Assembly: GCF_900774055.1 (NCBI RefSeq)
Contig: NZ_CAAGSW010000001.1
Location: 265,797 to 329,796, forward strand
DNA from: Methanococcoides sp. AM1
GTDB taxonomy: Archaea > Halobacteriota > Methanosarcinia > Methanosarcinales > Methanosarcinaceae
DNA: 64,000 nt
Direction of reading: 5' to 3'
Positions 1-64,000 of this stretch are shown here, piece after piece. The translations under genes and the position numbers were made by a program. Positions within the stretch are counted from its first letter, which is position 1. The number at the start of each line of letters is the position of its first letter. Below the pieces are notes generated by a model. That model searched no databases. It was not told the origin of the DNA and worked only from the letters and a program-made list of their open reading frames with translations.

Positions 1-643
1 CACATTCGAACAGTTCCACAGGAGCACCGCGAAGGGCTGCTGCATACTCGAATTCCTTTCCTGCAGGTACACGAGTCGTGGAAGCAAAAGTGATGACAGG
101 ATCTGCACCAAGGACGATGGCAACTGGAAGTGGTTCGTTGTTCTCGGATGCCTTCTTGTGCAGGACGAAGCTATGGCGCGGTGGAACAAGGCGTGCAGCC
201 AGTTTGTCCTTTCCTACTACCATGAGCCTGTGGATAGATGCATTCATCATCCCATCGTACTCAGAAACCACAACACCTGCAGTAATGTAAGGCCCGCCGT
301 CCTTCTCAAAGTGTGTCATAAGAGGGAGCTTTGAAAGGTCAACCTCCTCAGTTATGACCTCCTGTGTCGGGGATGAGTCAACTAGCTTCACTTCTCCATC
401 CGGACGAACTTCAGAAAGCTTCTGGATAATACCATCCTTTGGTACACCGAACATGTCAGCAAGCTCATCCCTGGAACCGAGAAGGTTCATGATGGCCTTC
501 TGGCCGTCAATGTCGTGGAAAAGTATAGGACCATTGCTCTTCTTTGCAAGTCTTGGTGCTTCGAATACCTTCGAAACAGTATCATTGACCTCAACAAGCC
601 TGTCGCTTGCCCTTAGATGATCGATAAAATCTCTGAAACTCAT
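1..643 (-). CDS. UbiD family decarboxylase, N-terminal part (runs off left edge)
   Basis: The reverse strand is open from the ATG at 643 to the window edge, giving about 214 residues that begin MSFRDFIDHLRASDRLVEV. This is the typical start of UbiD-type decarboxylases, which use prenylated FMN. Further recognisable family segments are GPILFHDIDG, the GGPYITAGVVV stretch and NASIHRLMV. In methanogens such proteins include the anhydromevalonate phosphate decarboxylase of the archaeal mevalonate pathway, a likely role here but not provable from the N-terminal part alone. The C-terminal half lies outside the window. The forward ORFs in this stretch are shadows. Confidence 0.85.
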   Translation of the reverse strand, partial: MSFRDFIDHLRASDRLVEVNDTVSKVFEAPRLAKKSNGPILFHDIDGQKAIMNLLGSRDELADMFGVPKDGIIQKLSEVRPDGEVKLVDSSPTQEVITEEVDLSKLPLMTHFEKDGGPYITAGVVVSEYDGMMNASIHRLMVVGKDKLAARLVPPRHSFVLHKKASENNEPLPVAIVLGADPVITFASTTRVPAGKEFEYAAALRGAPVELFEC

Positions 644-703
644 TGTATCGATATAGTAAAAAGTGTCTCTCGATAAATACATTGTCGTCTTTTTTTAAAT
701 TCA

Positions 704-868
704 GCCCTATATAAGTACGTAAAAAAGAGAAATACCTTCAGAAAAAGGAGTTGCTCCCATCGATGATGAAAATGGGTTTGGAAATCAGAACGAAAGGAAG
801 CCGATGGGAGCTGTTGGAAGACAACACATAGAACTACACATAGAAACGCATTATAGTATAAATATTAA
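704..868 (+). ncRNA. Candidate structured RNA, copy 1
   Basis: A TATA-like box (tatata, 708-713) would place a transcript start near 737. The segment then contains a perfect 10-bp inverted repeat, GCTCCCATCG (753-762) with CGATGGGAGC (802-811), followed by a small 5-bp hairpin TGTTG (812-816)/CAACA (822-826). A second copy of the element lies near 1019-1130 and keeps the 10-bp stem, with its last pair changed from G-C to A-T, as expected for a conserved RNA structure. There is no good reading frame. The strand is inferred from the TATA box. Confidence 0.5.
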
Positions 869-1018
869 TGCTTTTAGCTAATTTATATAATCTAAATGAA
901 TAACTTAATATTAGTAAAGAAATTGTATCCGGATGATATCAGTATATTAGAAACCAGCTACAATAGTAAACACTGTTTTGAATTGAAAATTATGAAAGTT
1001 TTACAAAATTTGTGATCA

Positions 1019-1130
1019 TGAAAAGGAATTGCTCCCATCAATGAGGAATTGATCAGAAATCAAATAAATTAAGTGATGGGAGCGGTTGTAACACTGACCA
1101 TAGAGAGATTCATAGCATAAATAGTAATGG
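1019..1130 (+). ncRNA. Candidate structured RNA, copy 2
   Basis: This is a second copy of the 741-868 element. It shares GAAAAGGA-TTGCTCCCATC at its start, AAATCA in the loop, GATGGGAGC in the second arm, and a similar tail ending CATAAATAGTAATG. The stem is GCTCCCATCA (1031-1040) with TGATGGGAGC (1074-1083), 10 bp. Loop sequences differ between copies while the stem is kept. A T-rich run near 1163-1168 could end a transcript. I see no clear promoter directly upstream of this copy, so it may be co-transcribed with copy 1 or silent. Confidence 0.45.
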
Positions 1131-1192
1131 GTATGGATAATAGGTTTTATTTAAAAGGGTAACTTTTTCTGCAAAGAATAGCTGACAACTTA

Positions 1193-1657
1193 TCAATCCA
1201 GATCAAGAGATTCATTGATCCTATGTAACGCTTCTGCAACCAGCATTTGTACATCGGTCATATGCTCATCGGACACTTCCCCGTTTTCTGTTTCGATCAG
1301 TTTTTTAAGATCTGTCACGATCTTATGGATGATCAGGATCATTTCATCTTTGCTGATAAGTCCTGCATAATAGGCATAAAAGAAAGTTGTACCACTGCGC
1401 TGGACCTTATGCTTGAAAGCAGCATGTGCATTAGAAACTTCCTGCCTTGTGTACGGTTCATCCACGAACGGAACCAGATCAGGCAGGTTCTGGCCGATCC
1501 AGGTCATTTCGGAACGGTTTGAGAGATTCTTGAAGTCTGCGCATAAACGGGCAATGATCCATTCACGTGCAGTAAGATGCGTGGTCTGTTTAAGGAAGCG
1601 TGTCACATCCGAGTAACTCTTATTCTCCAGTTTTGTGAATTTCTCATATTTGTTCAT
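1193..1657 (-). CDS. Conserved archaeal protein of unknown function (DUF5806-like)
   Basis: A 154-residue soluble protein starting at ATG 1657, with a good ribosome binding site (gagggga) just upstream. The middle part has a pattern I associate with a euryarchaeal family of unknown function: LTAREWIIARLCADF near residue 28, WIGQNLPDLVPF near 53, and TFFYAYYAGLIS near 91. The C-terminus is acidic and helical and longer than I expect for the family. No catalytic motif is evident. It stands alone, with the hairpin elements downstream and the ABC operon divergent on the other side. The family name is from memory and uncertain; the gene itself is convincing. Confidence 0.8.
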   Translation of the reverse strand: MNKYEKFTKLENKSYSDVTRFLKQTTHLTAREWIIARLCADFKNLSNRSEMTWIGQNLPDLVPFVDEPYTRQEVSNAHAAFKHKVQRSGTTFFYAYYAGLISKDEMILIIHKIVTDLKKLIETENGEVSDEHMTDVQMLVAEALHRINESLDLD

Positions 1658-1759
1658 TTCATCCCCTCAATGACCGATAACATGTATGTATTGCAACCAG
1701 ATAAATACTTCCTTATGGCAATCCAGCTTTAGCAAAAAAAGAGATGACAAGTGCCAAGG

Positions 1760-1785
1760 TATAAAATTATTTAGAATTGAAATTC
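1760..1785 (+). promoter_or_regulatory. TATA box and palindrome upstream of the ABC permease
   Basis: TATAAAAT at 1760-1767 is a good archaeal TATA box. The palindrome GAATT-GA-AATTC (1774-1785) follows directly and could be an operator, though this AT-rich pattern might be chance. A second TATA-like element, gtatttatct near 1868-1877, lies about 27 bases before the permease ATG at 1902 and would give a leaderless transcript. Confidence 0.4.
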
Positions 1786-1901
1786 GTTAATTACAATGGA
1801 TCAGGATCAGAGACAGCGTTCCTGAATAAGTTTGCCTTTTGTTAGAGGCCATATTTACCCTGAAAATTGTATTTATCTGCCTTTTACCCACTTAGCCCTT
1901 T

Positions 1902-3071
1902 ATGCGCTTACACTCTGTTGTCCTGAAAGATATTTTCAGACGCAAGAACAAACTTGCGATCGCAGTACTGGGAGTGATCGTTGCCACATCTGCTATTGTA
2001 GCAGTGGTCACGACATTTTCCGCTGCAACTGAGAGCCTTTATGATGAATCTGCCAGCTTTGGTGCAAATATCATAGTAAGGCCCCAAACAGACTCAATTC
2101 CCCTGATAGCCGGATCAACATCCCTGGGATCAATATCAACCGGTGAGAACTATATTGCCCAATCCGATATTCCCAGGATATATAATATTGAGAACAATGC
2201 AAATCTTGCCGTCGTAGCACCTCGACTTTATGGTATTGCAGAATTGGGAAAAGAAAATGTCATTGTTATGGGAGTTGATCTGGAGCAGGAGAAGATACTC
2301 AAATCATGGTGGAACATTAAAGGGGAATGGCTTTCCGACCCCGAAGCTATGGAAGTTCTACTTGGACAGGACATCGCAACTCCCCTCGGCCTTACTACCG
2401 GATCGATCGTTGTTCTTGAAAAAAATAGCATTGCAATGAACCTTGAAATAAAAGGCATCATTGAGAGTACCGGCGGGGAGGAGGATGGCTATATTATAAT
2501 GCCACTTTCGATCTCACAGAAACTTCTTGACAGGGAAGGCAAGGTCAGCAGTATTGAGATCCGTGCCCTATGTAATGATTGTCCCGTCTCGGAAATGAGC
2601 CGTCAGATAGAAGAAATACTGCCTGGCGTTGAGGCAAGGGCGATGAGTCAGATCGTGCAAAGCGAAATGGCCATGATAGAGCATACCCGAACTTCCGCAA
2701 TGGCTGTTTCACTTATAACACTGCTTGTAAGCACACTTACTGTCGCCTCAACCATGCTTGCATCCGTAAACGAGAAGATAAGGGAGATCGGCATAATGCG
2801 TGCAATTGGGGCAAGCGACCACCAGGTCATAAAAATGCTGTTCATCGAAGGTGCACTGATCGGGATCATAGGAGGAAGTATCGGCTTTATTACCGGAACC
2901 CTTGTATCCTACTCAATCGCCCCTTTATTGAGCTTTGCAGAACCGGCCCCGATGTGGGAACTCTTATCACTGGTATCAGGAATGTCTGTAATTGTAGGGC
3001 TTGTTGCATCCATTCTCCCTGCAAAACGTGCACTGAAGATCGATCCTGCGGAGGTGTTGAGAAGTGTCTGA
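1902..3071 (+). CDS. ABC transporter permease, FtsX/MacB type
   Basis: A 389-residue membrane protein with the MacB/FtsX layout: an N-terminal transmembrane helix (about residues 16-38), an extracytoplasmic domain of about 220 residues, then three C-terminal helices. The C-terminal segment NEKIREIGIMRAIGAS is the typical FtsX coupling region. The extracytoplasmic domain carries a Cys pair (CNDC). It overlaps the ATPase gene by 8 bases. Together with the ATPase and the DUF2318 lipoprotein downstream it resembles the permease part of P19-type iron uptake clusters, so an iron or other metal role is a reasonable inference. Without those neighbours one would call it a generic MacB-like permease. 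Confidence 0.9.
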   Translation: MRLHSVVLKDIFRRKNKLAIAVLGVIVATSAIVAVVTTFSAATESLYDESASFGANIIVRPQTDSIPLIAGSTSLGSISTGENYIAQSDIPRIYNIENNANLAVVAPRLYGIAELGKENVIVMGVDLEQEKILKSWWNIKGEWLSDPEAMEVLLGQDIATPLGLTTGSIVVLEKNSIAMNLEIKGIIESTGGEEDGYIIMPLSISQKLLDREGKVSSIEIRALCNDCPVSEMSRQIEEILPGVEARAMSQIVQSEMAMIEHTRTSAMAVSLITLLVSTLTVASTMLASVNEKIREIGIMRAIGASDHQVIKMLFIEGALIGIIGGSIGFITGTLVSYSIAPLLSFAEPAPMWELLSLVSGMSVIVGLVASILPAKRALKIDPAEVLRSV

Positions 3072-3724
3072 CGCAAGTATTCAGGTAAAGGAACTCAAAA
3101 AGAGCTATAGGATCGGCTCAAATGATGTAGAAGTATTGCACGGTATTGATCTGGATATCAAAAACGGTGAATTTGTTTCTGTAATGGGACAGTCAGGATC
3201 AGGCAACCACACTGATGAACCTTATCGGCATGCTTGACAGGCCTACCGGTGGCAGAATACTGATCGACGGAGTGGATGTTACCGAAAAATCCCAGAAAGA
3301 GCTGGTCAACCACAGAAGAAAGACAATTGGTTTCGTTTTTCAGCAATTCCACCTGATCCCTTCCCTCACAGCATACGAGAACGTTGCATTGCCACTTGTT
3401 TTTGCAGGAGAGAAGGAACAGAGCAGGATCAACGAGGCTCTTGAAAGAGTAAACCTTTCGCACAGGCTTGACCATAAGCCATCCGAGCTTAGCGGTGGAG
3501 AGCAACAAAGGGTTGCGATCGCCAGGGCACTTGTAATGAGACCGAAGATACTTCTTGCCGATGAACCGACAGGAGCACTGGATAAAGAAACAGGAGAAAT
3601 GATAATTTCGCTTCTAAGATCCCTGAGGAGTGAGATGACAGTTGTTATGATCACACATAATCACGATCTTGCTGAAATGTCAGACAGGATCATCAATTTA
3701 CAGGACGGAAAAATAAAGGAATGA
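3064..3724 (+). pseudogene. ABC transporter ATPase, frameshifted in the Walker A motif
   Basis: The reading frame opens at GTG 3064 inside the permease end and encodes a LolD/MacB-type ATPase start, up to VMGQSGSGN. At 3205-3206 the frame is lost; the rest continues in the +1 frame from 3206 (TTLMNLIGMLDRP) to the stop at 3724. The normal sequence would be GxSGSGKTTLM, so two bases of the Walker A lysine codon appear to be missing. Everything else is intact: Q-loop (FVFQQFHLIPSLTAYENV), signature LSGGEQQR, Walker B ILLADEPTGALD and the H-loop ITHNHD. Either a sequencing error or a very recent inactivation explains this. If real, a start at ATG 3215 would give an ATPase without a P-loop, which could not bind ATP normally. 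Confidence 0.85.
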
Positions 3725-3728
3725 TCAT

Positions 3729-4220
3729 ATGAATTTAAAATTAGCAGTATACATAGTATTAGTTACTTTTGCAGTTGTGCTTGCTGCCGGTTGTCTTGAT
3801 AACAGCGCACAGGCAACAATTACAGCAGATCCTGTTGCTGCAACATGGATAGAACCACAGGTTATCGAAAATACGGCTGCAATTCCCGTTCAGACCATAT
3901 ATGAAAATATGAATTCGCACTTCAAAGTAGAAACAACTGCAGGAGAAATAGCAGTAATGGCTTACAGGCTTGGGGACGATATCGTGATCCGATCTAATGT
4001 TTGCCCCCCATGCGGATCGATTGGTTTTAGTCTTGCCAAAGACATTCTTGTTTGTGATTCATGCCGAACGACCTTTGATGCAGCAACCGGACAAGGCATA
4101 CAGGGGGCATGTGTCGATTATCCAAAAGAGAACATCCCATATACAGTATCAGATGGAAATGTCATAATTGAAATAAATGATATCGTAGTAGCTCACATGA
4201 ATACAATACAAAGAGGATGA
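3729..4220 (+). CDS. DUF2318-type lipoprotein (FtrD-like, cysteine motifs)
   Basis: A 163-residue protein with a lipoprotein signal: hydrophobic residues 5-20 ending LAAGC, so Cys22 is the likely lipidated residue. The mature part contains CPPCGSIGFSL near residue 92 and CDSCRTTFDA near residue 109, the double CxxC pattern of DUF2318 proteins. That family accompanies FTR1/P19-type iron permeases and is thought to act in metal or electron handling at the membrane. It follows the ATPase gene by 4 bases, so permease, ATPase and lipoprotein form one operon. A hairpin terminator overlaps its stop codon. Metal transport is inference from context. Confidence 0.85.
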   Translation: MNLKLAVYIVLVTFAVVLAAGCLDNSAQATITADPVAATWIEPQVIENTAAIPVQTIYENMNSHFKVETTAGEIAVMAYRLGDDIVIRSNVCPPCGSIGFSLAKDILVCDSCRTTFDAATGQGIQGACVDYPKENIPYTVSDGNVIIEINDIVVAHMNTIQRG

Positions 4221-4247
4221 AAGCTTCATCCCTTTTGACTTTTTTTG
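4215..4247 (+). terminator. Hairpin terminator overlapping the stop codon
   Basis: GGATGAA (4215-4221) pairs with TTCATCC (4225-4231) around a 3-base loop and is followed by T-rich sequence to 4247. The TGA stop of the DUF2318 gene (4218-4220) lies inside the 5' arm. Confidence 0.75.
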
Positions 4248-4358
4248 ATAGATACTTATGCAGATCCCGATAGCATTGCCCTTTACCGGAACCCCGGGAA
4301 CAAAATGCCATGGGAAAATCCAATAACTTAAATACATTCAATGCTAACCCGAAATTAT

Positions 4359-4769
4359 ATGAAACTATTACTACCCACGGATGGTTCCACATATTCAAGG
4401 AACGCAGCAAAAGTTGCGGGCAGGATCGCAACGAAACATAATGCAGAGATAGTAATAGTCCATGTGGTCGAAGATAAAGGACTTGGACGGAAAACCTGGC
4501 GTGAGACCGGTGCAGGACAGGTGATCAGTTCCATAAAAGAGGAACTGATCTCAATGGGATGTGAAGAATCAAAGATTCACGCCGAGATCGTGGATGGCAA
4601 TGCGCCGGAAAAGATCGTCAAAACTGCCAGAATGCATAAAGTTGACAGGATTATCATTGGGACACGCGGGCAGACCGGTATCAAGAAGATAATGGGTTCG
4701 GTCACACAGAAAGTACTACAGATGTCTGACATCCTTGTTCTTGTAGTACCACCTGATTACAAGATATAA
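4359..4769 (+). CDS. Universal stress protein, UspA family
   Basis: A single UspA domain of 136 residues. It begins MKLLLPTDGS, the usual strand 1 of the fold, and contains the ATP-binding signature GTRGQTGIKKIMGSV (G-x2-G-x9-GS type) near residue 108. An in-frame ATG exists at 4341, but a TATA box (taaata, 4329-4334) lies 25-30 bases before ATG 4359, which would make this start leaderless and place 4341 upstream of the transcript. Its role is probably nucleotide-binding stress signalling in the cytoplasm; no partner is evident nearby. Confidence 0.9.
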   Translation: MKLLLPTDGSTYSRNAAKVAGRIATKHNAEIVIVHVVEDKGLGRKTWRETGAGQVISSIKEELISMGCEESKIHAEIVDGNAPEKIVKTARMHKVDRIIIGTRGQTGIKKIMGSVTQKVLQMSDILVLVVPPDYKI

Positions 4770-4845
4770 AATTATAAAGAATGAATCATCGTGACCCTCA
4801 CCATGATTTAAAACTGTTCATTGAAGATAATAACTAAAATCGTTT

Positions 4846-5655
4846 TTACGGCATCACGTATTTACCTATCACTTTTTTCCCGGCAATAACATCATCAAGG
4901 GAGAAAACTTCCAGATTGAATATCCCATTATACTTTTTGAGTCCTTTCAGGACAGAATAATCAATATTGCCACTTCCGGGTGCCATGTGTTCATCGCCAT
5001 CATAATTGGAGGTCCAGAAGCCGTAGTTATCGTGTAAGTGTACGTGGACCACGTGTTCCGAGATGGCATTCACAAAATCAGCCAGTTTTTCAGGATCACC
5101 GCCGCAGGTCAGGTTTGCGTGCCCAACATCAAAGGTCACACCGAGGTTTGGAGAATCTACAGCATCGACCACCCTTAACAATTCTTCTGCCTCACAGCAA
5201 AGGTTCCCGGGATCGGTCGATTCCTTATTCTCAAGCCCGAGCATTACGTTGTTCTCAGATGCAAATGCAGCAAGCTGTTTGAGATTGGAGATCATCCTGC
5301 CCAGTGATCGTTCCCTGTCATCACCGACCCTTCCGGGATGAAGTGCCACAGCTTTTGTACCAAGTCTTCCTGCAAGGCCTATACAATCCTCCATCAAAGA
5401 GAAGTGTGCTTTTTCCATTGAAGCAGTGTCCACAACGAGCTCTTTAGGATAAGTGGGAACATCTGCAAAGTAGTGTGCATGCATGGATGTCCGGAGGTCA
5501 CATGTTGAAAGCTCATCCAGAACCGTTTCCAGTCTGTCCTTTTGGAGTTCTGAGCCGTCATAGACACCGAGTTTTGGCATATAAAGCTCAACTGACTCTA
5601 CATGACCATCCAGTTCCCTTAGCTCACCTGCAAAAGAAGACGCACCTATCATCAT
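4846..5655 (-). CDS. TIM-barrel sugar isomerase / AP endonuclease 2-like protein
   Basis: About 269 residues of the xylose isomerase-like TIM-barrel family. Visible family segments are TSMHAHYFADVP, KAVALHPGRVGD, VMLGLENKES, GVTFDVGHANLT and HVVHVHLHDN; the His, Glu and Asp residues are those that bind metal in this fold. The start is taken as the ATG pair at 5655/5652 (MMIGASSF); a longer frame would run to 5766 and collide with the divergent U32 gene. The exact substrate is unknown: sugar or sugar-phosphate isomerase, or endonuclease IV-like. It shares a promoter region of about 90 bases with the next gene. Confidence 0.85.
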   Translation of the reverse strand: MMIGASSFAGELRELDGHVESVELYMPKLGVYDGSELQKDRLETVLDELSTCDLRTSMHAHYFADVPTYPKELVVDTASMEKAHFSLMEDCIGLAGRLGTKAVALHPGRVGDDRERSLGRMISNLKQLAAFASENNVMLGLENKESTDPGNLCCEAEELLRVVDAVDSPNLGVTFDVGHANLTCGGDPEKLADFVNAISEHVVHVHLHDNYGFWTSNYDGDEHMAPGSGNIDYSVLKGLKKYNGIFNLEVFSLDDVIAGKKVIGKYVMP

Positions 5656-5747
5656 ATTAACTAGAACTAAATGGATTTTAATAACTATTTTGGTCTGAAC
5701 GAACAAACCAAAATCCTTATCTAAAGTCACCCGATAAGAAAGTTCCA

Positions 5748-6782
5748 ATGAAGCTGTATGTACCACACATCGGTCATTTTGAAGGACTTAAGGAGCTATT
5801 AGCGGGTTCTGATAATATATACGCAGTATACATGGCAGGATCCCCCGAATATGTCGGGACCGGCAGGACGAACCTGAGTGCCCCGAAACTCGACGACATC
5901 GCGCAACAGACCGAGTACGCACATTCAAAAGGCGTCAAAATGGAGATCGTGCTGAACAGTTCCTGCATGGGCGGACAGCACCTTACCCCTGAAGGTTACC
6001 GCGCTATAGACTGGTATTTCGACAAACTGAACACCATCGGTATCGATTCCATAACCGTTGCAGACCCATACCTTGTGGAGATGCTGGCAAAGGACTATGA
6101 CATGGATGTAGTGGTCTCAGTACTTTCATTCGTGGACACGCCGCAAAAGGCAGAGTTCTATGAGCAGCTGGGAGCTACGACCATTGTAGTGGACCCGGCA
6201 GTGAACAGGCATTTCGACAAGCTGGAAGCCATAAGGGATACAGTCTCATGCAAGCTTAAGCTGCTCGTCAATGAAGCATGCCTCTACCAGTGCCCTTTCA
6301 GGTACGCCCACTTTAATTTCTTTTCACATGCCAACGGCCCCGGTCCTAAGCCGAACGTCCTTGACGATTACTATTACTACAAATGCCTTTCCCTGAGAAT
6401 AAAGGACCCGCAGCAGATCATTAAATCACCATGGATCAGGCCAGAGGACCTGAAAGAATACAAACATATCACTGATACCTTCAAGATCGGAGGGCGCACT
6501 CATTTCGTTAACTGGATCCTCAATAATGTTGAGGCCTACGCAAATGAAAGATATGAGGGTAACCTGATGGACCTGCTGGACAGCATAAAGGATCTCAAAG
6601 ACACATTTTATATACCAAACAGGGAACTGGATGGTGCCATCGAGCAATGGAAAAAATGTGACAAGGTATGCCACAAATGCGGCTACTGCAAGCGCCTTGC
6701 TGAAAAGGTCATACACACATATTCCGGAAGTGGAGAAGATATCCGGAAAATTCCACTGGGATCAATAGGAGATAGAATATGA
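5748..6782 (+). CDS. Peptidase U32 family protein
   Basis: A 344-residue protein of the U32 'peptidase' family. N-terminal features include YAVYMAGSPEYVGTGR and NSSCMGGQHLTPEGY, and the middle part has LLVNEACLYQCPFRYAHF with two cysteines. The C-terminus has CHKCGYC. Several U32 proteins (UbiU/UbiV, RlhA, TrhP) are now known to bind Fe-S clusters and modify RNA or quinones rather than cut peptides; the cysteines here fit an Fe-S protein. The function in methanogens is not established to my knowledge. Its stop overlaps the start of the next gene (ATGA), so the two are co-translated. Confidence 0.88.
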   Translation: MKLYVPHIGHFEGLKELLAGSDNIYAVYMAGSPEYVGTGRTNLSAPKLDDIAQQTEYAHSKGVKMEIVLNSSCMGGQHLTPEGYRAIDWYFDKLNTIGIDSITVADPYLVEMLAKDYDMDVVVSVLSFVDTPQKAEFYEQLGATTIVVDPAVNRHFDKLEAIRDTVSCKLKLLVNEACLYQCPFRYAHFNFFSHANGPGPKPNVLDDYYYYKCLSLRIKDPQQIIKSPWIRPEDLKEYKHITDTFKIGGRTHFVNWILNNVEAYANERYEGNLMDLLDSIKDLKDTFYIPNRELDGAIEQWKKCDKVCHKCGYCKRLAEKVIHTYSGSGEDIRKIPLGSIGDRI

Positions 6783-7165
6783 GCATGACACAAGAATTGC
6801 TGAAAGCGCGCACATCCCTGGAAAACAACCTGCGGGAACTTTTAGGAGTGCCAGTGTTCCTGATCGAAATGGATGCTTTCGCACTCCCCTGCGGATGCGG
6901 AGGGGTCACGATCAACACAAGGGGACTCCAGCTGGATGACCTGGAAGTTTTTGAGGAACACATAGTTAAGCACCTTACAGATACGGTGACATCACTTGAT
7001 ATTGAACCGTCTTTTCTGTTTGCACGCCTGATTCCGGGGACAGCAGAGATCGCTTCGATCAATGCGCGTGTGCTTTGTAACAGCTGCTACATGGACTTTG
7101 GAAGAGGAAGTGGGAAGCAGCCAAGGCCTGACATTTACATAATGAGATTTGACAGGCGCGGATAA
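6779..7165 (+). CDS. Small conserved methanogen protein (possibly DUF5402)
   Basis: A 128-residue soluble protein overlapping the U32 gene by 4 bases. It contains FALPCGCGGVTINTRGL near residue 34 and ARVLCNSCYMDFGRG near residue 97, so three or four cysteines could form a metal or Fe-S site. I recall similar proteins in methanogens without known function; the DUF number is uncertain. Translational coupling suggests it works with the U32 protein. The upstream part of the mtr leader follows it. Confidence 0.75.
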   Translation: MSMTQELLKARTSLENNLRELLGVPVFLIEMDAFALPCGCGGVTINTRGLQLDDLEVFEEHIVKHLTDTVTSLDIEPSFLFARLIPGTAEIASINARVLCNSCYMDFGRGSGKQPRPDIYIMRFDRRG

Positions 7166-7211
7166 ATTTTTTCCACCTGTCAGCATCGCCTTTTTTCAGG
7201 AAAGTTCCGAA

Positions 7212-7352
7212 AGGTTTATGAAGGATTTCAGATAATCCCCACCATCTTACGTTAGTCTATGCCATAATTATAGACATGGCTGAATTATCGAAGGACGTGC
7301 AGACTTTCGCACTCATACATATTGATTTAGAACTAGGAAGGAGGATAAATAA
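7212..7352 (+). promoter_or_regulatory. mtr operon promoter and leader with alternative hairpins and uORF
   Basis: A weak TATA-like element (gtttatg, 7214-7220) would start a leader near 7243. In the leader, GTCTAT (7255-7260) can pair with ATAGAC (7270-7275), while GCCAT (7261-7265) can pair with ATGGC (7276-7280); the two pairings interlock and cannot readily form together. A 35-codon frame starts at ATG 7276 and ends at 7383, overlapping the mtrE start. The strong ribosome binding site ggaagGAGGAT (7336-7345) precedes mtrE. Whether any of this regulates mtr is untested. Confidence 0.4.
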
Positions 7353-8258
7353 ATGGAACCACTCATGGGCATGGGTGTTTTAGCACTTATGGGTGCTGCC
7401 GCAACTATTGCTGGCACAACTGAGGATCTTGAATCTGATGTCGGATCTCAGAGTAACCCTAATTCACAAGTGCAATTAGCACCCCAGATGATGTACCCAC
7501 ACAGGATCTATAATAAAGCAATTTCCGGTGAACCACCATCGAATGCATTGATTTGTGCTATTGGCGGAACCGTGGCATCTGTATTGATGACCGCTGGTCT
7601 GTCCGTGGTCTTTGCTATCGCTGTTGGTGCGCTCATTGCTACATCAGTACATGGAACATATGCTATTACGTCTTACATGGGACGTACTGCAAGTCAGAAG
7701 CGTTTCAGACAACCAATATATCTTGATATTATCCGATCACACACGCCGGTGATCATGGGATATGCATTCATTACAACATTCTGTATCCTTGTTGTATCAT
7801 ACATTATGGTAGCTGTTCTCGGACACCCATTCCCACTTGCACTTATTGCATTCATATGGGGAATCACCGTCGGAGCTATCGGTTCATCAACTGGTGATGT
7901 TCACTATGGTGCAGAACGTGAGTTCCAGAACGTCGAGTTCGGATCAGGTCTTAATGCTGCAAACTCCGGTAACATTGTAAGGAAAGCAGAATCAGGACTT
8001 CGTAACGGTATAGACAACTCATGGTTCTGTGCAAAGTTCGGAGGACCAGTAACTGGTCTCGCATTCGGTATGACCGTTTTCTTAAGCGGTTGGGTAACAG
8101 CAGTTTTTGATCCTGCAATAAGCATCACAATGGGATGGCTTTCAGTTGTAGCAGGAGCAGTTATTGTATTACTTATGATCATCTGGAACAGAAGGATCGA
8201 AGTAGCAGCACGTGAGGCATACGGACCTTACAAGGAAGACGAGGAGGTCGCTGCATGA
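7353..8258 (+). CDS. mtrE: Tetrahydromethanopterin S-methyltransferase subunit E
   Basis: First gene of the complete mtrEDCBAFGH operon, 301 residues. MtrE is a polytopic membrane subunit of the complex that transfers the methyl group from methyl-tetrahydro(sarcina)pterin to coenzyme M and pumps Na+. The N-terminus is a glycine- and alanine-rich helix ([19 protein letters not shown]), followed by the conserved loop [22 protein letters not shown] segment and several helices. The cytoplasmic segment [19 protein letters not shown] is characteristic. A strong ribosome binding site fixes the start. Its last four bases overlap mtrD. Length and composition match the Methanosarcinales family. Confidence 0.97.
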
Positions 8259-8974
8259 TAGATATAGCAGGAATTCTCGCAGAGAATATAGCATACATAG
8301 TAATGGTCACCCTTGGTGGCATGTTAATTTCATGGAGTGTTCACTTCGTGCCTGTAGGTGGAGCACCTGCAGCTATGGCACAGGCAACTGGTATTGGTAC
8401 CGGTACTGTCCAGCTGGCAGCAGGAGCAGGTCTTACCGGGCTTGTCACCGCAGGAGCAGTTATGAACGTCAGCGACAGTGTTGCACTGGTAGTCGCATCA
8501 GGCGCAGTCGGCGCAATGATCATGATCGCTGTAACAATGATCGTCGGTACATGGGTATACGTTTATGGTGTTGGCGTACCACCAGCATCCGCAAAGGTAG
8601 ACTATGACCCGATCACAAAGGACAGGCAGGACCTCTATGTATCCCAGGGTACAGAGGGACACGGACTTCCAACCGTTTCATACGTAAGTGGTGTTATCGG
8701 TGGAGCTCTCGGTGGTGTTGGTGGAGCTATGATCTACTACGCACTTATGAGCACAAGCACAACCCTGAGCCAGAGTAACCTTGTAGCACTCGCAAGTATC
8801 TTCGCAGTAGGTATCTTCTTCGTGAATGCGGTAATCCCTTCATACAACATTGGAGGAACCATCGAAGGATTCCACGACCCTAAGTTCAAGAAATGGCCAA
8901 AGGCAGTAGTCGCATCCTTTGTAGCAACATTGATGTGCGCATTTGTCGGTGTAATGACAATCGGAGGTCTCTAA
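8255..8974 (+). CDS. mtrD: Tetrahydromethanopterin S-methyltransferase subunit D
   Basis: A 239-residue integral membrane protein, translationally coupled to mtrE by an ATGA overlap. MtrC, MtrD and MtrE together form the membrane part thought to carry Na+. Visible are about six hydrophobic helices, a central soluble loop ([20 protein letters not shown]) and the motif [18 protein letters not shown]. The glycine-rich helices are typical of this subunit. The neighbour mtrC starts two bases after its stop. Confidence 0.96.
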
Positions 8975-8975
8975 G

Positions 8976-9788
8976 ATGTCAGCAGGAGGAGCTGGTGGAG
9001 AAGCCACTGGCGGTATTGCACAGAACACATTGATCGCTGTAGGAGCTCTTGGCGGACTTATTGCCGCATACGCAGGACACTTGCTTGTACAGGCTGCAGG
9101 ACCAGCATTCGCATTTATTGGCGCTCTTGGAGCGATCTGTGCGATCGTATGGGGTGCCGCAGCAGTAAGACGTGTAGCAAGCTACGGTCTTGGTACCGGT
9201 GTACCATCCATTGGTATGATGGCACTTGGTATGGGAGTTGTCGCATCTATGTTCGGACTTGCCGTTGGTGGCATTGCCGGACCTATCGTCGCATTCATCA
9301 CAGCATCCATCATTGGACTCGTCATTGGTGCACTCGCTAACAGGGTACTTGGAATGGGCATTCCTATAATGGAGCAGTCCATGACAGAGATCGCTGGTGC
9401 AGGCGCACTTACCATCATTGGACTCAGTGTCGCAATGACTGGAACTTTCATGTTCGATGCTGTACTGGAAACCGTTGTTGCAACAGGATACATCGCTGTG
9501 ATCTTTATCGCAGGCGGTATGGCGATCCTTCACCCATTCAATGCAAACCTCGGTCCTGATGAAAAGCAGGACAGAACACTCACAACAGGTGTTGAGAAAG
9601 GTGCTATCGCAATGATCATTGCAGGTATCGTCGCAACTGTATCAACCGATGCATCAGCTATACCAACTATCGTGATCGGTATTGCTCTGTGGTATGTTGC
9701 ATTCAGGAAATACGTTGAACTCGTTAACAGGGACGCATACAAGGTACTTGGAACAGGTCTCCTGCCAACCGAGGAGGAATTAGAATGA
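8976..9788 (+). CDS. mtrC: Tetrahydromethanopterin S-methyltransferase subunit C
   Basis: A 270-residue, strongly hydrophobic membrane subunit with about seven helices, rich in Gly, Ala and Ile. The soluble C-terminal part includes [18 protein letters not shown] and ends in an acidic tail before the stop, which overlaps mtrB by 4 bases. It belongs to the Na+-translocating membrane portion of the complex. The long reverse-strand frame under this gene is a cysteine-rich artefact of the codon bias. Confidence 0.96.
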
Positions 9789-10108
9789 GCATGGTACACG
9801 TAGCACCAGAAGCACATCTTGTACTGGACCCACTTACATCAGTCCTTGCAGAAGAGCGTGAAGACATCATCTGTTACTCAATGGATCCAGTAATGGAACA
9901 GATCGATGAACTTGACAAGATCGCTGATGATCTGATCAATTCACTCTCACCTGACAGAAAGCTATTGAACTCATACCCAGGCAGGGAACAGACAGCACTC
10001 AAAGCCGGTTTCTACGGTAACACTTTCTATGGTGTTGTTGTCGGTCTCATCTTCTCAGGTATGGTTGCATTGGCTCTTTACATACTCAGTCTGATCGGAG
10101 GATTCTAA
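9785..10108 (+). CDS. mtrB: Tetrahydromethanopterin S-methyltransferase subunit B
   Basis: A 107-residue subunit with a soluble acidic N-terminal part ([16 protein letters not shown]) and one C-terminal transmembrane helix (about residues 79-103). This layout is that of MtrB, a single-helix subunit that packs with MtrA, MtrF and MtrG. It overlaps mtrC by 4 bases and mtrA starts directly after it. Confidence 0.95.
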
Positions 10109-10109
10109 T

Positions 10110-10835
10110 ATGGCAGATAAAAGAGAACCAGCAGATGGTTGGCCAACCCTGAAAGGTGAATATGAGATAGGGGACGTTCAGAACTGCGTTGCAGTCATCA
10201 CCTGTGGATCACACCTGCCAGGCGCACCTCAATTAGAAGCAGGAGCTGCCATCACAGGTCCATGTAAAACAGAGAACCTTGGTCTGGAAAAAGTAGTTGC
10301 ACAGATCATCTCAAACCCTAACATCAGATTCCTCATCGTAACAGGTTCTGAAGTAAAGGGACACATTACTGGTGAAGCATTCATGATGATCCACAAGAAC
10401 GGTGTCAGTGACAACCGTATTGTTGGAGCAACAGGTGCAATTCCATATGTTGAGAACCTGAGCGATGAAGCAGTCGAGAGGTTCCAGAATCAGGTAGAGC
10501 CTATAGAAATGATCGGTACCGAAGATATGGGACAGATCATTGCAAAGATCAAGGAATGTGTAGCAAAAGACCCTGGTGCCTTTGATGCTGATCCTATGCT
10601 CATCGAAGTCGGCGAAGCTGGCGGCGAAGAGGAAGAAGAGGCAGGCGGACTTAAGCCAATGGCGGCTGAGATCGCAACCATCAGGAACAGGATCCTTGAC
10701 ATTGACAGGGAAATGGTCATTGCCGGTAACTGGAACAAGTACCACGCAGGTGTACACGCGGGTAAGGTCGAAGGTATCATGATCGGTCTTGCAATTACGC
10801 TGTCACTACTTGGCCTATTGTTATTCGGGAGGTAA
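10110..10835 (+). CDS. mtrA: Tetrahydromethanopterin S-methyltransferase subunit A (corrinoid protein)
   Basis: A 241-residue protein that carries the cobamide cofactor which is methylated by MtrH and demethylated by coenzyme M. The corrinoid-binding domain shows [19 protein letters not shown], a [17 protein letters not shown] segment with the expected axial His, and [12 protein letters not shown]. After an acidic linker (about residue 170) comes a helical stalk and one C-terminal membrane anchor ending LLGLLLFGR. The last 25 bases of coding sequence and the following bases recur almost unchanged in the small gene at 12462, a notable similarity. Confidence 0.97.
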
Positions 10836-10840
10836 TTGAC

Positions 10841-11077
10841 ATGGCAGAAGAAATAGAAGGACAAGGAGTCCCAATGGTCATCAGCCCACAGATGGGTGCC
10901 ATTGAAAACGTTGTCGAAAGAATTCGATACAGGGCTCAGCTTATCGCAAGGAACCAGAAACTCGACTCCGGAGTTAATGCTACAGCTGCAACCGGTTTCA
11001 TTGTCGGTTTCGCATTTGCAGTGCTGATGGTACTGATACTCCCATTGATCATCTGGCAAGTAGGTGGTGTAATATGA
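10841..11077 (+). CDS. mtrF: Tetrahydromethanopterin S-methyltransferase subunit F
   Basis: A 78-residue subunit with a soluble helical N-terminal half ([21 protein letters not shown]) and a single C-terminal transmembrane helix (about residues 50-74). The layout resembles the stalk and anchor of MtrA, to which MtrF is distantly related. Position between mtrA and mtrG is standard. Its stop overlaps the mtrG start (ATGA). Confidence 0.95.
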
Positions 11078-11301
11078 GCGATGGAAAAAGCGCAACAGCA
11101 AGTGTTGTAACAGACCCTGCAGATTTCAACGAGGTTCTTGAGAAGCTCAATGAGATCGACGAAAAGATCGAATTCGTAAACAGTGAGATCGCACAGAGGA
11201 TCGGAAAGAAAGTAGGAAGAGACATAGGAATCATATACGGAGCAGTCGCTGGTATATTGATGTTCCTCATCTACATTTCAATATCCCCGATACTCATCTG
11301 A
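11074..11301 (+). CDS. mtrG: Tetrahydromethanopterin S-methyltransferase subunit G
   Basis: A 75-residue subunit: a helical N-terminal part ([22 protein letters not shown]) and one C-terminal membrane helix (about residues 51-72). MtrG is one of the small single-helix subunits of the complex. It overlaps mtrF by 4 bases and is followed after 14 bases by mtrH, which has its own ribosome binding site (aagaggta). Confidence 0.95.
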
Positions 11302-11315
11302 TAAGAGGTAATAAC

Positions 11316-12272
11316 ATGTTCAAATTTGACAAGAAACAGGAAGTATTCGAGGTTGGAGGCGTCAAGTTCGGCGGTCAGCCTGGCCAGTACCCAACAGTTC
11401 TGATCGGTTCAATGTTCTACAACAGACACAACATCGTGACCGATGAAGATGAGGGAGTTTTCAACAAGGAAGCAGCAGACAATCTCTGGAACCACATGCT
11501 TGAGATGACAGACGTAACCGGTAACCCATGTGTTAACCAGATCGTCGGTGAAACACCACAGGCAATCAAGAAGTACATTGACTGGTTCGTTGCAGAGGAT
11601 GATAAGACACCATTCCTTATCGACTCTTCAGCAGGTGAAGTACGTGCAGCAGCAGCTGAGTACGTAACAGAGATCGGTGTAGCTGACAGGGCTATCTACA
11701 ACTCTATCAACGGTAGTATCCATGATGACGAGATCGAGGCTATCAGAAAGAGTGACATCGATGCTTCAATCGTCCTTGCATTCAACGCAACAGACCCAAC
11801 CGTCAAAGGAAAGCTCGAGGTTCTTGAGTCCGGTGGCCCAGGTCAGAGCATGGGTATGCTCGACATCGCAAAGGACTGTGGAATCACAAAGCCACTCGTC
11901 GATGTAGCTGCAACTCCACTCGGAGCAGGTGCAGGTGCATCCATGAGAGCAGTCGTTGCTGTAAAGGGACACTTCGGTCTCCCTGTTGGCGGTGGATACC
12001 ACAACCTTGCATCCGCATGGGACTGGATGAAGGAATACAAGAAGCAGTTCGAGACAAAGGAACAGCGCAAGGCAGTTTATATGCCAGCAGATATCGGAAC
12101 AAACCTTGTCCCACAGACACTTGGTTCAAACTTCCAGCTGTTCGGTCCTATCGAGAACACTGACACAGTCTACCCTGCAACCGCACTCGTAGACATCATC
12201 CTTGCTGAGACCGCAAAAGAGCTCGGTCTTGAGATCATGGATGAGAACCACCCAATCAACAAACTGGTTTAA
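11316..12272 (+). CDS. mtrH: Tetrahydromethanopterin S-methyltransferase subunit H (catalytic methyltransferase)
   Basis: A 318-residue soluble TIM-barrel protein that moves the methyl group from methyl-tetrahydro(sarcina)pterin to the cobamide on MtrA. Recognisable segments are FGGQPGQYPTVLIGSMFY, a TPFLIDSSAGEVR strand, IVLAFNATDPTVKG and GLPVGGGYHNLASAWDW. It is the last gene of the operon; a hairpin terminator begins within its final codons. Confidence 0.97.
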   Translation: MFKFDKKQEVFEVGGVKFGGQPGQYPTVLIGSMFYNRHNIVTDEDEGVFNKEAADNLWNHMLEMTDVTGNPCVNQIVGETPQAIKKYIDWFVAEDDKTPFLIDSSAGEVRAAAAEYVTEIGVADRAIYNSINGSIHDDEIEAIRKSDIDASIVLAFNATDPTVKGKLEVLESGGPGQSMGMLDIAKDCGITKPLVDVAATPLGAGAGASMRAVVAVKGHFGLPVGGGYHNLASAWDWMKEYKKQFETKEQRKAVYMPADIGTNLVPQTLGSNFQLFGPIENTDTVYPATALVDIILAETAKELGLEIMDENHPINKLV

Positions 12273-12300
12273 ACAAACCAGTTTCTTTTTTCTCTTTTTT
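12261..12300 (+). terminator. mtr operon terminator overlapping the mtrH stop
   Basis: AAACTGGTTT (12261-12270) and AAACCAGTTT (12275-12284) form a perfect 10-bp stem with a 4-base loop, followed by CTTTTTTCTCTTTTTT. The mtrH stop codon TAA (12270-12272) starts at the end of the 5' arm. Confidence 0.85.
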
Positions 12301-12429
12301 GTTAACTGCTTTTTCTCGTATTTCTGATCGTTCTTACCACCATGATTCCATCATGGGATTGCAAACCCAAAAACAAAGCTATTTACACAATGTAGCAGTT
12401 TATCTTAAAATAATTAGAAAACAGAGTGT

Positions 12430-12439
12430 TTTATTTATA
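12430..12439 (+). promoter_or_regulatory. TATA box of the MtrA-anchor-like microgene
   Basis: tttatttata is a good archaeal TATA box. Its centre is about 27 bases upstream of the ATG at 12462, which predicts a leaderless transcript starting at or next to the start codon. It lies in the otherwise non-coding stretch between the mtr terminator and the hdrB end. Confidence 0.55.
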
Positions 12440-12461
12440 CTGTGTATAGTAATTACAACTT

Positions 12462-12554
12462 ATGAATTTAAATAATTTATCTGGCACAATCTTTGCCATC
12501 ATCATCGCCTTTGCAATCATAATTATACTTGGACTATTGTTATTCGGAAGGTAA
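12462..12554 (+). CDS. 30-residue membrane microprotein resembling the MtrA C-terminal anchor
   Basis: The frame encodes MNLNNLSGTIFAII, continues as a hydrophobic helix and ends [10 protein letters not shown]. MtrA in this window ends [10 protein letters not shown], and the DNA from ttggNctattgttattcgg through NaggtaattgaNa is almost identical at 10814-10840 and 12529-12559. The peptide is thus one transmembrane helix whose end equals the MtrA anchor. A TATA box 27 bases upstream predicts a leaderless mRNA, which argues for an expressed gene and not only a recombination scar. I infer a possible small subunit or regulator of the Mtr complex. Small extra Mtr-associated proteins have, as I recall, been reported in Methanosarcina; whether this is the same is unknown. 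Confidence 0.55.
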   Translation: MNLNNLSGTIFAIIIAFAIIIILGLLLFGR

Positions 12555-12643
12555 TTGAATATTATTAAAGAAGAACTACGACTTCATAGCTGTGGCTCTG
12601 GTCACATGATCAAAAAAGTAAAGGTATAAAATAAAAGGAAATA

Positions 12644-13525
12644 TTATACGAATTTCTCAAAGAACTCTGAGTTCTTCGTTTCATTCAGGTCGATCCCCAG
12701 ATCCTCCACAGAGAAACCAAGAGCCAATCCCAGAAGCTGTGTGTAGTGAAGTACAGGAATATTGTGCGAGGTACCATGTTTCTCATTGAGATCCACCTGC
12801 CCGGCATCCAGCTGCATATGGCAGAAGGGGCATGCATTCACAATGCAATCAACGCCCACGGATTCGATCATGGATAATTTGTGACCGGTAAGTGCAAGAG
12901 CTTCATCAGGTAATGCAGATCTGACCCCGCCACCAGCGCCGCAGCACTCCGTCTTGTCAGGATATTCTACACTTTCCGCACCTGTAGCTTCCACAAGTTC
13001 ATCAAAGAACGATGGCCTCTCAACACTTGAACCAACACGTCCTTTAGATGGTTTCAAAAGATGACAACCATAGTGCACAGCGATCTTCAATTCTAACGGC
13101 CGGGTGATGATCTCACGGATCTTCTCCGTACCAACTTCTTTGTACAAAAATTCGGTGATGTGACGGACATCATGACTGCCCTTAATGCTCCTTCCGATCT
13201 TTCCAAGATGGGAGTTCACGTCTTTTTTAAGCTGTTCATCTGCCCTGACCTCTTGATTTGCATCAGCAAGTGAGCCATAACAACCATTGCAGATCGTTAG
13301 CAGGTCGCGGTCCAGCTCTTCAGAAAGTGCAATGTTCCTGCCGGCCAGCGCAAGCCAGGTGGCTTTGTCAAAAGAACGGAGCACCCCCGGAGCAGGGCAG
13401 CATGATGCACCTTCCAGGTCAACACAGTCTACTCCAAGTTTATCAAGACAGAGCTTTGTGCTCTTTTCAATACCTGGATAACGATTAGGGATGACACATC
13501 CCAGAAAAAGTGATACATTTGTCAT
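12644..13525 (-). CDS. hdrB: CoB-CoM heterodisulfide reductase subunit B
   Basis: A 293-residue protein with two cysteine-rich CCG domains, which hold the noncubane [4Fe-4S] clusters that reduce the CoM-S-S-CoB heterodisulfide. The first domain shows SLFLGCVIPNRYPG, GASCCPAPG and CNGCYGSL; the second VHYGCHLL, ECCGAGGG and CPFCHMQLD. The family's usual length is about 290. It follows hdrC by 25 bases in the same direction. No hdrA is nearby, so this pair would work with an HdrA encoded elsewhere. Confidence 0.93.
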   Translation of the reverse strand: MTNVSLFLGCVIPNRYPGIEKSTKLCLDKLGVDCVDLEGASCCPAPGVLRSFDKATWLALAGRNIALSEELDRDLLTICNGCYGSLADANQEVRADEQLKKDVNSHLGKIGRSIKGSHDVRHITEFLYKEVGTEKIREIITRPLELKIAVHYGCHLLKPSKGRVGSSVERPSFFDELVEATGAESVEYPDKTECCGAGGGVRSALPDEALALTGHKLSMIESVGVDCIVNACPFCHMQLDAGQVDLNEKHGTSHNIPVLHYTQLLGLALGFSVEDLGIDLNETKNSEFFEKFV

Positions 13526-13550
13526 ATATTTCCCTCGGAACTTAAAGACA

Positions 13551-14045
13551 TCATTTATCGGACATCAATTCATCGAACTTACATGATGCCAGCAATTTCT
13601 TTACCTCTTCCAACCCTTCCGGGAAACTGTGAACTGTAGGTGGTAGCGGATCAAGCCCCAGAGCTTCCCTCTTTGCCCTGTTCTCTTCATTAATGGGGAC
13701 GGCATGCCCATGTTCCAGCAGCAATTCCCCCACCGCCCGGTGTTCAGGATAAATTATACCTTCGTGAACAGCAAGTGCACGCATCTCGAATATAGCATCA
13801 ACAATATCTATGCCACGCGGGCACCTCTCCTGACAATTGTAGCAGGTAGTGCACATCCACAAGGAATCATCAGAAAGGACTTCCGGATCATTGCGTGCCT
13901 TCTTCAGGAGCTTTCTGACATTCAGGCTTGTATGTCTTCCCGAGGGACAGCTACCGCTGCAAACCCCGCAATGCATGCATTTTAGAATTGTAGAGCCGGT
14001 CTTTTCCATACGGGAAAGTACATTCGGTTCATTTCTGACAGACAT
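13551..14045 (-). CDS. hdrC: CoB-CoM heterodisulfide reductase subunit C
   Basis: A 164-residue ferredoxin-like protein with two [4Fe-4S] motifs, CMHCGVCSGSCPSG (near residue 23) and CTTCYNCQERCPRG (near residue 69). It passes electrons between HdrA and HdrB. The start is set at ATG 14045; one codon further up is only a TTG. A TATA box on this strand (reverse of attataaaag, about 14069-14078) is about 28 bases upstream, which predicts a leaderless mRNA for the hdrCB operon. Confidence 0.93.
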   Translation of the reverse strand: MSVRNEPNVLSRMEKTGSTILKCMHCGVCSGSCPSGRHTSLNVRKLLKKARNDPEVLSDDSLWMCTTCYNCQERCPRGIDIVDAIFEMRALAVHEGIIYPEHRAVGELLLEHGHAVPINEENRAKREALGLDPLPPTVHSFPEGLEEVKKLLASCKFDELMSDK

Positions 14046-14068
14046 CAAAGGGAGTTATCTTTTCATAC

Positions 14069-14078
14069 ATTATAAAAG
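14069..14078 (-). promoter_or_regulatory. hdrCB promoter TATA box
   Basis: The reverse strand reads cttttataat, a good TATA box, about 28 bases before the hdrC start codon at 14045. This spacing predicts transcription starting at or just before the start codon. Confidence 0.5.
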
Positions 14079-14139
14079 ATGCCATTGCACACTTTGGTGC
14101 AAACCATGAAAAGCAATCGTTATATTAGAGTACATTTAT

Positions 14140-14290
14140 AAGATTTATATATTCAGAGTGTACCCGTCAGTATAACTGCTCACAAGGGGGACAAAATGAG
14201 CAGTATGAGGCGTCATTTAAGATCATGAGGTCGAGGTGCACTAAAGGTCTGTAGTGATGCTATCATTGCCAATAATAGTAGTGATTAGAA
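14140..14290 (+). ncRNA. Candidate small RNA or leader with a G-rich hairpin loop
   Basis: tttatata at 14141-14148 is a TATA-like box, placing a start near 14170. Just after it ACTGCTCA (14175-14182) pairs perfectly with TGAGCAGT (14197-14204), an 8-bp stem whose 14-base loop exposes GGGGG. A 10-codon frame (ATG 14196 to TGA 14228) begins in the 3' arm and would use the GGGGG as ribosome binding site. The region lies between hdrC and glnA and has no other gene. It could be a small RNA, or a leader peptide. Evidence is structural only. Confidence 0.35.
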
Positions 14291-14350
14291 TGAAGAAAAA
14301 GTTGCTATGGCGAATATAGAAAAGTAAAAAACATAAAAGTAAACAATAGT

Positions 14351-14381
14351 TTTAAATAGTATAATGCGGAAGGAAGATTCT
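14351..14381 (+). promoter_or_regulatory. glnA promoter with NrpR-like operator
   Basis: The TATA box tttaaata lies at 14351-14358. GGAA-N6-TTCT at 14368-14381 differs by one base from the GGAA-N6-TTCC operator known for the nitrogen repressor NrpR of Methanococcus, and sits at the expected transcription start, where binding would block transcription. In Methanosarcina the reported consensus is GGTA-N6-TACC, so the match is suggestive only. An NrpR domain gene lies at 28931. Confidence 0.45.
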
Positions 14382-14404
14382 GTATACCCAACGGAAGTGC
14401 AGAT

Positions 14405-15754
14405 ATGACAAACTCTGACAAAAAGATACAGACCAAGGAAGAAGTTCTGGAAGCAGTTACCGAATGTGATGTAAAGTTCATCAGAACACAATTCACAGAC
14501 ACATTGGGAATGATCAAAAGCTGGGCGATCCCTTCAGAGAATCTGGAAGATGCATTCAATGATGGTGTTATGTTCGATGGCTCATCCATCGAAGGTTTCA
14601 CAAGGATCGAAGAATCGGACATGATGCTCATGCCTGACCCGACCACCTTCAACATACTCCCATGGAGACCATCTGAAGGTGCAGTGGCACGTATCATCGG
14701 CGATGTCAAACTGCCTGACGGGACACCTTTCCAGGGAGATCCCAGATACATCCTCAAAAGAGGAATCCAGCAGGCAAAGGACATGGGATTCACCATGAAC
14801 GTCGGACCGGAACTGGAGTTCTTCCTCTTCAAACTGGACGAGCACGGAAATCCAACTACCGAACTGACTGACTATGGTGGATATTTTGACTTTGCACCCC
14901 TCGACAGGGCCCAGGACGTTCGCAGGGAGATCGACTATGCCCTCGAGCACATGGGGTTCAAGCTGGAAGCCTCACACCACGAGGTCGCACCCTCACAACA
15001 CGAGATCGACTTCAGGTTCGGGGATGTCCTGACCACAGCAGACAGTGTTGTGACCTTCAAATACGTTGTCAAGTCCATTGCCTACCACAAAGGGTACTAT
15101 GCAACATTCATGCCAAAGCCGCTATACGGCGTCAATGGCTCAGGAATGCACGCAAACCAGTCTCTGATGACAGAGGACGGGAAGAATGCATTCTACGACC
15201 CTGATGCAGAGAATGGCCTTTCTGAGAACGCCAGATACTACATCGGAGGACTCCTCGACCACATCAGCGAATTTACAGCCATCACAAATCCGGTGGTAAA
15301 CTCTTACAAGCGTCTCGTCCCGGGCTATGAGGCACCCATATACATCACATGGTCCGACAGCAACAGAAGTTCACTTATCCGCATCCCTGCTGCAAGAGGA
15401 AAGGGAACACGTGTGGAACTCAGGAACCCGGACCCTTCATGCAACCCGTACCTGGCATTTGCAGTGATGCTGGAAGCAGGACTTGATGGTATAAGGAACA
15501 GGATCGAACCCGGAGAATCACTCAGGATGAACATCTTTGAACTTAGTGAAAAAGAAAGAGAGGACATGGGGATCGAGTCACTTCCCGGCAACCTGAAAGC
15601 AGCGATTGACAAAATGAATAAGAGCAAATTCGTGAGAAACGCTCTTGGAGACCATGTATTCGAGAATTATCTCGCTGCAAAGACTGCGGAGTGGGATGCT
15701 TACAAGGCACGTGTGCATCAATGGGAACTTGACACGTACCTTAGCATATTGTAA
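14405..15754 (+). CDS. glnA: Glutamine synthetase, type I
   Basis: A 449-residue glutamine synthetase, which makes glutamine from glutamate, ammonia and ATP. Family hallmarks are present: DGSSIEGF near residue 58, the catalytic-domain MNVGPELEFFLF near 137, SHHEVAPSQHEIDFRF near 192, the KPLYGVNGSGMH ATP-binding segment near 238, and the glutamate-binding RIPAARGKGTRVELRNPDPSCNPY region (residues 325-348). It is followed after 71 bases by the glutamate synthase genes, so the two enzymes form a GS-GOGAT unit. An NrpR-like operator in its promoter suggests nitrogen control. Confidence 0.96.
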   Translation: MTNSDKKIQTKEEVLEAVTECDVKFIRTQFTDTLGMIKSWAIPSENLEDAFNDGVMFDGSSIEGFTRIEESDMMLMPDPTTFNILPWRPSEGAVARIIGDVKLPDGTPFQGDPRYILKRGIQQAKDMGFTMNVGPELEFFLFKLDEHGNPTTELTDYGGYFDFAPLDRAQDVRREIDYALEHMGFKLEASHHEVAPSQHEIDFRFGDVLTTADSVVTFKYVVKSIAYHKGYYATFMPKPLYGVNGSGMHANQSLMTEDGKNAFYDPDAENGLSENARYYIGGLLDHISEFTAITNPVVNSYKRLVPGYEAPIYITWSDSNRSSLIRIPAARGKGTRVELRNPDPSCNPYLAFAVMLEAGLDGIRNRIEPGESLRMNIFELSEKEREDMGIESLPGNLKAAIDKMNKSKFVRNALGDHVFENYLAAKTAEWDAYKARVHQWELDTYLSIL

Positions 15755-15825
15755 GGACTTTACCCTTACACCCCTCCGCCCTGACAACAATATGCGGTTC
15801 ATATTAATTTAACAAGGTGATAAAA

Positions 15826-16878
15826 ATGTGTGGAATAATAGGTGTGATCGACAGGAAAAGGGCACTGATGGATGGTTCCAGTATTCGCGATGCACTGAGT
15901 CTTATGAATGAAAGAGGAAGTGGAGAAGGTGCAGGCTATGCAGCATATGGGATATATCCTGATTATCAGGACTGCTATGCGATCCATGTTTTCTTTGACA
16001 ACCTTGTAGAACCAAAGTCCCGGGTTGATCATATGCTCCATAAATGGGGCCGCATCGTGCACCAGGAAGCTATACCAACATACGAGCAGGACGGACTTAA
16101 AAGGAGCCACATCCCATGGAGATACTTCTTCAAACCTTACAGTGACCTGATGGCAGGAAGTACAACTCCTGAAGATGATGTCATGAAGTACATTGTCATG
16201 GAAACAAATTCCAACATACAGGGAGCACTGATATTCTCATCCGGAAAGAACATGGGAGTTTTCAAAGCTTCCGGCTGGCCCGAGGATGTTGCCAACTTCT
16301 ACCGCATTGAGGACTACAAAGGATACATCTGGCTTGCACACAACCGCTATCCAACCAATACCCCGGGATGGTGGGGAGGAGCGCACCCATTCAACCTTCT
16401 TGACTGGGCAGTCGTGCACAACGGAGAGATCACATCATACGGTACGAACAGACGTTATGTTGAAAGCAATGGATACACCTGCAGCATGTTCACCGATACC
16501 GAAGTAGTCGCATATCTTTTCGACCTTCTGGGCAGAAGGCATGGACTTCCGGAGGATATTGTGGTAAAAGCACTTGCACCACCGTTCTGGGATGAGATAG
16601 ACAATATGCCGGAAAAGGAACAGGAGCTAAACCATGCGATCCGCCTCACCTACGGACCTGCCCTCATGAACGGACCGTTCGCAATAGTAGTGGCCACTCA
16701 TGAAGGGATCGTAGGATTTACTGACAGGATCAAGCTAAGGCCACTTGTAATTGGCGAGAATGGAGACCGCCTTTACATCTCAAGCGAGGAAGCTGCCATC
16801 CGCGTCATGGACCCTGAAGTACAGAACATACACATGCCAAGAGCAGGAGAACCTGTTATCGGGAGGTTGAACGTATGA
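15826..16878 (+). CDS. Glutamate synthase glutaminase domain protein (GltB1-like)
   Basis: A 350-residue class II glutamine amidotransferase. The start is the ATG at 15826, because the next codon gives the catalytic Cys2 (MCGIIGVID); a GTG three codons upstream would bury that residue. The RBS aaggtga precedes it. Other family segments are HNRYPTNTPGWWGGAHPF and VVHNGEITSYGTNRRYVE, which bind glutamine. In archaea the glutamate synthase is split into separate subunits; this one releases ammonia from glutamine and hands it to the FMN subunit encoded next, with a 4-base overlap. Confidence 0.9.
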   Translation: MCGIIGVIDRKRALMDGSSIRDALSLMNERGSGEGAGYAAYGIYPDYQDCYAIHVFFDNLVEPKSRVDHMLHKWGRIVHQEAIPTYEQDGLKRSHIPWRYFFKPYSDLMAGSTTPEDDVMKYIVMETNSNIQGALIFSSGKNMGVFKASGWPEDVANFYRIEDYKGYIWLAHNRYPTNTPGWWGGAHPFNLLDWAVVHNGEITSYGTNRRYVESNGYTCSMFTDTEVVAYLFDLLGRRHGLPEDIVVKALAPPFWDEIDNMPEKEQELNHAIRLTYGPALMNGPFAIVVATHEGIVGFTDRIKLRPLVIGENGDRLYISSEEAAIRVMDPEVQNIHMPRAGEPVIGRLNV

Positions 16879-18386
16879 GCCTGGGAAGCGTACCCCTAAA
16901 ATACAAAGTTACAATCGACCGCGAGCAGTGCATGCACTGTATGAGGTGTATCGATAACTGTTCGTATGGAGTTTTCCACAAGGAAGATGACAGGATAATC
17001 ATCGATTCCCGAAAGTGTACCGCATGTCACCACTGCATATCCATGTGCCCGAGAGATGCCATATCACTGAAAGAACGACCTGTGGATTACCGTAGCCATC
17101 CGCTCTGGACAGCTGAGGCACGCGAGGATATCATCAACCAGGCACGTACAGGAAAGATCATCCTTGCAGGCATGGGAAATGCAAAACCATATCCGGTTAT
17201 CTTTGACAGGCTTGTGCTTGATGCCTGCCAGGTAACAAACCCGAGTATTGACCCGCTGCGTGAACCAATGGAGCTTCGGACATATATTGGAAAGAAGCCA
17301 TCAAGACTTGAGATCGATAAGAAGGATAATGGTGACATAGATCTGCTCACCAAACTTACACCTAACCTCAAACTTGAAACTCCGATCATGATCGGCCATA
17401 TGAGCTATGGCGCCATCAGCCTGAACGCACAGCTAAGCCTTGCTAAAGCTGTGGAGAAGACAGGGACTTTCATGGGAACCGGGGAAGGAGGCCTTCATGA
17501 GGCCATCTACCCGTACCAGAAAAATATGATAGTACAGGTGGCTTCCGGCCGTTTCGGTGTGGACATCAACTACCTCGAAAGAGGAGCTGCCATAGAGATC
17601 AAGATCGGACAGGGTGCAAAGCCCGGTATCGGAGGTCACCTTCCGGGAGAAAAGGTATGTCAGGATGTGTCCTGTACCCGCATGATACCCCTTGGAAGTG
17701 ACGCGATCAGCCCTGCGCCTCACCATGACATATACAGCATAGAAGACCTTGCACAGCTTGTGAGAAGCCTTAAGGAAGCCACCGAGTGGAAGAAACCTGT
17801 GTTCGTGAAGATAGCCGCTGTGCACAATGCGGCGGCAATTGCAGCAGGTATTGCACGTTCCTCGGCAGACGCTGTGGTCATAGACGGATTCCGCGGTGGT
17901 AGCGGAGCAACACCAAAGGTATTCAGGGACAATGTTGGCATTCCTATCGAGGCAGCTGTTGCAAGCGTTGACCAGAAGCTCAAGGACCAGGGGATCAGGA
18001 ACAAGATCTCGGTCATTGCAAGTGGCGGTATCCGCAACAGTGCGGATATTGCAAAATCCATCGCTCTCGGAGCAGATGCAGTTTACATCGGCACAGGAGC
18101 ACTTATCGCAATGGGATGCCGTGTTTGCGGCCAGTGTTACAGGGGTATGTGCCCCTGGGGAATTGCAACCCAGAGACCTGACCTTGTAGGGCGCCTTGAC
18201 CCGGAAGTAGAATCCGAGCATGTGGCAAATCTCATCCGCTCATGGACACTTGAGCTTAGCGAACTGATGGGAGCTGCCGGTATCAACAGTATTGAAAGCC
18301 TGAGGAGCAACAGGAGCCGTCTGCGAGGATATATGCTGGATGAAGGGACCCTTGATGTCCTGCAGGTCAAACCGGTAGGGGCCTGA
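16875..18386 (+). CDS. Glutamate synthase FMN subunit with ferredoxin domain (GltB2-like)
   Basis: A 503-residue protein with an N-terminal ferredoxin domain, CMHCMRCIDNCSYG near residue 16 and CTACHHCISMCPRD near residue 46, followed by the FMN-binding glutamate synthase barrel. Visible barrel features are IMIGHMSYGAISLNAQ, GTGEGGLHEAIYPY, KPGIGGHLPGEKV, VIDGFRGGSGATP and SGGIRNSADIAKSIALGADAVYIG. A late CRVCGQCYRGMCPWGIA holds further cluster ligands. It makes glutamate from 2-oxoglutarate and ammonia using low-potential electrons. It overlaps the glutaminase gene by 4 bases. Confidence 0.95.
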   Translation: MSLGSVPLKYKVTIDREQCMHCMRCIDNCSYGVFHKEDDRIIIDSRKCTACHHCISMCPRDAISLKERPVDYRSHPLWTAEAREDIINQARTGKIILAGMGNAKPYPVIFDRLVLDACQVTNPSIDPLREPMELRTYIGKKPSRLEIDKKDNGDIDLLTKLTPNLKLETPIMIGHMSYGAISLNAQLSLAKAVEKTGTFMGTGEGGLHEAIYPYQKNMIVQVASGRFGVDINYLERGAAIEIKIGQGAKPGIGGHLPGEKVCQDVSCTRMIPLGSDAISPAPHHDIYSIEDLAQLVRSLKEATEWKKPVFVKIAAVHNAAAIAAGIARSSADAVVIDGFRGGSGATPKVFRDNVGIPIEAAVASVDQKLKDQGIRNKISVIASGGIRNSADIAKSIALGADAVYIGTGALIAMGCRVCGQCYRGMCPWGIATQRPDLVGRLDPEVESEHVANLIRSWTLELSELMGAAGINSIESLRSNRSRLRGYMLDEGTLDVLQVKPVGA

Positions 18387-18390
18387 TAAC

Positions 18391-19134
18391 ATGGAAAAAC
18401 TAGAGATCGATGCAAAAGGAATGCACTATACCCCCCTCAATGAAATGATAAGAGAGGCGGTCAAAAACGGTGCAAAAGAGATAATCCTGAACAATGTGCT
18501 AGGCCAGCGGTTCATCGCTGATGGATTGAAAGGTGATGTCACCATCAGGATCAACGGAGTTGCCGGAGGTGACCTTGGAATGTTCATGAACGGACCCACC
18601 TGCATAGTTAACGGAAATTGTGACCATGCCCCCGGCAATACCATGGATGGCGGAACGATCGTCATCCACGGGAGTGCAGGAGATGCCGCAGCACATAGTA
18701 TGCGTGGCGGAAAGCTGTTCGTGGAAAAGAACATCGGCTATCGCGGAGGTATCCACATGAAGCAGTATGAGGAAGACCGGCGACCTGTACTGGTCGTAGG
18801 TGGCTCTTCACATGCATTCCTGGGAGAGTATATGGCAGGAGGCCTGATCCTTGTACTGGGCATCGGGCAGGAAAATCCGGTAATGGACCGTGGGATCGGC
18901 AGTGGCATCCACGGAGGAATGATAGTTATCCGAGGGGAAGTAGAGGATAAGCTTCTGGGCGTTGGTGCCAGAAAGATGGAATTCGGAGAAAGGGAACTGG
19001 AAATGATCAGCCCATATGTGGAAGAATTCTGCAAACACTTTGGCATGGAACCCTCCGGGTTACTGGATATGAACTATACCTGCATAGTACCTGCAAGCAC
19101 CAGACCGTTTGCAGGCAAGTACACATGGGAGTGA
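18391..19134 (+). CDS. Glutamate synthase GXGXG subunit (GltB3-like)
   Basis: A 247-residue protein with the right-handed beta-helix built of GXGXG repeats that forms the C-terminal domain of large glutamate synthases. Repeats are seen as GVAGGDLGMFMNGP, GNCDHAPGNTMDGG, HGSAGDAAAHSMRGG, EYMAGGLILVLG and GSGIHGGMIVIRGE. It is a structural subunit that ties the glutaminase and FMN parts together. It starts 4 bases after the FMN subunit gene and is followed after 4 bases by the FrhB-like gene. Confidence 0.92.
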   Translation: MEKLEIDAKGMHYTPLNEMIREAVKNGAKEIILNNVLGQRFIADGLKGDVTIRINGVAGGDLGMFMNGPTCIVNGNCDHAPGNTMDGGTIVIHGSAGDAAAHSMRGGKLFVEKNIGYRGGIHMKQYEEDRRPVLVVGGSSHAFLGEYMAGGLILVLGIGQENPVMDRGIGSGIHGGMIVIRGEVEDKLLGVGARKMEFGERELEMISPYVEEFCKHFGMEPSGLLDMNYTCIVPASTRPFAGKYTWE

Positions 19135-19138
19135 TAAC

Positions 19139-20155
19139 ATGTATGAACGAAATTATACAGATCTTGAAAGCAATATCTGGCACACTGGAAAATGTGCATG
19201 TTGTGGCGCATGTGTTGCAGTTTGTCCGGCAAATTCCCTATTCTTTGAAACCGGAGAGAATTCCACACACCCATTGAATGACGGATACTGCAAGTCAGCT
19301 GTTGATGGGGTGTCCTGCGGCGCCTGCTATGAGGTCTGCCCGAGGATAGATGAACGGAAGATCGAGACCATTGGGAATTCGATCAATATAGTGTCCGCCT
19401 CGGCAAACTTCGATGTTGAGAAGAAGCAAAGTGGAGGTGCGGTCACTGCAATTCTTATGAACGCACTTGAACAAGGTCTTGTGGATGCGGTCATCACTGT
19501 TGCCGAAGATCAATGGAGTCTTAAGCCCAGGTCAACGATCATAACTTCCAGCGAGATGATGACTAAACATGCCGGAAGCCGGTATAACTGGTGGGTACCC
19601 CTTTTATGGGCATTAAAGGAAGCTGTCATCACCAAAAAATACCGCAATATAGCGATAGTAGGTGTACCCTGCGTGGTCCAGGCGATCAGTGAGATGCGAA
19701 AAAGTGAGCATGACCTGATAAGGCCATTCAAGGATTCCATCAGGCTGATGATCGGTCTTTTCTGTACAGAGACATTCGACTATGAGAAAATGGTAGAGGG
19801 GAAGATCAAAAAAGAGATGGGAATATACCCATGGCAGATCAAGCGCCTTGATGTTCCCGGAAAACTGGAGATCACCACCGAGAACGGAAAAATTCACACA
19901 ATTCCGCTTTCCAAGCTTGATGACTGCATACGCCCGGGTTGTGCCATATGTAAAGACCTGACAGCACTCGATGCGGATATTTCTGCCGGGTCCATCGGAA
20001 GCCCACAGGGTCAGACCACACTTATCGTACGCACACCCATAGGAAACAAGTTCTTCATGAGCGCTGTTGATGAAAGAAAGCTTGTGGTCTCGGATGGGGT
20101 GGACCTGAAGCCCATAGAAACTCTTGCGAACAAAAAGATAAAAAGAAGAGCATGA
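19139..20155 (+). CDS. Coenzyme F420-reducing FrhB/FpoF-type subunit
   Basis: A 338-residue protein starting at ATG 19139; an upstream TTG frame overlaps the previous gene and is not needed. The N-terminal Fe-S region CACCGACVAVCPANS (near residue 19) and CGACYEVCPR (near 60) and the FrhB-type core, AVTAILMNALEQGLVDAVI, VGVPCVVQAI and GLFCTETFDYEKM, mark the FAD-dependent F420-oxidising subunit family. Placed last in a glutamate synthase operon, it probably feeds electrons from reduced F420 into the synthase, replacing NADPH or ferredoxin. That coupling is inference from gene order. Confidence 0.9.
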   Translation: MYERNYTDLESNIWHTGKCACCGACVAVCPANSLFFETGENSTHPLNDGYCKSAVDGVSCGACYEVCPRIDERKIETIGNSINIVSASANFDVEKKQSGGAVTAILMNALEQGLVDAVITVAEDQWSLKPRSTIITSSEMMTKHAGSRYNWWVPLLWALKEAVITKKYRNIAIVGVPCVVQAISEMRKSEHDLIRPFKDSIRLMIGLFCTETFDYEKMVEGKIKKEMGIYPWQIKRLDVPGKLEITTENGKIHTIPLSKLDDCIRPGCAICKDLTALDADISAGSIGSPQGQTTLIVRTPIGNKFFMSAVDERKLVVSDGVDLKPIETLANKKIKRRA

Positions 20156-20165
20156 AACAGTATTA

Positions 20166-20196
20166 AGTATCATGCGCCATTGCATGATACTTTTTG
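20166..20196 (+). terminator. Glutamate synthase operon terminator
   Basis: AGTATCATGC (20166-20175) and GCATGATACT (20182-20191) form a perfect 10-bp stem with a 6-base loop, followed by a run of T (20191-20195). It lies 10 bases after the FrhB-like stop codon. Confidence 0.8.
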
Positions 20197-20293
20197 CTCG
20201 CAGTGACACTTCTTGTTATTACTTTCAATATGCTCACAGCAGGTACAAATAAGAGGTACAATATAACGTTATGCGAAGTTGGAGAAAGTGTCA

Positions 20294-21517
20294 ATGCCTG
20301 CATATACTGTTACGGAACTGAACAATTTTATCAAAAATATACTGACAACTGACCCGAATCTGAACAATGTCTGGGTACAGGGAGAGATCTCAAACCTCAC
20401 AAAACATGGGTCAGGACATTATTATTTTACCATCAAGGACAAAAAGAGCCAGATAAGCTGTGTTAGTTTCAGGTCCGTGAACAGGTCACTTAGATTCGAA
20501 CCTGAAAAGAACATGAAGGTACTTGTTTTTGGATCCGTGGACGTATATACCATCCGCGGCCAGTACCAACTGCGTGTGATGGACATGCGACCGGATGGGA
20601 TCGGGGAATTATACAAAGCTTATGAGCAGCTCAAGGAAAGACTGGAAAAGGAAGGACTTTTCAGCGATATCCACAAGCAAACCATACCAAAATTCCCGAA
20701 AAAGATCGGTGTTGCCACCTCTGCCACAGGTGCTGCAATACATGATATATTGAATGTCATCGGGCGCAGATACCCTGTTGACATACTACTCTCACCCACC
20801 ATCGTACAAGGAGAAAGGTCTGTGGAAAGTATCGTACATTCCATAGAACTGCTGAACAGGACCGATGTGGATGTGATAATAGTGGGCCGTGGTGGCGGCT
20901 CCCTTGAAGACCTCTGGTCATTTAATGAGGAAGCGGTCGCAAGAGCTGTTTTCAACTCCGAAAAACCCATTGTTTCCGCAGTAGGCCATGAAACTGATTT
21001 TACCATATCTGACTTTACAGCCGACCTTCGGGCACCAACGCCTTCTGCAGCTGCAGAGCTTGTAGTGCCTGACCAGAAGGACGTAAAAAGACATCTGGTG
21101 AACCTGAACATGAGGATGGAAAGCGAAATTCACCACCTCATATCTGAAAGAAAGAAGCATCTGGAACATCTTCAGGAAAAGATAGAACCTGAACATTTCA
21201 GGGACATGCTAAGACAGGATTTCCAACATATTGATGAGCTCACATCAAAGCTGACAACATCCATTGGAAGAATTGTAGAGAACAAGACATCTGAGCTCAG
21301 GCTTCATGCTTCCAGACTCAATTCGGTAAGCCCTTTGAACACCATGGGAAGAGGCTACAGCATTGCAGTATCCCCTGATAGCAGGAGGATCATCACAAAA
21401 GTTGCCGATGTAAAGGAGAAAGATAAAGTTGATGTAATTGTCAGCGATGGTATTCTGGAATGTAATGTAAAGAGCATAAGGGACGACAGGAAGAAATACC
21501 TGCTATTTGAGAGGTGA
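20294..21517 (+). CDS. xseA: Exodeoxyribonuclease VII large subunit
   Basis: About 407 residues with the N-terminal OB fold (YTVTELNNFIKNIL, WVQGEISNLTKHGSGHYYFTIKD) and the catalytic exonuclease VII domain (PKKIGVATSATGAAIHDI, GRGGGSLEDLWSFNEEAVARAVF, SAVGHETDFTISDFTADLRAPTPSAAAEL segment), then a coiled coil and short C-terminus. The enzyme degrades single-stranded DNA. ATG 20294 was chosen because of ggagaaag 9 bases upstream; the frame runs further to a TTG. Exonuclease VII is mainly bacterial; methanogens of this group carry it sporadically, which suggests gene transfer from bacteria. Confidence 0.93.
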   Translation: MPAYTVTELNNFIKNILTTDPNLNNVWVQGEISNLTKHGSGHYYFTIKDKKSQISCVSFRSVNRSLRFEPEKNMKVLVFGSVDVYTIRGQYQLRVMDMRPDGIGELYKAYEQLKERLEKEGLFSDIHKQTIPKFPKKIGVATSATGAAIHDILNVIGRRYPVDILLSPTIVQGERSVESIVHSIELLNRTDVDVIIVGRGGGSLEDLWSFNEEAVARAVFNSEKPIVSAVGHETDFTISDFTADLRAPTPSAAAELVVPDQKDVKRHLVNLNMRMESEIHHLISERKKHLEHLQEKIEPEHFRDMLRQDFQHIDELTSKLTTSIGRIVENKTSELRLHASRLNSVSPLNTMGRGYSIAVSPDSRRIITKVADVKEKDKVDVIVSDGILECNVKSIRDDRKKYLLFER

Positions 21518-21521
21518 ACAT

Positions 21522-21803
21522 ATGGGAAAGACAGATAGTACCGACGGTATTAGTGAAGACAACATTAATGAAGAGATCATTGATGAATTTACATTTGAAG
21601 AAGCGCTTGAAGAACTGGAAACTATTGTTGAGCATCTTGAAAGGGGGCAGCTTACTCTGGACGATAGTATAGGAACCTTCGAGAAAGGTATGAAGCTGGC
21701 ACTCCTCTGTAACCGTAAAATAGAGGATTCTGAAAAGAAAATAGAGCTCCTGATAGAAAAGAACGGTAAACTTGCGACAGAACCATTTAGTGAAATGGAA
21801 TGA
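21522..21803 (+). CDS. xseB: Exodeoxyribonuclease VII small subunit
   Basis: A 93-residue helical protein with the XseB motif FEEALEELETIVEHLERGQLTLDDSI followed by FEKGMKLALLCNRKI (residues 24-70). Several small subunits decorate the coiled coil of each large subunit. The ribosome binding site gaggtga overlaps the xseA stop, so the two are coupled. The N-terminal 20 residues are an acidic extension compared with bacterial XseB. Confidence 0.9.
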   Translation: MGKTDSTDGISEDNINEEIIDEFTFEEALEELETIVEHLERGQLTLDDSIGTFEKGMKLALLCNRKIEDSEKKIELLIEKNGKLATEPFSEME

Positions 21804-21919
21804 AGGAAAGACGCTAAGAAAAAAGAAACAATCATATAATATTATGTAATGTATTTTTATAAGTATATATATGGAATCAAGAAATTATAAGTAACCCTTT
21901 GTCCATATGGAAAATTACA

Positions 21920-23302
21920 ATGTCAGAACTTCAAAATTTGTCATGCTGTATCGACGGCTTTGATGAGATCCTGGGGGGATTCAGGAAACCATCAACAATA
22001 CTGGTTGCGGGTACAGCAGGGGTTGGCAAGACCACAATGATACTGCAGATGTTATCAAATGCTGCCAAAAGGGGAGAAAAAACACTATACATACCTCTTA
22101 CAACGGAGACTGCAGGGAAAACCGAAAGACTGCATTCAATATACCCATTCCTGGATGAGAATGTCAAAGTATATCCGGTGAGCCGCCCTGCATCTGAGAA
22201 GGATCCATTGAGCACATTGATAGATGTCGGAAATGTAATAGCCTCGGAAAATCCCGACCGTCTGGCCATTGACCCGATCACACCCATAGGATTTGGCTTT
22301 GTTGAGCAGGAGAGAAGGCGTTTCTTCTACACACTGGATTCCATGCTTAAAGAATCAAAAGCCTTTGTGATGCTCACAGGAGAGCTTGTTGAAGATCAGA
22401 TACATGGGTATGTTGCCAGCCACCTTACAGATGGGATCATATATCTTTCAAAAGAGAACTCCGGCTACCATACTGCCCACAAACTGAAAGTCCTGAAGAT
22501 GCTTGGCATCGAACCGAGCAACAAGGCAAGGTGTACCGCCCGCGAGTACAGTTACGACGTCAGCTCAGAAGGATTTACAGCATACCCTCGCCTGATCGTT
22601 GAAGATGCAGGTGAGCTTCCTGAGACCAGGATAAAGTCAGGAATGGAAAACTTCGACCTTATGCTTCACGGCGGGATGATTGCCGGCAATAGTACCCTTA
22701 TTGCAGGTGAACCCGGAACAGGAAAGAGCATATTTGGATGGCAGTTCCTCATGGAAGGACTCAGGAACGGAGAAAAGGGTATAATAGTCACATACAACGA
22801 GCTCCCACAGCAGATCATTCAGGAAGCATCAAAGTTAGGATATGACATGCAGAAATACGTTGATTCCGGAATGCTGAAATTCATCCATTCCAATCCGGAG
22901 GAGATCCATCCCGATGAGCATGCCACAAGAATAAAAGAACTTGTTGAAAGCATGGAAGCTACAAGGCTTGTAATAGATGGACTGATTAGTCTGGAGATAA
23001 CATTCCCCGACATTATCAAACTCCGTGGGTATCTTCAGCGCCTTACAGCCTATCTGAAGACCAGGGGAGTTACATCGGTCATTACTACGGAACTGAGCGC
23101 TCAGGAGAATGACAGGATCATGAGTAAAGACGCCTCTTTTATTGTTGACACTGTAGTAACGGTCAGACAGGTCGTATTCTCAAATGAAGTTAAACGGTAT
23201 ATCAGAGTACTCAAATCGAAAGGTTCAAAACATGCACTGAACATGCGCGAGTATGTGATCTCAGAAGCAGGAATAAAGATCAACTGTGATGTTATTCTTT
23301 AA
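21920..23302 (+). CDS. KaiC-like double RecA-domain ATPase
   Basis: A 460-residue protein with two RecA/KaiC domains. The first has Walker A GTAGVGKTT near residue 40, the second GEPGTGKS near residue 277. The second has the typical KaiC strand KGIIVTYNELPQQI. Start ATG 21920 (MSELQNLSCCIDGFDEILGG) fits the family's N-terminus; upstream is a strong TATA region (tttttataagtatatata, about 21854-21871). Archaeal KaiC-like proteins act in signalling, motility or DNA-related roles; no KaiB or other partner is near, so the function is open. Confidence 0.85.
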   Translation: MSELQNLSCCIDGFDEILGGFRKPSTILVAGTAGVGKTTMILQMLSNAAKRGEKTLYIPLTTETAGKTERLHSIYPFLDENVKVYPVSRPASEKDPLSTLIDVGNVIASENPDRLAIDPITPIGFGFVEQERRRFFYTLDSMLKESKAFVMLTGELVEDQIHGYVASHLTDGIIYLSKENSGYHTAHKLKVLKMLGIEPSNKARCTAREYSYDVSSEGFTAYPRLIVEDAGELPETRIKSGMENFDLMLHGGMIAGNSTLIAGEPGTGKSIFGWQFLMEGLRNGEKGIIVTYNELPQQIIQEASKLGYDMQKYVDSGMLKFIHSNPEEIHPDEHATRIKELVESMEATRLVIDGLISLEITFPDIIKLRGYLQRLTAYLKTRGVTSVITTELSAQENDRIMSKDASFIVDTVVTVRQVVFSNEVKRYIRVLKSKGSKHALNMREYVISEAGIKINCDVIL

Positions 23303-23371
23303 AAAAAGGAAGCAATGGACTAAAAATAAAAAAAAGAGAGAGCTAAATACCTCTCAAGTATATCTTTTTCA

Positions 23372-23611
23372 TCAGATTGCGTGGATCGACCTCTCAACAC
23401 TTGTTCCGAGCTCCGTGAGGTCGTATACACCACCATCTTCGCTTAACAATTCCTTTTCAACAAGCTCGGCCAGTATCCTATCAACAGATGGCTTTACCAC
23501 GTGCATGTTCTTTGCGATGCGTGCTGCATCCATCTCCCCTTTAGATCCAAGCAGAGCCAGTAGTTTCTGCCTGTTCTTGTTACCTGTTACAAATCCCATT
23601 AATTCATCCAT
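23372..23611 (-). CDS. Small winged-helix DNA-binding protein
   Basis: A 79-residue single-domain winged helix. NKNRQKLLALLGSKGEMDAARIAKN forms helices 1 and 2, MHVVKPSVDRILAELVEKELL the recognition helix, and the GGVYDLTELG end the wing. Similar archaeal proteins are called ArsR/MarR-like regulators. It stands alone, convergent with the KaiC-like gene and divergent from the SRP RNA. No target is evident. Confidence 0.75.
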   Translation of the reverse strand: MDELMGFVTGNKNRQKLLALLGSKGEMDAARIAKNMHVVKPSVDRILAELVEKELLSEDGGVYDLTELGTSVERSIHAI

Positions 23612-23691
23612 GATATCACCATAACAAAGTATACTAATGCATCATATAATTATTTACTCACGATCGACTTTCAATTGATGAAAGAGGAATA

Positions 23692-23700
23692 CTTTTATTA
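23692..23700 (+). promoter_or_regulatory. SRP RNA promoter TATA box
   Basis: cttttatta lies about 25-29 bases upstream of the predicted 5' end of the SRP RNA at 23721, the normal distance for archaeal promoters. Confidence 0.5.
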
Positions 23701-23720
23701 CCTGTAATGCATATGTATGC

Positions 23721-24037
23721 GTGGCGGGCTAGTCTGGGTAGGCCGGCGTTACCTGTAACCCGAAATCGCCGATATGCGGGAGACGAAGCCAAAAGAAGTT
23801 GTTTTGATCATTTCCAAACCTGTGATCTCAACTGAGAAGCCCCGTCCTGCTTGGATGGTGTTGGTAGAAGAACTAATTGGAGAATTGGTCCTCTTATCTT
23901 CACCGTGGGAACCAGTCGAGGCCCGGAAGGGAGCAGACCTACCATGGGCACTTGTCGCTTGTAGGGCTGCGGGGTGGAGGCGAGATCTCAGACCACTTGG
24001 TTTTGTGATGGACAGCAACTCGCGGCGTGCCCGTCAC
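23721..24037 (+). ncRNA. Signal recognition particle RNA (7S RNA)
   Basis: Archaeal-type SRP RNA of about 317 bases. The ends pair, GTGGCGGGC (23721-23729) with GCCCGTCAC (24029-24037), forming helix 1 as expected in archaea. The Alu part has ctgtaacccgaaatcgcc (near 23752). The S domain carries the highly conserved SRP54-binding region, ccGGAAGGGAGCAGACC near 23925, and gtcgaggcccgg. No protein-coding frame is credible here. The exact ends are inferred from the terminal helix and the TATA box. Confidence 0.93.
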
Positions 24038-24115
24038 TTTGAACTTCAAACGAAAAGCATTAAATAATGCTATTGCCTTTAAGGAGAACGCGTGGCAATG
24101 AAATGCTAACTCAAT

Positions 24116-24200
24116 GACGAGATAGCCAAGCCCGGTATGGCGCAGGATTGCTAATCCTGTGGTGCTTTGCGCCTCGGGGGTTCGAATCCCCCTCTCGTCG
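24116..24200 (+). tRNA. tRNA-Ser (anticodon GCT)
   Basis: An 85-base class II tRNA. The acceptor stem is GACGAGA (24116-24122) with TCTCGTC (24193-24199) and discriminator G24200. The anticodon stem CAGGA/TCCTG encloses TTGCTAA with anticodon GCT at 24150-24152, reading AGC and AGT codons. The long variable arm (around 24161-24174) and the T arm ending in GGGGGTTCGAATCCCCC confirm tRNA-Ser. The CCA end is not encoded. A T-run follows directly. It is about 80 bases downstream of the SRP RNA. Confidence 0.97.
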
Positions 24201-24269
24201 CTTTTTTATACACCATTGAACCCATAATGGACATACAATTGTTTCACATAATCGTTGCAGGCGAATATC

Positions 24270-24515
24270 ATGCCAAAAACAAAACCTATAATTTCAGTGC
24301 TTAGCGAAATGCCAGCAGAGAACAACGTAGCTGAAAAGGCACCTAGCGGATGTGGAGGCTGTTCAGGAGGCACTTGCGGAGCTTTTGGTATAAGGGCAGG
24401 ATCTGAAAAGGACGTAGTGATCAGGAACTTGCTCATCTTTGCAATTATGGGGATTGGAATGCTTCTTGCAGCATACCTTATTGTGAAGCTCCTGAACCTT
24501 GTCACAGGGAATTAA
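24270..24515 (+). CDS. Small cysteine- and glycine-rich membrane protein
   Basis: An 81-residue protein of unknown function. Residues 26-37 contain SGCGGCSGGTCG with three cysteines in CxxCxxxxC spacing, which could bind a metal. A single transmembrane helix follows at about residues 54-76 (LLIFAIMGIGMLLAAYLIV). The ATG at 24270 was chosen over a TTG upstream. It is convergent with the RNase P gene; the two reading frames overlap by 4 bases at their ends. Confidence 0.65.
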   Translation: MPKTKPIISVLSEMPAENNVAEKAPSGCGGCSGGTCGAFGIRAGSEKDVVIRNLLIFAIMGIGMLLAAYLIVKLLNLVTGN

Positions 24516-24844
24516 AAATTCGTTTTTTTGTCAGTAGTATAAGGATAACGCATCTCTTTCCCACATTTAAGGCAGGTTATTGTCATATACCTGCCATGAA
24601 GCCTTATCCTCGAGCTGTTGCCAGGAACCAGAAAAGAATGGCAACCCTTGCATACCCTGCGCTTTAAGTAAGAAGGAAGCCTCACGCGATATCTCATTCC
24701 GATCCGCCTTGCCAGAGCTACGTACCGGTCACTCCTATCAGGATGAGAACCATAGTTCTGCCCTGCAAGTTTGAAAAGATATTCGATCCTTTCAGTTGCT
24801 ATATCCTTTATCAGGTTCTTTTGCTTCTTTTTTATTCGTGCCAT
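24512..24844 (-). CDS. rnp4: Ribonuclease P protein component 4
   Basis: A 110-residue protein of the Rpp21/Rnp4 family, part of archaeal RNase P, which removes 5' leaders from tRNA precursors. The N-terminus is basic and helical (IKKKQKNLIKDIATERIEYLF). The zinc ribbon uses CKGCHSFLVPG near residue 64 and CLKCGKEMRYPY near residue 91. Length matches the family (about 105-115). Its location beside SRP RNA and a tRNA gene fits an RNA-processing neighbourhood. Confidence 0.93.
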   Translation of the reverse strand: MARIKKKQKNLIKDIATERIEYLFKLAGQNYGSHPDRSDRYVALARRIGMRYRVRLPSYLKRRVCKGCHSFLVPGNSSRIRLHGRYMTITCLKCGKEMRYPYTTDKKTNF

Positions 24845-24890
24845 ACAAAAATACCTTTGTGTATCTTACTTGCTTACCTTACGGACCTAC

Positions 24891-25556
24891 TTATTTGTCC
24901 TGTAAAATGATCACTTCGATTCGAGGATCCTTTTCGTTTACAAGTTCCTTAAACCTTTGTGGATCTGACTCAGTGCATTCCACGCAACCATAATGCATGG
25001 GTATGGCGACCTTCGGACCTATAAGTGCAGCAGCTTCTGCAGCTTCCTCTTCACCCATAGTAAAAAGTGTACTAATAGGAAGAAGGACAACATCTGCCTT
25101 CATATCCTTCATTTCAGGGATGAGGTCTGTGTCTCCTGCATGGTATATTCTCACACCATCAAGCTCGACAATATAACCCACGCCATCCCCACGAGGGTGA
25201 TTGGGCTTGTCCAGATTATATGCAGGTACCACTTCGATATTGACACCTTTTATTGCAAGATCACCGGTCAGAAGATCACCTGCATCGATACGTCTTGCAT
25301 CACCCTTGAATTGTAAGCTCATTTTTTCAGGAATGATAGTTGTAGTTGTGCTTCCACGCACCCTCCTTATGGATTCCGGATCGCAATGATCAAAATGTTC
25401 ATGTGTCAACAATATAATATCTGCATCGCCCTCATGACCAGGACCATCAGGCAGCATATACGGATCGATGTATACGACCCTGCCCTGACCTTTCAATACA
25501 AATCCGGCATGACCGAGCCATTCTATAAAGACATTACCAACCTGTGTACTTCCCAT
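24891..25556 (-). CDS. Metallo-beta-lactamase fold hydrolase (UlaG/UPF0173-like)
   Basis: A 221-residue protein with the metal-binding HEHFDHCD motif near residue 52 (HxHxDH), a further HAGDTDLIPEM segment near 137, and PMHYGCVE near 184. The short N-terminal strand IEWLGHAGFVLKG and IDPYMLP are typical of the UPF0173/UlaG group of metal-dependent hydrolases. The substrate is unknown. The start at 25556 is supported by ggaggg 5-10 bases upstream. Confidence 0.9.
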   Translation of the reverse strand: MGSTQVGNVFIEWLGHAGFVLKGQGRVVYIDPYMLPDGPGHEGDADIILLTHEHFDHCDPESIRRVRGSTTTTIIPEKMSLQFKGDARRIDAGDLLTGDLAIKGVNIEVVPAYNLDKPNHPRGDGVGYIVELDGVRIYHAGDTDLIPEMKDMKADVVLLPISTLFTMGEEEAAEAAALIGPKVAIPMHYGCVECTESDPQRFKELVNEKDPRIEVIILQDK

Positions 25557-25710
25557 CCTATACCCTCCTTAAATCATCGCATCATTAAAGTTTCATCTTT
25601 GAACCTGAATGTGAGAATAACACGATCCATCTTAAAACTGCCGAATTCTTTTACAGTACTCGTATATCAGATGATAAGACCGTGTAATTTTTTGAACTAT
25701 CATTCGATAA

Positions 25711-25742
25711 TATTTATATAGAAGTGGGTGTTGTATATACAA
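25711..25742 (+). promoter_or_regulatory. Promoter and palindrome upstream of the DUF1699 gene
   Basis: tatttatata at 25711-25720 is a good TATA box. The perfect 12-bp palindrome TTGTATATACAA (25731-25742) ends at the predicted start site (about 25742), a place where a repressor could act. A leader of about 75 bases follows before the ATG at 25818. Confidence 0.45.
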
Positions 25743-25817
25743 TAAAGAGTTATGTGTAAATATATTTGAAAATGGGTTTGAGAAATATAGACATACTCTA
25801 AAAAAGGAAGTGACAAA

Positions 25818-26213
25818 ATGAAGATCAGAGTTGTAAGTTCAAAAGAAGAGATCCAGTCATTAAGTGAAAACGAAGAGATTGTACACCTTGCATTCAGACC
25901 ATCAAACACAGACATATTCTCATTAGTTGTAAAATGCCCTAGTGTAAAAGCACTTCACATCCCAAGCTCATACAAGAAAACAATATCCAAATCTGCCAAG
26001 ATGTATCTTGAGATGCAGGGTATCAACCTTCTTGAAGGTGACGTATGGGGACACAGAAAAGACATCAACGAGTACTCTGAAGTATCACAGAGCGTCTACG
26101 ACCGCATAAAAGATTACAGGACCGAAGGCCTTTCTGAAGAAGAGATCAATGAGAAGATGGTCAGGGAAACAAGACTCAGTCCTGATTTCATAGAGTTCCT
26201 GATGAAGCAGTAA
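25818..26213 (+). CDS. DUF1699 family protein
   Basis: A 131-residue protein of a family restricted to methanogens, as far as I recall. Typical segments are MKIRVVSSKEEIQSL at the start, VHLAFRPSNTDIFSLVVKCP (residues 27-46) and a leucine-rich-like strand ALHIPSSYKKTISKSAKMYLEMQGI. The C-terminal third is helical and charged with YDRIKDYRTEGLSEEEI. No catalytic motif is seen and no function is known. It is monocistronic with its own promoter and a terminator downstream. Confidence 0.88.
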   Translation: MKIRVVSSKEEIQSLSENEEIVHLAFRPSNTDIFSLVVKCPSVKALHIPSSYKKTISKSAKMYLEMQGINLLEGDVWGHRKDINEYSEVSQSVYDRIKDYRTEGLSEEEINEKMVRETRLSPDFIEFLMKQ

Positions 26214-26253
26214 TACTGCAACTTAAAAAACGAAAAACTGAAAAACGACAGAG

Positions 26254-26287
26254 GACTGTCCAACGACGGACGGTCTTTTCTACTCTT
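26254..26287. terminator. Bidirectional terminator between convergent genes
   Basis: GACTGTCC (26254-26261) pairs with GGACGGTC (26268-26275), 8 bp with one G-T wobble and a 6-base loop. TTTTCTACTCTTTTT follows on the plus strand, and A-rich sequence precedes it, giving a T-rich tail on the reverse strand. Confidence 0.7.
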
Positions 26288-26298
26288 TTTAAATTAAT

Positions 26299-26718
26299 TC
26301 ATTCACCAACGATCTGAACGACCAATTTGCGCGAACGTGCCCTGTTATCCAGATCAATGAATATGATCTGTTGCCAGGTCCCAAGAAGTATCCTGCCATC
26401 CATCAGCGGGAAAGATTCACTTTGCCCCAAAAGAGATGCGCGGACATGGGAATGACCGTTGCCATCATGCCACCTTTCGTTGTGCTTATATTCGATATCC
26501 TGCGGTGCTATGCGCTCAAGTGCCTGCTGCAGGTCATGGATAAGTCCCGGTTCATACTCGAGAGTGGAAACTGCTACAGTAGAACCTGCTGCAAAAACAG
26601 TAACGATCCCATTATTAATTCCGGATCCGCTCACTGAACTTATGACATCGTCAGTGATATCGATGACCTCGGAATTACCATTTGTATCATATTCCAGATA
26701 TCTTGTAAGAACCGGCAT
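26299..26718 (-). CDS. YjbQ/UPF0047 family protein
   Basis: A 139-residue single-domain protein of the YjbQ family. Diagnostic segments are GIVTVFAAGSTVAVSTLEYEPG (residues 37-58, the family usually has HTTA/STAA here), the NERWHDGNGHSHVRASLLG region near residue 79 and GRILLGTWQQIIFIDLD near residue 108. Some members have secondary thiamine-phosphate synthase activity, but the physiological role is unclear. The ATG at 26718 is preferred; an upstream frame begins only with TTG and overlaps the neighbour. Confidence 0.9.
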   Translation of the reverse strand: MPVLTRYLEYDTNGNSEVIDITDDVISSVSGSGINNGIVTVFAAGSTVAVSTLEYEPGLIHDLQQALERIAPQDIEYKHNERWHDGNGHSHVRASLLGQSESFPLMDGRILLGTWQQIIFIDLDNRARSRKLVVQIVGE

Positions 26719-26731
26719 ACTATTTGCCTGC

Positions 26732-26911
26732 TTAGTCAATACGTGTTATTTTGATACCAGCAAAAGATACAGCCAGCACGAATAACACAAGGGCTGCCGT
26801 AAAACCATAGCCTTGTGGCTCTATTTCAGCAAGATGCACTAATATGAGCATTACAATAAACATGAGTACTGAGCCTATACCCAGAATGATCTCCATTGCT
26901 TTCTTGTTCAT
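26732..26911 (-). CDS. Small two-helix membrane protein
   Basis: A 59-residue protein starting MNKKAMEIILGIGSVL with two predicted membrane helices (about residues 5-27 and 33-53) separated by a short polar turn, EIEPQGYGF. The start could also be the ATG at 26923. It lies 13 bases upstream of the YjbQ gene and is probably co-transcribed with it. I do not recognise a family. Confidence 0.6.
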   Translation of the reverse strand: MNKKAMEIILGIGSVLMFIVMLILVHLAEIEPQGYGFTAALVLFVLAVSFAGIKITRID

Positions 26912-27018
26912 CACACCATACATTACATCAGTAATACATCAATGTAACGCCGCCTTAAGAACAACATTTTAAAAGATGCCAATATTATCTAAACAAAAAG
27001 ACAGGATGAGGTAATGAT

Positions 27019-27519
27019 ATGACAGAATTTGAAAGGGAACTTGTGCAGTCGTTCAATGCTTTTTTTGAACAAAATGACGTAAGGGGGATAGCGCATCGCC
27101 TCAAACAGCACCGATTCACACCGCAGTTCCTGGATGTCCTTGTAGACTCCCTGAACCCGGATTACTATATGGGCATAGAATGCAAGAGCATATCAGTTGA
27201 AAAGGGTGCCAATGCACTTTATTTCACCCAACATTTCACAGTAGATAAGAAAGGTTCACACCAGATAGACCGCATATCCGACTTCCTGAGAAGATCCGGA
27301 CGTAACGGATTTCTGGCGGTTGAACTGAGGATGGGGGCCGGGTGTGCGAGGAAAGCACATATCATCCCATGGGATGAACTTTACAGCAGGTTCCATGACG
27401 AAACATCGCTCAAATACACAGTCGAAGAGATACAAACGTACCCACCGATCGAGCGCAAGAGCGGGCATTATCTTATAGAACCGGTAAAATGGAGAGCCGG
27501 TAAAAGGATAATTGAATAA
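27019..27519 (+). CDS. PD-(D/E)xK nuclease-like protein (Hjc-like)
   Basis: A 166-residue basic protein. FTPQFLDVLVDSLNPDYYMGIECKS (residues 34-58) has a D...ExK arrangement (D in LDVLVDS, ECK in GIECKS), the core of PD-(D/E)xK nucleases, and HQIDRISDFLRRSGRNGFLAVELR resembles the second half of Holliday-junction resolvase-like folds. A resolvase or repair nuclease is thus plausible. It stands 22 bases upstream of the RecJ-like gene in the same direction, consistent with a DNA repair unit. Assignment is by motif only. Confidence 0.65.
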   Translation: MTEFERELVQSFNAFFEQNDVRGIAHRLKQHRFTPQFLDVLVDSLNPDYYMGIECKSISVEKGANALYFTQHFTVDKKGSHQIDRISDFLRRSGRNGFLAVELRMGAGCARKAHIIPWDELYSRFHDETSLKYTVEEIQTYPPIERKSGHYLIEPVKWRAGKRIIE

Positions 27520-27541
27520 TAGATCTTACTGGAGCATATAA

Positions 27542-28930
27542 ATGATTGAAAAAATCCAACAGATAAGAACAAAAGCTTTGCAATGTTCATCTGAAATACA
27601 CAAATACGATTCTGTATATGTGGTATCACACATAGATGCTGACGGTCTTACCTCTGCAGGGATAATCGGAAAAGCTCTTGAAAGAGCAGGCATCGATCAT
27701 TCGATCCATTTTGTCAAGCAACTCGACGAGGTGGAAATTGAGGCTATAGCCGACCAGAATCCGGAACTTGCGATCTTCACAGATCTTGGAAGCGGCATGA
27801 TAGAGTCCCTTAACTCACATGGGATAAATTCGATAATATCAGACCACCACCAACCAAGGGGAGAACTGGAACATCACCTGAACCCCCATCTTTTCGGCTT
27901 TAATGGATCATACGAGCTCAGCGGCTCCGGAATGACCTATATGCTTGCGAATGCTCTCGGAGATAACCGAGACCTTGCAGACCTTGCCATAGTCGGAGCC
28001 ATAGGGGACCTTCAGCATTTGAAAAAAGGACATCTCACAGGAATTAATCGTTACATTCTCGAAGAAGGTGTAAACGAAGGTGCCCTCCATTACGAGAAAG
28101 ACATAATGCTCTTTGGAAAACAGACACGCCCTGTCTTTAAACTGCTGCAGTTCGCATCCGACCCATACCTTCCCGGACTTACCGGAAATGAAGATGCGTG
28201 CATTGGATTTTTACATGACCTGGGAATACGGTTCAGCGGAGATGAACGCTGGAGAAGATGGATAGACCTTGAGCAAAATGATAAGCAGAAAGTGGTATCC
28301 GCCCTTGTGCAATACTGCCTCCATTCAGGTTTGCCACCTTACAAGATCGAAAGGCTCATTGGAGAGGTCTACCTGCTCATGAAAGAGAAGGAAGGCACAG
28401 AAATGAGAGATGCATCAGAATATTCCACTTTGCTCAACGCCACAGCACGCTACGGACATGCGGACATCGGCCTGGCGGTCTGCATGGGCGATCGCGGCAA
28501 AGCTTATGAATCCGCCCGCCAGCTGTTGAGCGAGCACCGCCAGAACCTTGTGAACGGACTCATGTTCGTCAAGGAGAACGGCATCACAGAACTCAAAAAC
28601 CTTCAGTATTTCGATGCAGGTTCCAGTATCATGGAAACTATTGTTGGCATCATTGCAGGAATGAGCACATCCATCACCGGAAACCGCTCCCTTCCGATAA
28701 TAGCCTTTGCAGATTCGAAGGACGGTGTCAAGGTCTCAGCCCGCGGAACACAGGACCTTATCAGGAAAGGACTCAACCTCTCTGAAGCCATGGCACTGAC
28801 AACTGCACAGTTAGGTGGTGCAGGAGGAGGTCACGATATCGCAGCAGGTGCAACTATACCATTTAATGTAAAAGAAGAATTCCTGCAAAAGCTCGATTCT
28901 GTCATTGGCGAACAATTGCACAAAAAGTGA
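27542..28930 (+). CDS. RecJ-like single-stranded DNA exonuclease, DHH family
   Basis: A 462-residue DHH phosphoesterase. Motifs are SHIDADGLTSAGI near residue 30, FTDLGSGM near 79, SDHHQPRGE near 100 (the DHH motif), and the C-terminal DHHA1 glycine-rich motif GGAGGGHDIAAGATIP near 418. Archaeal members include RecJ-like exonucleases and GAN, the GINS-associated nuclease that works with the replicative helicase. The ATG at 27542 gives the standard N-terminus. It ends one base before the convergent NrpR-like gene. Confidence 0.9.
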   Translation: MIEKIQQIRTKALQCSSEIHKYDSVYVVSHIDADGLTSAGIIGKALERAGIDHSIHFVKQLDEVEIEAIADQNPELAIFTDLGSGMIESLNSHGINSIISDHHQPRGELEHHLNPHLFGFNGSYELSGSGMTYMLANALGDNRDLADLAIVGAIGDLQHLKKGHLTGINRYILEEGVNEGALHYEKDIMLFGKQTRPVFKLLQFASDPYLPGLTGNEDACIGFLHDLGIRFSGDERWRRWIDLEQNDKQKVVSALVQYCLHSGLPPYKIERLIGEVYLLMKEKEGTEMRDASEYSTLLNATARYGHADIGLAVCMGDRGKAYESARQLLSEHRQNLVNGLMFVKENGITELKNLQYFDAGSSIMETIVGIIAGMSTSITGNRSLPIIAFADSKDGVKVSARGTQDLIRKGLNLSEAMALTTAQLGGAGGGHDIAAGATIPFNVKEEFLQKLDSVIGEQLHKK

Positions 28931-29689
28931 TCAGACAAAATCATCGACGTGTTTCATTTCATCTATGTCTATCAAAGTTGACATCGCATTTGTGCGAACC
29001 TCAAAGCCCTGTTCCTTTGCCATTGCCATGGGGTTGGTCCCACCGATGACAACAACACCGAGATGATCTCGCTCCACCGGAACATCAAGCACGCGGGAGT
29101 TCGGCTCCCCAACTTCCATAATTCCACTGATACCTGCATCCAGCATATCAGAGAGAATATGGTCAATATCATCTCTTGCGACCAGTGGTGCTTCACGCAG
29201 ATTGGCAAGGATCTTTCCAGAGCCTGTCCTTAACATCTGGGACACAGAAGTAACATCCTGCGACATCAGGACCTCAAGAGGATCGACAGTTGTGCTCACA
29301 TAGGTAACCACATCAGTGAACCTCACCGGGTGTCCGTTCTTGATCTGCACGACTCCCCCAAGTTTAGGGTTGATCATCACGCCACCTTTTAAGAGCACAC
29401 CATCGATAGTGATACTGCAAACAGTAGCAATCCCCACATCGCCATTGGAGATCCTGAAATCACCTATCTGCTCCCCCCCTTTGATTATCTTGAGGAAAGG
29501 ACTGACCGATAATCCACTCCTGATAGCCAGCGCATATACATCGAGAATAGATTCAAGATCTTCTTCCTTAATGAGAGACAGATTGACTATAACATCACCT
29601 GCCATTGCAACCGGGTCGAATGTGGTCCTGAACATAAGGTCTTCAATACGAGACGAAGTGAACTGGACACGATGTGGTTTGTTGATCAT
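28931..29689 (-). CDS. NrpR regulatory domain protein without HTH (NrpRII-like)
   Basis: A 252-residue protein consisting of one NrpR (DUF128) domain. Typical strands are [54 protein letters not shown] and [20 protein letters not shown]. In Methanococcus NrpR is one protein with an HTH and two such domains and senses 2-oxoglutarate; in Methanosarcina the function is split into NrpRI (HTH plus domain) and NrpRII (domain only). The absence of an HTH here suggests NrpRII. It would act with an NrpRI coded elsewhere, for example on the glnA promoter at 14351. Confidence 0.85.
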
Positions 29690-29782
29690 AGAGACACCTT
29701 GTCATTTCAATAAAGTAAGGAAATTACCCTATTATAGTTTTGTGCATCCCGAACACTTCAACGAGATTTTAGACCGTTGCTC

Positions 29783-30514
29783 TCAAATAGTAACAATGCT
29801 CTCAAACACGCCAACGAAATCCTGTGGCTGCTTCAGGAAACGAAGCTTTTCGGCATCGTTTACGAGTTCGTACATATCCCTGCCACATTCAAGACCAAAT
29901 TCCGGAATGTCTATCGGAGTGATGTATCTTAGCTCAGGAAGGTCCTCATATCGAGGATTCTTGACAAATCCATTATCCAGCAGATAATATGCACCACCTT
30001 CCATATCCCTGAAAGGTATGTAACTGGAAGCAAAGTCACAGCATACCCAATTAGCCATTTTCAAAGGCTCATTGGATGCATTTATGGTAACATGCCCATA
30101 ATCCGGAGGAATGAGTGCAATATCCCCTGCTTTTGCTTTAATTACAACAACATCGATAACATCATCGCCTTCATGCTTTTGCAAAAGGTAGGTTGCCTCC
30201 CCTTCAAGCACCTGATAGACCTCAGGATAGGATATTTCCTCACCCGGAACATTCGGATGATAGTGACCTGCAGTCTTGATAAATTCACGTCCCATCATTC
30301 CGGAAGGAATTACCGTAATATCATAACGCAGATGCTGCTTGTTAATAGTTTTAAGTTCCGCCTCGGACATGGAAAGATGCCTGAACATATAATATAGTTC
30401 GAAGTCATCAACTGAATCGAACCATTTTCTGTCACATACGACCTCTTTCATGTCATGGAGCATCCTGATATCAGGATCCCTTTTAACTCCCCCAAATTCA
30501 ATATTATAAACCAT
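29783..30514 (-). CDS. Glucose-6-phosphate isomerase, archaeal cupin type
   Basis: A 243-residue protein with the cupin motif TAGHYHPNVPGEEISYPEVYQVLEGEATYLL (split over about residues 88-118), whose histidines and glutamate bind the metal, and the second motif GDIALIPPDYGHVTINASNEP. This is the archaeal phosphoglucose isomerase, which interconverts glucose 6-phosphate and fructose 6-phosphate, unrelated to the bacterial enzyme. The start ATG at 30514 follows a gagg ribosome binding site; a longer TTG frame exists. The C-terminal part beyond about residue 190 is longer than in small members. Confidence 0.88.
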   Translation of the reverse strand: MVYNIEFGGVKRDPDIRMLHDMKEVVCDRKWFDSVDDFELYYMFRHLSMSEAELKTINKQHLRYDITVIPSGMMGREFIKTAGHYHPNVPGEEISYPEVYQVLEGEATYLLQKHEGDDVIDVVVIKAKAGDIALIPPDYGHVTINASNEPLKMANWVCCDFASSYIPFRDMEGGAYYLLDNGFVKNPRYEDLPELRYITPIDIPEFGLECGRDMYELVNDAEKLRFLKQPQDFVGVFESIVTI

Positions 30515-30722
30515 ATTTAATAACCTCTTCAAAAACGATCGCCTGAGCGGACCCCACCGGCCAAACGATCATGGTAACAATAAAAGTACCGGTCTTAAAA
30601 TAAGCCTACTACATATTAAATTTAACTCATGGGAATAATAAAAAATAGGTAGAATCGCCATTAATCCTTCGATATAGCAAAACAATAAGCTTAAAAGTAC
30701 ATGAGAGACTATACAATGGGAC

Positions 30723-32171
30723 ATGGAGAGGGATATCAGAATACTGCATACTGCTGACACACATATTGGATACAGACAGTACCATAGTGAAATGCGCAGG
30801 CAGGATTTCATTGATGCTTTTTCCAGGGTCATTGACGATGCTATTGAGATGAAAATGGATGCTGTTGTCCATGCAGGCGACCTCTTTGATTCAAGGAACC
30901 CTACCCTTGAGGATATCCTTGACACGATCAACATACTCTCAAAGTTGAAACAATACAATATCCCGTTCCTTTCCATAGTCGGAAACCATGAAAGCAAGCA
31001 GCATACCCAATGGCTTGACCTGTTCGAGAGTATGAAGATCGCCATTCGGCTTGGGACCGATCCATACAGGATAGAGAATATTGCCATCTATGGAATAGAC
31101 AATGTCCCGAGATCGAAGATACCACTTTTTGATTATTCGAAGTTCACAGATGAGAACTGTGGAGAATGCAATATTATAGTAATGCACCAGCTGATGTCAC
31201 CATTCCCATTTGGGGAGTGGGAATGTGAGGAGGTCATCGAAGGACTTCCTTTTGAAGTACATGCCATCCTGCTTGGAGATTATCACAAAAATGAAAAGAT
31301 CAGGGTCGACCAGACCTGGGTAACCTATTGTGGAAGCACAGAACGTAACAGTGCAGCCGAAAGCGATGCACGCACGTACAACATTGTTACGATAAATGAT
31401 AATGGTATCGACATCGGCAGACGTAACATCACCACCCGCGAGTTCCTGTTCATTCCGGTTGAGCTCCGGGACAGGGACAGTGCCTATGAACTGATCATCA
31501 ATACCATCAAAGAATATGATGTTTCTGAAAAGGTTGTCTTTGTGGACATTTCAGGAAATCCGGAAGTTGCCATATCCTACAATGAGATAGAGGAGCTCCT
31601 TGCGACCCAGAATGCACTTGTCACCCGTATAAGGGACATGAGACGCGGAGAAGAGATCCTGGAAGATAAACCTGTAGAGGTTTCTTTTTCAGACCCTGAT
31701 GAAGCAGTCAAAAAAGAGATCAGGAAAATGACACTTACCAGCGGCGGCATCATGATAGACGAGATAGTAAGGGATCCGGGCGTTCCAAAGACAAAGGTTG
31801 ACCTTGAGGCTGAAACCCGCATAGGGAACCTGCTTTCAAGTATTGATTTTATGCAGCCGGGAACCTACATGATCCAAAAGGATACAGAAAGCGACACTGG
31901 AACGGAAATAGTAACAATTGATGATGAAAACGATGCCAGAGGAGATGCGGATGTTCAACAGGTTGCAGAAACCCCTGAAGGATATGAGCTCCGCACTGTA
32001 GATGAAAAAGATGATGCTCCAGAGGATGTCGTTGTTAAGGCTGAAACTGAGCTGTCGCGAACAAATAAAGAACCATCCGAACCAATCGGACCATCTGAGA
32101 CCAATGGTTCAAAGGAAAAGAAAATTGAAACCCCGAAACCAAAGCAATACAATCTGGGGGACTACCTGTGA
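30723..32171 (+). CDS. mre11: DNA double-strand break repair nuclease Mre11
   Basis: A 482-residue calcineurin-like phosphoesterase. Metal-binding motifs are HTADTHIGY near residue 9, VVHAGDLFDSRNP near 47, SIVGNHES near 84, and GDYHKNEKIR and YCGSTERNS later. The family's C-terminal part is extended here by about 100 acidic residues ending NLGDYL, probably the Rad50-binding end. A TATA-like ttaaaag (30691-30697) about 28 bases before the ATG predicts a leaderless mRNA. Its stop overlaps the rad50 start (GTGA). With Rad50 it processes DNA ends for recombination. Confidence 0.95.
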   Translation: MERDIRILHTADTHIGYRQYHSEMRRQDFIDAFSRVIDDAIEMKMDAVVHAGDLFDSRNPTLEDILDTINILSKLKQYNIPFLSIVGNHESKQHTQWLDLFESMKIAIRLGTDPYRIENIAIYGIDNVPRSKIPLFDYSKFTDENCGECNIIVMHQLMSPFPFGEWECEEVIEGLPFEVHAILLGDYHKNEKIRVDQTWVTYCGSTERNSAAESDARTYNIVTINDNGIDIGRRNITTREFLFIPVELRDRDSAYELIINTIKEYDVSEKVVFVDISGNPEVAISYNEIEELLATQNALVTRIRDMRRGEEILEDKPVEVSFSDPDEAVKKEIRKMTLTSGGIMIDEIVRDPGVPKTKVDLEAETRIGNLLSSIDFMQPGTYMIQKDTESDTGTEIVTIDDENDARGDADVQQVAETPEGYELRTVDEKDDAPEDVVVKAETELSRTNKEPSEPIGPSETNGSKEKKIETPKPKQYNLGDYL

Positions 32172-34834
32172 AACTGAAAAGGGTACGTATTGAGAACATC
32201 AGAAGCTACAAAGACCTGGACATAAGCTTCGAGGATGGTGTCACCGTGGTATCCGGTGTGAACGGGAGTGGTAAGTCCAGCCTGCTGGAAGCATGTTTTA
32301 CAGGACTTTTCGGAAGCCGCACCCTTTCAAAGGAATTCGTGCTCTCGGACCTTATACGCAAGGGTGCCACAAAGGCATCCATTCTGGTCGACTTTGATAA
32401 TAGCGGCCATGAATACAACATTGAACAGGGATACAAGGTCAATCCAAAAACCGGAAGTGCATCTAACAATAGATCGGTCTTCAAGATCGACGGGGATATA
32501 ATGGTCGACCAGGCCAGCCAGACCTATGAAGCTGTAAAAGCGCTTCTGAAAATGGACGAGGAAGCCTACAAGAACTGCGTGTACATCCGTCAGGGAGAGA
32601 TCGATGTACTGATCAACGCAAAGACAAAGGACCGGCAGCGGATGATCGATGACCTGCTCCAGATAGGGAAACTGGAAGAGTACAGGGAGCGCGCAAGTAG
32701 TGCAAGGAAAGGCGTGGGAAGGCACCAGAGGGAAACAGATGCGCGTATCAAGGACAATGTTGCAGATATCGAACAAATTGAAACCCTGAAGCCATATCAG
32801 GTACTCAATACAGTTCAAACTGAGATGAACGAGACCGGTGCAAAAATTTCAGATCTTGATACAAAAAAAGAACGAGCCAGGGGAATTGTGGAATCCATTG
32901 AGGAAAAGATAAGCAAATACACAGAAACCCAGGAGCAAAAGAAAGCGATCGATGTTGAAATAAAAAGTTTCAAGTCAAAGATCACAGAAACATACAGCGA
33001 GATCGAGAGATCCAGGAACATTGTTAGTTCCGGCAGGCAGGAGGTCCAGCAGCTTAAAAAATCAACTGCCGACCTTTCTAAACAGATAGATATGCCGGAA
33101 GATGCTGATATTGAGAATTATGCTGCATTCATAGAGAAAGAGGAAGTCAGCGCCCGGGATGCTGTCAGTAGCATTATCAAAAAGAGAGAACTGACGCAGA
33201 GTAATGAGCGATCACAGAATGAATTCCTGCTTAACCTGAATGAACAAGTGAAGACAACGTCCATTGCCATCCAGAATAAGGAAGCTAAGATCAAAACCAT
33301 TCAGGAAGATATTGAAAGACTTTCTGTAAACATCAGGGAACTGGATGATGAGAGCAAGAACATATCAAAGGAAGCCACTGAACTTGGATTCCCTGCTGAT
33401 AAACTCGAAAATATAGATGATATTGCCGAACTTCTGAGCCTGAAGCAAAAACAGCTTCATGGAAAAGAAAGGGAAAAATTTGCCACCCTTGCAGAAATTG
33501 ATAAAAGGGTGAAGAAAGCCAAAGAGCTACTGGACAAGGGACTGTGCCCCACCTGCGGACAGGACCTTAAAGGCTCAAAGATATGCGAAGAAACAGCAGT
33601 TGATGAAGAACAAAAAGCCGGTCTTTTGGCCGAGCTACAGAGCATACGTTCCGAACAGGCAGATGTGGAAATAAAAGTAGAACGTGTCAGAAATGCGAAA
33701 GAAATTGCAAAAAGGATGGCAGATAACGATCACCTGAGCCAGATCAAGAAGAAAGACATCGCTGCAAGTGAGAAGCTGATCGAAGAGAACCACAAAACCA
33801 TCAGGGATGAGAAAGAAAAGGAAAGTGGTCTTAAAGAGCAGATAAATGATGTCACGATAGCGATCAGGAAGATCAGGGAAGATGTTGTTTCCCTGGAAAA
33901 AGATGAAACTGCTGCAAGGGATTCTCACAAGGTTGTAAAAGAGAAGCTCGATATTGCAAGAAAGATAAGAACTAACCAGCTAGAGGTCAGAAAAGTCCAG
34001 AGCGATATGCAGCGGTCACAGGATGGGATCAATAACGGGCTGGAAAAGGTAGGACTATTCGAAGAGCAGATAAAGGATCGGAAGCAGCGCCTTGATCATT
34101 TCGAAGAGGTACTTGGGGATGTGGACATAGACAAGCTTCGGACAGAAAGGATGCAGTACGATAGTGCATACAAAGGTATCATTTCTGAACTGGAGAAATT
34201 TAACCTGAGGATAAAGGAACTCCACAAGGAAATCGGGCGCATCGAAGGGGAGATCAAAAGGCTTGATGCGCTTAAGCAAAAGCACAGGATGCTTACCAAT
34301 AAAAAAGAGTTTCTTGCAGCCGTTTACAATGATGCGGAAGATCTTGAGACCATGTACATACGCCTGCGTGCTGAACTGCGTGCAAAGAATATTGATGCGC
34401 TTGACAGGTTACTCAATGAGATATTCTCTTTCATGTACACCAACAATGCATACTCGCACATCAAACTTGATCAGGAGTACGATCTTACCATCTATGAAAA
34501 GGATGGCACTGCCCTTGAGCCTAAATTATTAAGCGGAGGCGAGAGAGCGATATTCAATCTTGTGCTAAGGTGTGCCATCTATCGTTTACTGTCCCATTCA
34601 CCCGGAACCACAGGTAGTTCAGAGCTCCCTCCACTGATACTGGACGAGCCCACTGTGTTCCTTGATCGCGGGCACGTCCACCAGTTGATAAAGCTCATTG
34701 ACATGATGCGAGACATCGGTGTTGGCCAGATCCTGATAGTCTCGCACGATGAATCACTGATAGATTCTGCAGACCATGTGTTCGTAGTTGAGAAAGACCC
34801 GATCACAAATAGTTCTTCCATTTCCGCAAAATGA
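32168..34834 (+). CDS. rad50: DNA double-strand break repair ATPase Rad50
   Basis: An 888-residue SMC-like ATPase. Walker A GVNGSGKSSLLEA is near residue 31, the central coiled coils carry the zinc hook CPTCGQDL near residue 459, and the C-terminus has the signature LLSGGERAIFNLVLRCA and Walker B LPPLILDEPTVFLD. The start is GTG 32168, overlapping mre11 by 4 bases; a methionine-free start is usual with such overlaps. It binds Mre11 at the ATPase head. Confidence 0.96.
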   Translation: MKLKRVRIENIRSYKDLDISFEDGVTVVSGVNGSGKSSLLEACFTGLFGSRTLSKEFVLSDLIRKGATKASILVDFDNSGHEYNIEQGYKVNPKTGSASNNRSVFKIDGDIMVDQASQTYEAVKALLKMDEEAYKNCVYIRQGEIDVLINAKTKDRQRMIDDLLQIGKLEEYRERASSARKGVGRHQRETDARIKDNVADIEQIETLKPYQVLNTVQTEMNETGAKISDLDTKKERARGIVESIEEKISKYTETQEQKKAIDVEIKSFKSKITETYSEIERSRNIVSSGRQEVQQLKKSTADLSKQIDMPEDADIENYAAFIEKEEVSARDAVSSIIKKRELTQSNERSQNEFLLNLNEQVKTTSIAIQNKEAKIKTIQEDIERLSVNIRELDDESKNISKEATELGFPADKLENIDDIAELLSLKQKQLHGKEREKFATLAEIDKRVKKAKELLDKGLCPTCGQDLKGSKICEETAVDEEQKAGLLAELQSIRSEQADVEIKVERVRNAKEIAKRMADNDHLSQIKKKDIAASEKLIEENHKTIRDEKEKESGLKEQINDVTIAIRKIREDVVSLEKDETAARDSHKVVKEKLDIARKIRTNQLEVRKVQSDMQRSQDGINNGLEKVGLFEEQIKDRKQRLDHFEEVLGDVDIDKLRTERMQYDSAYKGIISELEKFNLRIKELHKEIGRIEGEIKRLDALKQKHRMLTNKKEFLAAVYNDAEDLETMYIRLRAELRAKNIDALDRLLNEIFSFMYTNNAYSHIKLDQEYDLTIYEKDGTALEPKLLSGGERAIFNLVLRCAIYRLLSHSPGTTGSSELPPLILDEPTVFLDRGHVHQLIKLIDMMRDIGVGQILIVSHDESLIDSADHVFVVEKDPITNSSSISAK

Positions 34835-34945
34835 ACATCTGAAGGGAAAATTGCGACCATAAGATATATTAGAGTTTTTACCATTATTACTGAACAGGAT
34901 AATGGTTTGGTATTAAGAGGGATAAAAAGGTTTGTGAGGTATTGA

Positions 34946-35716
34946 ATGAGCTCCGAAAACAGGGACTTTGTTATAGAAAGGCTTGAGCGAAAGCTGACTG
35001 AAAAGGAAGAAGAGATAGAGACGATCAGCACCAAACTTCGTGATTCTATCATGAAAGAACTTCGCGAGAACCTGAAGAATGACCTCGACATCAACAACCG
35101 TCTTGTCAAGATCGAGCAGAAGGTCCAGGAGCTATCCAGCAACTTAAGTGGTGTTATGGATGAGCTACTCGACCAGAAATCACAGATCAGGTCCATGAGC
35201 ACAAGCACTCAAACAGAGAATACGGAACCTTTTAAAGTAACAGCAACACAAAATCCTTTCAATCCCCCTGCACCAAAGCCTGCAGAGGTTTCCGGAAATA
35301 AAGGTCAGCTTGCAGATTCCCTGTTCGGTCAGAAAAAAGCTGCACCAACCACAGTTCCTGAAAGGACGATACCTGAACCGCCATCACCAAAAATGACGGT
35401 CCCTGAGTCCAAACCGTCTTCGGGATCACAGTGGAGTAAACTGGTAAACCCGAACGAGGTCAACATGGAGATCAGGGAAATAAGGACCGAGGAACCGGCA
35501 GAAGAGCAAATCAGGGATATACCATCAGAATACATTGTAGCGGATGGCATCGATGCACCCCGGGAAAACAATTATTCAAGGCGTCCGGAAGATGAGTGTG
35601 AATATATCGTTGCTGAAGAAGGCAAGCCTCCTCGTACTCGTTCAGAAACAGAGTATGAGACCGTAGAAGACCGTGATGATGAAGATACTGTCGTCACAAC
35701 GACCCGCAGGAAATAA
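34946..35716 (+). CDS. Coiled-coil protein with disordered linker, between rad50 and smc
   Basis: A 256-residue protein of unknown function. Residues 1-85 are a long coiled coil (heptads in RLERKLTEKEEEIETISTKL and LVKIEQKVQELSSNL). Then comes a Pro/Thr-rich, low-complexity linker and an acidic C-terminus in which the short motif EYIVAD/EYIVAE occurs twice (near residues 193 and 218). No enzyme motif is seen. Position between mre11-rad50 and smc-scpAB, all in one direction, suggests a chromosome-related partner. I do not recognise a family. Confidence 0.75.
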   Translation: MSSENRDFVIERLERKLTEKEEEIETISTKLRDSIMKELRENLKNDLDINNRLVKIEQKVQELSSNLSGVMDELLDQKSQIRSMSTSTQTENTEPFKVTATQNPFNPPAPKPAEVSGNKGQLADSLFGQKKAAPTTVPERTIPEPPSPKMTVPESKPSSGSQWSKLVNPNEVNMEIREIRTEEPAEEQIRDIPSEYIVADGIDAPRENNYSRRPEDECEYIVAEEGKPPRTRSETEYETVEDRDDEDTVVTTTRRK

Positions 35717-35742
35717 TTTTAACTCGATGGCAGAGGAATCAC

Positions 35743-38700
35743 GTGTACATCAAAGAAATTGAATTTATAAATTTCAAGTCTTTTGGGAAAAAAGTCAAAA
35801 TACCATTCTTTGATGATTTTACCACTATATCAGGACCAAATGGAAGCGGAAAATCCAATATTATCGACGGGATACTTTTTGTTCTCGGACTTTCCAGCTC
35901 ACGTACCCTGAGGGCTGAAAAGCTGACAGACCTTATTTATAACGGGGATAAGGCTAAAAAACCGGATTTTGCACAGGTCACAATAAAGTTCGATAATGCT
36001 GACCGTGAGATGCCTGTGGACGAGGAAGAGATCACCATCAGCAGGAAGATCAGGGAAACCGAGAACGGATATTATAGTTATTTCTATTTCAACGGGAAGG
36101 CGGTCAGCCTTACAGATATCCATAACCACCTTGCAAAGGCACGAGTGACCCCCGAAGGCTATAACGTGGTCATGCAGGGTGATGTTACCCGTATCATCAC
36201 CATGACAGCAGGTGAGCGCCGTAAGATCATCGATGAGATCGCAGGTGTTGCTGAATTCGACAACAAAAGAGACAGGGCCCTGAACGAGCTGGAGATAGTA
36301 AGGGAGCGTGTCGAAAGGGCGGACATATTAATAGAAGAGGTTGAGAAGCAACTGGAGAAGCTCAAGGTCGAGCGCGACCAGGCTGTGAAGTACCAGAGCC
36401 TCAAACAGGAAAAAATGAAGTTCGAAGGCTTTGTGCTGCTTGCAAAGCTCAAGGATGCAAGGGTGGAACTTGGGAACGTGAACCTGGACATCGATTCAAA
36501 AAAGGAAGTCCAGGAAAAATTGCAGCAAGCCCTTGATCAGAAGCAAGAAAAGCTGGAAGATCTTGAGAATGAGCTTAAGGAGCTCACTTCCGAGATCCAG
36601 AGGATGGGCGAGGACGAGCAGATACAGGTCAAGAAGGACATCGAAGAGATAAAGGGAGAAGTCTCAAGATGTGTCAACAGCATAGAGCTCGCAGATAATG
36701 AGATCGAAGACATTGATTCCAGGCGTAAGAAGGCGTTCCTTGATATCGAGCAAACGAAGAACAGGGTCAATGAGATCGATTCAAAGCTGTCTGAGGAAAC
36801 ACTCCGCAAGGACAGTATCTTTTCAGAGATATCCGAAAGAAAGACCGAGAGGATGATCCTGCAAAGCAGGATAGCGGATGTGGATGAGAAGTTCGCCCAG
36901 ACCAGGGACGAACTTACAACATTCAAGAATGAACTGGAAAATTTCAGGAACGACAAGAGCGAGCTGATGCGACAGGAAGATCGCCTGCTTGACTCCCTGA
37001 GAAGAAGGTCAGCAGAAGTAAGGGATATCGAGAACGAGATAGAGGATGCAAAGGTAAAAGCACAATCATCAGACAGCGATACAAAGTCTGCACAATATGA
37101 GATCGAGAAAAATACCGAGCAGATAAATTCCCTGACAAAGGACCTTGATGACCTTGAAAGCAATCGTTTCCAGATAAAGACCGTAGTAACAGACCTTGAA
37201 GCTACACTCAGAAAACAACAGCAGGATTACGCAATGCTGGAAGCACGTGTCCGTGCGGCAGAGGATACAAGTAATTATTCCAAAGCTGTGGACATGATAA
37301 TCGCCGAGAAGAAGCACCACGGACTTCCCGGCATCTACGGCACTATAGCCGAACTTGGAAGCGTGGACCAGAAGTATTCCACAGCTCTTGGCGTTGCAGC
37401 AGGCGGACGTATGCAGGCGATAGTGGTCGAAACCGACCAGGATGCATCCCGTGGGATCCAGTTTTTGAAACAGCAGCGCGGAGGACGTGCAACCTTCCTG
37501 CCACTTAACAAGATGGAAGCCAGGAGGCCTTACAAGGACCTTTCCGATCGCCAGGGTGTCATCGGTTATGCCATTGACCTGATCGACTTTGAGCCAAGGT
37601 TCGAGGCTGCATACTGGTACGTATTCAGGGACACACTTATTGTTGACACGCTTGAAAATGCACGCCGTCTCATCGGCGGTCTTCGCATGGTCACACTTGA
37701 AGGTGAGGTCATTGAAAAGAGCGGTGCAATGACCGGCGGATCCATGCAAAGGAAGTCAGGGCTCTCATTCGCCGCCTCTGAAAAGGACAAGCTTATAAAG
37801 ATAGCTGAGAAGCTTACCGAATTTGAATCAAGGCGCAATACTGCTATCAAGAAACTGGACAGCGTCGAGGGACATATTGCGGACATAACCCGTGAGATCC
37901 ATGAGCTGGAGAAAGAGATCTCTAAGAAAGAGATGATCTTTGAGGAGATCGGCAGCAGGTCAGAGCGCCTCAGCCAGTTAATTGAATCAAAGAACGTCGA
38001 ACTTTCACAGATAGAAGAACAGCGCTCAAAGCTCCGCGAGGAAATGGAACTGGTCGTTACCCAAAAGGATGAGAAGGATGAAAAGTCCGGGGAACTGGAA
38101 GAGAAGATCGCTGTTATTGAGGAAAAGCTTTCCGAATCAGAGATACCTGAACTTAACAAACAAGCTGAACGCATCGATGAAGAGATGCGCAGGCTGGACG
38201 GGCGTATCCGTGACATTGAAGCTGATGTCAATGCCCTGAACCTTGACCGCGAGTATGCTTCATCCAGGATCGAAGACAGTCGCCAGCTTGTCAAGGAAAT
38301 GGATGAAAAGAGATCTACACACCGTGAACGTGTGGACGGCTTTAAAGCGAAGATAACCGAGCTGGAAGCCACCCTTAAGAGCAAGCAGCAGCGTGAACAG
38401 GAACTTACGGACGAACTTAAGGAGATGCAACAGAAGCGTGCCATTAAGCAGACCGAGTATAACGCTGCTGAAAAGGACCTTTTGGCCACCAGATCAAAAC
38501 TGGACGATGCTGACAAGTCTATGATGGCACTGGAAGCCACACTTAGTGCCCTTGTTGACCAGACAAAGGACCTAAAAGAAGAACTGGACAGGCGCGGTAT
38601 CGAAGAAGTGGAAGATGTGCCGAACTACGAGACCGTCAGCACAAGGATAGCATCCATCGAAAAGGCTATGGAAAGGCTTGAACCGGTGAACATGAGAGCC

Positions 38701-39267
38701 ATTGATGAGTACGACGAGGTTGATGCAAGGGTTGTAGACCTTAAGACCAGAAGAGCTATTCTCTTCAATGAAAGAGAGCAGATCCTCGACCGCATAGACC
38801 AGTATGAGACCCTGAAGAAAGATGCTTTCATGGAAACATACAACGGCATCAATGAACCTTTCAAAGAGATATTCAACGAACTTTCTGATGGTAGCGGAGA
38901 ACTCGTACTTGATGATTATGAAGATCCTTTCAATGGAGGATTAACACTTAGGGCACAGCCAAAAGAGAAAACGCTCCAGCGCCTGGAAGCGATGTCTGGT
39001 GGAGAAAAGAGTCTTACCGCCCTGGCTTTCGTGTTCGCTATCCAGCAATATCGTCCGGCTCCGTTCTATGCATTTGACGAGATAGACATGTTCCTTGATG
39101 GTGCAAATGCTGACAGGGTCGCCCAGCGTGTGAAAAAAGCAGGAACAAAAGCACAGTTCATTGTCGTATCCCTGCGTAAACCGATGATCGAAGCAGCTGA
39201 ACGTACCGTTGGTGTCACCATGCAGGAGAACAATATCACGAGCATTACGGGTGTGAAATTACGTTGA
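35743..39267 (+). CDS. smc: Chromosome segregation protein SMC
   Basis: An 1174-residue SMC ATPase. Walker A GPNGSGKSNIIDGILF lies near residue 32, the hinge domain spans about residues 515-680 (HGLPGIYGTIAELGSV, GGRMQAIVVET, LIGGLRMVTLEGE), and the C-terminus holds the signature AMSGGEKSLTALAFVFAIQ and Walker B PFYAFDEIDMFLD. Long coiled coils join head and hinge. The start GTG 35743 follows agagga. It overlaps scpA by 4 bases, as expected for an SMC-ScpAB operon that compacts and segregates chromosomes. Confidence 0.96.
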   Translation: MYIKEIEFINFKSFGKKVKIPFFDDFTTISGPNGSGKSNIIDGILFVLGLSSSRTLRAEKLTDLIYNGDKAKKPDFAQVTIKFDNADREMPVDEEEITISRKIRETENGYYSYFYFNGKAVSLTDIHNHLAKARVTPEGYNVVMQGDVTRIITMTAGERRKIIDEIAGVAEFDNKRDRALNELEIVRERVERADILIEEVEKQLEKLKVERDQAVKYQSLKQEKMKFEGFVLLAKLKDARVELGNVNLDIDSKKEVQEKLQQALDQKQEKLEDLENELKELTSEIQRMGEDEQIQVKKDIEEIKGEVSRCVNSIELADNEIEDIDSRRKKAFLDIEQTKNRVNEIDSKLSEETLRKDSIFSEISERKTERMILQSRIADVDEKFAQTRDELTTFKNELENFRNDKSELMRQEDRLLDSLRRRSAEVRDIENEIEDAKVKAQSSDSDTKSAQYEIEKNTEQINSLTKDLDDLESNRFQIKTVVTDLEATLRKQQQDYAMLEARVRAAEDTSNYSKAVDMIIAEKKHHGLPGIYGTIAELGSVDQKYSTALGVAAGGRMQAIVVETDQDASRGIQFLKQQRGGRATFLPLNKMEARRPYKDLSDRQGVIGYAIDLIDFEPRFEAAYWYVFRDTLIVDTLENARRLIGGLRMVTLEGEVIEKSGAMTGGSMQRKSGLSFAASEKDKLIKIAEKLTEFESRRNTAIKKLDSVEGHIADITREIHELEKEISKKEMIFEEIGSRSERLSQLIESKNVELSQIEEQRSKLREEMELVVTQKDEKDEKSGELEEKIAVIEEKLSESEIPELNKQAERIDEEMRRLDGRIRDIEADVNALNLDREYASSRIEDSRQLVKEMDEKRSTHRERVDGFKAKITELEATLKSKQQREQELTDELKEMQQKRAIKQTEYNAAEKDLLATRSKLDDADKSMMALEATLSALVDQTKDLKEELDRRGIEEVEDVPNYETVSTRIASIEKAMERLEPVNMRAIDEYDEVDARVVDLKTRRAILFNEREQILDRIDQYETLKKDAFMETYNGINEPFKEIFNELSDGSGELVLDDYEDPFNGGLTLRAQPKEKTLQRLEAMSGGEKSLTALAFVFAIQQYRPAPFYAFDEIDMFLDGANADRVAQRVKKAGTKAQFIVVSLRKPMIEAAERTVGVTMQENNITSITGVKLR

Positions 39268-40085
39268 ACGACCTTTCTGAAAGTATCGAGGAAAGCGAAA
39301 GCAATATCCAGAAGATCACCAGTACCGCCGACAGCTCTGTTGACCCTGAATTTCTGGAAACACTACGCAACCTCGGTGTTGATGAATCACTTATAGAGTT
39401 CTCAGATGATGTGCTCTGCGAACCTGTGGAGATCTTTGTCAAGCTTGCCAGGGACGGTGACATCAACCCCTGGGATATCGATATCGTTCAGGCTACAGAC
39501 AAGTTCCTTGCATACATTGAAGATATGAAGCTCATGGACCTGAGGATATCGGGCAGGACACTTTTGTATGCAGCCATACTCCTCAGGATGAAATCAACCG
39601 GTATCGTTCAGGAAGAAGAGGAAGAAGATGAGGATTTCCAGGACGATGAGATGGATTTCTATGAAATTGAGGAATACCCGGTACCAAAACTGCCCATCCG
39701 TCGTACTGCGACCCGACCTGTAACTCTCCAGGAACTTATTACGGAACTTAAAAAAGCAGAGAAGGTCGAGACCAGAAGAAAGGACAGAAGAATACGCCAT
39801 CGTATCGAGGTAATGGACAGGGCCACCACAGATGATGTACTTGGTATCGCGCATGAGGAAGATATCAGGGGCAGAGTTGATACCCTTTATGAGTATCTGG
39901 AAGAGCTGTTCAGGGACCGCGAAGAGGTAATGTTCTCGGACCTTATCGATAATTCCAACAGCCGTTCTGAAAAAATGATGACATACATTTCACTGCTTTT
40001 CCTTGCAGCTGAAAAAAGGGTATGGTTATCACAGGAAGAGCTTTTTGGAGAACTATATGTCCATCAGGGTTGCGCGATCGAATGA
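39264..40085 (+). CDS. scpA: Segregation and condensation protein A (kleisin)
   Basis: A 273-residue kleisin that bridges the two SMC heads. The start is TTG 39264, overlapping the smc stop. The N-terminal kleisin motif FVKLARDGDINPWDIDIVQATDKFLAYI (residues 56-83) is clear, then an acidic linker and the C-terminal winged helix (VMFSDLIDNSNSRSEKMMTYISLLFLA). The N-terminal 50 residues are an extension compared with bacterial ScpA. It is followed after 15 bases by scpB. Confidence 0.93.
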   Translation: MNDLSESIEESESNIQKITSTADSSVDPEFLETLRNLGVDESLIEFSDDVLCEPVEIFVKLARDGDINPWDIDIVQATDKFLAYIEDMKLMDLRISGRTLLYAAILLRMKSTGIVQEEEEEDEDFQDDEMDFYEIEEYPVPKLPIRRTATRPVTLQELITELKKAEKVETRRKDRRIRHRIEVMDRATTDDVLGIAHEEDIRGRVDTLYEYLEELFRDREEVMFSDLIDNSNSRSEKMMTYISLLFLAAEKRVWLSQEELFGELYVHQGCAIE

Positions 40086-40100
40086 TTTGAAGAGGAAAAT

Positions 40101-41204
40101 ATGAACGACAAGGAGATCATTGAAGCCGTACTTTTTGCGGCAGGGGGAGCTGTTGACACCCAGACGCTCGCGAAGGTCGTTAACAAGTCAGCAAAGACAA
40201 TCACACCTGTTGTCAAGACCCTTATGGAAGAGTATTCAGCAAGAGATTCCGGGATGGAGATCGTTGATCTTGGCGGACGTTATGTTATGCAGGTCAAACC
40301 AAAATATACCGACCTTGTAAGTCCGGTAGCCCCTAAGGAATTGAGAGCCCCGATCCTTCGTACTCTTTCCATGATAGCTTACCACCAGCCTGTGGTCCAG
40401 TCAGAACTTGTGGACATGAGAGGCAATTCAACATACGACCACATACGTGAGCTTAAGGAGAGAGGATTTATTGAAGCAGTGCCTCACGGAAGGACAAAAC
40501 TTCTCCAGACAACGTCACTTTTCGCAGATTACTTCGGACTTAGCTCCAACGATCCGGAATCCATAAAGAAAAGGATAGTTGAACTTTCCCGCCAGCAAAG
40601 TGGAAATGAAGGGCTTGACAGGTGGCTTGGAAGGAAGTTCGTGGGCATCACCCCCATGTACCGTTCACTTGCTGATCTTTGCGGCATCAAGGATTACAGG
40701 ATCATTAATGCTTACAGTCCCACAGAAGAGGAACTTGAGAGCCTTGCTGATGTTTTTAAGCTGGTAGTTTCCAGAGGGTATGAGGAGAAGGTCAGCAAAT
40801 TTTACGATGGGGAGATCATCGAGGTCAGGTCGACCACCTTTGGTGACATAATTGATGCCATAAACGCACTTGAGAGCGTTGCGGACCCTGAGAAATCAAA
40901 GGAGAACATCGAACTGATAACAGATCTGAGGGACAGGTATGTCTCAAAGGCACTGGTCATCAGCAAGAAGGTGAAACCTGCAACAGATATGATCGCACGT
41001 ATCGTAAGCGACCTGAGGCTTGGAGTTTCTGCTGAAGGCTGTGTCATAGCTCCCGATTATGGCACATCCAGTGAGGGAGTGGAAATTTCCGAGGGAGCTG
41101 ATATCCTTGTCCCGACACACTCAAAGGTGGACGGGGATATTGTGGACAGGGTCTGCAGGAAATATGATGCCATCATAGATGGCCTGAAAGATCTTGAAAA
41201 ATAA
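40101..41204 (+). CDS. scpB: Segregation and condensation protein B with C-terminal extension
   Basis: A 367-residue protein. Residues 1-160 are ScpB with its two winged helices (EIIEAVLFAAGGAVDTQTLAKV; ILRTLSMIAYHQPVVQSELVDMRG; LKERGFIEAVPHGRTKLLQTT). The remaining 200 residues are not part of standard ScpB: they include YRSLADLCGIKDYRIINAY, a helical segment and a C-terminal domain with VRSTTFGDIIDAI and SEGADILVPTHSKVDGDIVDRV. This extension seems specific to some methanogens; its role is unknown. It completes the SMC-ScpAB operon. Confidence 0.9.
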   Translation: MNDKEIIEAVLFAAGGAVDTQTLAKVVNKSAKTITPVVKTLMEEYSARDSGMEIVDLGGRYVMQVKPKYTDLVSPVAPKELRAPILRTLSMIAYHQPVVQSELVDMRGNSTYDHIRELKERGFIEAVPHGRTKLLQTTSLFADYFGLSSNDPESIKKRIVELSRQQSGNEGLDRWLGRKFVGITPMYRSLADLCGIKDYRIINAYSPTEEELESLADVFKLVVSRGYEEKVSKFYDGEIIEVRSTTFGDIIDAINALESVADPEKSKENIELITDLRDRYVSKALVISKKVKPATDMIARIVSDLRLGVSAEGCVIAPDYGTSSEGVEISEGADILVPTHSKVDGDIVDRVCRKYDAIIDGLKDLEK

Positions 41205-41215
41205 CAATATTAACA

Positions 41216-41301
41216 CATATATAAGTAGCATTTAAATAGATATATAAAGAGAAAGGTATAAGCTTATATACTGTATTGGCAAATATACCCACCCTTAAAT
41301 A
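41216..41301 (+). promoter_or_regulatory. tbp upstream region with a cluster of TATA-like boxes
   Basis: Between the scpB stop and the tbp ATG at 41318 lie five TATA-like elements: atatataag (41217-41225), tttaaata (41231-41238), atatataaa (41240-41248), gcttatata (41262-41270) and cttaaata (41294-41301). The fourth predicts a start near 41292. The cluster could provide several starts or let TBP bind its own gene, as in autoregulation. A ribosome binding site (gaggatc, 41304-41310) favours a leadered mRNA. Confidence 0.5.
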
Positions 41302-41317
41302 CTGAGGATCAAAGAAT

Positions 41318-41869
41318 ATGACGGAATATAATATCAAGATAGAAAACGTGGTTGCGTCAACCAAACTTGCTGAAGAATTCGACCTTACAAAGATAGAAGC
41401 GGAATTCGAAGGCGCAGAATACAACAAACAGAAGTTCCCGGGACTTGTATATCGCGTTTCCGATCCAAAAGCTGCATTCCTTGTATTCACATCCGGAAAA
41501 GTAGTATGCACAGGTGCAAAGAACGTTGCGGACGTACACACAGTCATCGGAGATATGGCAAAAAAGCTCAATGGTATCGGGATCGAGACAATTGCTGACC
41601 CGGAGATCACAGTACAGAACATTGTTGCTTCAGCTGACCTTAAAGCAGTGCTCAACCTTAATGCAATTGCTATCGGACTCGGTCTTGAGAACATCGAATA
41701 CGAGCCGGAACAGTTCCCAGGTCTTGTTTACAGGATCGATGAACCAAAGGTTGTCGTACTTATCTTCAGTTCCGGAAAACTTGTGGTCACAGGTGGAAAG
41801 TCACCTGAGAACTGCGAGGAAGGAGTTGAGGTCGTAAGGCAGCAGCTTGACAATATGGGACTTTTGTAA
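41318..41869 (+). CDS. tbp: TATA-box-binding protein
   Basis: A 183-residue TBP with the two homologous saddle halves. Repeats are [18 protein letters not shown] / [19 protein letters not shown] / [15 protein letters not shown] and [18 protein letters not shown] / [13 protein letters not shown] / [15 protein letters not shown]. It recruits TFB and RNA polymerase to archaeal promoters. The stop is followed immediately by the next ATG, so the glycosyltransferase gene is co-transcribed. Confidence 0.97.
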
Positions 41870-42799
41870 ATGGATATTCAGATCCCCCTGGACAAGAACG
41901 ATGTGTGTATCCTCATTCCCGCACTGAATGAGGAAGCAACCATAAAGCAGCTCATCGAAGATTTCCAGGCAGAAGGATTTGAGAATATCCTTGTCATCGA
42001 TGGACACAGCCATGATCGCACCCGCGAACTTGCTGAAGAAAGCGGTGCAAGGGTCGTGGTCCAGGAAGGAAAAGGCAAGGGTCAGGCAGTTCAGGAAGCT
42101 TTCCAGCTTATCGAGGACCCCTACACCGTCATGATCGATGGTGATGGAACCTACCTTGCAAGTGATATTTATACGGTCCTTGGACCGCTTCTTGAAGGAC
42201 GTGCTGACCAGACTATCGGCAACAGGTTTGCAAACTATGAGCCAGAAGCTTTTACAAAATTGAACCTGGCAGGCAACAAATTGCTCAACAAGCTTTTTGG
42301 TTTTGCGTATGGCATATGGCTGGAAGATATCCTTACAGGATACCGCGGTTTCACACGAAAAGTGATCAAAGGTCTTAGCCTCAACGAGATGGGATTCGAG
42401 ATCGAGACAGAGATCACTGTTGAAAGTGTTAAGAACGAGATGAAAGTAGAGGTCGTGCCTATCACTTACGTATCGAGGCATTCAGCAGCGGCCACCAAGC
42501 TCAATCCGTTCAGGGATGGGATCAAGATCGGGAAAACCATCATCAGGATGGCAAGATTACACAACCCGATGTTCTATTTCGGGATATTTGGCACGATACT
42601 GACGCTATCAGGCATCGGTACGGGACTTTATGTAGTAAATGAGTGGTTAAGCGGAGTAACCCGCATACCAATGACAATACTGACTGCCTTATTAATACTT
42701 ACAGGCATACAGATGTTCATTTTCGGGATGTTGAGCGACCTTATAGTATCACTCCACAGGGAAACGATGCGAATGTTGCGCCAGAATAACGATCGTTGA
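41870..42799 (+). CDS. GT2 family glycosyltransferase, AglJ-like
   Basis: A 309-residue family 2 glycosyltransferase. Catalytic features are ILIPALNEEATIKQLI, VIDGHSHDRTRELA and MIDGDGTY (the DxD-like motif, near residue 90). Two C-terminal membrane helices (about residues 238-260 and 267-292) anchor it. Sequence and length fit AglJ, which adds the first sugar to dolichol phosphate for S-layer N-glycosylation; dolichyl-phosphate mannose/glucose synthases are close alternatives. It begins directly after the tbp stop. Confidence 0.85.
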   Translation: MDIQIPLDKNDVCILIPALNEEATIKQLIEDFQAEGFENILVIDGHSHDRTRELAEESGARVVVQEGKGKGQAVQEAFQLIEDPYTVMIDGDGTYLASDIYTVLGPLLEGRADQTIGNRFANYEPEAFTKLNLAGNKLLNKLFGFAYGIWLEDILTGYRGFTRKVIKGLSLNEMGFEIETEITVESVKNEMKVEVVPITYVSRHSAAATKLNPFRDGIKIGKTIIRMARLHNPMFYFGIFGTILTLSGIGTGLYVVNEWLSGVTRIPMTILTALLILTGIQMFIFGMLSDLIVSLHRETMRMLRQNNDR

Positions 42800-42887
42800 C
42801 CTCCTTTACAAGATTAACTTTTTTTCGTTATTTATTGTTACAGTGCAACATTCCTCCATTACAACATAGCATCGAAATTATACAACG

Positions 42888-42911
42888 CAAGTAAAATTTA
42901 CTTGATTTTTT
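42888..42911 (+). terminator. Hairpin terminator after the glycosyltransferase gene
   Basis: CAAGTAAA (42888-42895) and TTTACTTG (42897-42904) form an inverted repeat, followed by ATTTTTT. It sits about 90 bases after the stop codon. The rest of 42800-43165 is AT-rich, without any credible gene. Confidence 0.55.
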
Positions 42912-43037
42912 GTCAAATGAAACAGATTTTATTTGAGGGAGAGGCCTTTGCAAAATTTTGAATATAGTTACATCAAATAAATTTAAAGGTATTAGATGAC
43001 GATTAATAAGATGATCATATCCAATGTTGTGCCGGAC

Positions 43038-43165
43038 ATATATAATAAGTAGGAATTGTGAGAAAATCCATTCAATTTTACTTTACCTGCTCTAAAGTTG
43101 ATTTTTCGACAACGCTTATATAAAATACCTTCTTTTTTTAGTCAACTAATAACGAGGTTATAACA
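43038..43165 (+). promoter_or_regulatory. thiC promoter region with two TATA boxes
   Basis: acatatataa (43037-43046) and cttatataaa (43115-43124) are both good TATA boxes; they would give leaders of about 100 and 20 bases. The inverted repeat AGTTGA (43096-43101)/TCAACT (43142-43147) flanks the second. No TPP riboswitch pattern is seen, so any thiamine control probably works through a protein. The ribosome binding site is gaggt (43153-43157). Confidence 0.45.
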
Positions 43166-44449
43166 ATGACAATAGTAGAAGATGCCCAAGCTGGCCAAAT
43201 TACAGAGCCAATGAAAGTTGTCGCTGAAGTCGAAGGTTTAGAGCCTGAGTTCATCAGACGTGGAATCGCTGCAGGTAGGATCGTAATCCCAACCTCCCCA
43301 TACAGGGATGTCAGATACTGTGGTATCGGTGAAGGCCTTACAACAAAGGTCAATGCATCAATCGGTGCATCCTCAGATATCGTCGACCTTGACATGGAAG
43401 TTGAAAAAGCAAAGGCTGCTGAAGCTGCTGGTGCTGACACTCTCATGGAGCTTGGAACCGGCGGAGACTTCCTCGGCATCAGGAAAGCTGTCTGTGACGC
43501 AACATCACTTTCCGTTGGATCAGTTCCTTTATACCAGGCATTCATCACAGCTGCAAAGAGAGACGGTTCCATCATCCACATGACAGAAGATGACCTCTGG
43601 CATGCAACTGAAGAACAGGCAAAGCTTGGTACAAACTTCATGGCTATCCACACAGGTATCAACAACATCGTTCTCGACAGGCTCAAAGCACACGGTCGTT
43701 ATGGTGGTATCTGCTCCCGTGGCGGTGCTTTCATGACAACATGGATGCTCCACAACGAGAAGGAAAACCCACTTTACGCTGACTTCGACTACCTCTGTGA
43801 GATCCTCAAGGAACACGAAGTTGTCCTCTCCACAGGTAACGGAATGCGCGCAGGTGCTATCCACGATGCTACCGACAGGGCACAGATCCAGGAGCTCATC
43901 ATCAACTCCGAGTGCGCACAGAAAGCACACGACAAATATGGTCTTCAGGTAATTGTAGAAGGTCCAGGTCACGTACCACTCGATGAAGTAGAGATGAACG
44001 TCAAACTTATGAAGTCCATGAGCGGACACAAGCCATTCTACATGCTCGGTCCACTTGTAACAGATATCTCCCCAGGAAGAGACCACATCGTAACCGCAAT
44101 CGGTGCAGCAACATCCGCATCACACGGCTGTGACTTCCTCTGCTACGTAACTCCTGCAGAGCACCTTGCACTTCCAAACAAAGAGGATGTTATCGAAGGT
44201 GTAAGGACATCAAAGATCGCAGCTCACGTCGGTGACATGGTCAAACTCGGAAAGAGGGATCAGGACCTTGCAATGGGCAGGGCACGCAGAGACCTTGACT
44301 GGGGTAAGATGTTCGACCTTGCACTCGACCCAGAACTCGCAAGAAAGATTAGAACCGAGAGAGCATCAGCAGATGAAGATGCATGCACAATGTGCGGTGA
44401 CTTCTGTGCTGTGAAGATCGTCAACCAGAACTACAATCTCGCAAAGTAA
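43166..44449 (+). CDS. thiC: Phosphomethylpyrimidine synthase ThiC
   Basis: A 427-residue radical-SAM type enzyme that turns aminoimidazole ribotide into the pyrimidine part of thiamine. Family features are the N-terminal core VNASIGASSDIVDLDMEVEK, MELGTGGDFLGIRK, FMAIHTGIN, SRGGAFMTTWMLH, EGPGHVPLDEVEMNV and PFYMLGPLVTDISPG. The C-terminal cluster motif reads CTMCGDFC, that is CxxCxxxC, one residue shorter than the CxxCxxxxC of bacterial ThiC. It is monocistronic with a stop-embedded terminator. Confidence 0.96.
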   Translation: MTIVEDAQAGQITEPMKVVAEVEGLEPEFIRRGIAAGRIVIPTSPYRDVRYCGIGEGLTTKVNASIGASSDIVDLDMEVEKAKAAEAAGADTLMELGTGGDFLGIRKAVCDATSLSVGSVPLYQAFITAAKRDGSIIHMTEDDLWHATEEQAKLGTNFMAIHTGINNIVLDRLKAHGRYGGICSRGGAFMTTWMLHNEKENPLYADFDYLCEILKEHEVVLSTGNGMRAGAIHDATDRAQIQELIINSECAQKAHDKYGLQVIVEGPGHVPLDEVEMNVKLMKSMSGHKPFYMLGPLVTDISPGRDHIVTAIGAATSASHGCDFLCYVTPAEHLALPNKEDVIEGVRTSKIAAHVGDMVKLGKRDQDLAMGRARRDLDWGKMFDLALDPELARKIRTERASADEDACTMCGDFCAVKIVNQNYNLAK

Positions 44450-44502
44450 TGCCATCGGCATTACTTTAATCTTTTTTTTTAAAGGCCACTATGGTGGTCT
44501 TT
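44443..44502 (+). terminator. thiC terminator, two hairpins in tandem
   Basis: AAAGTAATGCC (44443-44453) and GGCATTACTTT (44457-44467) form a perfect 11-bp stem that includes the thiC stop codon (44447-44449), followed by CTTTTTTTTT. A second hairpin, AAAGGCCAC (44481-44489) with GTGGTCTTT (44494-44502), follows at once. Confidence 0.85.
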
Positions 44503-44610
44503 ATATTTTCTTTTCAGCTACAACTCATTTATATCATTTTTAGTTAAAGCAGAAAGCTATAGCTATGCTTTGAGGACTTTAATTAAAATAGCAAAATAAA
44601 ATAAGCAAAT

Positions 44611-44633
44611 CACCATTCCATGTCAGAATGGTG
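44611..44633 (-). terminator. Terminator for the reverse-strand gene at 44679
   Basis: CACCATTC (44611-44618) pairs with GAATGGTG (44626-44633) around a 7-base loop. On the reverse strand the hairpin is followed by T-rich sequence (atttgcttattttatttt), about 45 bases after the stop codon. Confidence 0.5.
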
Positions 44634-44678
44634 CTAAACATCGAGCTAGCAGAACTTCCCCCCAAAGAAAAAATAAGA

Positions 44679-44954
44679 TCAGTAGGGGGTTTTAGTTACG
44701 TATGACAGGTCGATCTTTGAAACGTTGGCTTTCTGAACAAGGAGAATAGACTTCCCATAGTCAGGGTTCTCATAATCGAAGATCAACCATGTGATCTCAT
44801 CTTCTTCTACTTCACGGCAATCCGTGATGTTATCATACCATATGATAGATGATGAAGCACCGTCAAGTAAATACAGATAACCTGACAGCTCGTGCCCCTC
44901 AGGCACATTTTTAATCATTTCAAGAATGGAATTAATCATCTTAGTAACACCCAT
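44679..44954 (-). CDS. Small acidic protein of unknown function
   Basis: A 91-residue soluble protein, MGVTKMINSILEMI at the start; an internal ATG at 44939 is an alternative start. It is acidic with several aromatic residues (YLYLLDG, IIWYDNI, WLIFDYENPDYGKSILLVQKA). No motif that I recognise. It is flanked by a hairpin terminator downstream and stands between thiC and the cyclophilin gene. It looks like a genuine, perhaps family-specific gene because of its amino acid composition and clean termination. Confidence 0.55.
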   Translation of the reverse strand: MGVTKMINSILEMIKNVPEGHELSGYLYLLDGASSSIIWYDNITDCREVEEDEITWLIFDYENPDYGKSILLVQKANVSKIDLSYVTKTPY

Positions 44955-45204
44955 TTTAACAAACCTTGAACGTATAAAATGATTTTGGTGAAAACACCCA
45001 TGAATACGACATCGGCTTTAACTTTTTTATAAAATTAACCTGTCTGACGATCCCATATAAATAAAGAACCTGCGAAAGGATAAGCAAATATATAAACCAA
45101 ACTCATGAAAAGAGATATTGGATCTTTTTACATATTTTCTGATTTCTTACTTAACAGAAACCCTTAAATCCAGATTTGCCGTAAATCCCGGTGGGAGACA
45201 ATTA

Positions 45205-45630
45205 ATGAAAAAAGCAATTATTGATACAAACAAAGGTCAGATCGTACTGGAACTATTCGAAAAGGATGCACCAAAGACAGTTGCAAACTTTGAGAAACTG
45301 ATCAAACAGGGATTCTACAATGGCCTAACCTTCCACAGAGTAATACCAAACTTTGTCATCCAGGGAGGATGTCCAAAAGGAAACGGTTCAGGCGGACCCG
45401 GATACACCATTAAGTGCGAGATAAATCCAAAGAAGCATACAAAGGGTGCACTTTCTATGGCGCATGCAGGAAAGAATACCGGAGGAAGCCAGTTCTTCAT
45501 CACACATTCACCGCAGCCACACCTTGACGGAGTACACACTGTTTTCGGAAAGGTCATAGAGGGTATGGATGTGGTCAACAAGATCAAAGAAGACGATGTA
45601 ATGACAAAATTAAAAGTAGAAGAGGAGTAA
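45205..45630 (+). CDS. Peptidyl-prolyl cis-trans isomerase, cyclophilin type
   Basis: A 141-residue cyclophilin. Visible motifs are [31 protein letters not shown] (split across residues 24-54), [36 protein letters not shown] and [14 protein letters not shown]. The family's catalytic Arg is in FHRV. The start is ATG 45205 with ggtggga upstream; a longer in-frame stretch reaches 45118 but encodes an atypical extension. It helps protein folding in the cytoplasm. Confidence 0.95.
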
Positions 45631-45669
45631 AACCCTATTCCATTCCTTTTTTTAAAGAACAGAGGGAAA

Positions 45670-45789
45670 ATGGACGCAATGAGAGGACTGTTCACAGCAT
45701 GCGGGTATGCATACCCGGTCATGAAGAAGTTAGCCCTGTTGTTGATCCTTACCCTCGTACTACTATTAATAATTAGATCTGCGGTGTAA
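45670..45789 (+). CDS. 39-residue single-helix membrane peptide
   Basis: The frame encodes MDAMRGLFTACGYAYPVMKK followed by a strongly hydrophobic helix of about 16 residues (LALLLILTLVLLLII) and RSAV. A ribosome binding site (agaggga, 45661-45667) is well placed. It ends one base before the next gene at 45791, so they are probably co-translated. No family is known to me; the arrangement argues for a real small gene. Confidence 0.5.
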   Translation: MDAMRGLFTACGYAYPVMKKLALLLILTLVLLLIIRSAV

Positions 45790-45790
45790 C

Positions 45791-46534
45791 ATGGATAAAA
45801 ACACGTTCAATAGGGTCAGAATAGCAGGACTTGTCATCAACGAGATAGAGGACCTAGCACCAAAAATGTACCCATATGTCGAATTCGTAAAGAACGAAGA
45901 TGAAAGCGAAGGCAAATACAGTGTAACCCCACTCTCAGGAGAGGGACTGGAAGTGCACGAAATACTCCTGAACAAATACCAGAAATGGTATGCTTGCGTT
46001 CTGGAATTGTTAGAGCAGTATTATCCTGAAAAAGCCGAGGAATTCACACAAGCATATGAGAAGGCTATTCTTTACGCCACTCTTGAATGCAAACCAAGAG
46101 TTCCAAACAGCTTCAAAATGCAGTTCGAATTCGTCAAGTACCTGACAGCCCAGAAGATAATACTTTCACATCTTTTCTCAAGGATCTCCACCATGGAGAT
46201 AACAGAAACCGAACCTGATGCAATTGAAAGTAGAGATGTTGTAATTGCAGAAGGGGAAATCCCAGTGGAAATGAAGGCTTTACTTTTCAAACAGGCTATC
46301 AAACCGGTCCTTGATGAAGAGATTCAAAAATTCGTGGACAAAATTGCCCGGGATGACTCCGCACTCAGCAAGGTCTCAGATATTGCTGAAGACATAATCG
46401 CCAGTGACGCTGCAGATATAGAGCAGATAAAAACCAAATGTACCAGTCTTCAACAGATCTGCCGGAAGGATGACTTGTGCACAGAAAATATGAAGGAACT
46501 GGGAACACTATTCAATATAATAAGCAGACTATAA
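45791..46534 (+). CDS. Helical protein of unknown function
   Basis: A 247-residue soluble, mostly helical protein that I do not recognise. The N-terminal half (FNRVRIAGLVINEIEDLAPKM; YQKWYACVLELLEQYYPEKAEEFTQAYEKAI) and the Cys-containing C-terminus (CTSLQQICRKDDLCTENM) show no known motif. It begins right after the 39-residue membrane peptide, which could anchor it or be its partner. A terminator-like hairpin brackets its stop codon. Confidence 0.7.
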   Translation: MDKNTFNRVRIAGLVINEIEDLAPKMYPYVEFVKNEDESEGKYSVTPLSGEGLEVHEILLNKYQKWYACVLELLEQYYPEKAEEFTQAYEKAILYATLECKPRVPNSFKMQFEFVKYLTAQKIILSHLFSRISTMEITETEPDAIESRDVVIAEGEIPVEMKALLFKQAIKPVLDEEIQKFVDKIARDDSALSKVSDIAEDIIASDAADIEQIKTKCTSLQQICRKDDLCTENMKELGTLFNIISRL

Positions 46535-46556
46535 GTTCTGCTTTTTATACTACTTT
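46522..46556 (+). terminator. Hairpin terminator with the stop codon in its loop
   Basis: AAGCAGA (46522-46528) pairs with TCTGCTT (46537-46543); the loop contains the stop TAA (46532-46534). TTTTTATACTACTTTTT follows. Confidence 0.65.
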
Positions 46557-46600
46557 TTATAATATATTATTATAGAATCTCAAAGGGTAGGGAAAAGCAG

Positions 46601-46813
46601 ATGAAAATTATAAAATGCAGGGACCTTGGATTCAATTGTGACTTCATGGCAACAGGCACTGCCTCTGAATCTGACGATGTTAAACAAAAAATGATGGAAC
46701 ACATAACTGAAAAACATCTCTCAGAAAATAATATGTCAAAAGAAGACCTTGAAGATATAGCTTCACGTATCAGCATTCTGCTGAGCAGAGGTTGTGGCTG
46801 CGGAGCTCTCTAA
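46601..46813 (+). CDS. DUF1059 family small protein
   Basis: A 70-residue protein starting MKIIKCRDLGFNCDFMATG, with the DUF1059 pattern: CRDLGFxCDF, then ASESDDVKQKMMEHITEKH. The C-terminus ends GCGCGAL, unusual for the family and giving two extra cysteines next to a glycine. The function of the family is unknown. A ggtaggga ribosome binding site lies upstream. It is convergent with the HxlR-type gene. Confidence 0.85.
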   Translation: MKIIKCRDLGFNCDFMATGTASESDDVKQKMMEHITEKHLSENNMSKEDLEDIASRISILLSRGCGCGAL

Positions 46814-46842
46814 GCAAGCGCCGCATATTACCGTTACAAATA

Positions 46843-47199
46843 TTATAAATTACATTTTTTGCAATTGGAAAGACCACATATCTTGTTCTCGAATTTCCAT
46901 TCGAGACCCCACTTCTTAATAGACTGGATGATCTCCATGAACTCAGTTCCACTTCTGGTCAGAGAATAAGTGTATATAACGGGGTCCTTTGAATCATCAA
47001 GGGTCTTCTTCACAAGACCTTCCTGCTCCAATTCCTTGAGCCTTATTGAAAGGGTCTTTGGAGTAATGGTCTGTAATTTCTTCTTAAGTTCGTTGAACCT
47101 TTTTTCCTCGTTGTTGCCTTTGTAAAGCTCCAGCAATATGCACAAAGTCCATCTCTTGCCAATTATATCGATCGTTTTGTAGATGGTACAATCTTTCAT
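46843..47199 (-). CDS. HxlR family transcriptional regulator with Cys-rich C-terminus
   Basis: A 118-residue winged helix protein of the HxlR type: DIIGKRWTLCILLELYKGN (residues 10-28), RFNELKKKLQTITPKTLSIRLKELEQEGLV (helix-turn-helix) and the wing VIYTYSLTRSG. The C-terminal tail is KICGLSNCKKCNL, a C-x4-C-x2-C pattern that could bind metal or sense redox state. The start is ATG 47199; the longer frame to 47361 crosses the divergent gene's start. The shared TATA box centred near 47225 would make this mRNA leaderless. It probably controls the divergent siroheme reductase-like operon. Confidence 0.85.
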   Translation of the reverse strand: MKDCTIYKTIDIIGKRWTLCILLELYKGNNEEKRFNELKKKLQTITPKTLSIRLKELEQEGLVKKTLDDSKDPVIYTYSLTRSGTEFMEIIQSIKKWGLEWKFENKICGLSNCKKCNL

Positions 47200-47220
47200 A
47201 GTATCAGGAAAGAAACTGGC

Positions 47221-47250
47221 ATTATATATAGAAGTATCCCAAATATACTT
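47221..47250. promoter_or_regulatory. Shared divergent promoter with operator-like dyad
   Basis: The symmetric TATA sequence attatatata (47221-47230) is placed to serve both directions: about 26 bases to the HxlR ATG at 47199 on the reverse strand, and a start near 47251 on the forward strand. The dyad AAGTAT (47232-47237)/ATACTT (47245-47250), 7-base spacer, lies directly beside it, between TATA box and forward start site. A bound regulator would block both genes. Binding by HxlR is inference. Confidence 0.5.
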
Positions 47251-47289
47251 AGTGACGAAAAACAACAAAATTTTAAAGGAGAGTACTAA

Positions 47290-47949
47290 ATGACAAAGGA
47301 CATACCAGAAAAGGGAGCAATTATTCAGAGAGACAAGGAAACATTCGCGATCGCACCACATATTCCCGGAGGTATTACATCACCAGACCTTCTCAGGAAG
47401 ATAGCTGACGTATCCGAGAAATATGGTGCAGCTGCAATTAAGGTCACATCTTCCCAGAGAATGGCCATTGTAGGCCTCAAGGAAGAAGACCTTGACAATG
47501 CCTGGGAAGATCTTGGAATGAAGCCAGGCGCTGCAATCGGCCTCTGTGTCAGGAGCGTTAAGATATGTCCGGGAACCACATTCTGTAAACGTGGTCAACA
47601 GGACTCTGTCGGACTTGGCCTCAAACTTGATGAGATATACCATGGAATGGAACTGCCATCAAAGCTCAAGATCGCAGTATCAGGCTGTATGAACTCCTGT
47701 GCTGAGAACGCCATCAAGGATATCGGTATCATGGGTACGCCAAAGGGATTCACTGTCATGGTAGGCGGCAGTGCAGGACTCAAGCCACGTCTTGCAGATA
47801 CCATTGCAGAAGAGCTCGATGAGGAAGAGGTTCTTGCCCTTGTTGACAAGATCATCACATACTACAAGACCCACACAAAGAAACACAGGATCGGAAGGAT
47901 CATTGACGAGATCGGACTTGAAACCTTCAAGACAGAAGTCGGCCTCTGA
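47290..47949 (+). CDS. Small siroheme-dependent reductase-like protein (Dsr-LP type)
   Basis: A 219-residue protein of the dissimilatory sulfite reductase-like group in methanogens. The siroheme/[4Fe-4S] motif is complete: C-x5-C in CPGTTFC near residue 97 and C-x3-C in CMNSC near residue 136. FAIAPHIPGGI and VTSSQRMAIVGL are typical of the N-terminal half. The protein is about half the length of normal sulfite or nitrite reductases. The true substrate is unknown. A strong RBS (aaaggagag) precedes ATG 47290. It heads a probable operon under HxlR control. Confidence 0.88.
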   Translation: MTKDIPEKGAIIQRDKETFAIAPHIPGGITSPDLLRKIADVSEKYGAAAIKVTSSQRMAIVGLKEEDLDNAWEDLGMKPGAAIGLCVRSVKICPGTTFCKRGQQDSVGLGLKLDEIYHGMELPSKLKIAVSGCMNSCAENAIKDIGIMGTPKGFTVMVGGSAGLKPRLADTIAEELDEEEVLALVDKIITYYKTHTKKHRIGRIIDEIGLETFKTEVGL

Positions 47950-47971
47950 GCAGACAATTATTACGACTGTC

Positions 47972-48061
47972 GGGGTTCTTTGCAGGAACCCCAACAATCC
48001 CCACGAATCGCTTACGAACACGATCTACAGGGTAGTTCGGACAAGAACCCTGCTTATTTTT
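47972..48061 (+). promoter_or_regulatory. Intercistronic hairpins, possible attenuator
   Basis: GGGGTTC (47972-47978) pairs with GAACCCC (47986-47992). A second, imperfect hairpin, CAGG..GTTC (48028-48038) with GAACCCTG (48045-48052), is followed by T-rich cttatttttc. They lie between the reductase-like gene and the DUF166 gene, and could reduce read-through into the rest of the operon or mark its end. Confidence 0.4.
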
Positions 48062-48083
48062 CTGAGAGATAAAAGAGGAGACC

Positions 48084-48872
48084 ATGCAGATCAGCTTTTA
48101 TTATACCGGAGAGTTCGGAAGGAAAGTTATCGGCAATGTGGTGAATTCCAGCACATTCTGCACATCATGTGGAGAACTTTGTGACCACTGCAGAGAGAAG
48201 AAGAGATCGTATGCTGACCGAATCGTTGACATACACGAGTTCCCGAGCGACCTGCCGCAGTTCATCGAAGAGCCTGAAGAGTACCTGCCTGAGAGCATGG
48301 GCAAATGTGACCTGCTAATTACTATGGACCTTCACCCGGACATTCTTTCTGTCCTACCAAAAATGGTAGAGATGGCAGGCGCAAAGGCTGTGATCGCACC
48401 CATAGAGGTTCCAAAGCTTGCACCTGCAGGACTTGTTCAGCAAGTAAAGGAAACCCTTGAATCAAAGGGGATAGACTGCGAATTCCCAAAGCCATTCTGC
48501 TCACTTGAAAAGTCAGGAAAGCCACTGATCGATGAATTTGTAGACATGGGATTTGGCAGGCCACTGCTTGCCATACAGGTCGATAAAGAAAGGAACATAT
48601 TCACACATGCAAAGGTCCTGAGGGACGCCCCATGCGGATCCACATGGTATGTTGCCAAAAAACTTGGATGGTCGGATATCGAAGTCTACAAGGAAACAGT
48701 ATCCGGTGCACACCATGCATACCCATGTACTGCAAGTATGGATAAGGACCCGCAACTCAAAGATACCATCCTGCATGAAGCCGGATACATAATCAGGAAA
48801 AGCATTGAGGAAGCAGCCAATATAAAAAATAAAAGTAAGAAAGAAGACGTTTCTTATGAAGATGAAAAATGA
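48084..48872 (+). CDS. DUF166 family protein
   Basis: A 262-residue protein of the DUF166 family of methanogens. It begins MQISFYYTGEFGRKVIGN, has the cysteine motif CTSCGELCDHC (residues 26-36, CxxCxxxCxxC), the strand LLITMDLHPDIL and a C-terminal HHAYPCTASMDKDPQL segment. The four clustered cysteines suggest an Fe-S or metal site. No activity is known. The ribosome binding site agaggaga lies 5 bases upstream. It sits in a row of cysteine-rich proteins. Confidence 0.85.
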   Translation: MQISFYYTGEFGRKVIGNVVNSSTFCTSCGELCDHCREKKRSYADRIVDIHEFPSDLPQFIEEPEEYLPESMGKCDLLITMDLHPDILSVLPKMVEMAGAKAVIAPIEVPKLAPAGLVQQVKETLESKGIDCEFPKPFCSLEKSGKPLIDEFVDMGFGRPLLAIQVDKERNIFTHAKVLRDAPCGSTWYVAKKLGWSDIEVYKETVSGAHHAYPCTASMDKDPQLKDTILHEAGYIIRKSIEEAANIKNKSKKEDVSYEDEK

Positions 48873-48881
48873 GGTGAGAAC

Positions 48882-49220
48882 ATTACTGAAGATAAACCTG
48901 TGAAAATAGCAGTCCTAAGATGCGATATCGTATCAGAGGCATGCCCGGGAACAGGATGTTTTAAAGCTTTCAATGAACGGAGAGTAAAGTTCGCCGACTA
49001 TGATGATAATACACAGATGGTTGCTTTCTTCACATGTGGAGGGTGCTCAGGCAGACGAGTATTCCGACTGGTGCGCTCCCTGCAGAAAAACGGAGTGGAT
49101 GTGATACACCTGAGCTCATGCATGCAGATGAAGAACTACCCCGAATGCCCGCATATTGATACCATTAAGAAGACGATAGAAAATGCAGGTATCAAAATTG
49201 TTGAGGGAACGCATCACTGA
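48882..49220 (+). CDS. CGGC domain protein
   Basis: A small cysteine-rich protein with FFTCGGCSGRR (the CGGC motif), an N-terminal VLRCDIVSEACPGTGCFKAF and a C-terminal HLSSCMQMKNYPECPH. These cysteines are likely metal or cluster ligands. The ordinary start would be GTG 48900, but the only ribosome binding site (gaggtga, 48871-48877, in the DUF166 stop) is 4 bases before an in-frame ATT at 48882. I list the longer version; if GTG is used, the protein has 106 residues. It continues the operon. Confidence 0.8.
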   Translation: MTEDKPVKIAVLRCDIVSEACPGTGCFKAFNERRVKFADYDDNTQMVAFFTCGGCSGRRVFRLVRSLQKNGVDVIHLSSCMQMKNYPECPHIDTIKKTIENAGIKIVEGTHH

Positions 49221-49250
49221 TAACTTAGAATAAAGAAAGGAGAGGATACA

Positions 49251-49619
49251 ATGGTTAAACGAATGATAGTCAAGATCGATGAAGATAAATGTACAGGCTG
49301 CGGACAATGTGTTTCTCCCTGCGCTGAAGGAGCCATACAGATAATCGACGGCAAGGCAAAGGTCGTTTCCGAAGATCTCTGCGATGGCATGGGATTCTGT
49401 ATCGGCGTCTGCCCTGAGGGTGCTATCACCATCGAAGAAAGACAGACCGTAGAGTTCAACGCTGAAAAAGCAGAAGCTCAACCAAAAAGCACTGATGTAT
49501 CCATCAGGTGTTTCAGCTGCGGTGCCGGGGAAGATGAGAGGTACCTCATGCCCATGAGACATAAAATGGAGAGCCTCTGGGTCTGCACACGCTGTCTGCC
49601 CCAGCTTATCCATGGGTGA
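49251..49619 (+). CDS. 2[4Fe-4S] ferredoxin with C-terminal zinc ribbon-like pairs
   Basis: A 122-residue protein. Residues 1-65 are a ferredoxin with CTGCGQCVSPCAEG and the second cluster motif CDGMGFCIGVCPEG, in which one spacing is enlarged. The C-terminal part has CFSCGAGED and CTRCLPQL, two CxxC pairs that could form a zinc ribbon or rubredoxin-like site. It probably carries electrons to or from the siroheme protein of the same operon. agaaaggagagg lies upstream. Confidence 0.88.
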   Translation: MVKRMIVKIDEDKCTGCGQCVSPCAEGAIQIIDGKAKVVSEDLCDGMGFCIGVCPEGAITIEERQTVEFNAEKAEAQPKSTDVSIRCFSCGAGEDERYLMPMRHKMESLWVCTRCLPQLIHG

Positions 49620-49625
49620 ATTAAA

Positions 49626-50600
49626 TTGATAGAGCTTGAACTTACCTCAAAAGTGGATCACCTGTGCGATTACACGTTCAATTTCTACTGGCATGAAAAG
49701 GAACTTGAACCCGATGCAGTGATCCCGTCCCAGAAAAATACTGAGCATACGTACAGGCAGCTAGTGGACGAGCTCAAGGAAGGCGAGGACGTTCACATAA
49801 AGGGAAGTGTTGGCACAAGGTTCGCATATAGCCTCGGGGTTGACCTTTCACATTTTGGCGGGACTGGTAAGACCGAGCCTGCCGGACGTATCTTTGTAGA
49901 CGGGGATATCGGTCCGGAAGCAGGGATGTCCATGTCAGCAGGTGCACTTTACCTGACGGGAAATATTGAGGAGCCACTTGGAAACATCATCGAGGTCAGT
50001 TCCGATGAGGAAGGATACCGGAAGTTCATCTCCATCACAGAACTGCTCTGTGGAAACAGCTCCGAAGTCCCTATTGGGAACAGTTTCGATGCAGGAAGCA
50101 AGAAGCTTGTACTGACAGACAATATTCTCCGTGGAACCCTTGCTTCAAGATGTAACTGCAATGCAGAGATCGTCGTCGAAGGGGATGTTTACAACGGCAC
50201 AGGACTCCTGATGGAAAGCGGCACCATCACGGTCAGAGGTGATGCAGGGCTCAACACCGGTGCACACCTGAACGGTGGCAATGTCGTGATCGAAGGAACT
50301 GTTGGTGAATTTGCAGGTGCTTACATGAAAGCCGGCGTCCTGCTCTTCAATGATGTGAAAGGATATGCAGGTGCAGGCATGCTTGGAGGTACGATCTATT
50401 CCAGGAAGAAGATCCCACCAGCGCCCCCTGCTGAGAAAATAAGGATGGGAGGCAAGGACAGTTCTATCGTGAGAAAACTTACCGGTGCAGGCCGCGTGGA
50501 GTCCATGCTTTACAATAAATATGAAGTAGGTGAGGAGAAAGCACAGTATATCAAAGTACAGATGAGGGATGGTTCCATCGTTATGCGCAAAGTGTACTGA
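49626..50600 (+). CDS. GXGXG beta-helix protein, FwdC/GltB3-like
   Basis: A 324-residue protein with right-handed beta-helix repeats of the GXGXG type: GSVGTRFAYSLGVD, GDIGPEAGMSMSAGALYLTGN, GDVYNGTGLLMESGTI, GDAGLNTGAHLNGG, GTVGEFAGAYMKAGV and GYAGAGMLGGTI. Such a fold occurs in formylmethanofuran dehydrogenase subunit C and in glutamate synthase. The N-terminal 50 residues and the C-terminal basic tail (ending IVMRKVY) are specific. The start is TTG 49626, six bases after the ferredoxin stop, with gggtga in front. It is likely a scaffold for the redox proteins upstream, by inference. Confidence 0.82.
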   Translation: MIELELTSKVDHLCDYTFNFYWHEKELEPDAVIPSQKNTEHTYRQLVDELKEGEDVHIKGSVGTRFAYSLGVDLSHFGGTGKTEPAGRIFVDGDIGPEAGMSMSAGALYLTGNIEEPLGNIIEVSSDEEGYRKFISITELLCGNSSEVPIGNSFDAGSKKLVLTDNILRGTLASRCNCNAEIVVEGDVYNGTGLLMESGTITVRGDAGLNTGAHLNGGNVVIEGTVGEFAGAYMKAGVLLFNDVKGYAGAGMLGGTIYSRKKIPPAPPAEKIRMGGKDSSIVRKLTGAGRVESMLYNKYEVGEEKAQYIKVQMRDGSIVMRKVY

Positions 50601-50711
50601 AAGGCATTAATATTACCACTACTGCTAACACCACCAACTGTTTTCCTTACATAACATATATAAGACGTAACATTGTATCCTGATAGTATTAGATATACCG
50701 AAAAAGGTTGG

Positions 50712-51209
50712 ATGCACTTGACTACTGAGAGAACTGAAGATTACCTGAAGGCTATTGATACCATAATTGAGAAAAAAGGATACTCACAGGTAAAGGATAT
50801 TGCGCGGTTCCTGAATGTAAGCCCTTCCAGTGTTACAGGAATGTTCAAGAAGCTCACCAAAGAAGGATACATCAATTACGAGAAATACGGAGGAGTTACC
50901 CTCACTCCGGAAGGAAAGAAAGTTGCCAGGAGCACCAAGGAAAAGTACAGTGTGCTGCATGAGTTCCTGATCCTGCTGGGAGTTGATGAGATCACCGCGG
51001 ATGACGATGCATGCAAGATGGAGCATGCGGTGACAACACAGACACTTGAGAAACTGACAAAGTTCAGTGAATTTGTAAACCGTAAAGAGGAAATGCCAAA
51101 ATTCTTCCTCCATTTCAAAGAGTTTTGTGAAAAAGGTGAGATCTCCGGATGTAAGAAAACAACTGGAATGGTCCCTTTAAACAAAAATACCACGAAAGAG
51201 TGCAAATAA
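50712..51209 (+). CDS. DtxR/MntR family metal-dependent regulator
   Basis: A 165-residue regulator starting MHLTTERTEDYLKAIDTI, which is the standard DtxR/MntR N-terminus, so ATG 50712 was preferred to the TTG frame at 50673. The winged helix is QVKDIARFLNVSPSSVTGMFKKLTKEG; the metal-binding and dimer domain includes HEFLILLGV, DACKMEHAV. The tail is Cys-containing. A TATA box (acatatataag, about 50655-50665) predicts a start near 50687. It stands just upstream of the feo operon and is a candidate for its repressor. Confidence 0.9.
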   Translation: MHLTTERTEDYLKAIDTIIEKKGYSQVKDIARFLNVSPSSVTGMFKKLTKEGYINYEKYGGVTLTPEGKKVARSTKEKYSVLHEFLILLGVDEITADDDACKMEHAVTTQTLEKLTKFSEFVNRKEEMPKFFLHFKEFCEKGEISGCKKTTGMVPLNKNTTKECK

Positions 51210-51429
51210 CTTTATTAATGCAATCGTAGCAAATGAAAAACAGTCACTTTTCCATTGCTAATTTTAGATTGACATAGGCTGTTTTGACTTAATATAATTA
51301 ATGTAATGCCCTTTTATATCCTGTTCTTTTGTTGAAGCACCTTCAGGATCATTTCCTGATTGCTCGACCCTATCGTTTTTCAACAGTAAATATACCCGGC
51401 TCCGCCATTTTTAAATGTGACGTATAATG

Positions 51430-51491
51430 TTAGGTATGCCAAAATTTATATATGATTGTGAACAGTAGTCCAATAAATTAGGATAGCCTAA
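51430..51491 (+). promoter_or_regulatory. feoB promoter between two DtxR-type palindromes
   Basis: TTAGGTATGCCAAA (51430-51443) and the perfect palindrome TTAGG-ATAG-CCTAA (51478-51491) resemble the TTAGG...CCTAA half sites of DtxR/IdeR operators. Between them is the TATA box aatttatatat (51443-51453), predicting a start near 51474. One operator lies at the TFB-recognition position and the other just after the start site, an arrangement that would block transcription when iron is sufficient. The rest of 51210-51429 holds nothing recognisable. Confidence 0.6.
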
Positions 51492-51512
51492 ATATTGGAG
51501 GCTTATGAACAA

Positions 51513-53540
51513 ATGTTTACCAGATTAAAAAAGAAAAAGTGTTGCAATCCCGAGGACAATACTGAAAGTGCCCTTGAGAAAATAATCCTCGTAGGAAACC
51601 CAAATGTGGGCAAGAGCGTCATCTTCAACCATTTCTCAGACAGCTATGCCATTGTTTCAAATTATCCGGGAACTACAGTAGCAATAAGCAAAGGAAATGG
51701 GAAAATCGCAGGTAAGGAATACGAGATAATCGACACTCCCGGAATGTACTCATTGTTACCGATAACAGAGGAGGAGCGCGTTTCACAAAGTTATCTCTTT
51801 GAAAGTAAGCCATTTGTTTACGTTCATGTTGTGGATGCTAAGAACTTGCAACGTATGCTTCCTCTGACACTCCAGCTAATAGAAGCACAGGTACCCCTCA
51901 TACTTGTCCTGAATATGATGGATGAGGCTGCTGAGAGAGGAATTGAGATCAATGAGGCTCAACTCGAAAATGAGCTGGGAATTCCTGTTATCTGTACGAC
52001 CTCAATAAAGGGAGAAGGGCTCGACAGGCTTGAAAACGCAATCACCAGTTATGACCTTCAACATGTCGATAACAAAGTAAAGTACAGCAGGGGAATTGAA
52101 TCTGCAATTGAAGAAATATCATCATTGGTAAGATCTGAATACGGGATATCAAAAAGGACACTTGCACAGCTGCTTCTCCAGAATGATAGGGTTGCTTTTG
52201 ATAAGATCGTCCAGAACAATGAAGAAGTCAGGTCGATCAAAAATGTCATCGAGGAAACGGAAAAAGGATACACAGATCCACTTAATTATGTCCTCACAAT
52301 AGAAAGACAGGCCTTTGTCAATGATATTGTCGGGCCTGTGATGAGTACGACCAAAAAGACAGATACTGTTACAAAAAATACTGATGAAAGACCACAAACA
52401 TCACTTCGGGAACGTGTTGACAAACTCCTTATACACCCTGTAACAGGAATACCAATACTGCTAGTGGTACTCTATTTTGGATTGTACAAATTTGTAGGAG
52501 GCTTTGCAGCAGGGACTGTTGTGGACTACCTTGAAGGAACATTGTTCGGGGAACAGATCAACCCGTGGGTGATCGAGACCTTCAGTTCCATTGTCCCATA
52601 TCCGGTCATACAGGACCTCTTTGTAGGCGAATACGGAATACTGACACAGGCTGTGACATATGCAATTGCACTTATAATGCCGCTTGTGGGTGCATTCTTT
52701 ATTGTGTTCTCCATAATCGAGGATACGGGTTACCTTCCACGCCTTGCAATGCTGATAGACCGTGCATTCAAGAAGATGGGAATGAGCGGTAGAGCTGTCA
52801 TTCCCATGGTGCTTGGTTTTGGGTGTTCTACAATGGCAACCATGGTTACACGCACCCTTGAAACAAAAAGGGAGAAGATCATCACAAGCATGCTACTCTC
52901 GCTGGCGATCCCATGTTCTGCACAGCTTGGTGTAATACTGGGAATTCTCTCGTTCAGCGGGAAAGCACTATTAATATGGGCTTTTGTTATCAGTCTGGAA
53001 CTTTTGGTGATAGGATACCTTTCATCAAAGGTGCTGCCCGGGAAAAACCCCAGTTTCTTCATGGAAATACCACCGCTAAGACTTCCGAAGCTTTCGAACG
53101 TGCTCATAAAGACGTATTCAAGGATGCAATGGTATTTCCTTGAGGTCATGCCCCTGTTCGTTGTGGCAAGTGTGCTGATCTGGATAGGAAAGCTTACAGG
53201 ACTGTTCGAGATGGCAGTTCGATTGTTCGGATATCCCGCACAGTGGATAGGACTTCCTGTTGAAGCAGGGGTCATGTTCCTGTATGGGTTCTTCAGGAGA
53301 GATTTCGGTGCTGCCGGATTGTTCGATATGTACAATGCAGGAATGCTGACCGACATCAACCTTGTTGTCGCTGCCATCACACTGACATTGTTCATGCCAT
53401 GTATAGCACAGTTTATGGTAACTGTGAAAGAAAGAGGAGCTAAGATAGCCCTCGGAATGGCTGCATTCATCTTCCCCAGTGCATTTGCGGTCGGCTTTGT
53501 TGTGAACTATGTCCTGACAACATTGGGAGTGGTACTATGA
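51513..53540 (+). CDS. feoB: Ferrous iron transporter FeoB
   Basis: A 675-residue protein with an N-terminal G domain (GNPNVGKSVIFNHF, the YPGTTVA switch, DTPGMYSLLP and NMMDEA as G1-G4) and a C-terminal membrane part with two Gate repeats (about residues 325-470 and 500-670; characteristic GFGCSTMATMVTRTLETKRE). It imports Fe2+. The start is ATG 51513 with ggagg upstream; an earlier TTG frame is unlikely. Its stop overlaps the small zinc-ribbon gene. Regulation by a DtxR-type protein is suggested by the operators upstream. Confidence 0.95.
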   Translation: MFTRLKKKKCCNPEDNTESALEKIILVGNPNVGKSVIFNHFSDSYAIVSNYPGTTVAISKGNGKIAGKEYEIIDTPGMYSLLPITEEERVSQSYLFESKPFVYVHVVDAKNLQRMLPLTLQLIEAQVPLILVLNMMDEAAERGIEINEAQLENELGIPVICTTSIKGEGLDRLENAITSYDLQHVDNKVKYSRGIESAIEEISSLVRSEYGISKRTLAQLLLQNDRVAFDKIVQNNEEVRSIKNVIEETEKGYTDPLNYVLTIERQAFVNDIVGPVMSTTKKTDTVTKNTDERPQTSLRERVDKLLIHPVTGIPILLVVLYFGLYKFVGGFAAGTVVDYLEGTLFGEQINPWVIETFSSIVPYPVIQDLFVGEYGILTQAVTYAIALIMPLVGAFFIVFSIIEDTGYLPRLAMLIDRAFKKMGMSGRAVIPMVLGFGCSTMATMVTRTLETKREKIITSMLLSLAIPCSAQLGVILGILSFSGKALLIWAFVISLELLVIGYLSSKVLPGKNPSFFMEIPPLRLPKLSNVLIKTYSRMQWYFLEVMPLFVVASVLIWIGKLTGLFEMAVRLFGYPAQWIGLPVEAGVMFLYGFFRRDFGAAGLFDMYNAGMLTDINLVVAAITLTLFMPCIAQFMVTVKERGAKIALGMAAFIFPSAFAVGFVVNYVLTTLGVVL

Positions 53541-53701
53541 AGTGCCCTCTTTGCAGCTGCGAGTTCGATGAGCCCGACAGGTCAAAATGTACAGGTTGCG
53601 GGAAATTCAGTTCATGCAATATGCAGCGCTGCCCGAAATGTGAGTACGAGATCCCGCCGGAAACAAAACTGGAAAAAATCATAAGGGGGATATTCAAATG
53701 A
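53537..53701 (+). CDS. Zinc-ribbon peptide between FeoB and FeoA-DtxR
   Basis: A 54-residue peptide starting MKCPLCSCEFDEPDRSKCTG, with eight or more cysteines in CxxC pairs (CPLC, CTGC, CPKC and a CNMQRC). It overlaps feoB and the next gene by 4 bases each, so all three are translated together. It resembles the small FeoB-associated Cys-rich proteins, which may aid iron handling or be a metal sensor. Too short for many gene finders. Confidence 0.8.
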   Translation: MKCPLCSCEFDEPDRSKCTGCGKFSSCNMQRCPKCEYEIPPETKLEKIIRGIFK

Positions 53702-54351
53702 AAATAAGTGAGAATGCGGAAGAGGTCCTGGAAAAGATGTGGGTCTGCACAAACGAAAAGAACACGGATACTGTGAGTCTGGGATCCCTTGAACTGGACG
53801 AAACTTCCCCAGAGATACAGGAACTGCTCAAGATCGAGAATATCACACTTTCCGACTCACATATCAGCCTTACAGAGGAAGGGACTGCAAACGGCAGGAC
53901 CGTTGTCAGACGACATCGTCTTGCTGAGCGTCTTCTTGCGGACGTTCTTAACACGAAGGATAAATACGTACACAGCTCTGCATGTGAGTTCGAGCATATA
54001 CTGTACCATGGTATCGATGAGAACGTGTGTATCCTGTTAGGACACCCGCGTACATGCCCACATGGAAAGCCGATCCCTGAAGGGGAATGCTGTAAAAAGG
54101 CAAAAGAAGAGCTCGAGCATGTGGTTGCATCCCTTTCTTCCCTGAGGAACGGACAAAGCGGGAAGATCGCTTATTTTAATATGCGTGAAGAGGACAAGAT
54201 GCAGAAGATGCTGGCAATGGGTGTACTTCCGGGCATCCCTATAGATCTTGTCCAGTCATATCCTTCCTATGTATTCGACCTGAACCATACGAGATATGCA
54301 GTTGACAGGGAAATTGCCGACAGCATATATGTAAGGATAAAAAGGGACTGA
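53698..54351 (+). CDS. DtxR-type regulator fused to a FeoA domain
   Basis: A 217-residue protein: an N-terminal winged helix of the DtxR type (degenerate; EEVLEKMWVCTNEK, SLTEEGTANGRTVVRRHRLAERLL), the DtxR metal/dimer domain (HSSACEFEHILYHGIDENVCILLGHPRTCPHGKPIP; here given in parts), and a C-terminal FeoA/SH3 domain from about residue 145 (GQSGKIAYFNMREEDKMQKMLAMGVLPGIPIDLV). It thus links iron sensing to FeoB. It is last in the feo operon. The N-terminal HTH is shorter than in the DtxR at 50712. Confidence 0.85.
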   Translation: MKISENAEEVLEKMWVCTNEKNTDTVSLGSLELDETSPEIQELLKIENITLSDSHISLTEEGTANGRTVVRRHRLAERLLADVLNTKDKYVHSSACEFEHILYHGIDENVCILLGHPRTCPHGKPIPEGECCKKAKEELEHVVASLSSLRNGQSGKIAYFNMREEDKMQKMLAMGVLPGIPIDLVQSYPSYVFDLNHTRYAVDREIADSIYVRIKRD

Positions 54352-54364
54352 GAACTAATTTAGC

Positions 54365-54682
54365 TCAATAATGTACCGCCAACCAGAGGGTTTCTGTCGT
54401 GTCACTGGTCCAGATGACCCTGTGTTTGCAGTGGGCTGGAATATTAATATGGTCGCCGGGATTGAGGTGCACCACCTCTGAATCTTCAAACAACAACTTC
54501 GCCTCCCCCTGCAACACCATTACCCACTCACTGCGATCCTGATCGTACCATTGGCCCTCCGGAGTCACATGTTTCTTTGAAATAATACGCTCGATCAATA
54601 CCCCATGTTGATCCACCAAAGGCTCAAACACTTCATGGGTTAGATCGGCTGGTATTTGGTTAAAAATATTATGTTTTTCCAT
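54365..54682 (-). CDS. Cupin domain protein
   Basis: A 105-residue single cupin. The core reads SEWVMVLQGEAKLLFEDSEVVHLNPGDHINIPAHCKHRVIWTSD in pieces over residues 52-95, with the conserved GDxxxIPAxxxHRV motif. Cupins of this size bind a metal and can be enzymes or small-molecule sensors; no substrate is evident. ATG 54682 (MEKHNIFNQIP) follows gaggtg; longer frames would use unlikely upstream residues. Confidence 0.85.
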   Translation of the reverse strand: MEKHNIFNQIPADLTHEVFEPLVDQHGVLIERIISKKHVTPEGQWYDQDRSEWVMVLQGEAKLLFEDSEVVHLNPGDHINIPAHCKHRVIWTSDTTETLWLAVHY

Positions 54683-54864
54683 GGTACACCTCATGGGCCC
54701 TATCAATAAAAAGGACACCTTAAGGCACCCTTGCATTGTCAGGATCATCGAAAAATGGCTATTTCATCAAGGACCTTTTTTTTAATTCATGGATATAGTG
54801 GATGATCGGATCTTCTCCCCGATAATCAAAAACTTTATTTGGCTTTCGACACAGACTCCTGCTG

Positions 54865-56091
54865 ATGGAGAAAAGAGAAGAACATTCTTCAGTTCAAGCT
54901 AAGGAAGACCTTTTGCATAAGATGGTCATGCATATCCACGAACAACCCTACAGGATCGTTCTTGCGATAACCGGAGGAGGAGCCGGAGCCATTGAACAAC
55001 TTTTAAAATACGGAGGAGGTTCCGCAACCGTCCTCGAAGCTACCGTACCATACAGTTCCAAAGCGCTTGATGATCTTATCGGCAGGAAGCCTGAGAAGTA
55101 TGCATCACCCATAACCGTAAGGTCCATGGCGATGGCAGCGTACCGCCGTGCATTATCCCTTACAGAAGATGATGATCTTGTTAGGAACAAAGATGTGATG
55201 GGCGTGGCAGCTTCCTGCAAGCTTTCAGCTGGAAGTGATGAGCGTGAAGGCCGTGAACATGAAATATATGTTGCCATCCAGTCCTTTGATAAGACATTGG
55301 TAAGAACCCTACGGCTTGGAGAAGCGCGTACACGACAGGAAGAGGAGCACATCGCAACCTGTATGATAATAGATTCCATCCCGAAAGAGTGCGGCTGGGA
55401 TGGGGAAATGCATCTTGACCGACTGTTGGGGAAGGATGAGTGTATTGAAGAAAGGAAAGCAACAGTTTCCAAAGAGATCGCTCAGATGCTTGTGCGCCCT
55501 GATAGCATTATGAAACGCACGGACCTCAGGCCTGATGTGGTCAGGTTGAACCTGAAAGGTAAGGGAGTTGACGATAAACCTGAGATCATTTTTTCAGGCT
55601 CTTTTAATCCATGCCACCGCAACCACATTGTAATGGCTGAGCAGGCATTCCAAAAACTTGGGAAGAAGGTCCATTTTGAGATATCCATCACAAATGTGGA
55701 CAAGCCACCAATAGACTTCATATCACTTCAGGAAAGGCTGGACTCACTTAAGGAATACAGGGACAGGGATTTCCTGGGAAATATTTACCTCACAGTTGCC
55801 CCGCTTTTCATCCAGAAGGCGAAGCTTTTTGAAAACGTTACATTCATTATCGGAGCTGATACTGCAAACCGGCTGTTCAAGACCAGATACTATCGCAACG
55901 AAGATGACATGAGGAACATGCTGGCAGAGTTCCGTGAAAAGAACATCCATTTCCTGGTGTTCAGGAGAAAAGATGTGGAACTGAACATCGAGCCGGAAAT
56001 ATGCGACCTTTGCGAGATCGTATCCATGGAAGATTATGAGGATAACGGCATTTCATCCTCTGCCATCAGGAAAGAGATGGACATTGAATGA
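54865..56091 (+). CDS. CinA-like domain fused to nucleotidyltransferase (HIGH family)
   Basis: A 408-residue, two-domain protein. Residues 1-210 resemble the CinA C-terminal domain (NMN amidohydrolase type), as in GGSATVLEATVPYSSKALDDL and GVAASCKLSAGSDEREGREHEIYVAIQ, though the usual ESCTGG-like active site is not evident. Residues 235-408 are a cytidylyltransferase-like domain with GSFNPCHRNHIVMAEQ (HxxH), FIGADTANRL-type strand and ISSSAIRKEM (ISSxxIR). Together the parts suggest a role in nicotinamide nucleotide salvage or repair. The pairing is inferred from folds; activity is unknown. Confidence 0.75.
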   Translation: MEKREEHSSVQAKEDLLHKMVMHIHEQPYRIVLAITGGGAGAIEQLLKYGGGSATVLEATVPYSSKALDDLIGRKPEKYASPITVRSMAMAAYRRALSLTEDDDLVRNKDVMGVAASCKLSAGSDEREGREHEIYVAIQSFDKTLVRTLRLGEARTRQEEEHIATCMIIDSIPKECGWDGEMHLDRLLGKDECIEERKATVSKEIAQMLVRPDSIMKRTDLRPDVVRLNLKGKGVDDKPEIIFSGSFNPCHRNHIVMAEQAFQKLGKKVHFEISITNVDKPPIDFISLQERLDSLKEYRDRDFLGNIYLTVAPLFIQKAKLFENVTFIIGADTANRLFKTRYYRNEDDMRNMLAEFREKNIHFLVFRRKDVELNIEPEICDLCEIVSMEDYEDNGISSSAIRKEMDIE

Positions 56092-56222
56092 GCCTGCTTC
56101 CTGCTTCTTTTTGTAATTTTTAACTTCTGAAATAATAAGGTTGCTGCTATTAAATATTTATATAAACCATGAACCGGAAGACTTGCCAGAGCAAACTGTC
56201 CATCAGGATAAAATGAGGACAG

Positions 56223-59200
56223 ATGGCAGGTGGAGCCATGAAAAACGAAGCTGTGCGACACCCACGAACTGCACAGGAAAGAAAAACGAAGCGACCCGCA
56301 TATAAGTGTTGGAAATCACTGAAAAAAGTGAGCTTACTTGCCCGTAATACCGATGCATACATCCCTTTCTCAGTCATCGGCATCTTTGTCATACTCGGAG
56401 CTGTGCTTACCTCAGCCTACTTCCTGCAGACGGATTACGACATCGCACAGACCATTTATACCACAGAAAAGACGGATCCTGAACAAGTCGCCATCGGATT
56501 TGCTTCTGCGGACCTTTCCCGATGTCTCAATTATGCAGGGATGGAAGCCCTGAAATGGAAAGGTGAGCACCCGATAATCCAGCCTGTGGACTCGTTCGGA
56601 GGCACAACCTCGGAAGATGATTTCATGGTCAATGCCCGCACCCATGACCTTGAGGCAGGGGATACATTACATGTACAGGTCGACCTGCCTTCGGATGTGT
56701 GGTATAGCATATCTTCCCTCTGGAAAGACCAGGACATCATACTGAAGATAAAGGATAGCAACGGCCAGACCATCGATTCCGTGGACTACGGTGAAGCTAT
56801 CAGTACCTGGAAGACAGTATCCTTTGAGGAAAATTTCCAGTTGCCACAGGAGATAGACCCCGGCTACGGCACGATCGAGCTTGACTGCGGAAGCACTGTG
56901 AAGGCAACCGACTGGTTCAGTGTTGCTATGAATCCTGTGAAGGATATCTCTGCAAAGCATTTCAACGAGCTGATCACAGGTAACTACCAGTATGACCAAT
57001 ATGTCTATGACAAATATGCCATCAACGTGGAGCCGGACATACAGCCGCACCAGATACTCATCGAGGAGATAAACGGGACACTTGAAAGGCAGATAAACGA
57101 TGACAACAGGACCTATTCTATATATTACACATACACGATCCGGAACCTGAACTATACACTGGTTGACCTTGTGACTGGTGAATCCTTCAACCGCAGTATG
57201 GACATAACCACGCTTGTGACAGCAAGGGAACCGCTGCTTGAAGAACTTACTACGGAATATGAGCGATCGCTGAACAGTGCCGAGACATCGAACATCGTTC
57301 TTGGCGCCATGAACATACGCTCGTTCACCTACGGACCCTGGCAACACTATGCCAACGGCCCGCTGAACATCATTACCAACCCTGCGCTGGCATCTGCGGT
57401 CAATGCAGGAACTGCCTATTCCCAGAAGCGCACTTTCGATTCAGTAGACCCCTGGGCACTGATGTACACTACATATTACAATGGCAAGGTTTTCTACGAG
57501 GATGTGCACGGGACAGCCGACCAGTATGACATTAATGGCTCTGCCAACCTGACATCCACCTACGAGGAACTGGCAAAGAACAGTTCGTTCAGTGTGGATA
57601 TCGGTGAAGGTATCAGCGAATCGATGATAGATACCGGAACGACATTCGAGCAAGTGGATGAACAGTCAACGATAAGAGTAGCAGCCGCGGATTACATCCC
57701 GAGCCTGGTAGACGGTTGGGTTTTCAATGACCATGTCTGGACGGATGAGCATGACCTTGTGCACGATGTTGCCCGGGAGGTATATTCCGCCGGCGTACAA
57801 GCGCAGATCAGGAGAGATGGATTCAATGATACGATCCCGGTGTTCACTGATACCAGAGGAAATGTAGTTTCATCCTCCTATGACTGGCACACTGTGTCCT
57901 GGAAAGCCTCGTATGATATTGAAGGAAATCATACCGGAGCTATCAAGCCGTCGTATTCGTGGGATGGAACATGGAACCGAACGCATGACCGGACACTGGA
58001 CCCTAAGATCAACCCTCCCCGTGGAATGCTCACAAGCTGGAAACTTACAGGTGCCACCGTGTCCCTCAATTCAATAGAGACCGAAGTCACAATAACCCCG
58101 GTGTTCCGCTACAGGGAGAACGATAATGTCACCGGCATGATGCGTACCGACGGATATCTTGAACGTGAAGACCATGTATTCGACTGGAATGTCACATATA
58201 ATATCGACTACCGCGTCACCTCGACGTGGGAGATAGATTACAGCTATTTCTACAGATACAAGTGGAAGGAGATCACCGGCTACCATACCAATCAATTCGG
58301 TGCAAAGATACCGGAATACAGTCATTATTCATCAAGCAGCACAGGATCAAAGACAGAATATATCACGACCACGGACACCCACTCGACCTCGCACCTTGAA
58401 ACAGAGACCGAAAACTTAAGCATACTGTACCACAAACGTCCTCCCACCGGGACATACGAGGGAATTATTTCCTACACCGACCCGGTGACCCGGGAATACC
58501 GCACGACCACCATAGAGGTTGACGGTATCGAACTCCAGGACCCTGCCTGCAGTGATGCTGCTGATAAGTATAAAGAAAAGTACATCAATATCCACGATGT
58601 CGAGACCCACTATATGCTGTTTCCCAACGATTTCTACCTTCCGGAGCAGAAGGTGGAGTGCGACATCCCGGACTGGCTTCACAAGATGATGGCAGATGAA
58701 CTGCTGGAAATGGTCGGCTCCATTGAAGCAGCGGACCCGGCTGTGAACGTGTCCCTGATGAACGACCCGGGTGCAGACCCGACACTGCTCAGGTATGAGG
58801 CTGCAAAGGAGCTGACAGCCGACCTCAGCGATGACACTGAAAATTACGTGAACAGGCAACAGCACCTGACAGGCGGCGAGATGTACACCAGCAGCGATGC
58901 AGCACGCTATATTACAAAAAATGAGGTTTACCTGAAGCTGATGAACGAGATCGAGTCGCAAAACCGGAAGCTGAACAGCGATCTTAATGACTACCTGCTG
59001 AAGAAGCTCACCGAAGCGAATGTTGACATCCCGGGGCTTGACACAGGAACACTGGACAGCGTGACCTCCGGCTCACTCTCACTTTTCAACAACCCTGCCG
59101 TGAGCATGGCAGGCACCGCACTGGGAACCGAGATGGGTATCATCGACACTATGACCATTACAGGCATGCCGGAGAGCAAGTACAACTGGACCGAAGGCAT

Positions 59201-60356
59201 GACGCTGGTGGTGGACCAGTACCCGGACTACCTGTACCATGATCCTGAATTCGACCTTAACGGAGAATACGAACTGAAGGACCCGAAGGGAATGACCATC
59301 TACCCTCTGGGCGTGAAGAACACCTGCGTATTCTCCACCGGCATTGCAGATGACATCGCCGGTCTCCTGGAAAAGACCAGCAGCCCTGTAAAGGAAGCGA
59401 CTGCACAGATGGTCAGCAGCAGCATAGAGGACCTCAGTACAGAAGTAAAGTCACTGGAGCAGAACCTGAGCGAGCAGGCCATACCTCTTGACACCACAAC
59501 ACTGGACATGCAGGTCAGCGGCCTGACAAGCACCTACAGCAATCAGATGAGGGAGGATATCCCTGAAATGATCGCTGAGGAGGTGAGAGCTGACCCGGTG
59601 GTATCCCTCTGGATAACAGAGACCGAAGTTACCACCATCACCCAGAGCCACCTCAACAGCCTGTCAAACCGGGAGATCATCAACCAGTCCGCAGACGGAA
59701 ACCTACCCGCCGGGATCTCTGAAAAACTGAGAGCAGAGATCATAAAGGACAATCCAACCCTGACCGGCGATGAGATGGATGCAGTCCTGAACCGCCTGGA
59801 CACCGATGTCCGCGTGGGGATCGCCGAGGGGATCAGCGTTGTGATAATAGATAACAGCGCAATGATCGACGCATCCTTTGAAGCCGTCAACAGCGAACTC
59901 CAAAAACTGACAGACGACGCCACCACTCAGCTCAGCGAGGACGTCGCAAACAAGGTCAACAAGCGTCTGGAAAAGACCATGAAGCACGTCCCCATGGGAT
60001 TGCCTGTGCTTCCCCCGCACTGGATGTTCACCGTCAACGTCTGGACCTACGATGTGATTGGCAAGTATGAGTATTTCAGGGTGACCGATAACGACAATGA
60101 GGTTATTTTGAACACTTATATCGGGCACGAGGGGCAGGTGTATGTGAGAAAGGAAGAAGAGATATACCACCCATTCAAAACTGATGAGAACGGTTATCCT
60201 CTAAAAATTGGCGATAATAAGAATATAGCATTTAACCAAGCCGGATATGCTGGTACAATCGTAGGCGTCAGCCAAAAAGGCGTAGGAGATAAAATTGGAG
60301 GACGAGTTGAAGAGTCAATTGGATACTCCGATCTTTCATTTGAATTTGGAGAATAA
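56223..60356 (+). CDS. Large membrane-anchored surface protein
   Basis: A 1377-residue protein. A short basic N-terminus is followed by one transmembrane helix (about residues 46-68, PFSVIGIFVILGAVLTSAYFL), so about 1300 residues lie outside the cell. The ectodomain is rich in Thr, Tyr and Asp and has many NxS/T sites. Residues about 560-800 look beta-rich with Trp and Tyr repeats (SWDGTWNRTHD, STWEIDYSYFYRYKWKEITG), later parts are helical. It starts 133 bases after the previous gene. I know no function; the sarcinarray gene two bases downstream is likely to be its partner. Confidence 0.75.
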   Translation: MAGGAMKNEAVRHPRTAQERKTKRPAYKCWKSLKKVSLLARNTDAYIPFSVIGIFVILGAVLTSAYFLQTDYDIAQTIYTTEKTDPEQVAIGFASADLSRCLNYAGMEALKWKGEHPIIQPVDSFGGTTSEDDFMVNARTHDLEAGDTLHVQVDLPSDVWYSISSLWKDQDIILKIKDSNGQTIDSVDYGEAISTWKTVSFEENFQLPQEIDPGYGTIELDCGSTVKATDWFSVAMNPVKDISAKHFNELITGNYQYDQYVYDKYAINVEPDIQPHQILIEEINGTLERQINDDNRTYSIYYTYTIRNLNYTLVDLVTGESFNRSMDITTLVTAREPLLEELTTEYERSLNSAETSNIVLGAMNIRSFTYGPWQHYANGPLNIITNPALASAVNAGTAYSQKRTFDSVDPWALMYTTYYNGKVFYEDVHGTADQYDINGSANLTSTYEELAKNSSFSVDIGEGISESMIDTGTTFEQVDEQSTIRVAAADYIPSLVDGWVFNDHVWTDEHDLVHDVAREVYSAGVQAQIRRDGFNDTIPVFTDTRGNVVSSSYDWHTVSWKASYDIEGNHTGAIKPSYSWDGTWNRTHDRTLDPKINPPRGMLTSWKLTGATVSLNSIETEVTITPVFRYRENDNVTGMMRTDGYLEREDHVFDWNVTYNIDYRVTSTWEIDYSYFYRYKWKEITGYHTNQFGAKIPEYSHYSSSSTGSKTEYITTTDTHSTSHLETETENLSILYHKRPPTGTYEGIISYTDPVTREYRTTTIEVDGIELQDPACSDAADKYKEKYINIHDVETHYMLFPNDFYLPEQKVECDIPDWLHKMMADELLEMVGSIEAADPAVNVSLMNDPGADPTLLRYEAAKELTADLSDDTENYVNRQQHLTGGEMYTSSDAARYITKNEVYLKLMNEIESQNRKLNSDLNDYLLKKLTEANVDIPGLDTGTLDSVTSGSLSLFNNPAVSMAGTALGTEMGIIDTMTITGMPESKYNWTEGMTLVVDQYPDYLYHDPEFDLNGEYELKDPKGMTIYPLGVKNTCVFSTGIADDIAGLLEKTSSPVKEATAQMVSSSIEDLSTEVKSLEQNLSEQAIPLDTTTLDMQVSGLTSTYSNQMREDIPEMIAEEVRADPVVSLWITETEVTTITQSHLNSLSNREIINQSADGNLPAGISEKLRAEIIKDNPTLTGDEMDAVLNRLDTDVRVGIAEGISVVIIDNSAMIDASFEAVNSELQKLTDDATTQLSEDVANKVNKRLEKTMKHVPMGLPVLPPHWMFTVNVWTYDVIGKYEYFRVTDNDNEVILNTYIGHEGQVYVRKEEEIYHPFKTDENGYPLKIGDNKNIAFNQAGYAGTIVGVSQKGVGDKIGGRVEESIGYSDLSFEFGE

Positions 60357-60358
60357 AC

Positions 60359-60955
60359 ATGAGATATAGCTTATTGGTAGTTTGTCTAATCCTAATCGTT
60401 AGTATGTTTTCAATATCCCCCACTGCTCTTGCATACAATTCATATGGGGAAATATACACATATGAAGCTTACTACAATGACGAAGTTTTAGAGTTCGATG
60501 CTGCAAAACCAACACTGAAAATAGATGAACCATTCAAAGTTAAAGTCGAATTTACTGTTTACCAAGAATACAAAGTTTCAGGAAAATTAACAGAAATTGT
60601 ATCTGGGAACTTTGAAGTTGTAGATGGACCATCTGAAATGGACACATACTCTGTAGCGTATTTAAATCCAAATGAATCACATACTTTCGAATGGACTGTC
60701 AAACCAACAGAAGGGTGGGCAGGTGGTTCATTGCCATTGAATTTTCATTACTCAATTATAGAAAAATACAATCCAGAACCAGTAGTAAATGATGAGTTTA
60801 CAATTGTCTATCCATACATCTCCACCGAATACTACGACACCCCCGAAACCACACCAGCAGAACCCCCGGAAACCGACACCAACCAGACCCCTGCATTCAC
60901 CCTCCCGGCTGCCCTGCTGGCAATAGCACTTGTTGCCCTGCGCAAAAAGTGCTAA
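60359..60955 (+). CDS. Sarcinarray family surface protein with CTERM-type anchor
   Basis: A 198-residue exported protein. Residues 1-25 are a signal peptide (LLVVCLILIVSMFSISPTALA). The mature part has the family pattern EAYYNDEVLEFDAAKPTLKIDEPFKVKVEFTVYQ (in pieces) and HTFEWTVKPTEGWAGGSLPLNFHYSII. After a Pro/Thr/Glu linker comes PAFTLPAALLAIALVAL followed by RKKC, a sorting signal of the PGF-CTERM type processed by archaeosortase. I recall the family as restricted to Methanosarcinales. Base composition is more AT-rich than the large upstream gene. It begins two bases after that gene's stop. Confidence 0.8.
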   Translation: MRYSLLVVCLILIVSMFSISPTALAYNSYGEIYTYEAYYNDEVLEFDAAKPTLKIDEPFKVKVEFTVYQEYKVSGKLTEIVSGNFEVVDGPSEMDTYSVAYLNPNESHTFEWTVKPTEGWAGGSLPLNFHYSIIEKYNPEPVVNDEFTIVYPYISTEYYDTPETTPAEPPETDTNQTPAFTLPAALLAIALVALRKKC

Positions 60956-61053
60956 CAATTCTTTATTTCACTTAATCAAGCACTTTAAATAATTTGCCAG
61001 TAGTAGAATCTTATATATAAGTGAAGGCCGGAATATAACTGAGGAGTCGAAAT

Positions 61054-61464
61054 ATGGAATGTCTGTTCTGCAACATAATAAAGGGAGATATCCCGTCCTA
61101 CAAGGTCTACGAAGACGAAACAGCCTATGCTTTCCTTGACATAAACCCCTGTGCCAGAGGACACACCGTGGTTGTCCCGAAAACACACTACGAAAACTTC
61201 ACCGACATGCCTGCAGAGGAAGCCGGCACACTTTTCGCCACTGTAAGGATGATCGCAAGACTGGTAGAAGATGCCGTATCCGCAGACGGCTCGAACATCG
61301 GCCTGAACAACAAGCCCGCCGCCGGTCAGCTTGTTCCCCATGTCCACGTCCACATTATCCCCAGATTCGAAGGAGATGGCGGCGGATCCATGCATTCCAT
61401 TGTATCCGTTCCCGGTGCAGCGGATGATCTGGAGGAAATGGCGGAGCTTTTGGTGATGGAGTGA
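61054..61464 (+). CDS. HIT family nucleotide-binding protein
   Basis: A 136-residue HIT protein with CLFCNIIKGDIPSYKVYEDE at the N-terminus (two Cys that bind zinc in this family), RGHTVVVPKTHYENFTDMP, and the catalytic HVHVHIIPR near residue 95 (HxHxH). Such proteins hydrolyse nucleoside phosphoramidates or similar small nucleotides. A TATA box (tcttatatataag, 61010-61020 region) precedes ATG 61054, with gaggag as RBS. A terminator overlaps its stop. Confidence 0.93.
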   Translation: MECLFCNIIKGDIPSYKVYEDETAYAFLDINPCARGHTVVVPKTHYENFTDMPAEEAGTLFATVRMIARLVEDAVSADGSNIGLNNKPAAGQLVPHVHVHIIPRFEGDGGGSMHSIVSVPGAADDLEEMAELLVME

Positions 61465-61495
61465 GGAGTTAATCCTCATTTTTTTCTTTTCTTTG
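61462..61495 (+). terminator. HIT gene terminator overlapping its stop codon
   Basis: TGAGGA (61462-61467) pairs with TCCTCA (61473-61478) around 5 bases, followed by TTTTTTTCTTTTCTTT. The stop TGA (61462-61464) is the first codon of the stem. Confidence 0.75.
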
Positions 61496-61637
61496 AGATC
61501 ATTTGATCATTAAGCCACATTTGCCCGGCCATCTATGCAAAGATGACACTTTCTGACGGCAGGTGGCCTGTCCAGGAAATTATTTTTCATATTCTAATTC
61601 CTGTTCTTCTATTGTCGATCCGAAGACATACCTCGGA

Positions 61638-61838
61638 TCAGTGCTTAGCGTAGACGAAATAATCCCCTTTGGGATGAATGCCCGGATACGTATAATCGCA
61701 ATAGATCTGTGCCCGGTAGCCTTTTGCCCTATATTCCTGTTCCAGTGCTTCAGCATCATGAGAGCTCATTCCGAGCACGTCGGAGACAAGATCATAGGAC
61801 TCACCGTCATAGTTTCGGGTCTTTTCCTTTATGCACAT
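61638..61838 (-). CDS. Small conserved protein of unknown function
   Basis: A 66-residue protein starting MCIKEKTRNYDGESYDLVSD. It has GMSSHDAEALEQEYRAKGY, a helix, then the strand IYCDYTYPGIHPKGDYFVY. A good ribosome binding site (aggtga) precedes ATG 61838 on this strand, so I regard it as a real gene. No motif that would show a function. The region 61839-62379 beside it is AT-rich and mostly without genes. Confidence 0.6.
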   Translation of the reverse strand: MCIKEKTRNYDGESYDLVSDVLGMSSHDAEALEQEYRAKGYRAQIYCDYTYPGIHPKGDYFVYAKH

Positions 61839-62379
61839 GTGGTTTCACCTTTTCGTTTTTCATAATGTTTATCGGGATCTTTGCCTTAACTTTAAAGATA
61901 CCCGATAAAGAAAATATCCATTCGTTCAATATACACCTTTTTACCCACAATATTAAGAGTGTTATACAAATCTTGTTGTAATCCATACTGACAATACATA
62001 ATATCTAAATAGATAGTGTTAAATATTTCCACATTTTAACTATTTTCAGGTTACCAGCAGACTTCACTCCGGCTTCACCCACAAAAGCAAGGAGATACCA
62101 GGAAAGCTGCCCGGAACCACATTGTCAGAGAACCGAAACGAGATGAGGAAATGAGAGAAGAACCCGAACAACCAATGGAAACATGTAAGCAGAACAGTGA
62201 CAGAAACCTGTGCGTGTACATACGTACCACAAAGAACTATCATAAGCTCGCAAAGGAGCAGGATTATTATACCGGACCGAAGTAATCGAACTGAACCGGT
62301 GGTATTGGGGAGATTAAGGGGATAGTAGCGGAGCTTTTGTATATGGGGTTTGGAAAAACGGAAATCAAGTCTAAATTCA
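61839..62379. other. AT-rich intergenic stretch with one doubtful small ORF
   Basis: I see no convincing gene. A 44-codon frame at 62151-62285 (forward) has a usable ribosome binding site (gatgagga) and ends YYTGPK, but has no recognisable content. A reverse frame (62064-62423) overlaps the helicase end and is likely noise. A reverse-strand promoter for the gene at 61838 must lie in the first part (TATA-like elements near 61890-62030). Confidence 0.4.
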
Positions 62380-64000
62380 TTAACTACTTGGTGCTGTAAT
62401 GTACTCATAAATAGAGTCTTCAACAGGGTGATTCATCCTATACCTTACTTTTACAACTGGAACAGCTTTATTGTTGTCATCTAACAAAGTAGCCTCTTCG
62501 AAACTTTCATCAATGGGAGTCACATCACCCATATAGTAGAAATCGTTACTTTCACCATTACTTTTTTTGATGAATAAAGGCAATCTTAGTCCGTCTCTGT
62601 AATTCCTAATGGTAGCAACATCATCACTCTTCAGTGTTCTGTTAGACTTAGACATCCATTCAAATTCAGAACTATCGACAAAGCCTTCTTCGTATTTCGT
62701 AGTACTCGAGATATCTTCTTCTTTGTGATAGTTTACGAATATTGGACAATTTGTCTTCTGATTATTAGTACGGTAACCTCCAACATTCTGTGCTAACGGA
62801 TTCTGATCCCAATTCAGAATTCTAAAGACATCTTTCCGGGAATATTTCTGATACAATATGAAGCCATCAACATACTTATTTTTGTCAAATTTTCGATTAT
62901 AAATTGTTTCGGAATAATCCAGCATGTCATTAAGAAAACGCGAGAAAGTGTCATTTTTTAGTGAATCCATAAATTCATCACTAAATGAGATAAGTCCATT
63001 TGTATAAGAAACAATATTTAAATCATATATTTCTCTGACACTAACTAGATTGCCATTGTGTTTTTTAGTTACAAATTCAAAATTGATATTTTTAATACAC
63101 GATTCTATTGTTTCATCGGAAACTGAAAATCCATATTTATCAAAAATAATTGCTTTAAATTCTTCCTTTAGCAGAATATCTCCAGCAATCAATTTCTTAA
63201 GAATAATAACTTCCTCGACCCTCTTAGTATTTGCAATTTCATTGGAGAACAATTCGAGAAGCTTGATTTCATTTTCAGATAGTTTGTTCTGTAAGGATTC
63301 TTCTTGACTCGATACAAAGTTAAAATAGGATTTTGAATAGTTTGCATACAATTGCGGATCTCGAGAACCATGTTCTACAAAGTCCATCATCATAGGATAT
63401 CTGCCAATCTTGAATTTTAAGAGTTCGTAGCCTTTCACAAGATCTTTTTTGAGATGTAAATTCGCTTTATCTATTGCTGTGAAGATCCTATCATGTGTAA
63501 TTTTATCAAAATTGATAGTTGAAGAACCCGGAATTAAACTGCTTCCACTTAACATCAATTTACGCAATGTGTCCTTGTTGTAGGTAGTATCACCATATAA
63601 TGCAATTGGAACTAAGTAGTTATTACTATAATTACCTATGAAATCAATCACAGTAAGGAATTCTTTGTCGTTAGCTTTACGCAATCCTCTTCCTAATTGC
63701 TGTACAAAGATTATGGCTGATGCAGTGGGTCTCAACATAATAATTTGATTTACTTTTGGAATATCCACTCCCTCATTGAAGATATCAACAGTAAAGATAT
63801 AATCCAATTTTTCAGAAGAATCATAGCTTTCCAATCTGTCTATCGCATCAATCCTCTCTTCTTCACGATTTTTACCAGACAATGAAACCGTTTTGTAACC
63901 CCTTGCATTAAATGCATCAGACAATCCCTGACTTTCAGCTACACTGCTACAAAAGATAAGCCCTCTCACACAGCCGTTATCACAGCCATAAAATTCAGCT
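62380..64000 (-). CDS. DEAD/DEAH helicase with DUF3427, C-terminal part (runs off right edge)
   Basis: The reverse strand is open from the window edge to the stop at 62380, about 539 residues. The N-terminal visible part is helicase domain 2: IFCSSVAESQGLSDAF, DYIFTVDIFNEGVDIPKV, QIIMLRPTASAIIFVQQLGRGLRK (motif VI; given in parts) and VIDFIGNY. The rest is a DUF3427-type domain and a long C-terminal region (YQKYSRKDVFRILNWDQNP, IFVNYHKEEDI, FEWMSKSNRTLKSDD). Proteins of this type often have an N-terminal PLD nuclease domain, not visible here, and occur in defence islands. AT content is above its surroundings, which suggests transfer. Confidence 0.85.
   Translation of the reverse strand, partial: AEFYGCDNGCVRGLIFCSSVAESQGLSDAFNARGYKTVSLSGKNREEERIDAIDRLESYDSSEKLDYIFTVDIFNEGVDIPKVNQIIMLRPTASAIIFVQQLGRGLRKANDKEFLTVIDFIGNYSNNYLVPIALYGDTTYNKDTLRKLMLSGSSLIPGSSTINFDKITHDRIFTAIDKANLHLKKDLVKGYELLKFKIGRYPMMMDFVEHGSRDPQLYANYSKSYFNFVSSQEESLQNKLSENEIKLLELFSNEIANTKRVEEVIILKKLIAGDILLKEEFKAIIFDKYGFSVSDETIESCIKNINFEFVTKKHNGNLVSVREIYDLNIVSYTNGLISFSDEFMDSLKNDTFSRFLNDMLDYSETIYNRKFDKNKYVDGFILYQKYSRKDVFRILNWDQNPLAQNVGGYRTNNQKTNCPIFVNYHKEEDISSTTKYEEGFVDSSEFEWMSKSNRTLKSDDVATIRNYRDGLRLPLFIKKSNGESNDFYYMGDVTPIDESFEEATLLDDNNKAVPVVKVRYRMNHPVEDSIYEYITAPSS

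Follow-up and report, generated by a model that had tools for sequence, protein, structure and literature searches.

The Mtr complex carries out the sodium-pumping step of methanogenesis. In the Mtr structures of Methanothermobacter and Methanosarcina, the membrane anchor of MtrA is divided into a cytoplasmic section that forms the core of a trimer and a membrane section that turns outward, lies paired with MtrG and is in contact with helices III and IV of MtrE, with the N-termini lying in the cytoplasm and the C-termini outside the cell (PMC10998594, PMC12774963). Two small proteins linked to this complex were first reported in 2025-2026, both from Methanosarcina mazei (PMC12774963, PMC13370731). 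MtrI (MM_2401), a protein of 68 aa encoded by a stand-alone gene, places four helices on top of MtrCDE, where it binds cobamide via Cys40 and plugs the MtrCDE cavity; the binding to cobamide and MtrCDE follows oxygen exposure (PMC12774963). MtrR (ORF16), which has 49 aa, contains no transmembrane segment and is found in Methanosarcina only, binds the soluble domain of MtrA and has been proposed to tune Mtr through MtrA, with a link to H2 (PMC13370731). These reports bear out a statement in the preliminary description of the present locus, according to which an Mtr-associated small protein had been described in Methanosarcina.

The window analyzed here, a stretch of 64,000 nt from Methanococcoides sp. 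AM1, contains a microgene of 30 codons downstream of mtrH. Like MtrI, its predicted product belongs to the small proteins of Methanosarcinales that are linked to Mtr, the link being one of homology in the case of the microprotein. When compared by description, the microprotein differs from MtrI in having 30 aa, a single membrane helix, no Cys (in the window copy) and a gene adjacent to mtr, and it is set apart from MtrR, as that protein has been described, by its length and hydrophobicity. An identity with either MtrI or MtrR was ruled out by size, membrane helix and gene place. A search of the literature on small proteins of Methanococcoides found nothing relevant.

Location, promoter and resemblance to mtrA

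The mtr operon extends from mtrE to mtrH (7353-12272) and a T-rich stretch follows directly after the end of mtrH. The end of the microgene, together with the four bases past its stop, repeats the end of mtrA with 2 differences in 33 nt, while no such match is expected from shuffled windows (Table 1). This pair has no further copy within the window and its 22-nt core has none genome-wide, and the LGLLLFGR tail of the product is identical to the C-terminus of MtrA. The preliminary description had correctly pointed out that a 30-codon gene after mtr ends like MtrA and that the DNA match continues beyond the stop. Two of its broader statements hold in part. A match restricted to the surroundings of the gene end is what the 33 nt in the window show, but in relatives the homology spans ~19 codons and extends into the beginning of mtrF. 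Likewise, the view that only the MtrA anchor is encoded applies to the ~19 codons at the 3' side, but not to the 5' half, for which the first codons of a DUF4139 gene are the most probable source.

Table 1 Features of the microgene locus and its parent genes in the window.
Feature	Position	Strand	Evidence or remark
Microgene ORF, 30 codons and stop, one predicted membrane helix	12462..12554	+	ORF reading and orthologues; omega 0.43, p=0.0016
TATA box TTTATTTATA, 22 nt ahead of ATG	12430..12439	+	Similar box and spacing in all ten copies; unique in window
ORF 5' part, ~12 codons, putatively from DUF4139 gene start; junction approximate	12462..12497	+	38/55 positions, with promoter
ORF 3' part, ~19 codons, putatively from mtrA membrane anchor	12498..12554	+	mtrA homology in relatives; 31/33 nt at the end
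Stretch nearly identical to mtrA end, 33 nt including 4 nt past stop	12526..12558	+	31/33 identical
Matching stretch at mtrA 3' end	10807..10839	+	Counterpart of 12526..12558
mtrA, putative parent of microgene 3' part	10110..10835	+	PF04208 4.2e-86; TIGR01111 8.7e-111; PDB 9qtq/8q3v
mtrF	10841..11077	+	PF09472; decayed copies of mtrF start behind microgene in relatives
mtrH	11316..12272	+	Decayed copies of mtrH 3' end behind microgene in five relatives
hdrB	12644-13525	-	TIGR03288; convergent to mtr
hdrC	13551-14048	-	TIGR03290; convergent to mtr

The 30-aa product has no match to PF04208 or TIGR01111 and is too short for the 173-position domain. Since the defining corrinoid-binding domain is absent, the product is by definition no MtrA protein. 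As a separate observation, the anchor of MtrA itself (residues 209-235 of the product of 10110-10835) weakly matches the MtrF profile (E 0.074), hinting that the helices of the Mtr stalk are possibly interrelated by duplication.

A TATA box at the distance expected of a leaderless mRNA had also been claimed, and this was confirmed: the box lies exactly 22 nt ahead of the ATG, and the arrangement is the sole instance in the window when up to one mismatch is allowed (0.17 expected). The same spacing with a closely similar box is found in all ten copies of the microgene, in the DUF4139 gene of two Methanococcoides genomes (G001 and G006) and in that of the Methanohalophilus-like genomes. Direct reading revealed no Shine-Dalgarno-like sequence ahead of the microgene ATG. 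In Methanolobus psychrophilus, promoters are located ~19-22 nt from the transcript start and ~16% of transcripts are leaderless (PMC5378194). From these data and the TATA spacing, a leaderless mRNA can reasonably be predicted for the microgene. An origin of the promoter from the mtr operon itself was rejected, as the region ahead of mtrE bears no resemblance to it when compared by eye. Having a promoter separate from that of mtr means that the level of the microprotein can vary independently of the operon.

Origin of the microgene

In the relatives, homology to mtrA spans the second half of the ORF from end to end, crosses the stop and extends into the beginning of mtrF (68-120 nt, 75-85% identity). 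Behind this mtrF relic, five genomes (G002, G003, G005, G008 and G009) retain the 3' end of mtrH with its downstream sequence (67-183 nt, 78-90%). In the window copy, most of what once followed the microgene stop is gone. Judged from the matches in the relatives, the region behind the microgene represents a second copy of the 3' part of mtr, reduced in length. The mtrH 3'-end relics (L047 in G005, and L044, L045, L050 and L051) are 78-90% identical to mtrH despite the saturation of hdrB that is described below.

The other parent candidate, the DUF4139 gene, is located directly behind the relic in G001 (L043) and G006 (L048), between mtr and hdrBC, where it has a leaderless-type promoter and start resembling those of the microgene; it is gone from 9 of the 11 Methanococcoides genomes examined. 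Over the promoter and the 5' part of the ORF, the window copy agrees with the DUF4139 gene of G006 at 38 of 55 positions, in a comparison that leaves out the TATA box and the ATG, and the other nine copies of the microgene agree with the DUF4139 gene at 31-35 of 55 positions. As a control, the best among 2823 other ATGs in the window reached 26/55. The 483-aa product of the DUF4139 gene carries the DUF4139 domain (PF13598, at its cut-off) and an N-terminal hydrophobic segment, and is probably exported. An orthologue with equal TATA box-ATG spacing is present in three Methanohalophilus-like genomes (sister genus g16; L103-L105), downstream of mtr, past an oppositely oriented endonuclease-III-like gene and ahead of an hdrB-like gene. 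Methanococcoides and this sister genus have in common that mtr and an hdrB-like gene are neighbors.

Taken together, the match of promoter and 5' part to the DUF4139 gene, the mtrA anchor that follows and the mtrF and mtrH relics behind it would identify the locus as the joint of a tandem duplication, and a fusion of the DUF4139 start with the mtrA end is very probably the origin of the microgene. In an ancestor of Methanococcoides, the duplicated segment would have begun within the mtrA anchor, comprised mtrF, mtrG and mtrH and ended shortly after the start of the DUF4139 gene. At the joint, the leaderless promoter, the start and ~12 codons of the DUF4139 gene would have been fused in frame, near codon 12, to the last ~19 codons of mtrA, and the predicted order after the duplication would be the DUF4139 promoter and start with the mtrA tail, mtrF, mtrG, mtrH and an intact DUF4139 gene. 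Afterwards, the remainder of the extra copy would have decayed and the DUF4139 gene would have been lost in most species, with the promoter and the microgene being kept. As the joint is common to both clades of the genus, a single early origin is likely. Whatever its function, the locus offers an unusually readable case in which the joint of a duplication would have given rise to a microgene in a single step: promoter and start were apparently taken from one gene and the membrane helix from another, both parents are found in living relatives, and later losses are still visible.

Conservation, constraint and rival explanations

The microgene locus is found directly behind mtrH in 10 of the 11 Methanococcoides genomes examined. 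Conservation at the same place, which had been named as the support to look for, was thus observed, and it is accompanied by constraint at the protein level. Absence or frameshifts in close relatives, which had been named as counterevidence, were encountered in a minority: start and frame are intact in eight copies, while the microgene is deleted in G004 with its flanks joined, is frameshifted in G001 by two missing bases near its end that alter the tail, and has ATA in place of its start codon in G003. The gene is therefore dispensable in some lineages. When a profile of the peptide was run against 101 genomes from elsewhere in the family, the matches were essentially limited to MtrA itself and to weak, unrelated ones, and among the genomes searched the microgene is confined to Methanococcoides within its family.

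Several lines of evidence indicate that the microgene is probably a constrained protein-coding gene. In a codon model of nine copies, omega was 0.43 when compared with 1 (p=0.0016), and in clade B, which holds the window copy, it was 0.37 (p=0.013); in clade A alone constraint was not significant (omega 0.80, p=0.64). Between distant lineages, dN/dS of the microgene is mostly 0.1-0.4, the substitutions favor third positions and synonymous changes, and the sole indel among the frame-intact copies consists of three bases. Neutral simulations were run along the fitted tree from four extant copies as starting points, with 3000 runs each. All nine frames remained stop-free in 4-13% of runs, a result that alone is not decisive. 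The retained hydrophobicity exceeded that of the simulations (p<=0.01), polar residues in the helix numbered 1 against ~15 expected (p<=0.001), and an invariance at 7 of the last 8 residues, as seen in the genomes, was reached in 0 of 3000 runs from each of the four starts. Compared with each genome's own mtrA, the tail shows 24 synonymous and 2 non-synonymous differences, counts that are summed over genomes with a shared history and are not independent.

The upstream region is conserved as well. Among the compared pairs, identity is 56-79% from TATA box to ATG and 68-82% in the ORF, and both regions are better conserved than the spacer (37-57%) and the sequence after the stop (31-50%), for which the values are those of the more distant pairs. 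Between the two clades, synonymous sites of the nearby hdrB have reached saturation, so that a promoter and 5' half out of use would be expected to have vanished by now. Nor is there an obvious source from which gene conversion could have restored these parts in nine genomes, where the DUF4139 gene is gone. A difficulty is posed by the mtrF and mtrH relics: given the saturated hdrB, neutral sequence that predates the split of the clades should resemble mtr less than they do. The simplest explanation would be gene conversion with the intact operon genes as donors. The tail of the microgene could owe part of its preservation to conversion from mtr as well, and this weakens tail identity as evidence, but it leaves intact the synonymous bias in the tails of G007 and G010 and the conservation of the 5' half.

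Such conversion is part of one alternative, in which the microgene would be a decaying relic, a leftover of the duplication joint that has stayed open by chance and through occasional gene conversion from mtrA and that has no present function. The position inside a decayed duplicate, the losses in 3 of 11 genomes, the omega of clade A that does not differ from 1, the share of simulations from extant copies in which nine frames survive and the partly homogenized appearance of the mtr relics would all agree with this. It is nevertheless unlikely on balance, as the overall omega and that of the window's clade, the combination of hydrophobicity and tail retention not reached under neutrality, the almost exclusively synonymous changes in the tail, and the conservation of a promoter and 5' half whose sole evident conversion donor has disappeared from nine genomes would be left unexplained.

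Alternatively, the product could be a functional membrane microprotein unrelated to Mtr today, perhaps a short hydrophobic helix with a membrane or stress role whose likeness to MtrA is a birthmark. A promoter and 5' half taken from an unrelated, probably exported protein would imply a regulation that differs from that of mtr, and divergence from MtrA has been unrestrained in the first half of the helix. The part that has not changed, however, is exactly the MtrA tail LGLLLFGR, for which a generic helix has no need, and this makes such a role unlikely. A conserved transcript or promoter instead of a conserved peptide, for instance a short RNA with the mtrA-mtrF junction that sequesters a factor targeting mtr mRNA, is very improbable. 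Although in most relatives the copied stretch continues beyond the stop and includes the beginning of mtrF, the window copy is without most of this sequence, no Rfam family reached the threshold in a search of the locus, and both the preference of distant-lineage substitutions for third positions and synonymous changes and the single three-base indel point to a peptide.

Possible action on Mtr and comparison with known systems

The most far-reaching reading, at a probability of roughly 0.4, is that the microgene encodes a Methanococcoides-specific subunit of Mtr with a regulatory or structural role that would be new to the complex, a mimic of the MtrA anchor that would compete with it or replace it in the stalk and that would be expressed from the promoter of an unrelated gene. 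For an action on Mtr of any kind, which is the reading we prefer and which the retained anchor homology suggests, the odds appear about even. Most likely, the microprotein would insert as a single helix with the orientation of MtrA; in the window copy there is no positive charge on the N-terminal side and one at the C-terminus, a pattern that makes the orientation uncertain. It would occupy, or transiently compete for, the face of the MtrA anchor on MtrG and MtrE and, having neither the corrinoid domain nor the trimerizing cytoplasmic helix, would not join the trimer core. The assembly, stability or stoichiometry of Mtr would be influenced as a consequence. If this is true, the microprotein would represent a third kind of Mtr small protein, built from MtrA's own anchor and thus an in-built subunit mimic, and would provide a means to perturb the assembly of the Mtr stalk.

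In comparison with the C-terminal anchor of MtrA (MtrAc; PF04208/TIGR01111, PDB 9qtq, 8q3v), the microprotein shares the last ~19 residues of the helix, its tail being mtrA-derived. It lacks the corrinoid domain, the linker and the trimerizing cytoplasmic stalk helix (residues ~177-210) and has instead an N-terminus from another gene as well as its own promoter.

Outside of Mtr, single-helix accessory subunits such as CydX, KdpF and AcrZ have ~30-50 aa and are encoded by overlooked genes beside or near the operon of their complex. The microprotein resembles them in size range, in its one helix and in its operon-adjacent gene, the latter being a conserved single-helix ORF beside mtr that is kept in place across the genus and is under constraint, as would be expected of an accessory subunit. 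Expression and binding are proven for CydX, KdpF and AcrZ, whereas for the microprotein both are predictions from sequence, and to our knowledge none of the three is a copy of the anchor of another subunit in the same complex. By analogy, the microprotein would work, if at all, in the manner of these single-helix accessory subunits of membrane complexes.
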